In this document: in pieces, positions 1 through 29,641 of the stretch
Position numbering within the stretch: position 1 is the stretch's first letter
How the letters are laid out: each line of letters starts with the position of its first letter
IMG/VR virus record: IMGVR_UViG_3300046028_007535
Location: 1 to 29,641 of that record
Source: a virus
Direction: 5' to 3' (one strand)
DNA length: 29,641 nt
Made by a program: the position numbers and the translations under genes
Notes under the pieces: model-generated
The model's database searches: none
What the model saw: only the letters and a program-made list of their open reading frames with translations
What the model was told of the DNA's origin: nothing

Positions 1-1284
1 AGTGTAGCAGGTGTAAATGCGGCTACAAAATTAGTTGATAACGGTTACCCTGGCGAACTAATCACTATAATTGATATGGGTAAAGATCCATACAAACGTT
101 TACCTGAAGAGGTAATGACAGGTTTTCTAGGAGCTGGAGGTTGGAGTGATGGTAAATTAACATACCATACAGCTATTGGAGGACAATTATCAAAATATAC
201 AGGTGAGGACAAAGCAATGGAATTAATGGATCAAGTCATTACCAACTTTAAACGTTTTCACCCTAAACCTGAGGAAGTACAATGTTCCAATCCTGAAGAA
301 GAACCTGATTTTATCAAACCACATTTTGGTTTACGATTATTCCCAGTATGGCACGTAGGTACAGATTATTTATCTGAAATTGCTAAAAATTGGTACGATT
401 ATTTAGTGTCTAAAGGTGTAAACTTTATGTGGGAACGTAAAGTATTAAATATTGATTTCAAAACACAAGAAATTGAACATTATTGGCTTGCTGGTATGGA
501 ATTTATGGGTTCTTTTCCCATTAAATATGATGAACTTATATTTGCTGTGGGTAAATCAGGTATTGATTTTGCCCAACAATTAGCAAACCAATATGAACTT
601 CCAGATGAACCTAAATCAGTACAAATTGGAGTTCGATTTGAAGCACCACAAGAACACTTTCAAAAACTAATCGATATCTCATATGACTTTAAGTTATATA
701 GAAAATTTGATGATAAAGGAGTTTCATTACGTTCATTCTGTACAAATAATAATGCAGCATTTGTTGCTGTAGAGGAAACATATGGTGATGTAAGTTACAA
801 TGGACATGCTAAAAAAGATCCAAAGTACTTGAATGGGATGACAAATTTTGGTATATTGATGGAAATTAAGAATATTGAAAATCCATTTGAATGGTGTAGA
901 GAAGCAGTTAAGAAAGTACAAATCGATGGTACAGGCACTTACTATAGTCCATCTCGTAAACCATCAACCACATCAGAAGGTAATGATGTATCAGCTATTC
1001 AAGTAGAGAATTTGAATGGTCTATACGATTCATTAGGTGAATATGCTCTATATATTGTTGATTTTATTGATGATATGAAAAAAGTATTTCCAACATTAAA
1101 CGACGATTGGGGAATTTATATGCCTGAGGTAAAATATTTAAGCCCAGAACCATTAGTAGATTATAGTAATCTAGCTTTAACAAAATATCCAAATGTACAC
1201 TTTGTAGGCGATGCTTTAAGCGCACGTGGTATTACAGTAAGTGGAGCACATGGAGTATATGTAGCAGAATCATTAATTAAATAA
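1..1284 (+). CDS. FAD-dependent oxidoreductase, COG2509-like (5' end outside window)
   Basis: The frame is open from base 1, so the gene starts upstream. The ATG at 76 is internal, because the 25 codons before it encode the end of the Rossmann FAD-binding motif (SVAGVNAATKL) and the acidic end of the second beta strand (ITIIDMG). 427 residues are visible. FAVGKSG at visible residues 181-187 and VQIGVRFEAP about 25 residues later match the pattern of uncharacterised FAD-dependent dehydrogenases (COG2509). The C-terminus HFVGDALSARGITVSGAHG, near residues 400-418, is the usual FAD-contacting GD motif. The family probably carries out a flavin-dependent redox reaction in the cytoplasm; the substrate is unknown. 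It is followed after 11 bases by a small gene on the same strand. The family is fairly sure; its role in a phage is not known. Confidence 0.72.
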   Translation, partial: SVAGVNAATKLVDNGYPGELITIIDMGKDPYKRLPEEVMTGFLGAGGWSDGKLTYHTAIGGQLSKYTGEDKAMELMDQVITNFKRFHPKPEEVQCSNPEEEPDFIKPHFGLRLFPVWHVGTDYLSEIAKNWYDYLVSKGVNFMWERKVLNIDFKTQEIEHYWLAGMEFMGSFPIKYDELIFAVGKSGIDFAQQLANQYELPDEPKSVQIGVRFEAPQEHFQKLIDISYDFKLYRKFDDKGVSLRSFCTNNNAAFVAVEETYGDVSYNGHAKKDPKYLNGMTNFGILMEIKNIENPFEWCREAVKKVQIDGTGTYYSPSRKPSTTSEGNDVSAIQVENLNGLYDSLGEYALYIVDFIDDMKKVFPTLNDDWGIYMPEVKYLSPEPLVDYSNLALTKYPNVHFVGDALSARGITVSGAHGVYVAESLIK

Positions 1285-1295
1285 ATATAAAAGTT

Positions 1296-1529
1296 ATGTC
1301 AAATACACAAACAAAAAAATTAAAAACAGCAGACGGTACTGTAGTGTACTTTCTAGATGGTAAAATGCACAATTTAGAGGGTCCTGCTCTTATACCTGAG
1401 GGTGATCTTCGTAGAAGAGAGTATTATATTAATGGTTTAAAATTCACAGAAGAGGATTGGAAAGCATCTAAGCGTAATGGTGATGGATTACCTTATTATA
1501 AGTCATCTGGAACTAAAGCAAGAAACTAA
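1296..1529 (+). CDS. Small MORN/YwqK-like repeat protein
   Basis: 77 residues. The middle contains DGKMHNLEGPALI followed by EYYINGLKFTEEDW. This resembles the D/NGxxHxxxGPAxI and YYxNGxxxxxxxW units seen in small phage and bacterial proteins with MORN/YwqK-type beta-hairpin repeats. There is roughly one and a half repeats here, with no signal peptide or membrane segment. The stop codon is one base before the start of the P-loop gene, so the two are probably translated from one message. The function is unknown and the family link is by motif only. Confidence 0.55.
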   Translation: MSNTQTKKLKTADGTVVYFLDGKMHNLEGPALIPEGDLRRREYYINGLKFTEEDWKASKRNGDGLPYYKSSGTKARN

Positions 1530-1530
1530 T

Positions 1531-2061
1531 ATGCGTATAGGATTTACAGGAACAGTATCAGTTGGAAAAACAACATTAGTTAATGCTTTAAAAGAACTAC
1601 CTGAATTTGCTGAATATGAATTTCGAACTGAACGTTCAAAGTATTTACGTGATTTAGGTATTCCATTAAATACAGATTCTACATTAAAAGGTCAAATTAT
1701 ATTTTTAGCAGAGCGCTCAAGTGAGTTATTTATTGAAAATATGATTACAGATCGTACTATAATCGATGTAATGGCATTCACACGCTTAGCTAAATCAATT
1801 CCATATTTCATGGCAGATGATTTAAATGATGCAATATCGCATTTACTGCGTGAGTATGATTATATTTTCTATGTATCACCTGAGGGGGTAGAATTGGAAG
1901 ATAATGGTGTTCGTACAATTGATCCAACATATAGAATGGAAGTTGATAAGGAAATTCAAAATCTTATTATTAGACATAAACCAAAGCTTCGTAACTATGA
2001 AGAACTATCCGGGAATACCGAAGAAAGAATTAAAAAAATTAAACAAACATTATTTTCATAA
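1531..2061 (+). CDS. P-loop NTPase / nucleotide kinase-like protein (AAA_28 type)
   Basis: 176 residues from the ATG at 1531. The frame stays open upstream to an ATG at 1477, but that start would overlap the previous gene by 53 bases and put 18 extra residues before the P-loop. The start at 1531 lies one base after the preceding stop and places the P-loop at the N-terminus, as usual. The Walker A motif is GTVSVGKTT (residues 7-15). TDRTIIDVMAFT near residue 72 resembles the DR motif of nucleoside and nucleotide kinases, and YIFYVSPEG is a typical core strand and lid start. It likely phosphorylates a small substrate in the cytoplasm, perhaps a nucleotide or nicotinamide-type compound; the substrate cannot be read from sequence. 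ATATTTAT begins on its last stop base. Confidence 0.65.
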   Translation: MRIGFTGTVSVGKTTLVNALKELPEFAEYEFRTERSKYLRDLGIPLNTDSTLKGQIIFLAERSSELFIENMITDRTIIDVMAFTRLAKSIPYFMADDLNDAISHLLREYDYIFYVSPEGVELEDNGVRTIDPTYRMEVDKEIQNLIIRHKPKLRNYEELSGNTEERIKKIKQTLFS

Positions 2062-2068
2062 TATTTAT
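2061..2068 (+). promoter_or_regulatory. ATATTTAT motif, copy 1 (candidate phage promoter)
   Basis: ATATTTAT starts 22 bases before the ATG at 2083. It is one of six intergenic copies in the window. Its reverse complement contains ATAAATA, which resembles the T4 late promoter core TATAAATA, but on the other strand. A promoter role is inferred from position and recurrence only. Confidence 0.4.
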
Positions 2069-2082
2069 CAATAAAACATAAA

Positions 2083-2910
2083 ATGAAAAAATCACGTTTA
2101 CTTGAAATTATACAGGAAGAAATCACTTTAGCATTAAAGGAAGTAGGACAATCCCCAGAAGCAACAAAGGCTACAAATTTAGCTATAGCTGCTAAAAAAG
2201 CACAAATTCTTGCTGCTCAAAAAGAACTACAACAACTACAAAGATCTGGAGTTTCTGAAATTTCACTTGAAGAAGAAGAAATAGATGAGATGGCTAAATT
2301 AACCACAAAAGATGGTGAAGGTGAACCTGTTACTTTTGGAAATAACAAACCAACCAATCTTACTCCATTAGGTAAAAAAACAGCTGAATTTATTAAAGCT
2401 AATCCAAATCTATCAAAATCAGCATTGTTAAATGCTCTCATTGCAGATAAGGAAGTTAGTGGATTGTTGGATAAAAAAGCAGGTGAAGAATTTGCTCAAA
2501 ACCAAACCAACAAATTTGCTGCTCTTGTTCGTGGTGAAAGAGAAGTAGGTCCACGTGGTCGTAAAGCTGATCCAACTAAAGCTAAAGTAGAACCTAAAGC
2601 TAAAGCTGAACCAAAATCAAAAGCTGAACCAAAAGCTAAAGCAGAAAAAGCATCAACTAAAGATATGGATGATGAAGATAAAGAAGCGACAGCATCAATT
2701 GGTAAAGACGAAACAGCTAAAGAATTAGGTAAAACAGCACCAAAAGATAAAATCGAAAAATTCAATTTAGGGTTGAAATTTATCAAAAAATATAAAGACG
2801 AAAAACCAAAAGTTGACGCTTACCTAAAGAAAGCAAAAGAAGAATATAAACTACCAGTTAGCATGCTTAACGATTTGAAAAAAGCAGCAGGTAGAGAAGT
2901 AGGAATCTAA
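2083..2910 (+). CDS. Lys/Ala/Glu-rich candidate internal head protein
   Basis: 275 residues, not recognised as a named family. The N-terminus MKKSRLLEIIQEEI is a short amphipathic helix. It resembles helices in two proteins encoded between the portal and protease genes (8056 and 8523). Residues 158-164 read RGRKADP, and residues 166-190 are a low-complexity run of KAEPK-like units, reminiscent of histone H1 tails. An acidic patch (DMDDEDKEA) follows, and then a helical, lysine-rich C-terminal domain from about residue 220. No membrane segment is present. It lies upstream of the spanin-like pair and terminase. I infer a DNA-binding protein packaged in the head. It could also occupy the place of the small terminase gp16, which is not otherwise seen, but its length and composition fit that poorly. 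Confidence 0.5.
   Translation: MKKSRLLEIIQEEITLALKEVGQSPEATKATNLAIAAKKAQILAAQKELQQLQRSGVSEISLEEEEIDEMAKLTTKDGEGEPVTFGNNKPTNLTPLGKKTAEFIKANPNLSKSALLNALIADKEVSGLLDKKAGEEFAQNQTNKFAALVRGEREVGPRGRKADPTKAKVEPKAKAEPKSKAEPKAKAEKASTKDMDDEDKEATASIGKDETAKELGKTAPKDKIEKFNLGLKFIKKYKDEKPKVDAYLKKAKEEYKLPVSMLNDLKKAAGREVGI
2578..2652 (+). repeat. Short in-gene repeat encoding KAEPK-like units
   Basis: About four imperfect copies of an 18-24 base unit encode alternating KAK, AEPK and SKAEPK. The result is a flexible, highly charged linker in the 275-residue protein. Confidence 0.7.
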
Positions 2911-2919
2911 TCTCAACTC

Positions 2920-3282
2920 ATGAAAAATACGGTTATATCTTTTACAAAAAAACAAATCATCCAATTTAGTATTGGATTAGTAATATTGATGATATTGGTG
3001 TCTGCTCTAACACATAGAGCAGGCATTATTTATCAATCCGATAGTTACCAAAATAAAATTGATAGTCTGAATATTGAGTTAAAATATGTTAGAAAGAATC
3101 AAATTGCATTGGATGGTAGAATAAAATCATATAGCGATAGTATTTTTAAATTCAACAATAAAATAGATTCTTTAAATATAGCACTAATCACTACACAAAT
3201 ATATTATGGTAACAAAATTAAATCTATTAGGAATTATTCTCCTACTCAGCTTAACGACTTTTTCACAGAAAGATACAAGTAA
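2920..3282 (+). CDS. Inner-membrane coiled-coil protein, i-spanin (Rz)-like
   Basis: 120 residues. A basic N-terminus (FTKKQ) precedes one membrane helix at about residues 13-31. The rest is charged and helical, so the likely topology is N-in with a periplasmic C-terminal domain. NKIDSLNIEL (45-54) recurs as NKIDSLNIAL (80-89), exactly 35 residues or five heptads later, which fits a coiled coil. The C-terminus SPTQLNDFFTERYK overlaps the start of the next gene by 77 bases in another frame. Single-span topology, a periplasmic coil and overlap with a second exported gene are the classic Rz/Rz1 spanin layout, which disrupts the outer membrane at lysis. I see no sequence homology to lambda Rz, so the assignment rests on architecture. 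No endolysin or holin is in the window. Confidence 0.55.
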   Translation: MKNTVISFTKKQIIQFSIGLVILMILVSALTHRAGIIYQSDSYQNKIDSLNIELKYVRKNQIALDGRIKSYSDSIFKFNNKIDSLNIALITTQIYYGNKIKSIRNYSPTQLNDFFTERYK

Positions 3283-3634
3283 AATTATTCTTCCATATCA
3301 TGTAGCTAAACTAGTAGCTATAGACTTGGTACAGGGAGATTCTGTTAAAGCTGAATTAATTCAAACAAAACAAATTCTTCAAGTAACTCAAGAAAAAATT
3401 AAAGCTCAAGATACAATTATTGTCTCATTTGAGAAGAAGGAAATCTTACACAAATCAGAAATCAAGATTTTAGGGTTAAAAGAAGAAACACATAAAGAAA
3501 AAATAAAAGAGCTAAAATCAACAAACGAGGATTTAGTTAAAAAAAATAATAGACTAAAAACTACAGCTCAAATGTTGGGTGGTGGGTTGATAGGAACACT
3601 AGCTATATTAGTTGCGTTTATAGCAATTAAATAA
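3206..3634 (+). CDS. Exported coiled-coil protein with C-terminal membrane anchor, spanin-partner-like
   Basis: 142 residues. The start at 3206 is supported by the signal peptide it creates: positive MVTK, then the hydrophobic LNLLGIILLLSLTTFSQ with a likely cleavage near residue 20. A long charged helix (about 45-118, rich in K, E, Q and L) is predicted to coil. Residues 122-141 (QMLGGGLIGTLAILVAFIAI) are a C-terminal membrane helix. There is no lipobox cysteine, so it is not a standard o-spanin or u-spanin lipoprotein, although its export signal plus C-terminal anchor recalls u-spanins. The first 77 bases overlap the preceding gene out of frame. I recall similar neighbouring pairs in Bacteroidota phages, usually unnamed. 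Terminase starts 5 bases after the stop. Confidence 0.55.
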   Translation: MVTKLNLLGIILLLSLTTFSQKDTSKIILPYHVAKLVAIDLVQGDSVKAELIQTKQILQVTQEKIKAQDTIIVSFEKKEILHKSEIKILGLKEETHKEKIKELKSTNEDLVKKNNRLKTTAQMLGGGLIGTLAILVAFIAIK

Positions 3635-3638
3635 CATT

Positions 3639-5219
3639 ATGGCTGAAGATATAAAAAATATAATAAGACAAGAATATATAAGATGTTCCCAAGATCCGGC
3701 ACATTTTATGAAAAAGTATTGTTTTATTCAACACCCACAAAGAGGTAGAATTCAATTTAATCTATATCCATTCCAAGAAAAAATATTACACTTATGGAGA
3801 GACAATCCATATTCTATAATATTAAAATCTAGACAGTTAGGTATATCTACATTAGCTTCAGGATATGCTCTTTGGTTGATGACGTTTCACCAAGACCGAA
3901 ACATATTAGCACTAGCAACAACACAAGCTACTGCTCGTAATCTTGTAAGTAAAGTCCAATTTATGTGGGAAAACCTCCCATCGTGGCTTAAGATAAAAGA
4001 AGCGGAAAATAATAAATTATCTTTAAGGTTAATAAACGGTTCAAAAGTACAAGCTAAATCATCCAATGCAGATGCCGCGCGATCAGAAGCCGTTTCTCTT
4101 CTAATAATAGATGAGGCTGCCTTTATAGATAATATTGAAGAGACATGGGCATCCGCTCAACAAACTCTATCAACTGGAGGTGGAGCTATAGTATTATCTA
4201 CTCCATATGGTACAGGTAACTGGTTTCATAAAACGTGGGTTAGAGCAGAAAATCAAGAAAACCAATTCCTACCAATTAAATTACCTTGGATGGTTCATCC
4301 CGAACGTGATCAATCATGGAGAGATAAACAAGATGATTTATTAGGTGATCCAAGATTAGCAGCACAGGAATGTGATTGTGATTTTTCTACATCTGGAGAT
4401 GTTGTATTTTTCCCTGAATATATAGAATTCTATGAAAAAACATATATTAAAGATCCATTAGAACGTAGAGGAGCAGACAGAAACCTATGGATATGGGAGC
4501 CAGCAGATTATTCTCGTTCGTATATGGTTGTAGCCGATGTTGCTAGAGGTGATGGAAAAGATTATTCTGGATTCCATATTTTAGATATTGAAACAAATAC
4601 ACAAGTAGGCGAATATAAAGGACAAATTGGAACAAAAGAATTTGGACATTTACTTTTTGGTATAGCAACCGAATATAACACAGCAATGTTAATTGTTGAA
4701 AATGCAAATATTGGATGGGCTACACTTCAAGTATTAATTGAGCGAGGTTATCCAAATCTATACTATTCTCCAAAAGGCGGTGAATTAAAATCCGATTCAT
4801 ATTTCAATGAATTTATGGATGTATCAAATATGGTAGCTGGATTTTCTATGACATCTAGAACTAGACCATTGTGTATAGGTAAATTCCAAGAAGCATTATC
4901 AGATAAAGGCGTTACAATCCAATCAAAACGTTTGATAGGAGAGATGAAAGTATTTGTTTGGAAAAACGGCAGAGCAGAAGCGCAAACAGGATACAATGAT
5001 GATTTAGTTATGCCGATGGCTATAGCTCAATTTATGCGTGATACTACATTTAAATTGAAACAGCAGGGTATTGATTTAACCAAAAGTATGTTGCAAAGCA
5101 TGTCAACATCTAAATATAATTTTTCTGGAGGGTACTCAAATAATGGAGCTAATGACAATCCTTGGGAAATGGATAACCCATATTCTCAAGGCAAAGATGA
5201 CCTTAAGTGGTTGCTTTAA
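3639..5219 (+). CDS. terL: Terminase large subunit, T4 gp17-like
   Basis: 526 residues (T4 gp17 is 610). This is the ATP-driven motor that cuts and pumps DNA into the prohead. ATPase domain: the adenine-contact region LYPFQEKIL (42-50), Walker A KSRQLGIST (63-71), Walker B LLIIDEAAF (154-162, D158 and E159), and coupling motif LSTP (186-189). Nuclease domain (RNase H fold): acidic residues D300 in VADVARGDGKDYSGF, E354 in IVENANIG, and D454/D455 in GYNDDLV. All key residues are present, so the enzyme should be active. The C-terminal tail after residue 480 is rich in S, N and G. In T4 the sheath and tube genes follow gp17; here the portal gene follows after 50 bases. No small terminase subunit is recognised. 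Confidence 0.96.
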   Translation: MAEDIKNIIRQEYIRCSQDPAHFMKKYCFIQHPQRGRIQFNLYPFQEKILHLWRDNPYSIILKSRQLGISTLASGYALWLMTFHQDRNILALATTQATARNLVSKVQFMWENLPSWLKIKEAENNKLSLRLINGSKVQAKSSNADAARSEAVSLLIIDEAAFIDNIEETWASAQQTLSTGGGAIVLSTPYGTGNWFHKTWVRAENQENQFLPIKLPWMVHPERDQSWRDKQDDLLGDPRLAAQECDCDFSTSGDVVFFPEYIEFYEKTYIKDPLERRGADRNLWIWEPADYSRSYMVVADVARGDGKDYSGFHILDIETNTQVGEYKGQIGTKEFGHLLFGIATEYNTAMLIVENANIGWATLQVLIERGYPNLYYSPKGGELKSDSYFNEFMDVSNMVAGFSMTSRTRPLCIGKFQEALSDKGVTIQSKRLIGEMKVFVWKNGRAEAQTGYNDDLVMPMAIAQFMRDTTFKLKQQGIDLTKSMLQSMSTSKYNFSGGYSNNGANDNPWEMDNPYSQGKDDLKWLL

Positions 5220-5239
5220 ATTAATGGTTGGCTTTTACA

Positions 5240-5247
5240 ATATTTAT
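5240..5247 (+). promoter_or_regulatory. ATATTTAT motif, copy 2 (candidate phage promoter)
   Basis: ATATTTAT lies 30 bases upstream of the portal start in the 50-base gap after terminase. It is followed closely by TATAAT-like sequence (AGTATAATAC). Candidate promoter by recurrence. Confidence 0.4.
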
Positions 5248-5269
5248 TAGTATAATACAATAAAAAAAT

Positions 5270-7165
5270 ATGGCTCAAAAAGATTTATTTTCGAGATTAA
5301 AACGATTATTCTCAACGGATGTAATTATTCGTAACCAAGGTGGTACTCAACTTAGAGTTATGGATGTTAACCAAATCCAACAATCTGGTGAATTACAAAC
5401 AAACTCTCTAGTAGATAGATTCAATAGAATATACACAAACTCAGCTACATCATTATACGGTTACCAAAATTCATTTAACTATCAAACACTAAGACCTACT
5501 CTATACTCAGAATATGATGCAATGGATACAGATGCTATTGTTGCTTCTGCTCTTGATATTATAGCTGATGAGTCTACTTTAAAGAGCGATTTAGGAGAAG
5601 TACTTTCTATTCGTAGTTCGGATGAAGATGTTCAAAAGATACTATACAATTTATTTTACGATGTATTAAACATTGAATTTAATCTTTGGCCTTGGATTCG
5701 CAATATGTGTAAATATGGTGACTTTTTCCTTAAGTTAGAGATTGCAGAAAAATTTGGTGTGTATAATGTTATCCCATACACTGCATATCATATTGAAAGA
5801 CAAGAAGGATACGATATGAAGAATCCTGCATCTGTAAGATTTAGATTTGACCCAGACGGAATATCAGCCTCTAGTTACGGTTACTTTGATGTACCTAACT
5901 CAGCACAACAAGGAAACTCTATCATATTCGATAACTACGAAATGGCTCATTTCCGATTGTTAACTGATACTAACTTTTTGCCTTATGGTAGATCTTATCT
6001 AGAACCAGGACGTAAATTGTTCAAACAATATACATTGATGGAGGATGCGATGTTGATTCACAGAATTACACGTGCACCGGAAAAACGTATATTTTATATT
6101 AATGTTGGAAATATTGCACCTACTGAAGTAGAAAACTTCATGCAGAAAACAATATCCAAAATGAAACGTACTCCATATATTGATCAACAAACGGGTGAAT
6201 ATAACTTGAAGTACAACATGCAAAACTTACTTGAAGATTTTTATATTCCTGTTCGTGGTAATGATCAATCAACTAAAATAGATACATTACAGGGTTTACA
6301 GTATGATGGTATTACCGATGTTGAATATTTAAGAGATAAGTTATTTGCAGCATTAAAAGTACCTAAGGCGTTTTTAGGCTATGAAAAAGATTTAACGGGT
6401 AAGGCTACATTGGCTGCAGAAGACATTAGATTCGCGCGTACAATTGACCGAATCCAACGTATAATGTTGTCCGAACTAAACAAAATAGCTTTGGTGCATT
6501 TATATACTCAAGGATACACAGCTGAAAGTTTAACTAACTTTGAATTGTCACTAACAACACCATCTATCATTTACGATCAAGAAAGAATCGCGTTGATGAA
6601 GGAAAAAGTTGAATTGTCTAATTCAATGATAGAAGGTAATTTAATGCCTACAGATTGGATATATGAAAATATCTGGCACTTGAGTGAGGACCAATATGAT
6701 GAAATGAGAGAATTAATCCGAGAAGATGCTAAACGTAAATTTAGATTAACTCAAATAGAATCAGAAGGAAATGACCCAATAATATCAGGCCAATCATACG
6801 GAACACCACACGATTTAGCTTCACTATATGGTAGAGGTAGATATGAAACTGGTGAAGAAGTCCCAGTTGGATATGACGAAAATAAAGTATTGGGTAGACC
6901 TGAAGAAAAAGTAACAGATAGAAATACTCAAGATAGTGCTTTTGGAAAAGATAGACTTGGAGCTCAAGGAAATAAAAAAGACGATGAATCCTCATCTATG
7001 AGAACTAATTACAAAGGTGGCTCGCCTCTAGCATTAGAGAACAGATCATTATCTAAATTCCAATCAGATATGCTAAGTAAGATCCCTACTACCAAGAAAC
7101 AAATGATATTTGAATCGGATAAGCAGAATGAATCGCTATTAGATGAAAGTCAGATACGTGAGTAA
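5270..7165 (+). CDS. gp20: Portal vertex protein, T4 gp20-like
   Basis: 631 residues (T4 gp20 is 524). It forms the dodecameric portal ring at one capsid vertex, through which DNA passes and on which the prohead is initiated. Recognisable family features are the N-terminal LYSEYDAMDTDAIVASALDI (about 80-100), the WPWIRNMCKYGDFFLKLEI wing region, ITRAPEKRIFYINVGN, LEDFYIPVRG (321-330), and the stem segment KVPKAFLGYEKDL followed by AAEDIRFARTIDRIQRIM. The last 120 residues are hydrophilic and rich in G, E, D and S, and are probably disordered; this explains the extra length over T4. Spacing to neighbours is 50 bases upstream and 43 downstream, each containing an ATATTTAT motif, so the gene could be transcribed separately. 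Confidence 0.96.
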   Translation: MAQKDLFSRLKRLFSTDVIIRNQGGTQLRVMDVNQIQQSGELQTNSLVDRFNRIYTNSATSLYGYQNSFNYQTLRPTLYSEYDAMDTDAIVASALDIIADESTLKSDLGEVLSIRSSDEDVQKILYNLFYDVLNIEFNLWPWIRNMCKYGDFFLKLEIAEKFGVYNVIPYTAYHIERQEGYDMKNPASVRFRFDPDGISASSYGYFDVPNSAQQGNSIIFDNYEMAHFRLLTDTNFLPYGRSYLEPGRKLFKQYTLMEDAMLIHRITRAPEKRIFYINVGNIAPTEVENFMQKTISKMKRTPYIDQQTGEYNLKYNMQNLLEDFYIPVRGNDQSTKIDTLQGLQYDGITDVEYLRDKLFAALKVPKAFLGYEKDLTGKATLAAEDIRFARTIDRIQRIMLSELNKIALVHLYTQGYTAESLTNFELSLTTPSIIYDQERIALMKEKVELSNSMIEGNLMPTDWIYENIWHLSEDQYDEMRELIREDAKRKFRLTQIESEGNDPIISGQSYGTPHDLASLYGRGRYETGEEVPVGYDENKVLGRPEEKVTDRNTQDSAFGKDRLGAQGNKKDDESSSMRTNYKGGSPLALENRSLSKFQSDMLSKIPTTKKQMIFESDKQNESLLDESQIRE

Positions 7166-7176
7166 TATTTTTCAAT

Positions 7177-7184
7177 ATATTTAT
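7177..7184 (+). promoter_or_regulatory. ATATTTAT motif, copy 3, overlapping TATAAATA
   Basis: ATATTTAT lies 32 bases before the ATG at 7209. It overlaps TATAAATA (7182-7189) on the + strand, a perfect T4 late-promoter core. Together they form a near-palindrome, ATATATTTATAAATA. Confidence 0.45.
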
Positions 7185-7208
7185 AAATAAATAAACAATT
7201 ACAATAGA

Positions 7209-8063
7209 ATGAAAATAAAACATTCGAAGTATAAAAATACTGGTATTCTTTTTGAATTACTAATTCGACAAATAACATCCGATACTTTGGATGGAAAAGA
7301 TTCTCCTATTAAGGGGATACTAAAGCAGTATTTTGTTAAGACAGAACTTGGAAAAGAATATAGATTGTACGAAAGTCTTCTAAAGAAAACAAGCATCACG
7401 GAAGCAAAAGCTGAAATGGTAATTAGTACGCTTTTAGAATCATCTAAAAACATTAATAAGAGAGCTGTTAGAAAGCAGAAATACAATCTTATCAATGAGA
7501 TTCAAAAACATTATGACTTGAATGAATTTTTCAATCACAAGTTACCAAACTATAAAATCCAAGCAGCTTTTTATACTCTATTAGAAGCATATTCTATGGA
7601 AGTAATTAACCCGGATATTATAATTAACAATAAGATTACTATATTGGAGCATTTATCCGCGGCACCAATTACAAAGAAAAGAATACAAGAAGGTGTACTT
7701 GAGGAATTTGCAAAATCAGATAAAGATACACGTACTTTAGCGTATCGTATTATTTTGGAGAAATTCAATGGTAAATACGAAAATCTAAATAAACACCAAA
7801 AGTCAATATTGAAAGAATTGCTTAATTCAATTGACAATTCCCCAAAATTGAAAGAATTTTATATTGCTAAATCTAGTGAAATCAAAAACGAATTAACTAA
7901 ATTAAACAATACTACAAAAGATCAAGTTACTAAAATTAAAATTAACGAAGTTATATCTTTGATTAAACCATTATCTAAAAATGTAAAAGTTACAGATGAT
8001 GATTTGATTGATTTATTACAATATTGTGATTTAGTAAACGAATTGGAAGTAACAAATGCGTGA
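7209..8063 (+). CDS. Unknown helical protein in the T4 gp67/gp68 position
   Basis: 284 residues, lysine-rich and almost entirely helical, with no signal peptide or membrane segment. The N-terminus KYKNTGILFELLIRQITSD is the most distinctive segment. I do not recognise a named domain. It sits between portal and protease, where T4 encodes the prohead core proteins gp67 and gp68, and it overlaps the next gene by 8 bases, which suggests translational coupling. A role in prohead core assembly is inferred from position only. An internal head or portal-associated protein is an alternative. Confidence 0.5.
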   Translation: MKIKHSKYKNTGILFELLIRQITSDTLDGKDSPIKGILKQYFVKTELGKEYRLYESLLKKTSITEAKAEMVISTLLESSKNINKRAVRKQKYNLINEIQKHYDLNEFFNHKLPNYKIQAAFYTLLEAYSMEVINPDIIINNKITILEHLSAAPITKKRIQEGVLEEFAKSDKDTRTLAYRIILEKFNGKYENLNKHQKSILKELLNSIDNSPKLKEFYIAKSSEIKNELTKLNNTTKDQVTKIKINEVISLIKPLSKNVKVTDDDLIDLLQYCDLVNELEVTNA

Positions 8064-8523
8064 GGCTTTAAAAAATATCATCCGAGAAAAGTATAAAAAA
8101 CTTAAAGAAGAATCATCTACTGGAGTAGGTGGTGCAACTTTTTCTCCTGGTGAGGGTGCTCAATATGCTACGCCAAGAGCTTTTGCTAAAGGAACTAATT
8201 CTAAAGGATTAAAAAACCCATACTATTACAAACTTGGATTCAAACCAGTACCAGAAAAAATTAAAGGATCTGGATTAGAAGTTAAGCAGTTGTTTGAGGA
8301 TGATATGTTAAATGAATATAATGATTTTCAACAACAACGTATTCAAGCGTTTGAAAACGTAGAAAACCAATTAAACTCACTATTACCACTATTATCTAAT
8401 GCTAAAAATGAAACAGCGGAATTCTATTCTGAAAACCCAGGTTCATTTGAAGTGGTTACAGCAACTGATCTAATTTTAGATTACATAAAAGATATTAAAA
8501 CTTTATTAACAGGAGAACAATAA
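8056..8523 (+). CDS. Small unknown protein with IIRE helix, candidate prohead core protein
   Basis: 155 residues. The N-terminus MREALKNIIREKYKKLKEE is a basic amphipathic helix of the same kind as in the 275-residue protein at 2083 and the middle of the next protein. It is followed by a glycine-rich flexible segment (SSTGVGGATFSPGEGAQYATPRAFAKG), written here as two parts of one loop at about residues 21-47, and a C-terminal helical half with QQQRIQAFENVENQLNSLL. The start overlaps the preceding gene by 8 bases, and its stop overlaps the next ATG (TAATG). The three genes from 7209 to 10343 therefore look like one coupled translation unit. Function is unknown; position suggests a prohead core component. 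Confidence 0.5.
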   Translation: MREALKNIIREKYKKLKEESSTGVGGATFSPGEGAQYATPRAFAKGTNSKGLKNPYYYKLGFKPVPEKIKGSGLEVKQLFEDDMLNEYNDFQQQRIQAFENVENQLNSLLPLLSNAKNETAEFYSENPGSFEVVTATDLILDYIKDIKTLLTGEQ

Positions 8524-10343
8524 TGAAAACATTAAACGAACAGTACAGATTAATTAAAGAAGATAAAGGACACAAAGGTATGTTCTTAACTGAGGCTAAA
8601 CGTCAATTCCCAAATTATATCCGTAATGCAGCTACGTTTGACGAAGCTGAAAAAGTATTGAAACAAAAAGGTGTAATTACTGAGAACTTTACAGGTTTAG
8701 AGCCAATCAACTCACCATTCTCTACTAAAACTAAAGAACCATATGAGACTGCTTTTGAAAAATTCTTAGAAGAAGCAAAATCACCTGAGATTAAAGCAAA
8801 AGAAGTTAAAGCTAAAACAGTAAAATCACAAGAAGAAACTGAAAAGGCAGAATTAAAGAAAACATCAGATCAAGTTGAAGACGATCTTGAGCATATGTAC
8901 GATAACAAAGATGATAAAAATCCTGATAATTTGATATTTGATCAAATCATGATGGGTTATTATGCTGAAATGAAAGACCCAAAGAATGCAGATAAAACAA
9001 TGCAGGAATTGAAAGATATCGTATTTAAAAACTTAGCTAAAGATCCAATCCACTATACTAAAGATGGTCAATTTGGAGTTAAAGGTTTAGGTTATACAAC
9101 TGAAGCACCTGGTTTAGGCACTCCAAAAGAGGCTAAAGGAAAATTTAAATCATCTGGATATGGTGATTTGAATGAAGGTGCTGAAAAGTTAAGAGATGTA
9201 TTGATGGATATGGGTTATACGATGGGTGTAATCAATAGCATGACTGATGAAAATGTAATTAACTCAGTCAAAAACATAATCCGTGATAAAGACGGCGACG
9301 AGAAATTAGAAAAACTAGTAGCTGATGCTTCTCCTATGGATGAAGCATACCAATTGGTTAACATTAACCTTAAAGCTCCTAAAAAAGATAGAGAAGAAAG
9401 AGACCCAACAGACAAATATTTAACGTTTGATAAGGATTTTGAAAAAATAGAAAGACGAAAAGGAAACCTTATTGTAAAAGATAATGATAGAATTTTTATC
9501 ACTAAAGTATTACATGCTAACCTAGGACCAAAAGCAGGAAATGCATATTTGAGAAAACATTTAATGGATAGAACAAATATTGAACCTGCTGTATTGGGAG
9601 GTCAACAAGTTTGGAAAATTAAAGGTGCTAAAATTAACTCAAAAGGAAATATCAGTGTATTCGTACCGGTAGAGAAAACAGCAGAAAATGAAGATATGAA
9701 TATACAAGAAACAAAATTACGTAGAGTAATTAGCACAATCATTCGTGAAGAATTAGCTAAAAAACCATTAAATGAAAACGTTGATAAGCGTTTGAAAGAA
9801 ATTGAAGCTGAAGCAGCAATGGAGGTAATGGGTTCTAAAATGGAAAAAATTATGGCTGAAATTGAGAACCGTCAAAATCGATTGAAAAAATTAGATGAAG
9901 ATGAAGATTTAAAAGAAATGATGGATAAAAAAGCAACATCAAAAATTCAAAAAGAAATTAAACTTTTAGAAAGAGCTAAAGCCAAAGTTGAAAAAATCAT
10001 GGGTAGAGGTAAAGGCAAAAAAGTTGAAGTAATTGACGAGATAGAAGATGCTGAAGAAAATCCTGAATTCGAAAAAGCAAAATCACGTGCCGAAGAAATG
10101 TATAATGGTGGTTTAGAGATTAAAGATATTTTAGTTAAGTTTAACCCACGTATGCGAAATGATTTAGAGCGTTATTTAAAAACTTTAAAAATCCCTGGAT
10201 TCGAAGAGGCAGCTACACGTGCTGAAGAAATGTACAATGATGGGTTAGAGATTAAAGATATCTTGGTTAAATTTGACCCACGTATGAGAAATGATTTAGA
10301 GAATCATCTAAGAATGGGTTTTGAAGGATCAGATAACGATTAA
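8523..10343 (+). CDS. Large helical prohead-core-like protein with duplicated C-terminus
   Basis: 606 residues, very rich in K, E and D. The N-terminal 60 residues (MKTLNEQYRLIKEDKGHKG, then FLTEAKRQFPNYI and LKQKGVI) form a compact module that I believe is common beside portal genes in marine T4-like phages. A middle region (about 100-390) includes VLGGQQVWKIKGAKI. From M392 a second segment begins with the helix LRRVISTIIREELAKK (about 399-414), followed by a long coiled coil. It ends with two copies of a 44-residue unit (FEEAATRAEEMYNDGLEIKD...). No catalytic motif is seen. The position between portal and protease suggests a scaffold or core protein. Start codon overlap (TAATG) couples it to the gene before. 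Confidence 0.5.
   Translation: MKTLNEQYRLIKEDKGHKGMFLTEAKRQFPNYIRNAATFDEAEKVLKQKGVITENFTGLEPINSPFSTKTKEPYETAFEKFLEEAKSPEIKAKEVKAKTVKSQEETEKAELKKTSDQVEDDLEHMYDNKDDKNPDNLIFDQIMMGYYAEMKDPKNADKTMQELKDIVFKNLAKDPIHYTKDGQFGVKGLGYTTEAPGLGTPKEAKGKFKSSGYGDLNEGAEKLRDVLMDMGYTMGVINSMTDENVINSVKNIIRDKDGDEKLEKLVADASPMDEAYQLVNINLKAPKKDREERDPTDKYLTFDKDFEKIERRKGNLIVKDNDRIFITKVLHANLGPKAGNAYLRKHLMDRTNIEPAVLGGQQVWKIKGAKINSKGNISVFVPVEKTAENEDMNIQETKLRRVISTIIREELAKKPLNENVDKRLKEIEAEAAMEVMGSKMEKIMAEIENRQNRLKKLDEDEDLKEMMDKKATSKIQKEIKLLERAKAKVEKIMGRGKGKKVEVIDEIEDAEENPEFEKAKSRAEEMYNGGLEIKDILVKFNPRMRNDLERYLKTLKIPGFEEAATRAEEMYNDGLEIKDILVKFDPRMRNDLENHLRMGFEGSDND
10068..10325 (+). repeat. Tandem 132-base in-gene duplication
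   Basis: Unit 1 is 10068-10199 and unit 2 is 10200-10325, with a period of 132 bases or 44 codons. Both encode RAEEMYNxGLEIKDILVKF followed by xPRMRNDLExxL. The proteins are almost identical while the DNA differs at many third positions, so the duplication is not brand new and the protein has been under selection. Confidence 0.9.
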
Positions 10344-10354
10344 TAAAACACATA

Positions 10355-10963
10355 ATGAATAAACAAATATTAATAGAGACTCATTTATTTAAAGTATCTC
10401 CCGTTTCACTAACAGAAGGTAAAACATCTGGACGTGGGAATCCAATGGTAGAAGGTATATTAGCTACAGCCGAAATTAAAAACGGTAATGGTAGATATTA
10501 TTCTAAAGACCTATGGGAACGTGAGATAAACAAATACATGGGATCGGTTCGCGAAAATAGAGCACTAGGAGAACTAGACCACCCAGAGTCATCTATTATT
10601 AATTTGAAGAATGTATCACATAACATAGCAGAGCTATGGTGGGTTGGAGATGATGTAATGGGTAAAATTGAAATTCTACCTACACCATCAGGAAATATAT
10701 TAAAAGCACTTATCGAAAGTGGAATTACAGTAGGAGTTTCATCTCGTGGTATGGGTTCACTTCAAGAAAAATCAGGCGTGTTAGAGGTACAAGACGATTT
10801 TGAATTGCTATGTTGGGATTTTGTATCCACACCATCTAACCCAGGATCATTTATGAAACCATTAAATGAAGGAATGTCAACATCAAATGTAGATCCATAT
10901 TCTAAAGTAAATTCAATAATTACAGATATATTATGTTCGCAAGGAACATGTCCCGTTTGGTAA
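10355..10963 (+). CDS. gp21: Prohead maturation protease, T4 gp21-like
   Basis: 202 residues (T4 gp21 is 212). It is the serine protease that digests the internal scaffold and trims head proteins before DNA packaging. GNGRYYSKDLWEREI (about 45-59) is the conserved N-terminal segment. The likely catalytic histidine is H76 in GELDHPES and the nucleophile S129 or S130 in VGVSSRGMGS. WDFVSTPSNPGS (154-165) follows, as in the family. The C-terminal 35 residues are less conserved and end in CSQGTCPVW. It lies 11 bases after the core-like gene and just upstream of a strong terminator, so it should be the last gene of its transcript. Confidence 0.93.
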   Translation: MNKQILIETHLFKVSPVSLTEGKTSGRGNPMVEGILATAEIKNGNGRYYSKDLWEREINKYMGSVRENRALGELDHPESSIINLKNVSHNIAELWWVGDDVMGKIEILPTPSGNILKALIESGITVGVSSRGMGSLQEKSGVLEVQDDFELLCWDFVSTPSNPGSFMKPLNEGMSTSNVDPYSKVNSIITDILCSQGTCPVW

Positions 10964-10987
10964 TTTAAGATCAAAATAACAAAATCT

Positions 10988-11011
10988 AGCCTGCTTTTGC
11001 AGGCTTTTTTT
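10988..11011 (+). terminator. Intrinsic terminator after gp21
   Basis: A perfect stem GCCTGC/GCAGGC with loop TTTT (10989-11004), extended by one A-T pair, is followed by seven T. It sits 24 bases after the gp21 stop and separates gp21 from the scaffold-capsid unit. Confidence 0.9.
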
Positions 11012-11022
11012 GTCCTTGCGAC

Positions 11023-11050
11023 TTTGCGACCCAACCCATATACGTATAAT
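11023..11050 (+). promoter_or_regulatory. Candidate promoter for gp22-gp23 (TTTGCG ... TATAAT)
   Basis: TATAAT at 11045-11050 matches the sigma70-type -10 exactly. TTTGCG at 11023-11028 is 16 bases upstream and resembles either a weak -35 or the TTTG -33 element of Bacteroidota promoters. TACGTATA (11041-11048) overlaps the -10 and recurs upstream of phoH. It lies between a terminator and the gp22 start 105 bases on. Confidence 0.5.
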
Positions 11051-11056
11051 CTGAAT

Positions 11057-11085
11057 ATGCTGTCCCCTCGGTTCCGATACAGCAT
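11057..11085 (+). other. Leader hairpin upstream of gp22
   Basis: Perfect 7-base arms ATGCTGT (11057-11063) and ACAGCAT (11079-11085) enclose CCCCTCGGTTCCGAT, which can itself pair as TCG/CGA. No T-run follows, so it is not a terminator. It would lie in the 5' leader of the gp22-gp23 message, about 70 bases before the start codon. It may stabilise this message or act as an operator; both are inference. Confidence 0.55.
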
Positions 11086-11154
11086 CAATTAAATAATTTC
11101 TATTACGTTTCTTAATAAACGTACTTTCCCAACAAAAAAATAAATTTAGGAAAA

Positions 11155-12375
11155 ATGGCAACAAACAGAGACTTGCTTAAAGAAGCACTCGCAGATGCTA
11201 AAGCTGTTAAAGAAATGGCAATCGCAAATGCAAAAGCGGCTTTAGAAGAAGCATTCACACCACAATTACAATCTATGTTATCTATGAAACTCCAAGAAAT
11301 GGATGAAGAAGATGAAGAAGAAGAATTGGACGAATCAGGATTTGGTCCTATGATCAATGTAAATGGTCACGGAAATATTGAAGATGATTCTTCACTATAC
11401 GAAACTGACGACGCAGATGAAGATGATATGGATTTGGATGAACTTTTAAACGAGCTGAACGAAGAAGAAGAAGAAATGGAATCTGAAGAAGAGGAAATGG
11501 AAACTGAAGAAGGTGAACCGTTAGATCTAGAAGATATGACGGATGAAGACCTTAAAAAATTCATTGAAGATGTAATCTCAGACATGGTTAGCTCAGGCGA
11601 ACTAGAAGCTGGTGAGGAAGTTGAAGGTGAAGAAGGTGAAGAAGTAGAAAGCGAAGAAGAGGAAGAAGTAAATTTGGACGAACTTTTAGCTGAAATCGAA
11701 GGTATGGACGAAGAAATGGAAGATGAATCAATGATGTACGAAGAAGAAGAAGAGTTAGATGAGGCTTTTGATATTTTTAAAAGAGCAGCAACAAAATTCA
11801 TTAAAGCTAATCAAGCTGAAGCTGATGAAATCATCGCAATGGATGATAAAAAAGCAGCACTAGAAATGGCATCTCCTCTCATCATGAAATTCAGAAATGA
11901 ACAATTGAAAAAAGGACAAACACCTGATGCTGTTAGATCAGATGTATCAGATTTAAGACAACAATTGAAATTGTCTGGATTAGGTGGATCTTCTAAAAGT
12001 GTAGTTTCAACTTCAGAAACACTTCAAACAGAATTAGATGAAGCTTTAGCTACTATTAAAAGCCTTCGTGGTGATTTGAATGAAATTAACTTGTTGAATG
12101 CTAAATTGCTATTCACAAATAAAATCTTCAAAGCTAAAAACTTGACTGAAAGTCAAAAAGTAACTGTACTTACATCATTTGATAAAGCTACAACAGTAAA
12201 AGAAGTTAAATTGGTATTCGAAACTTTAAACGAGGGATTAAAGACAAAGAATAGTAAAGTTAATGAAAATTATGGTAGTGCTTCAAAAGGAACAGGTACA
12301 ACAAACGCAAAACAACCAATAGTTGAATCAAATGACATGGTGTCTAGATTCCAAAAATTGGCTGGTATTATTTAA
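11155..12375 (+). CDS. gp22: Prohead core scaffold protein, T4 gp22-like
   Basis: 406 residues (T4 gp22 is 269). It forms the internal core around which the capsid shell assembles, and it is degraded by gp21. The N-terminal helix (1-48) is Ala/Lys/Glu-rich. Residues 49-206 are extremely acidic, with long runs of E and D, and repeat LDELLxE twice (94-100, 174-180). A helical insert follows at 205-275 (FDIFKRAATKFIKANQAEA...). The C-terminal part is the most conserved: NEINLLNAKLLFTNKIFKAK, KNLTESQKVTVLTSFDKA and VKEVKLVFETLNEGL (309-362), then the terminal FQKLAGII. The gene follows a 191-base gap with a terminator, a promoter-like site and a hairpin, and precedes the capsid gene by 24 bases. 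Confidence 0.92.
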   Translation: MATNRDLLKEALADAKAVKEMAIANAKAALEEAFTPQLQSMLSMKLQEMDEEDEEEELDESGFGPMINVNGHGNIEDDSSLYETDDADEDDMDLDELLNELNEEEEEMESEEEEMETEEGEPLDLEDMTDEDLKKFIEDVISDMVSSGELEAGEEVEGEEGEEVESEEEEEVNLDELLAEIEGMDEEMEDESMMYEEEEELDEAFDIFKRAATKFIKANQAEADEIIAMDDKKAALEMASPLIMKFRNEQLKKGQTPDAVRSDVSDLRQQLKLSGLGGSSKSVVSTSETLQTELDEALATIKSLRGDLNEINLLNAKLLFTNKIFKAKNLTESQKVTVLTSFDKATTVKEVKLVFETLNEGLKTKNSKVNENYGSASKGTGTTNAKQPIVESNDMVSRFQKLAGII

Positions 12376-12399
12376 TTTTAAACTAAAAAAACAAAAACA

Positions 12400-14046
12400 A
12401 TGTCAAACATTAATTCACTTTTAGAAAGCTCTGCTTCCGGATGGAAAAATATGCAGAGTGATGCAGCTAGAATGTCTGCAAAGTGGGGTAAAACAGGTTT
12501 GTTAGAAGGTCTTGGAAACGAGATTGAGAAAAACAACATGGCTTTAATCCTAGAAAATCAAGCAAAACAATTAGTAGTTGAAACTTCAACTAACGGTACT
12601 ACAGGTGGTACTTTTACAGCAGGTGCTGGTGGTCAGTGGGCTGGAGTTGCTTTGCCATTAGTACGTAAAGTATTTGGTGCAATCTCTTCTAAAGAATTTG
12701 TATCTGTACAACCAATGAACTTACCTTCAGGTCTAGTTTTCTTCTTGGATTTCCAATATGGTCAAGAGAAACAATTGAAATTCGGTGGACCTAGTGATGC
12801 ATTTTCATCACCAGCTTCTATGTATGGTAATACGAATCCAGCTAACGGTGCTGATCCATCTGATGGTTTGTATGGTGCAGGTCGTTTCGGATACACAATC
12901 AACCAATTCTCTCAATCTTTATCATTAGTTACAGCTTCAGCTACTTGGGCTGATGTAGACTATGATGCTGAATTGTCAGCTTCAGTTGCTGCAGGTAACT
13001 TGAAAAAAGTAAACGTTACCGGTTCAACTTTCCCAAATTTTGATAGAAAAGGTGTTCGTGCATTCGTATTGAGTGGATCTACATTCAACCCAGCAGCTGG
13101 TTTACCACAATATACAACTACTGATAACTCAAGCGTTACATTTATTTTCGCTTCAGGTTCAGGTGCTGTCAATGGTACTGGTACTATATTCTACAACATC
13201 CAACCAGTTGATAACAACCGTGGAGATTTCGAAGATGCATCAGGTGCAGGATATGCTAACGCAGAATCTACATCAACTGATCAATTAGCGATTCCTCAAA
13301 TTGATATCAAAATGAAATCAGAAGCAATTGTTGCTAAAACTCGTAAGTTGAAAGCACAATGGACACCTGAATTCGCACAAGATTTGAACGCTTACCAAGC
13401 ATTGGATGCTGAAGCGGAATTGACATCAATTATGTCTGAGTATATTTCATTAGAGATTGACTTAGAGGTATTGGATATGTTGATCCAAGATGCTTCTGCT
13501 GCAGATGAGTACTGGTCAGCTGTAAGTAACAAATCTTTGAATGCTGCTAAAACAGCTTGGGATAACTCATTAGGATTCTTCAATACACAAGGACAATGGT
13601 TCCAAACTTTAGGAACGAAGATGCAAAAAGTAAGTAACAAAATTCACCAGAAAACACTTCGTGGTGGTGCTAACTTTGTAGTATGTTCTCCATCTGTAGG
13701 AACGATTTTAGAATCAATCCCAGGATTTGCTGCATCATCTGATGGTGATGTTACTAAAGCGTCTTACGCATTTGGTATCCAAAAAGCTGGTCAAATGAAT
13801 AGCCGTTATACAGTTTACAAGAATCCATACATGACTGAAAATGTTATCTTGATGGGTTATAGAGGATCTCAATTCCTTGAAACTGGCGCTGTATTTGCTC
13901 CGTACATTCCGTTAATCATGACTCCATTGGTTTACGATCCACAAACGTTTACTCCACGTAAAGGTTTGTTGACTCGTTATGCTAAGAAAATGATCCGTCC
14001 TGAATTTTACGGTCGTATCTTTGTTAGCGACTTGGCTTCTGTATAA
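12400..14046 (+). CDS. gp23: Major capsid protein, T4 gp23-like
   Basis: 548 residues (T4 gp23 is 521). It forms the hexamers of the head shell (HK97-type fold). Conserved segments include WAGVALPLVRKVFGAI (about 80-95), VQPMNLPSGLVFFLDFQYG, and the strongly conserved LKAQWTPEFAQDLNAYQALD with AEAELTSIMSEYISLEID (about 315-355). The C-terminus has RKGLLTRYAKKMIRPEFYGR. The first 60 or so residues should be removed by gp21: LLE (34-36), ILE (50-52) and VVE (59-61) are possible cut sites of the T4-like pattern, and the last is closest to the glycine-rich start of the mature protein. Translation begins after an A-rich tract (AAAAAAACAAAAACA), and a strong terminator follows. No separate vertex protein gp24 is seen. 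Confidence 0.96.
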   Translation: MSNINSLLESSASGWKNMQSDAARMSAKWGKTGLLEGLGNEIEKNNMALILENQAKQLVVETSTNGTTGGTFTAGAGGQWAGVALPLVRKVFGAISSKEFVSVQPMNLPSGLVFFLDFQYGQEKQLKFGGPSDAFSSPASMYGNTNPANGADPSDGLYGAGRFGYTINQFSQSLSLVTASATWADVDYDAELSASVAAGNLKKVNVTGSTFPNFDRKGVRAFVLSGSTFNPAAGLPQYTTTDNSSVTFIFASGSGAVNGTGTIFYNIQPVDNNRGDFEDASGAGYANAESTSTDQLAIPQIDIKMKSEAIVAKTRKLKAQWTPEFAQDLNAYQALDAEAELTSIMSEYISLEIDLEVLDMLIQDASAADEYWSAVSNKSLNAAKTAWDNSLGFFNTQGQWFQTLGTKMQKVSNKIHQKTLRGGANFVVCSPSVGTILESIPGFAASSDGDVTKASYAFGIQKAGQMNSRYTVYKNPYMTENVILMGYRGSQFLETGAVFAPYIPLIMTPLVYDPQTFTPRKGLLTRYAKKMIRPEFYGRIFVSDLASV

Positions 14047-14073
14047 TCAGAAAACAAATAATAACAATATAAG

Positions 14074-14101
14074 AAGGGCTGCATTTTGCAGCCCTTTTTT
14101 T
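14074..14101 (+). terminator. Intrinsic terminator after gp23
   Basis: Stem GGGCTGC (14076-14082) and GCAGCCC (14088-14094) with loop ATTTT, extended by two A-T pairs, followed by seven T. It is 28 bases after the capsid stop. Confidence 0.92.
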
Positions 14102-14102
14102 G

Positions 14103-14110
14103 TACGTATA
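14103..14110 (+). promoter_or_regulatory. TACGTATA element before phoH
   Basis: TACGTATA lies directly after the capsid terminator and 23 bases before the phoH start. The same 8 bases occur at 11041-11048, where they overlap TATAAT. It is a candidate promoter element of the head-gene class. Here the following sequence TTAAAATAATG contains only a degenerate -10. Confidence 0.35.
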
Positions 14111-14125
14111 TTAAAATAATGTTAT

Positions 14126-14821
14126 ATGAGCGATTTTAATAGAACACCGGAAGCACAAGAAGTTTTTAAATCAAAAGGAAAACCAAAAGGACCTATCAAG
14201 TTTAAAATTTCATTAAACGAAGAACAAAAAGAAGCTAAAGATTTAATTTTAAACACACCTATTACTTTAGTTAAAGGAATGGCTGGAAGTGGAAAAACAC
14301 TTTTAGCATGTCAAATTGCTCTAGATCTAGTATTTAGAAAAGAAATGGACAAGTTAATCATTACTCGCCCAACTGTATCACAAGAAGATATAGGATTCTT
14401 ACCAGGTAATCTACATGAGAAAATGGATCCATGGCTCGCACCAATTTATTCAAATCTATATTTGCTATATGATAAGGAAAAAATTGAGAAAATGGTAGCA
14501 GATGGTATAATAGAGATTGTTCCATTTGCATTTATGCGAGGTAGAACATTCCCAAACTCATTTATCATAGTAGATGAATGCCAGAATATGACTCTAAAGC
14601 AAACCGAAATGATGATTGGTCGATTGGGTAAAGGAGGTAAAATGGTATTCTGTGGAGATGGAGCTCAAATAGATTTGAGAACTAAAAAAGATTCTGGTAT
14701 AGCATTTTTTCCAATATTGGAAGCTAGAACACAAAATGTTAAAAGCAAGATATTGAAGAAAAACCACCGTCATGAGGCTTTAGAGGAAATATTAAACATA
14801 TTTGAAGAGTATAGAGATTAA
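14126..14821 (+). CDS. phoH: PhoH-like ATPase
   Basis: 231 residues, a single PhoH domain. Walker A GMAGSGKT is at 51-58, the conserved RPTVSQEDIGFLPG at 81-94, Walker B FIIVDECQNMT at 146-156, and the GDGAQID sensor segment at 177-183. PhoH family proteins bind ATP and are linked to RNA metabolism or phosphate stress; in phages the exact role is unsettled. PhoH is very common in marine T4-like and other phages. It begins after the capsid terminator, so it has its own promoter or depends on read-through. Nothing is unusual in the motifs. Confidence 0.93.
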   Translation: MSDFNRTPEAQEVFKSKGKPKGPIKFKISLNEEQKEAKDLILNTPITLVKGMAGSGKTLLACQIALDLVFRKEMDKLIITRPTVSQEDIGFLPGNLHEKMDPWLAPIYSNLYLLYDKEKIEKMVADGIIEIVPFAFMRGRTFPNSFIIVDECQNMTLKQTEMMIGRLGKGGKMVFCGDGAQIDLRTKKDSGIAFFPILEARTQNVKSKILKKNHRHEALEEILNIFEEYRD

Positions 14822-14844
14822 AGTGCAATTAAAATGCTTTTTTA

Positions 14845-14852
14845 ATATTTAT
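14845..14852 (+). promoter_or_regulatory. ATATTTAT motif, copy 4 (candidate phage promoter)
   Basis: ATATTTAT is 21 bases upstream of the ATG at 14866, with downstream sequence AACAAAATATAAA very like copy 1 (CAATAAAACATAAA). Confidence 0.4.
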
Positions 14853-14865
14853 AACAAAATATAAA

Positions 14866-15312
14866 ATGGCATCTACATTAACTCCAACAACTTTTAAAGT
14901 TAGAATAATAGAAGAACAATCCGTTAAGAATAATGTAATTAAAAATGAAATAATTTACACTATACCTAACGTAACCAATGTTGACCGCAGAGTATTAACT
15001 TGTCCGCAGACAACATCTGTTGATTTATTTAATATAAATGGTCCTACACCTGGTGCTGGTACGTTTCCTTCTAGTAGTTTAAAATATGTTCGTATTACTA
15101 ATCTAGATGATACTTATAGCGTTGCTATTACCACAAGTGGATCTCAAGGTAACTTTACACAAGAGTTAACTCCAACAACATCTATTTTCATAGTTAGTTC
15201 AAATATTACTTCTAGTAATTTTAATGGAACGTTTGGAGATGATATAAGTTCAGTTAAAGCATATGCTCTTAGTGGTAGTGCAAATATAGAATATACATTG
15301 ATAAACTCTTAA
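14866..15312 (+). CDS. Unknown small beta-rich virion-like protein
   Basis: 148 residues, not recognised. It is rich in T, S, N, V and I with few charges, suggesting a beta sandwich. A strand-like N-terminus (TFKVRIIEEQ) is followed by KYVRITNLDDTYSVAITTSG and ELTPTTSIFIVSS, and it ends SGSANIEYTLINS. There is no signal peptide or membrane segment. It is the first gene of a tight cluster with the neck proteins (4 bases to the next), so it is probably a structural protein, such as a capsid decoration or neck-associated protein. That function is inferred from context and composition only. Confidence 0.55.
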   Translation: MASTLTPTTFKVRIIEEQSVKNNVIKNEIIYTIPNVTNVDRRVLTCPQTTSVDLFNINGPTPGAGTFPSSSLKYVRITNLDDTYSVAITTSGSQGNFTQELTPTTSIFIVSSNITSSNFNGTFGDDISSVKAYALSGSANIEYTLINS

Positions 15313-15316
15313 GAAT

Positions 15317-16468
15317 ATGAATATACCAATATGGCCTGGCTCAAGTTCATTCCAACCCGGAGAAACACCTTTTGGGTTCTATGACAATGATCCACAGTTC
15401 CAAACAGATATAGATAAATTTGCGGTATTTTGTTCTCGTAGATTAGGATACCCTATTGTAGATGTTGAATTGCAAGATTTAAATTTCTATGCTGCTTTTG
15501 AAGAAGCTATTACTACATATGGTAATGAAATGTATGCATATCAAGCTCAAGAGAATTTTTTATCATTCCAAGGCGCGTCCACAACTATTGGATCAGCAAA
15601 TAACCAATTAGTTCAACCAAACCTAGCTGCTGAAATTAGATTAACAGATCAATATGGAGTTGAAGCAGGAGTAGGAGGAAATGTTACGTGGTACTCAGCA
15701 TCAATTACATTATCACCAGGAAAACAAAACTATAGTTTGATAGATTTATCAAATAAAGTTGGTGTTGAAATAGGTAACCTAGAAATTAAAAGAGTATTTT
15801 ATGAGGCGGCTCCCGCAATCGTAAGATATTTTGACCCATATGCAGGTACAGGAACAGGTATGATGCAATTATTAGATAGTTTCGGATTTGGTGGATATTC
15901 CCCAGCTGTAAACTTTCTTATGATGCCTGTTAACTACGATCTTCAAAAATTACAAGCAATTGAGTTTAACGATCAAATTAGACGATCACAATTTTCATTT
16001 GAATTGATAAATAACTCTTTAAAAATATTTCCAATCCCAGGTGGTGGGATGACAGAGTTGTGGGTTCAATATATTAAAAAATCAGATCGAAACAACCCAT
16101 ATGCTAATAGTGGTGTTGGAAGTGTGATCTCAAGTATATCTCAAGTTCCATATGAAAATCCAACTTATAGTCAAATAAATTCTATTGGAAGACAATGGAT
16201 ATTTGAATATGGTTTAGCTATTGTAAAAGAAATTTTAGGATATATTAGAGGTAAATATTCCTCTATTCCAATCCCTAACGCTGAAGTAACACTAAACCAA
16301 AGCGATTTGATAGCTGCGGCCACTAACGAACGCACTGCGTTGATCGAGCGTTTAAGAGCGTATTTTGACGGTACATCTCGTCAAAGTTTACTAGAAAGAA
16401 AAGCAGCTGAAGCAGCTTCATTGCAACAGGAATTAAATAACGTTCCATTCTTAATTTTTATAGGATAA
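15317..16468 (+). CDS. gp13: Neck protein, T4 gp13-like (head completion)
   Basis: 383 residues (T4 gp13 is 309). Residues 31-80 carry the pattern FCSRRLGYPIVDVELQD followed by NFYAAFEEAITTYG. It resembles the RLGxPVIxVxxxxxQ...DAxxxY helix pair of head-completion adaptor proteins annotated as gp13 in T4-like marine phages. The middle section (about 215-255) includes FSFELINNSLKIFPIPGGGM and ELWVQYIKKSDR. The C-terminal helices include RQWIFEYGLAIVKEILGYIR and ERTALIERLRAYFDGTSRQS. In T4, gp13 binds gp14 and closes the portal after packaging. Its stop overlaps the next ATG (TAATG), coupling it to the gp14-like gene. The order 13-14-15 is as in T4. Confidence 0.6.
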   Translation: MNIPIWPGSSSFQPGETPFGFYDNDPQFQTDIDKFAVFCSRRLGYPIVDVELQDLNFYAAFEEAITTYGNEMYAYQAQENFLSFQGASTTIGSANNQLVQPNLAAEIRLTDQYGVEAGVGGNVTWYSASITLSPGKQNYSLIDLSNKVGVEIGNLEIKRVFYEAAPAIVRYFDPYAGTGTGMMQLLDSFGFGGYSPAVNFLMMPVNYDLQKLQAIEFNDQIRRSQFSFELINNSLKIFPIPGGGMTELWVQYIKKSDRNNPYANSGVGSVISSISQVPYENPTYSQINSIGRQWIFEYGLAIVKEILGYIRGKYSSIPIPNAEVTLNQSDLIAAATNERTALIERLRAYFDGTSRQSLLERKAAEAASLQQELNNVPFLIFIG

Positions 16469-16989
16469 TGGCATTATTTGGAGGGGCAAGAGATATTTCA
16501 CTATTTAGATACTTAAATAGAGAATTGATGGGTGATATAATCACTCAACAATGTATTTACTATAAGTTTAAATTAAATGAAACTAAAGTAAACATGTATG
16601 GTGAAGCCTCCGGTGCTAAATTTTACAATGAACCTGTAATATTTAATGCTCTAATATCCGCTGGTAACCAAACACAACCAACAGATGACTTTGGTGTTAG
16701 TTTTGGATGGGATCTTGAATTTAGATTCTTTAGAGATGATTTGGTTGATGCTAATGTTATTCCTGAAGTAGGAGATATCATAATGTATCAAGATGCATAT
16801 TGGGAAGTAGATACTACAAATGCTATTCAATTCTTTGTAGGTAAAGACCCAGATTTCCCTAACTATGATGATAATGGAATAAACCCACTAAACCCAGGAT
16901 TAGAAAATTTTGGAACAAGTGTATCCATTACATGTGTTGCTCATTACGTCCCAGCAGATAGAGTTCAGATTACAAAAGAAAGATTATAA
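16468..16989 (+). CDS. gp14: Neck protein, T4 gp14-like
   Basis: 173 residues (T4 gp14 is 256). N-terminal DISLFRYLNRELMGDIITQQ leads to YYKFKLNETKVNMYGEASG and KFYNEPVIFNALI. The centre has EFRFFRDDLVDANVIPEVGD and IIMYQDAYWEVDTTNAIQFF. The arrangement (YY...YGE...Y.EPV, then P..GD.I.Y...YWE...) parallels the gp14 family of T4-like phages, in which gp14 forms the neck ring with gp13. It is shorter than T4 gp14, and the match is by pattern, so this is a moderate call. Start overlaps the gp13-like stop by one base, and the next gene begins 4 bases after its stop. Confidence 0.52.
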   Translation: MALFGGARDISLFRYLNRELMGDIITQQCIYYKFKLNETKVNMYGEASGAKFYNEPVIFNALISAGNQTQPTDDFGVSFGWDLEFRFFRDDLVDANVIPEVGDIIMYQDAYWEVDTTNAIQFFVGKDPDFPNYDDNGINPLNPGLENFGTSVSITCVAHYVPADRVQITKERL

Positions 16990-16992
16990 GAT

Positions 16993-18258
16993 ATGCCACA
17001 ATATAGAAAACCAAGAACGAAATCACAAAAACAAATCTCAAATGATTTGGTGAATCCGTATATTGATCCGGAAACTGGTGAATCTATAGGTAATCCAAAT
17101 GAGAAAACTTCATTTGAACAATTTACTCCAACAGAACAAAGTGGTGTTGAATTTAACAGATCAGAAAAACTATCATTTAAAGGAGATACAGTAAAACCAT
17201 TTTCTGTAGGAATACAGGATATAGATGAATCTGTATTTTACTATTTTGAAAATGTAATTAAACCTTTTGTACATCAAAATGGTGTAAGAATACCTGTTCC
17301 ACTTATATATGGTGCTCCTGAAAAATGGAAATCAGTACAAAAGGATGGATATTATAAGGATAAAAATGGTAAGATAATGTCTCCAATTATTGTATTCAAG
17401 AGAGACAATATAGAGAATAATCGATCCATAACAAATAAGTTGGATGCTAATACACCACACTTATATACATCTTGGCAAAAAGCATATAATCCAAAAAATT
17501 CATATTCAAATTTTGATGTGTTAAATAACAGGATTCCTGTAAAACAATTTGTTGCAAATGTAGTACCCGATTATATAACATTAACATATAGTTTTATAAT
17601 CCAAACATATTACGTAGAACAACTAAACAAGATAATAGAAGCAATCAACTACTCATCCAATTCATATTGGGGTGATCCGGAACGATTTAAATTTAAAGCA
17701 AATATCGATAGTTTTGCTACTATAACAGAATTAAATCAAGATGATGAGCGAGTTGTAAGAAGCACATTTACTCTAACTATAAATGGATATGTAGTACCTG
17801 ATGTATTACAGAAAGATGTAACAGCAATTAAAAAATACAACAGTAAATCTAAAATTACTATTGGTTTAGAGACAGTTGATTCAATTTCAAACCCACCCAT
17901 TAAACCCAAACCATATTCTCCAATATTTATAGATGGACAAATTATAGTAATAAATCAAACCTCCATAGATCCAAACGTGTTAACATATTTAAATACAAAC
18001 ATACAGAAATTAGGAACTTATGTGAGTTTAACAACTGTAACTTTTAATAGCGGTTGGCTAGTAGCACCATCAGGTTTACCTACAACTTCCATAAACAATT
18101 TTAATATATTTTGTAATGGTACTCTAATAGAACTAGCAGCTATAGTTTCTTTTACAGAATCTTCTGGAATAACAACATTAATAATAGATGCTTCTCAACT
18201 AGGTTATAGTTTTAGCCCAACGGATGAAGTAGTAGCAATAGGAAAATTTAGTAGCTAA
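16993..18258 (+). CDS. gp15: Tail completion/sheath stabiliser, T4 gp15-like, with extra C-terminal domain
   Basis: 421 residues (T4 gp15 is 272). After a hydrophilic N-terminus (1-60), the core (about 80-280) has RIPVPLIYGAPEKWKSVQKD and GKIMSPIIVFKRDN. Then come VVPDYITLTYSFIIQTYYVE and INYSSNSYWGDPERFKFKAN, ending in RSTFTLTINGYVVPD. This follows the gp15/gp3-type layout: VPxxYGxxxKW, then PxIxFxR, a T-rich strand before a helix, and a terminal strand. In T4, gp15 caps the tail tube and sheath for joining to the head. Residues 310-421 form an extra beta-rich domain (FCNGTLIELAAIVSFTESSG; FSPTDEVVAIGKF) not in T4 gp15. The stop overlaps the start of the big fibre gene (TAATG). Confidence 0.55.
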   Translation: MPQYRKPRTKSQKQISNDLVNPYIDPETGESIGNPNEKTSFEQFTPTEQSGVEFNRSEKLSFKGDTVKPFSVGIQDIDESVFYYFENVIKPFVHQNGVRIPVPLIYGAPEKWKSVQKDGYYKDKNGKIMSPIIVFKRDNIENNRSITNKLDANTPHLYTSWQKAYNPKNSYSNFDVLNNRIPVKQFVANVVPDYITLTYSFIIQTYYVEQLNKIIEAINYSSNSYWGDPERFKFKANIDSFATITELNQDDERVVRSTFTLTINGYVVPDVLQKDVTAIKKYNSKSKITIGLETVDSISNPPIKPKPYSPIFIDGQIIVINQTSIDPNVLTYLNTNIQKLGTYVSLTTVTFNSGWLVAPSGLPTTSINNFNIFCNGTLIELAAIVSFTESSGITTLIIDASQLGYSFSPTDEVVAIGKFSS

Positions 18259-21200
18259 TGGCAATAATTAAACCAGAACAATTAGGATCAGGATCATATA
18301 GTATAAGCGGGTCATTTTCAGGATCATTTCAAGGAGCACATTTAGGAACATCATCATATGCTACTAATGCTTTATCTAGTTCATATGCCGATACTGCTTC
18401 TTATGCTCCTTTATATTTACCTTTAACAGGTGGAACTATTGATGGTAATGTAACTATTAACGGAACAGCATCTATTTCATTTTTAAATGTACAGTATGAA
18501 TCAGCATCTGTAATATATTCTTCTGGTTCAAACCAATTTGGAGATGCAACAAATGATACACAAACTTTAATTGGTACAGTATTAGTTTCTGGATCTCAAC
18601 AAATAACAGGATCTTTAAATGTAACGAGTGGTATAACAGGATCTTTATTTGGAACTTCATCTTATGCTTTAACATCATCATATTCAACAAATATACTAGG
18701 TGTAAATAATTATGTACCTAAATTCATAGGAGTAAATTCAATTGGAACTTCTTCTATATATAATGGGCTTTATAACAACATAGGTATAGGAACCACAACA
18801 CCTAGAAACACATTGGATGTTGCCGGACCTATATATGCTAATGAAGTTTGGACAATTTATGGTTTCTTTTTAGGAGACATGGATGCCGGAGCTTCATATA
18901 CATACCTATCTGGAGATGGTGTTTCTTCAACTAATTCATATCTAACGTTAGCAACAAATGCTACTGATAGGATGCGAATTACACACGCAGGTAATGTAGG
19001 AATAGGAACATCAACTCCATTAGCTCGACTAGATGTAAGAGCACAGGGTGCATTATCAACTGACATAGCATTTAAAGTAAGAAATAGTGCAAATACAACT
19101 GATCTAATGTCTGTGCAAGGAGATGGTGTTGCCAATTTTTCTGATAATATAGTTTTATCGAATAATAAAAGAATATATGCTTCAAATTCAAGTGCTTATT
19201 ACATTAACATAGCATCAGGAGCTAATACAACTGATATAGCAGGATTTTCTGGAATAAAACTATTTACAGGTGTTGGTAGTGAAGCGTTGCGTATTACATC
19301 AACGAATAACGTTGGTATAGGTACAACTTCACCAACATACAAACTAGACGTTTCTGGGTCTGCTAGAATAACAAATGGATTATCAGTTACTGGTTCTTTA
19401 ATAGCACCATCCATAACAGGCTCACTCTTAGGAACGGCTTCATATGCAGTATTTGCTGAAACTGCATCTAATATATTGGGAGGTACAGCAACTCATATCC
19501 CGTATTTTATTACAGATACAACATTAGCTACTAGCTCAATATATCAATCAGGATCAACTAGTATTATAATTAACCAAGATAATAATACAACAGCTAATCC
19601 AGAAGCATTATATGTTTGGCAACCGCATCCAACATCCATTAACGTAGTTTCTGGAAAAGGTAATCTAGATAACTATTTACAATTAAACATACAAAATACC
19701 AATCAAGGAACAGCAGCATCATCCGATATTGTAGCCACAGCTAATAATGGGAGTGAAGCAGATAATTATATTGATATGGGTATTAACAGTGAGAACTTTA
19801 ATGGGTTCTTAGGTGGAGATAATGATTCATATCTATATGCACATAGCCACAATATGTGGATTGGAAATATTAATGATGGATACGATGTAAACTTTTTTAA
19901 TAGTTCAAGTGAGGAACCAATTATAAAACTTACACCTGCTGGGCAAGCTGAAATAACTGGATCTTTACACGGAACTGCTTCATGGGCAAGAAATGCTGTT
20001 ACAGCATCAAATTCAATAACCTCATCATACGCTTTACTAGCAGCAAATTCACAAAATGCAATAAGTGCTTCATATGCTCTTAACTCATCAACTTCAGACA
20101 CTTCAACTAGTGCTTCTCATGCTATAATTGCAGATAGTGCTTTAGCAGCTAATTATGCAACAAACGCAGGAAATGGTGGTGTAACTAGTATAATTGCTGG
20201 AGCAGGCATTACATTATTGCCTCCTGGAGGGACTGGGAATGTTACAGTAATATCTTCGGGTGGGGGTGGAGTCACTATTATCTCCGGATCAAATATTACC
20301 CAATCATTTGTTAATTCTGATACTTGGGTATTTAATCATGGTTTAGGAATTCGCACACCAACAATTACAGTATTTGATTCAAACTATAACCAAATTATAC
20401 CAGAAAATATAGTATTAACAAATACGGCAAGTGCTACAATTACATTCCCAACATTGGAGAGTGGATTTGCAGTAGGAATGGTAGGTGGAGTAGCAGGAAA
20501 TGCATACTCAGCTTCATATGCTTTATTTTCAACATATGCTAGTACGGCATCTGTATATAACGAAACAGACCCAGTATTTGTAGCTAAATCTGGTTCATTT
20601 GCAACTACAGGTTCAAATTCATTTAAAGGTAACCAAACTATAACAGGTTCTCTTATAGTATCAAGTTCGAATTCATTAACAGTTATAGGTCCTATAACAA
20701 TAACTGGTTCATTATTAGTAAGTGGTTCTACTACACAAATTGGAAATAACACATTGATTGGTAATACCGTATTATCTGGTAGTATCAACGTAAGTGGATC
20801 ACAAACATTTATAGGAAATAACATACTAACAGGTTCTTTCTCAGTAACCGGTTCAACACTTCAAACTGGAAATAACACATTAGTTGGTAATACCGTACTA
20901 AGCGGAAGTATCAACGTAAGTGGATCACAAACATTTAAAGGAAATAACATACTAACAGGTTCTTTCTCAGTAACAGGATCAACTGTACAAATAGGGAATA
21001 ATACCTTATTTGGAAATACAACCTTAACAGGTAGTATCACCATGACCGGTAGCATACTTATTTTTGGTGATATTCTTCCCCAAATTTCTAGTTCCTATAA
21101 CTTAGGATCAGAAACACAACCTTGGAAGTCAATTTATGTGCAGTCCGGATCTATTAGCATACAATCGGATACTCCAGGCAACCCACCTGCAACTATATCA

Positions 21201-22481
21201 AATCAGACGGGTAATATTTCTATTTCATCAGCAGGTTTTCAAATAACTAGTGGTTCAACAAATCCATTTAGAATTGATACTACAGGTAGAACAAGATTAA
21301 TAGTACCATTTATTCCAGCTAATGATATTGGGGCATTTAGTATTATAGGAAATACATCAGGTTCTTATCAACCTGTAATTAATCCTAGTGGAATGATTCA
21401 CGTTACTAGTAACGATGCTCAAGCTGCAAGGATAACAGTTGATGGATTTGGAACAAACATAGGAGCAATTTATGCAGGTAGACATGCTAGGGGAACCGCA
21501 GCATTACCAACACCAACTCTATTAGGAGATACATTAGTTAGGTTTGCTGGGCTAGGATATGCAACAAGTAGCTACTTTCCGGTAGTAGGAGCTGTGCCAA
21601 CATCTTTAGAATTTCAAGCTACAGAAAATTACTCAACATCCAGTTACGGTAGTAGAGCAGTATTCTACACATATGCTAATGGAGCAATTAGTAGAAGTTT
21701 ATCAGCAATAATAGATGCAACTGGCATAACAATACCTTCAAGTAGTAGATTCTTTGGTACTGCAAGTTGGGCTGAAAATGCTGTTACTGCATCATATGTA
21801 ACTTCTTCAAATATAGTAGGAACAGTATTAAGTAGTTCATACGCTTTAACAGCTTCACATGCTCTAAATGTACAGATAATTAATACAGGTTCATTTGCCA
21901 CAACAGGTTCAAATACTTTTAGAGGAAACCAAATAGTATCAGGATCACTAACACTAAATTCAGGATCAGCACTTAACATAAATGACGGATTTTTTGTAAA
22001 TGGACACAAACAATTTCAATATGCCTCATTTTACCATACAGCATCTCAGACACTAACAAGTGCAACATCACCCCTACCTTTTCAATTTAGTACAATAGAG
22101 AATAATAGTGGAATATTTACAGTAGAATTATCAGGAAGTAGAAGATCTAGAATTACAACAAATACGACAGGATGGTGGAACATACAATACTCAGCACAAG
22201 TTACCAATGGAAGTAGTTTTAATAACTATGATTCCTATACATGGATTAGAGTTAATGAAGTAAACGCAGCTAATAGCAACAATATCAGAACAATCCCACA
22301 AGATGCATTTGATTTACTAGCATCAAGAAATACTTTAATATATTTAGAATCAGGTTCGTATTTTGAAATAATGTATGGAGCAGCTAGTACACAAGTTTCT
22401 TTTCCATACACTGGAACAGGAACATCTCCAACAAGACCTGCAACCCCTTCAATATCATTAGTAGTAACACAACACGCATAA
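18258..22481 (+). CDS. Very large repeat-rich tail fibre / adhesin with jelly-roll tip
   Basis: 1407 residues, dominated by S, T, G, N and A. It contains many ITGSL and GT(A/S)SYA units, which probably form a trimeric stalk. Three NVGIGTxxP...LDV modules lie near residues 174, 246 and 350; the second leads into a 33-residue AQGALSTDIAF cassette. Around 677-745 is a domain with TWVFNHGLGIRTPTITVFDS, a common fibre module. A 42-residue tandem repeat covers about 828-935. YNLGSETQPWKSIYVQSGSI (about 950) is the LGSxxxxWKxIY fibre motif. Residues 1241-1407 (FQYASFYHTASQTL; NIQYSAQVTNGSSF; YTWIRVNEVN) look like a C1q/TNF-type jelly-roll head, the likely receptor-binding tip. It is translationally coupled to the gp15-like gene (TAATG). 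Exact placement on the virion is unknown. Confidence 0.85.
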   Translation: MAIIKPEQLGSGSYSISGSFSGSFQGAHLGTSSYATNALSSSYADTASYAPLYLPLTGGTIDGNVTINGTASISFLNVQYESASVIYSSGSNQFGDATNDTQTLIGTVLVSGSQQITGSLNVTSGITGSLFGTSSYALTSSYSTNILGVNNYVPKFIGVNSIGTSSIYNGLYNNIGIGTTTPRNTLDVAGPIYANEVWTIYGFFLGDMDAGASYTYLSGDGVSSTNSYLTLATNATDRMRITHAGNVGIGTSTPLARLDVRAQGALSTDIAFKVRNSANTTDLMSVQGDGVANFSDNIVLSNNKRIYASNSSAYYINIASGANTTDIAGFSGIKLFTGVGSEALRITSTNNVGIGTTSPTYKLDVSGSARITNGLSVTGSLIAPSITGSLLGTASYAVFAETASNILGGTATHIPYFITDTTLATSSIYQSGSTSIIINQDNNTTANPEALYVWQPHPTSINVVSGKGNLDNYLQLNIQNTNQGTAASSDIVATANNGSEADNYIDMGINSENFNGFLGGDNDSYLYAHSHNMWIGNINDGYDVNFFNSSSEEPIIKLTPAGQAEITGSLHGTASWARNAVTASNSITSSYALLAANSQNAISASYALNSSTSDTSTSASHAIIADSALAANYATNAGNGGVTSIIAGAGITLLPPGGTGNVTVISSGGGGVTIISGSNITQSFVNSDTWVFNHGLGIRTPTITVFDSNYNQIIPENIVLTNTASATITFPTLESGFAVGMVGGVAGNAYSASYALFSTYASTASVYNETDPVFVAKSGSFATTGSNSFKGNQTITGSLIVSSSNSLTVIGPITITGSLLVSGSTTQIGNNTLIGNTVLSGSINVSGSQTFIGNNILTGSFSVTGSTLQTGNNTLVGNTVLSGSINVSGSQTFKGNNILTGSFSVTGSTVQIGNNTLFGNTTLTGSITMTGSILIFGDILPQISSSYNLGSETQPWKSIYVQSGSISIQSDTPGNPPATISNQTGNISISSAGFQITSGSTNPFRIDTTGRTRLIVPFIPANDIGAFSIIGNTSGSYQPVINPSGMIHVTSNDAQAARITVDGFGTNIGAIYAGRHARGTAALPTPTLLGDTLVRFAGLGYATSSYFPVVGAVPTSLEFQATENYSTSSYGSRAVFYTYANGAISRSLSAIIDATGITIPSSSRFFGTASWAENAVTASYVTSSNIVGTVLSSSYALTASHALNVQIINTGSFATTGSNTFRGNQIVSGSLTLNSGSALNINDGFFVNGHKQFQYASFYHTASQTLTSATSPLPFQFSTIENNSGIFTVELSGSRRSRITTNTTGWWNIQYSAQVTNGSSFNNYDSYTWIRVNEVNAANSNNIRTIPQDAFDLLASRNTLIYLESGSYFEIMYGAASTQVSFPYTGTGTSPTRPATPSISLVVTQHA
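19029..19127 (+). repeat. Dispersed 33-codon fibre cassette, copy A
   Basis: 99 bases encoding LDVRAQGALSTDIAFKVRNS and the following strand to GDG. It is homologous, at the same length, to 26401-26499 and 27178-27276 in another fibre gene. Confidence 0.85.
20741..21060 (+). repeat. 126-base tandem repeat in the large fibre gene
   Basis: Unit 1 is 20741-20866, unit 2 is 20867-20992, and a diverged partial unit runs 20993 to about 21060. Units 1 and 2 are nearly identical in DNA, including silent positions (for example AGTATCAACGTAAGTGGATC in both). Each encodes 42 residues built of two related halves (GNTVLSGSINVSGSQTF and GNNILTGSFSVTGST). Confidence 0.92.
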
Positions 22482-22482
22482 A

Positions 22483-23127
22483 ATGAAAATATTTCAACCC
22501 ACCATATCAGGATCATTTACAGTTTCTGGATCAGTATTTTTAAAAGGATTAACTTCTGTTGCTCAATCAAATGTTATATTAGTTAACACAACAACTGGTC
22601 AACTGTACTATACTGCATCTTCTGCAATTGGCGGAGGTGGAGGAGGTGGAACTGTAGACACAAGTTCGCTCGTTACAACTGCGTCTTTTAACGCGTATAC
22701 TGGTTCAAATACATCACAATTCGCGGGTACTGCATCTTATGTTACTACAGCTGCAACTGCAACAAATGCATTGTCTGCTTCTAATTTTGTAATAACTAGT
22801 ACTTTACGTTTAGATCAAACACTAACAGATTTTGCAACAGTTGCTTCCACAATAGTGGGATCAAATAACTTGTTTACCCAAATAACAGGATCTTACAGAT
22901 CAGCTTTTGGAAAATATACTTTATATAATGGGGTAAATGCAAGATCCGGAGAATTTTGGACTACGTGGAACGGAACTACTACTACATATACAGATACATC
23001 AACAACAGATATAGGAAATACAGCAGATATAGTATTTTCCTCAACAATAGTGACAAGTCAATTACAAATTAATGCAGTAGCAGCAACATCAGCATGGAAT
23101 ATAAAAATGTTAGTTACTTATATATAA
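22483..23127 (+). CDS. Short tail fibre / adhesin protein
   Basis: 214 residues. The N-terminus MKIFQPTISGSFTVSGSVFL and following strands resemble the stalk units of the preceding fibre. VILVNTTTGQLYYTASSAIG leads to a run of seven glycines (about 50-56), a flexible hinge. FAGTASYVTTAATATNALSA is the stalk repeat again. The C-terminal ~110 residues (LRLDQTLTDFATVASTIVGS ... SAWNIKMLVTYI) are beta-rich and probably a compact tip domain that I do not recognise. It starts one base after the large fibre stop and ends one base before the lectin-like gene, so they share a transcript. Confidence 0.7.
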   Translation: MKIFQPTISGSFTVSGSVFLKGLTSVAQSNVILVNTTTGQLYYTASSAIGGGGGGGTVDTSSLVTTASFNAYTGSNTSQFAGTASYVTTAATATNALSASNFVITSTLRLDQTLTDFATVASTIVGSNNLFTQITGSYRSAFGKYTLYNGVNARSGEFWTTWNGTTTTYTDTSTTDIGNTADIVFSSTIVTSQLQINAVAATSAWNIKMLVTYI

Positions 23128-23128
23128 T

Positions 23129-23884
23129 ATGCCAATAACACTACTAAATACAAACGGAACAGGTGGGATTAGTTTTATAAATAATTCTAATGCTGGTCGT
23201 ATTAACTTTTCTACCACCACACCAAGTATTGTTACATCTAGTTTATGGTTAAATTTAGATGCAGGAAATCCCTCTAGCTACCCAGGTACTGGAAATATAT
23301 GGACTGATTTAAGTGATACAGGTCATAATTTTACAAAAAGCGCAGGTACATATGTTGCAAGTCCTATCAAATGTTTTAGTGGAGGTTACTTTACAGCTAC
23401 AAATTTCTATGGGGATGACTTTACAATACAAGCATGGATTAACACTACTAGTGTAGGTAATAATAATAACCATTACGGATACATGCAAATAGTTTCAGCA
23501 GAAACACTTGGAAACAGTAATGACTTTGGATTTGGAGTAAACCAATCAGCTAAATTAGGCTTTGGAGCCGGTCCTAGTGATGCAGCTCCAGCAACAGTTC
23601 TCTCAGTAAATACAGGAACTTGGGTTAATGTTGCTGTAACTAGAACAAAATCAACTGGTGGAGTTAAATTATATATTAATGGAGTACTAAACAGAACAGG
23701 AACATCAAACTCAGGTAATTCTTTGAATGCAGCAACAAATGTAACAATTGGTGGTGGTGCAGATCAAAGTAAAACTTGGGTTGGATTGATGAATAATATA
23801 TTATCATATGATGTTGTTTTAAGTGATGCTAATATTTTACAAAACTATTACGCTCAATATTCAACATATTATACGGTAACATAA
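23129..23884 (+). CDS. Adhesin with LamG/concanavalin A-like lectin domain
   Basis: 251 residues. The N-terminal ~30 residues (MPITLLNTNGTGGISFINNS) resemble the N-terminus of the gene at 24204 and may be a shared virion-attachment segment. From about residue 36 the LamG-type pattern is clear: LWLNLDAGNPSSYPGTGNIW, then DDFTIQAWINTTSVGN, WVNVAVTRTKSTGGVKLYIN and GVLNRTG, ending in IGGGADQSKTWVGLMNNILS and YDVVLSDANILQNYYAQY. Such domains bind carbohydrates on cell surfaces in many phages and Bacteroidota proteins. The carbohydrate is unknown. Confidence 0.78.
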   Translation: MPITLLNTNGTGGISFINNSNAGRINFSTTTPSIVTSSLWLNLDAGNPSSYPGTGNIWTDLSDTGHNFTKSAGTYVASPIKCFSGGYFTATNFYGDDFTIQAWINTTSVGNNNNHYGYMQIVSAETLGNSNDFGFGVNQSAKLGFGAGPSDAAPATVLSVNTGTWVNVAVTRTKSTGGVKLYINGVLNRTGTSNSGNSLNAATNVTIGGGADQSKTWVGLMNNILSYDVVLSDANILQNYYAQYSTYYTVT

Positions 23885-23891
23885 ATTAACG

Positions 23892-23899
23892 ATATTTAT
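23892..23899 (+). promoter_or_regulatory. ATATTTAT motif, copy 5 (candidate phage promoter)
   Basis: ATATTTAT is 49 bases before the ATG at 23941, the longest spacing of the six copies. A foldable leader lies between the motif and the start. Confidence 0.42.
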
Positions 23900-23908
23900 A
23901 GATAACCC

Positions 23909-23932
23909 CACTTTAGGGAAAGTGAACTAAAG
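23909..23932 (+). promoter_or_regulatory. Two mutually exclusive leader hairpins
   Basis: CACTTT (23909-23914) can pair with AAAGTG (23919-23924), loop AGGG. CTTTAG (23911-23916) can instead pair with CTAAAG (23927-23932), loop of 10. The two share bases, so only one can form at a time. They lie between a candidate promoter and a start codon nine bases downstream. A regulatory role is a hypothesis. Confidence 0.35.
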
Positions 23933-23940
23933 ACTAACAC

Positions 23941-24201
23941 ATGGCAAATGAATTTGTAGCTCGAAACGGGCTCATATCACAGAATAACTCTACAATAACT
24001 GGGTCTTTAACAGTCTCAAATGTTTTAGGAACAGTATTCTCAACCAACGCAGATACACTAGTAATAACAGGATCAGCCCTAATAACTGGTAGTGTAATAG
24101 TCACAGGTTCCCTAACTACTACAAACGGTATAACAGGATCATTACAAGGAACCGCTTCATACTCACTAACAGCATCTTTTATAGACGCAGGATTTTATTA
24201 A
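23941..24201 (+). CDS. Very short fibre stalk protein
   Basis: 86 residues. The N-terminus MANEFVARNGLISQNNSTIT is followed by ITGSLTVSN, VITGSALITGSVIVTGSLTT and ITGSLQGTASYSLTASF. It is essentially one stalk segment with no tip domain, ending SFIDAGFY. It could be an adapter to which a longer fibre binds, or the shortened remains of a larger fibre gene; the N-terminus looks complete. The next gene starts 3 bases after its stop, and the pair may act together. Confidence 0.65.
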   Translation: MANEFVARNGLISQNNSTITGSLTVSNVLGTVFSTNADTLVITGSALITGSVIVTGSLTTTNGITGSLQGTASYSLTASFIDAGFY

Positions 24202-24203
24202 AT

Positions 24204-25814
24204 ATGGGACTAACATTATCAAATACTAATGGAGGAAACGGTCGCTTACGATTAAGCGGTGGTACAGGTAGAATGCGTGTATATACTAGTGGTACAATTG
24301 ATCAGGATGCTCAAGCATTCATCACAGCAGCAGCTATCACAGATCCAACACAACAATCAGCTATCAATAGCTTAGTTATTAATTTAAAAGGATACGGTGT
24401 TTGGACAAAAATGAAAGCTCTTTATCCTATGGTAGGAGGCACAGCAAGCCAACATAAATTTAATTTAAAGAATCCTTTAGATACCGACGCTGCTTTTAGA
24501 TTGGTGTTTAATGGTGGTTGGACACATTCTACTAATGGGGCATTACCAAATGGAACGAACGCATATGCGGATACAAAATTAGTTCCAAATATTCAATTAA
24601 CACTCAACAATACTCACCTATCATTTTATTCGCGCACACAAGACACAAGCTTAAGTGGTGTGGATGTGGGCTCTACATCCTCAGGACCTAATCTTGCTTT
24701 AACGGCATATTTTGCATCATTATCAACAGGTTTATCAGTTCAATATGTATACCCAGCATATACTGCTATCGGTTATGCAGGAAGTACACAAGGTCTTTTT
24801 ATAGGAAGTAGAATAAATATAACAAGTAATAAATTATATAGAAATTCAACAGTATTAGGTACAAACACAGCAACTCAAGCACAAGCTTTACCTAGTGCTA
24901 ATTTAGTAATAGGTGCAAATAGTGGTCTAATTGAATACCAAAATCGTCAATGCGCTTTCTCATCTATTGGAGATGGTTTAACAGATACAGAAGCAGCCAA
25001 CTACTACACAGCAGTTCAAACTTTCCAAACAACACTAGGAAGACAAGTTGGTGTACCAATAGTTTCCGATTCAGACGCTCAAGCATTCTTAAACGCAGCT
25101 GTCATTACAGATACAACACAAGCAAATGCCGTAAATACACTTGTAACTAGTTTAAAAGGATACGGACTTTGGACAAAGATGAATGCAATTTATCCATTCG
25201 TTGGAGGAACTGCTTCTACTCATAAATTTAATCTTAAAAACCCATTAGATACAAATGCGGCCTTTAGATTAACTTTTAGTGGAGGGTGGACGCATAGCGC
25301 TACTGGTGCTTTACCTAATGGAACTAATGGATACGCAGATAGTAATTTAATACCTAGCACAACCCTACAACTAGACTCAGTACATATGTCTGGTTATATA
25401 AGAACTGATACAACTTCAGGAGGTATTTTTGGTTGCTATAATGCGGGGGTAACTAATGGATTATATACAAACCCTAAATTTAGTTCCGGAATTCAAGAAT
25501 CAAGAAATAACAGTGGTGCTGGAGGAAATGCTGTAAGTACAGATTCAAGAGGATTTTGGATAAATACAAGGGTAATTTTTGCACAATATAAAATATTTAG
25601 AAATAGTATAATAAACCAAACATCCAATACTAACACAACAGGATTATGTACTGTAAGTGCATATATTGGCTCATTAAATCTTAATGGAACCCCAGAATAC
25701 CAAAATAGAGAGATAGCTTTTTCTTCAATTGGGGATGGTTTAACAGATACAGAATCAAATAACTACTACACAGCAGTTCAAGCATTCCAAACCACATTAA
25801 GTAGACAAGTATAA
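24204..25814 (+). CDS. Adhesin with two tandem copies of a ~250-residue domain
   Basis: 536 residues. The N-terminus MGLTLSNTNGGNGRLRLSGG is a short attachment-like segment similar to the start of the 23129 product. Residues 35-290 and 291-536 are two copies of one domain. Each copy begins DAQAF and contains LKGYG(V/L)WTKM followed by YPxVGGTAS, HKFNLKNPLDT, ALPNGTN, and SSIGDGLTDTE near its end. The beta-rich composition and the SSIGDGLTDTExxxYYTAVQ ending recall lectin-type domains in phage fibres, with a C-terminal helix after the sandwich. It is probably a surface-binding protein; I do not recognise a named family. Confidence 0.7.
   Translation: MGLTLSNTNGGNGRLRLSGGTGRMRVYTSGTIDQDAQAFITAAAITDPTQQSAINSLVINLKGYGVWTKMKALYPMVGGTASQHKFNLKNPLDTDAAFRLVFNGGWTHSTNGALPNGTNAYADTKLVPNIQLTLNNTHLSFYSRTQDTSLSGVDVGSTSSGPNLALTAYFASLSTGLSVQYVYPAYTAIGYAGSTQGLFIGSRINITSNKLYRNSTVLGTNTATQAQALPSANLVIGANSGLIEYQNRQCAFSSIGDGLTDTEAANYYTAVQTFQTTLGRQVGVPIVSDSDAQAFLNAAVITDTTQANAVNTLVTSLKGYGLWTKMNAIYPFVGGTASTHKFNLKNPLDTNAAFRLTFSGGWTHSATGALPNGTNGYADSNLIPSTTLQLDSVHMSGYIRTDTTSGGIFGCYNAGVTNGLYTNPKFSSGIQESRNNSGAGGNAVSTDSRGFWINTRVIFAQYKIFRNSIINQTSNTNTTGLCTVSAYIGSLNLNGTPEYQNREIAFSSIGDGLTDTESNNYYTAVQAFQTTLSRQV
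24306..25814 (+). repeat. 768-base in-gene tandem duplication
   Basis: Unit 1 is 24306-25073 and unit 2 is 25074-25814, with a period of 768 bases (256 codons). The edges (DAQAF; KGYG; SSIGDGLTDTE) are nearly identical, while the centres (about 24600-24900 and 25380-25670) have diverged strongly in sequence and length. Confidence 0.9.
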
Positions 25815-25835
25815 CACATATAACATAACACATAT
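25811..25835 (+). repeat. 11-base direct repeat ATAACACATAT
   Basis: Copies at 25811-25821, which covers the stop codon of the preceding gene, and 25825-25835, which overlaps the next ATATTTAT motif. Confidence 0.7.
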
Positions 25836-25839
25836 TTAT
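25832..25839 (+). promoter_or_regulatory. ATATTTAT motif, copy 6 (candidate phage promoter)
   Basis: ATATTTAT begins only 14 bases before the ATG at 25846. If it acts as a -10 region, the transcript would be leaderless or nearly so. Confidence 0.38.
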
Positions 25840-25845
25840 AATTAG

Positions 25846-28497
25846 ATGCCAAATAATATATTCCATAAACGAAGTTTAACCCCAGGAAGCGTTCCTACCA
25901 CCTCATCTTTAAATGTAGGTGAGATTGCTATAAATGTACCCGATGGTAAAATCTTTGTAGAAAAATCAGGGAGTGCAGGTCAATCAATAGAGACTGTACT
26001 AGTATCTAATACAACAACTGATATTGGTATACTAACCCTATCCGGATCTTTAATATTATCGGGTAGTGGTACTGGATCAGTTTTAGATGTTTCAGCAGGA
26101 AATGTAGATTTTGATTTTGATACATTATCATTTTCCGGAAGTGCCGCCATCACAGGTTCTTTAATAGTTACTGGTGGTATAAAAGGTTCATTAACCGGAA
26201 CAGCAAGTTATGCATCCCAATCATTAAGCTCTTCATATGCTTTAAGTGCAAGTTATTCAACTATAGCACTTAATGCCTTTATGGCAACTTCATCATCGTA
26301 TGCTGTAAGTGCATCGTGGGCGCCTTCATCTGGTGGTGGAGCCGCATTTCCATACACGGGATCAGCACGAATAACTGGATCATTAGGAGTAACTGGATCT
26401 ATTAATATAAAAGCAGCAGGTGCACTTTCAACTGATATACCTTTTCAAGTTAGAAATAGTGCAAATACCGCGAATATAATTACTATAACTGGTAAAGGTC
26501 AAATATGGTCAAATGGAGCAGGATTTATTTCTTCAAATACTTCATATGGTGAACTTGCTTTAACAGCAAATACAACGGGTCCAAACAATACAGCATTCGG
26601 ATATAATACTCTAACAACAAATACAACATCAGGACAAAATACAGGTGTGGGGTGGGGTGCTTTGCAATTAACAGCAGGTGCAGGTAATACAGCTATAGGA
26701 TACGGAGCAGGACAAATTAATGCAGCTGGTTTTAATAATGTATATATAGGCTATGCCGCTGGTCAATACGGAACTACTGCTGATAATTGTATATTTATTG
26801 GTTTCGCTGCGGGTCAATCATCTAATGCAACTAACGGAATTTTTATAGGTCAAACAACATCAACAACTGGAGGAAATGGAACTGTAGCAATAGGTGCTAG
26901 TGCCGGGGCTGGGACAGGTGGCTATAATGTTTCTGTAGGTCAATCTGCAGGTGCTGGGATGACAACAGGAAATTTTAATATTCATTTAGGATATAGAACT
27001 GTTGGTAGTGGAGTTACAACTGGAAATTATAACACAATAATTGGAGGCGACAGTGTAGTAGGTGCAGTATCAAATACTGCGGTACTATCAGATGGTGCTG
27101 GAAATATTGCAATTAGAAAAGATGCTTCACATTATGTTGGTATTGGATATCCTGGAACTGCAACTTTAGGAGCAAAACTAGACGTAAAAGCACAAGGTGC
27201 TCTTTCAACTGATATAGCTTTTAGAGTTAGGAATAGTGCGGATACTGCAAATCTAATATCAGTGAATGGTGCTGGAACTACAACTATTACAGGTTCTTTA
27301 ATAGTAACTGGTGGTATAACCGGAGTTCCTTCCGGTATATTTGGTATTTCAAATTCAAGTGGAGTATACACATATTACACAACATTGACATTGGCAATGA
27401 CCGCAGCATCTAGTGGTCAAGTAATAGAAATGTTTGCAGATGTAACAGAAACTGGAGCAGTTAGTGTTACTCTAAAGACAGGTGTAAATATAAATGGAAA
27501 TGGACATACATACACTTTAAGTAACTCAGGAACAAGCAATGCTTTAATTGATAATGGAGTTGCTGTAAGTTGCGAAATTCACAATATAAAATTTATTAGA
27601 ACACTAGGTACAACAGCATCAAATGTTGCAAACATGTGCTTATCTATAACATCAACAACTTCCGAAATAAAATGTAGTGGTGTATTTTTTAGAAATACTA
27701 ATGGAACTTGCATTTTAAATCAAGGAAATTTATGGGGGGTCTCTGCTGTTGGTACAAATTCAAGCTCAGGTGTTTTATTTAATACTGGAAACTTATATGA
27801 TAGTTATATTGAAAGTACAAATTCAAATGCTATATATGCAAATACTGGAAATGTAATAAATTGTAGAGGAATAGCAAATACTTCAGGATTTGGAATTTAT
27901 GTTCAACTTGCAACTGGAAATATTTATAATTCCTATGGAAAAAGTTCAACTGGAGCTGGATTAGATTCTGGAGGAGGAAAGTTTTTCCATTCAATAGGCA
28001 TATCAACAACGGGCAATGCAATAAGCACTTCTTCTTCTGGAACAGAACTCCATCAATGTATTGGTATATCAACATCTGGGGCAGGAATAAGCGGAAACGG
28101 ATATTTTGCTTATCAATGTAAATTTATCTCTTCATCGGGATATGGTACTGCATCTGGAACATCAGCAGAACATTATGACTGTTCACACGAATCTACTTCA
28201 AGTGTTGCGGTATTCGGATATGTAGGATTAAAATTATATAGAGGAGTTGCATATTCAAAATGGAATAATGCTGGAGGTCACGCATTCCAACAATGGTCTT
28301 CTGGAAATAGCTCAGTTTTAAATAATGTATTTTTAAGAGTAACAAATGCTTCTGCAGCATGTATTGATAGTGGTGGAGTTGCTGCTACAATTAGCTATTC
28401 TCATAATTCATATTTAGGAGCAACAACACCAATAAGTTCTTTTATAACACAAACCTTAACTAATACCGAAGATAACCAAGGTAATATAAAATTATAA
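25846..28497 (+). CDS. Large tail fibre/tailspike: YadA-like head plus beta-helix
   Basis: 883 residues. Residues 13-40 (SVPTTSSLNVGEIAINVPDG then KIFV) match the common fibre N-terminus xLNxGELAxNxxDGKLFxK used for virion attachment. A stalk with GTASYA and SSYAVSASWAPSSGGG follows (about 100-165). Two AQGALSTDI-type cassettes are at 186-218 and 445-477. Between them, about 244-405, are repeats such as NTAFGYNTL, GNTAIGYGAG and NVYIGYAAG, typical of YadA-type left-handed beta-roll heads. From about 500, YTYYTTLTLAMTAASSGQVI and VNINGNGHTYTLSNS begin a right-handed beta-helix of pectate-lyase type. Later turns have the pattern YxCxGISTxGxGI, several with a cysteine at the same place. No obvious catalytic residues are visible, so binding rather than cleavage is the safer reading. 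Confidence 0.82.
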   Translation: MPNNIFHKRSLTPGSVPTTSSLNVGEIAINVPDGKIFVEKSGSAGQSIETVLVSNTTTDIGILTLSGSLILSGSGTGSVLDVSAGNVDFDFDTLSFSGSAAITGSLIVTGGIKGSLTGTASYASQSLSSSYALSASYSTIALNAFMATSSSYAVSASWAPSSGGGAAFPYTGSARITGSLGVTGSINIKAAGALSTDIPFQVRNSANTANIITITGKGQIWSNGAGFISSNTSYGELALTANTTGPNNTAFGYNTLTTNTTSGQNTGVGWGALQLTAGAGNTAIGYGAGQINAAGFNNVYIGYAAGQYGTTADNCIFIGFAAGQSSNATNGIFIGQTTSTTGGNGTVAIGASAGAGTGGYNVSVGQSAGAGMTTGNFNIHLGYRTVGSGVTTGNYNTIIGGDSVVGAVSNTAVLSDGAGNIAIRKDASHYVGIGYPGTATLGAKLDVKAQGALSTDIAFRVRNSADTANLISVNGAGTTTITGSLIVTGGITGVPSGIFGISNSSGVYTYYTTLTLAMTAASSGQVIEMFADVTETGAVSVTLKTGVNINGNGHTYTLSNSGTSNALIDNGVAVSCEIHNIKFIRTLGTTASNVANMCLSITSTTSEIKCSGVFFRNTNGTCILNQGNLWGVSAVGTNSSSGVLFNTGNLYDSYIESTNSNAIYANTGNVINCRGIANTSGFGIYVQLATGNIYNSYGKSSTGAGLDSGGGKFFHSIGISTTGNAISTSSSGTELHQCIGISTSGAGISGNGYFAYQCKFISSSGYGTASGTSAEHYDCSHESTSSVAVFGYVGLKLYRGVAYSKWNNAGGHAFQQWSSGNSSVLNNVFLRVTNASAACIDSGGVAATISYSHNSYLGATTPISSFITQTLTNTEDNQGNIKL
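26401..26499 (+). repeat. Dispersed 33-codon fibre cassette, copy B
   Basis: Same length as copies A and C. It encodes INIKAAGALSTDIPFQVRNS and on to GKG. It is the most diverged of the three and lies before the YadA-like head. Confidence 0.8.
27178..27276 (+). repeat. Dispersed 33-codon fibre cassette, copy C
   Basis: Encodes LDVKAQGALSTDIAFRVRNS and on to GAG. It is closer to copy A in the other fibre gene than to copy B in its own gene, judged by residue identity. Confidence 0.85.
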
Positions 28498-28500
28498 AAT

Positions 28501-28797
28501 ATGGAAACAGTTACAAAGATTGACATAATGGGTATAGAGATATACGCTTACGATGAATTAGCAAACAAAAAAGAAATTTATCCTCTAACAGCAGAATATG
28601 ATTTCTTTATGAATGAATTTTCAGATACACAAGAATTGTTATCTGTAAATATATACAATCCAATACCAAGAATCATGAAGTTTTACGGAATTAAAGATGC
28701 TATTCCTCAATCATTTACGGAACTTGATTATGTAGATATGACGGTAGAACAAAAAGCAGATTTTGATGCATTTGTAGAACTTATTAAATTAAAATAA
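28501..28797 (+). CDS. Small acidic unknown protein in the fibre cluster
   Basis: 98 residues, unlike all its neighbours: rich in D, E, Y, F and K, and poor in S, T and G. The start METVTKIDIMGIEIYAYDEL suggests strands, and the C-terminus VDMTVEQKADFDAFVELIKL a helix. It begins 3 bases after the stop of the 883-residue fibre and ends 6 bases before the next fibre-like gene. A small, charged globular protein directly downstream of a tailspike gene could be an assembly chaperone, but no sequence match is recognised, so the function stays unknown. Confidence 0.55.
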   Translation: METVTKIDIMGIEIYAYDELANKKEIYPLTAEYDFFMNEFSDTQELLSVNIYNPIPRIMKFYGIKDAIPQSFTELDYVDMTVEQKADFDAFVELIKLK

Positions 28798-28803
28798 AAT
28801 AAA

Positions 28804-29292
28804 ATGGCATTAACAATATTAACAGGATCTTCACAAGTAGCAGCAACTAACTATAGTTATACAACTAATGGTTCCTCTGATTGGACTAGTGTACCAACAT
28901 CATCATATTTTTATGATCTAGTTGATAAAATAGCAAGATATAAGATGCCAAATGGTGTTATAGTTAATACTATTTCTGCTAGTTACGCGGTAAGTGCATC
29001 TTACGCCCCAAGTAGTGGAGGTGGTGGATCAATATATAAACTAACTTCCCAAACTCTAGCATCTGGATCTTGGGTTACATCTAGTGGATTTTATGCTTAT
29101 ACCTTTACCAACGCGAATATAAACACAAATACAAGAGTTGACTTTACTCCCGATACTGCAAGTTATCTTGAAGTTACTACATGTGGATTACAAAGTCAAG
29201 TTAATGTATCTTCAGGTACAAGTTCATTTTTCTCATTATTCCCACCACAATCAAATATAACAGGTGAAATAACAATATTCCCAACAGTATAA
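28804..29292 (+). CDS. Small fibre/adhesin-like protein
   Basis: 162 residues. The N-terminus LTILTGSSQVAATNYSYTTN and DWTSVPTSSYFYDLVDKIAR form a distinct attachment-like region. ISASYAVSASYAPSSGGGGS (about 58-77) is the stalk-hinge module also found in the 883-residue protein as YAVSASWAPSSGGG. The C-terminal ~85 residues (YKLTSQTLASGSWVTSSGFY ... SNITGEITIFPTV) are beta-rich and likely a small tip domain with one cysteine. It is probably another virion surface protein. The next gene starts 3 bases after its stop. Confidence 0.65.
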   Translation: MALTILTGSSQVAATNYSYTTNGSSDWTSVPTSSYFYDLVDKIARYKMPNGVIVNTISASYAVSASYAPSSGGGGSIYKLTSQTLASGSWVTSSGFYAYTFTNANINTNTRVDFTPDTASYLEVTTCGLQSQVNVSSGTSSFFSLFPPQSNITGEITIFPTV

Positions 29293-29294
29293 TT

Positions 29295-29641
29295 ATGGCA
29301 GTAAATTTACCCGTACAAAATTATTTCCAAAGAACAACAGGACCTGCTGAATGGGTAAGACCTTCTGATTGGCCCGTGATTACAGATGTAACGAATGAAG
29401 TTCAATTTTTAATGACTGATTTAGGTGACTCTAATTGTTCAATAACTACTGAATTTACACAAAATTCTGGAACTCAAGAGATAATTGTAGATTGGGGAGA
29501 TGGTAATACAGATAATATTACTACAACAACATCTACTACTACACAACATACATATACCCCAGGTACTGGTACGCCTTGTTCATTAGGGTATACTACATTT
29601 ATAATTAGGGTTTACTTTGTAGGAGTAGGTGAATCTGTAAT
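29295..29641 (+). CDS. PKD-like domain surface protein (3' end outside window)
   Basis: The frame is open from ATG 29295 to the right edge, 115 codons seen. After an N-terminus reading MAVNLPVQNYFQRTTGPAEW there is QEIIVDWGDGNTDNITTTTS followed by QHTYTPGTG. That is the DWGDG ... HTY signature of PKD-type immunoglobulin-like domains, common in Bacteroidota surface proteins and in phage adhesins. It continues the fibre cluster. The total length and any tip domain lie beyond the window. Confidence 0.65.
   Translation, partial: MAVNLPVQNYFQRTTGPAEWVRPSDWPVITDVTNEVQFLMTDLGDSNCSITTEFTQNSGTQEIIVDWGDGNTDNITTTTSTTTQHTYTPGTGTPCSLGYTTFIIRVYFVGVGESV

Follow-up and report, generated by a model that had tools for sequence, protein, structure and literature searches.

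The window analysed in this work, namely the whole 29,641-nt stretch of virus record IMGVR_UViG_3300046028_007535, is a fragment of a T4-like phage in which two overlapping genes, referred to here as ORF1 and ORF2, precede the gene of the terminase large subunit (terL), with a gap of 4 nt between ORF2 and terL. The features of the locus are listed below; the insertion energies given here and throughout were estimated with published dG-predictor parameters and are valid for comparison only:

2920..3282, plus strand: ORF1, 120 aa, predicted i-spanin-like type II membrane protein with an N-terminal membrane helix, a periplasmic coil and a C-terminal ELxxFFTxRY-type motif
2956..3012, plus strand: ORF1 transmembrane helix, residues 13-31, estimated insertion energy -0.67 kcal/mol
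3052..3075, plus strand: first NKIDSLNI octamer, ORF1 residues 45-52
3157..3180, plus strand: second NKIDSLNI octamer, ORF1 residues 80-87, 35 residues (five heptads) after the first
3206..3634, plus strand: ORF2, 142 aa, predicted to be exported without lipidation, a coiled-coil partner whose C-terminus is a hydrophobic tail
3206..3282, plus strand: ORF1/ORF2 overlap, 77 nt, coding simultaneously for the C-terminal motif of ORF1 and the signal peptide of ORF2
3206..3265, plus strand: ORF2 signal peptide, residues 1-20, with a predicted signal peptidase I cut between S20 and Q21 (Q-rule)
3238..3279, plus strand: ORF1 C-terminal motif SPTQLNDFFTERYK, kept in most relatives and coded within the overlap
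3290..3340, plus strand: conserved N-terminal stretch of mature ORF2, LPYHVAKLVAIDLVQGD, in relatives KPIARLVIKDLITGD
3296..3628, plus strand: single predicted helix of ORF2, residues 31-141, continuing into the tail
3572..3631, plus strand: ORF2 C-terminal hydrophobic tail MLGGGLIGTLAILVAFIAIK, residues 123-142, estimated insertion energy +0.09 kcal/mol
3639..5219, plus strand: terL, a neighbour only, used as the marker of this slot in this branch

A first-pass annotation of this DNA had described two genes overlapping by 77 nt in different frames, the first of them encoding an N-terminal membrane helix and a coil, and the coordinates and reading frames bear this out, with a hydrophobic helix at residues 13-31 and the coil after it. 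The exact 35-residue repeat attributed to ORF1 holds as a spacing of five heptads, but the identity is confined to the octamer NKIDSLNI, found twice, and does not extend over 35 residues. With one N-terminal hydrophobic helix followed by a coil, ORF1 has the predicted topology of an i-spanin. Pfam and PHROG searches of ORF1 and ORF2 returned weak coil matches only: the Rz-like spanin family phrog_739 was weakly matched by 20 of 28 ORF1s (best 8e-5) amid many other coil families, matches which may be caused by coil composition, and the ORF1 of the window reached E=0.11 against the PHROG Rz-like spanin families (739, 214 and 89).

As a check, the first-pass annotation had proposed a survey of Bacteroidota phages for the same pair, and loci were gathered by searches with ORF2, ORF1, terL, the ORF2 of Flavobacterium phage immuto and one divergent ORF2. 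ORF2 was present in 146 loci, 136 of which carry a complete ORF1 partner, comprising at least 107 distinct ORF2 proteins; a search of genome contigs with the immuto ORF2 returned no relatives. The overlap measures 74-128 nt in 106 of 107 pairs, with a single pair (L080) abutting, and the relative frame is identical in all 107, an arrangement within the embedded, overlapping or adjacent layouts of two-component spanin genes. Among 231 comparisons of close pairs, dN/dS outside the overlap was ~0.14 for ORF1 and ~0.12 for ORF2, and synonymous change decreased from 0.37 and 0.46 outside the overlap to 0.07 and 0.12 inside it, that is, about 4-5 times lower. The conservation of the overlap, together with this purifying selection, indicates that ORF1 and ORF2 are very probably both translated and under selection. 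Mean-field covariation between the two proteins, in either parallel or antiparallel arrangement, was not above that of shuffles (Neff ~51), gaps at the ends dominating. An automatic pair detector recovered the known pairs and one false match, and missed the pair of Croceibacter phage P2559S described below.

Pairs were found in two genomic contexts, either before terL, as in the window, or within lysis cassettes. Profiles built from the terL-slot members only matched the cassette ORF2s with E values of 1e-25 to 1e-32 and the cassette ORF1s with 1e-18 to 1e-21, and the ORF2 of the window aligned at 48% over 69 residues with a cassette ORF2 (L135). A cultured homologue was identified by tblastn with the relative L026, namely genes 83/84 of Flavobacterium phage immuto (MW353176), which lie shortly after a GH19 chitinase-type endolysin (gene 79; PF00182 above cut-off, phrog_181 endolysin 3e-63) and a holin (gene 80; PF05105 above cut-off), with terL ~73 kb from the pair. 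The annotated start of immuto gene 84 (L092:7950-8351), at record position 46085, falls within the signal peptide; translation probably begins at 46043, which would make the overlap 89 nt. From 80 viral loci related to the immuto ORF2, some on contigs that begin inside the lysis cluster, 57 carry a GH19 endolysin and/or a holin directly upstream, 14 are placed before terL and 9 were not assignable, none displaying both contexts. The holin and endolysin association typical of two-component spanins is found in these 57 relatives and in immuto, and neither gene was seen adjoining ORF1/ORF2 in the window; in one terL-slot phage (L161/G013), a GH19 gene lies at another site and is not accompanied by a pair. 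Since lysis genes stand beside the pair in most relatives and terL is distant in immuto, the pair travels with the lysis function and not with packaging, and the lysis role proposed in the first-pass annotation is supported by both the relatives and the cultured phage. Gene context thus supports ORF1/ORF2 as a putative mobile lysis module, rather than a part of the packaging machinery.

Upstream of the pair, several unrelated proteins, among them that encoded at 2083-2910 of the window and the products of upstream genes of L004 and L010, begin with a short helix of the type MKKSRLLEIIREEI, a possible capsid-targeting tag like those of T4 internal proteins. AT-hook-like RGRK motifs are also present in the 2083-2910 protein and in its relatives, which occupy a place where a small terminase could be. 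A conserved upstream gene encoding a FAD-dependent oxidoreductase is apparently split into halves by an inserted ORF in L010:1934-4015.

The signal peptide, coil and missing lipobox that had been ascribed to ORF2 were all recognized, with the signal ending in FS before Q, one predicted helix and a hydrophobic C-terminus at 123-142. The only invariant columns in a 29-sequence alignment of ORF2 are S20 and Q21, the signal peptide ends in Ser-Gln in 107 of 107 distinct ORF2s, and a canonical lipobox, the mark of the lipoprotein member of two-component spanins, occurs in 0 of 107. A Cys is present in the signal region of 6 of the 107, at a position where other ORF2s have other residues. The signal peptidase I substrates of Bacteroidetes typically expose a Gln that is then cyclised, known as the Q-rule (PMC5837995, PMC10653852), and therefore the presence of Ser-Gln in all ORF2s predicts cleavage by signal peptidase I without lipidation. 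As judged from these features, ORF2 is expected to be secreted in the ordinary way, with the C-terminal tail as its sole remaining attachment. The AlphaFold2 model of ORF2 presents a helix over residues 31-141 with a mean pLDDT of 85.9 (~94-97 over residues 41-110), and a search for solved structures of ORF2 found none.

Regarding the tail, the proposal that ORF2 is held by a membrane helix is plausible, but the segment is only marginally hydrophobic. Its median estimated insertion energy, meaningful only as a comparison, was +0.80 kcal/mol in the terL/other group and +1.47 kcal/mol in the cassette group, with 1 of 104 tails below zero, whereas the anchors of lipobox u-spanins taken as controls gave -3.8 (T1), -1.8 (6H) and -1.6 (11b) by the same estimate. 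Thus, as a membrane anchor the tail of ORF2 is borderline, which the anchors of true u-spanins are not, and the combination of a lipobox and a C-terminal TMD in one protein, which defines unimolecular spanins, is absent from ORF2. Most ORF2s have none or one residue after the tail, and the net charge of the 12 residues preceding it has a median of +3. Values above zero were likewise obtained for helices of the polytopic holin of immuto, and hence a tail as weak as that of ORF2 can still be an inner-membrane helix. Such a weak terminal segment may also pass the translocon and then enter a membrane from the periplasm.

The known spanin classes require a lipoprotein, and phages P2559S, P2559Y and B124-14 were listed as spanin-less (Kongari et al., 2018, PMC6139136); some Bacteroidota phages, in addition, are said to use only u-spanins (PMC12596118). 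ORF1/ORF2 resemble the two-component overlapping spanins of the Rz/Rz1 type (P2, T5) in the out-of-frame overlap, in a first gene encoding a type II inner-membrane coil, in an exported second product, and in the holin and endolysin accompanying them in many relatives; however, ORF2 differs from Rz1 in having no lipobox, a Q-rule site for signal peptidase I, and a long helix that runs out into a hydrophobic tail at the C-terminus. The order of export signal, periplasmic part and C-terminal hydrophobic segment in ORF2, together with the adjoining endolysin of many relatives, recalls the unimolecular spanins (T1 gp11, 6H gp36 and 11b PHG11b_49), although Ser-Gln replaces the lipobox Cys, the tail is far less hydrophobic, ORF1 is present and no significant profile match was obtained. 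The earlier statement that the layout fits neither described class therefore stands for the two published classes, but lipid-free alternatives had been foreseen, namely type I proteins anchored in the inner membrane by a C-terminal TMD and an OMP acting as o-spanin, both suggested without examples (Kongari et al., 2018, PMC6139136, section 15); the pair matches these predicted layouts.

Bacteroidota phages differ among themselves in this respect, as Flavobacterium phages 6H and 11b carry ordinary lipobox u-spanins beside the endolysin. In Croceibacter phage P2559S, an N-anchored coil gene (gp29) directly follows the endolysin, and an N-anchored gene adjoins the endolysin in P2559Y and B124-14 as well. 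The P2559S gp29 is overlapped out-of-frame by an ORF at L207:27508-28065 (the pair spanning L207:27300-28065) whose product combines a Q-rule signal with a coil and a beta-like C-terminus ending in Trp; the annotated gp30 comprises only the last 79 codons of this longer ORF, a mis-annotation that hid the pair. It resembles ORF1/ORF2 in its position after the endolysin and in its N-anchored coil gene overlapped by a protein with a Q-rule signal and a coil, and differs in that sequence similarity was not detected and the C-terminus is beta-like instead of helical. An abutting, non-overlapping pair of the same build as ORF1/ORF2 was observed before terL in the T4-like Microcystis phage Mel-JY01 (L095), whose terL is 49% identical; this pair was not matched significantly by the family profiles, and has a Q-rule-like signal despite its host being given as a cyanobacterium.

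In about a third of the loci with a readable slot before terL (29 of 84), a single gene of ~192-218 aa takes the place of the pair, the two forms occurring together in 0 loci. Its product has an N-terminal membrane helix followed by an invariant Cys, and four beta strands are predicted at its C-terminus (pLDDT ~70); a fold search with this one-gene type gave no match with E below 0.001. A relative of this gene in podovirus MW202828 adjoins an M15 peptidase endolysin. These features suggest that one gene replaces the pair, its product having its N-terminus in the inner membrane and its C-terminus perhaps in the outer one, which makes it a candidate single-protein bridge between the membranes. 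Small lipoproteins, similar to Rz1 in size and composition, were also located after the pair in three lysis cassettes. The immuto lipoprotein immuto35A_148 (217 aa), considered as a partner, was rejected, being absent in 13 related contigs. The corresponding loci are as follows:

L012-L018, L020, L021, L023, L027, L032, L034, L048, L052, L069, L072, L075-L077, L079, L081-L086, L088 and L089 (all in the slot before terL), and also L094:5950-6573: one-gene alternative
L114:5533-5748, L130:4152-4343 and L133:1756-1944: Pro/Tyr/His-rich lipoprotein of 63-72 aa, 7-8 nt after ORF2

With the integration of these findings, ORF1/ORF2 are probably a lysis module of T4-like Bacteroidota phages, equivalent to a two-component spanin with a non-lipoprotein partner. 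We would regard the pair as working like a two-component spanin, with which its gene layout, ORF1 and context agree, and not as a member of that class, because the lipobox is lacking. ORF1 would be the inner-membrane subunit, with its N-terminus in the cytoplasm and its coil directed outward, and ORF2 would be exported by Sec and cut by signal peptidase I after Ser20, leaving an N-terminal Gln, probably as pyroglutamate, on a helix of ~16 nm with the hydrophobic tail at its end as only membrane attachment. The two proteins would bind each other and, after the action of holin and endolysin, would disrupt the outer membrane. The tail would enter a membrane from the periplasm, the outer one being slightly favored, in which case ORF1 and ORF2 would lie parallel to each other and bridge the periplasm. 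It counts against this reading that outer membranes very rarely contain helical anchors.

The main alternative is a variant of this reading that keeps the function in lysis and departs from it only in the membrane that holds the tail, the likelihoods given here to the alternatives not being mutually exclusive. Both proteins would sit in the inner membrane, the ORF2 tail as a type I anchor (N-out, C-in) and the two subunits antiparallel, their conserved far ends (the ORF1 C-terminal motif and the mature ORF2 N-terminus) gripping the outer membrane or a host outer-membrane protein. This arrangement has a real chance of being correct, though clearly less than even: the C-terminal anchors of the u-spanins of T1 and of Flavobacterium phages 6H and 11b, encoded beside the endolysin, and the type I proteins that Kongari et al. 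proposed as possible i-spanins speak for it, whereas the tail is much weaker than the u-spanin anchors and has little or no cytoplasmic extension, and nothing known would be left to hold the outer membrane, with a reach of ~16 nm. A three-part system, in which ORF1 would be the inner-membrane protein, ORF2 periplasmic and a small lipoprotein encoded elsewhere the real o-spanin, seems unlikely. The Pro-rich lipoproteins just past ORF2 in L114, L130 and L133 and those of 52-75 aa elsewhere in immuto and several relatives would suit it, but the former directly follow the pair in only 3 lysis-cassette loci, the two kinds look unlike each other, and no small lipoprotein was found in the window or in the 74-86 kb contigs of three terL-slot relatives, these genomes being incomplete.

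Functions other than that of a spanin were also weighed. Membrane-anchored periplasmic coils within a lysis cluster would equally fit an antiholin partner, and a lysis regulator (an antiholin-like or lysis-inhibition pair) or a superinfection-exclusion membrane protein could be imagined; we consider this improbable, given that an N-anchored coil gene overlapped out-of-frame by an exported partner is a typical Rz/Rz1 arrangement, that the slot can hold a single gene whose relative adjoins an endolysin, and that lipobox u-spanins lie beside the endolysin in other Bacteroidota phages. A role in packaging or head assembly, e.g., as small terminase, which the first-pass annotation had named as a finding that would speak against its proposal, is suggested by the position between a conserved gene and terL, only 4 nt away in the window; it is hardly credible in view of the signal peptide, the membrane helices and the company of lysis genes in the 57 relatives and in immuto, with its remote terL.

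Beyond the preferred reading of ORF1/ORF2 as a spanin equivalent, we tentatively suggest that many Bacteroidota phages might use a lipid-free spanin class, a generalization we hold as somewhat less probable than its opposite. In such a class, the exported partner would carry the outer-membrane element at its C-terminus, as a helical tail of weak hydrophobicity in ORF2 and as beta strands in P2559S, or this element would be part of the inner-membrane subunit itself, as in the one-gene beta type; both subunits would thus have the same orientation across the periplasm. Surveys requiring a lipobox have led to some Bacteroidota phages being called spanin-less or u-spanin-only, and a search rule is gained here, namely a Q-rule signal followed by a coil and a C-terminal element, encoded in overlap with an N-anchored coil gene. 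The conserved pair in the cultured phage immuto and the unannotated pair of P2559S make the breakage of the outer membrane without a lipid-anchored subunit directly testable.
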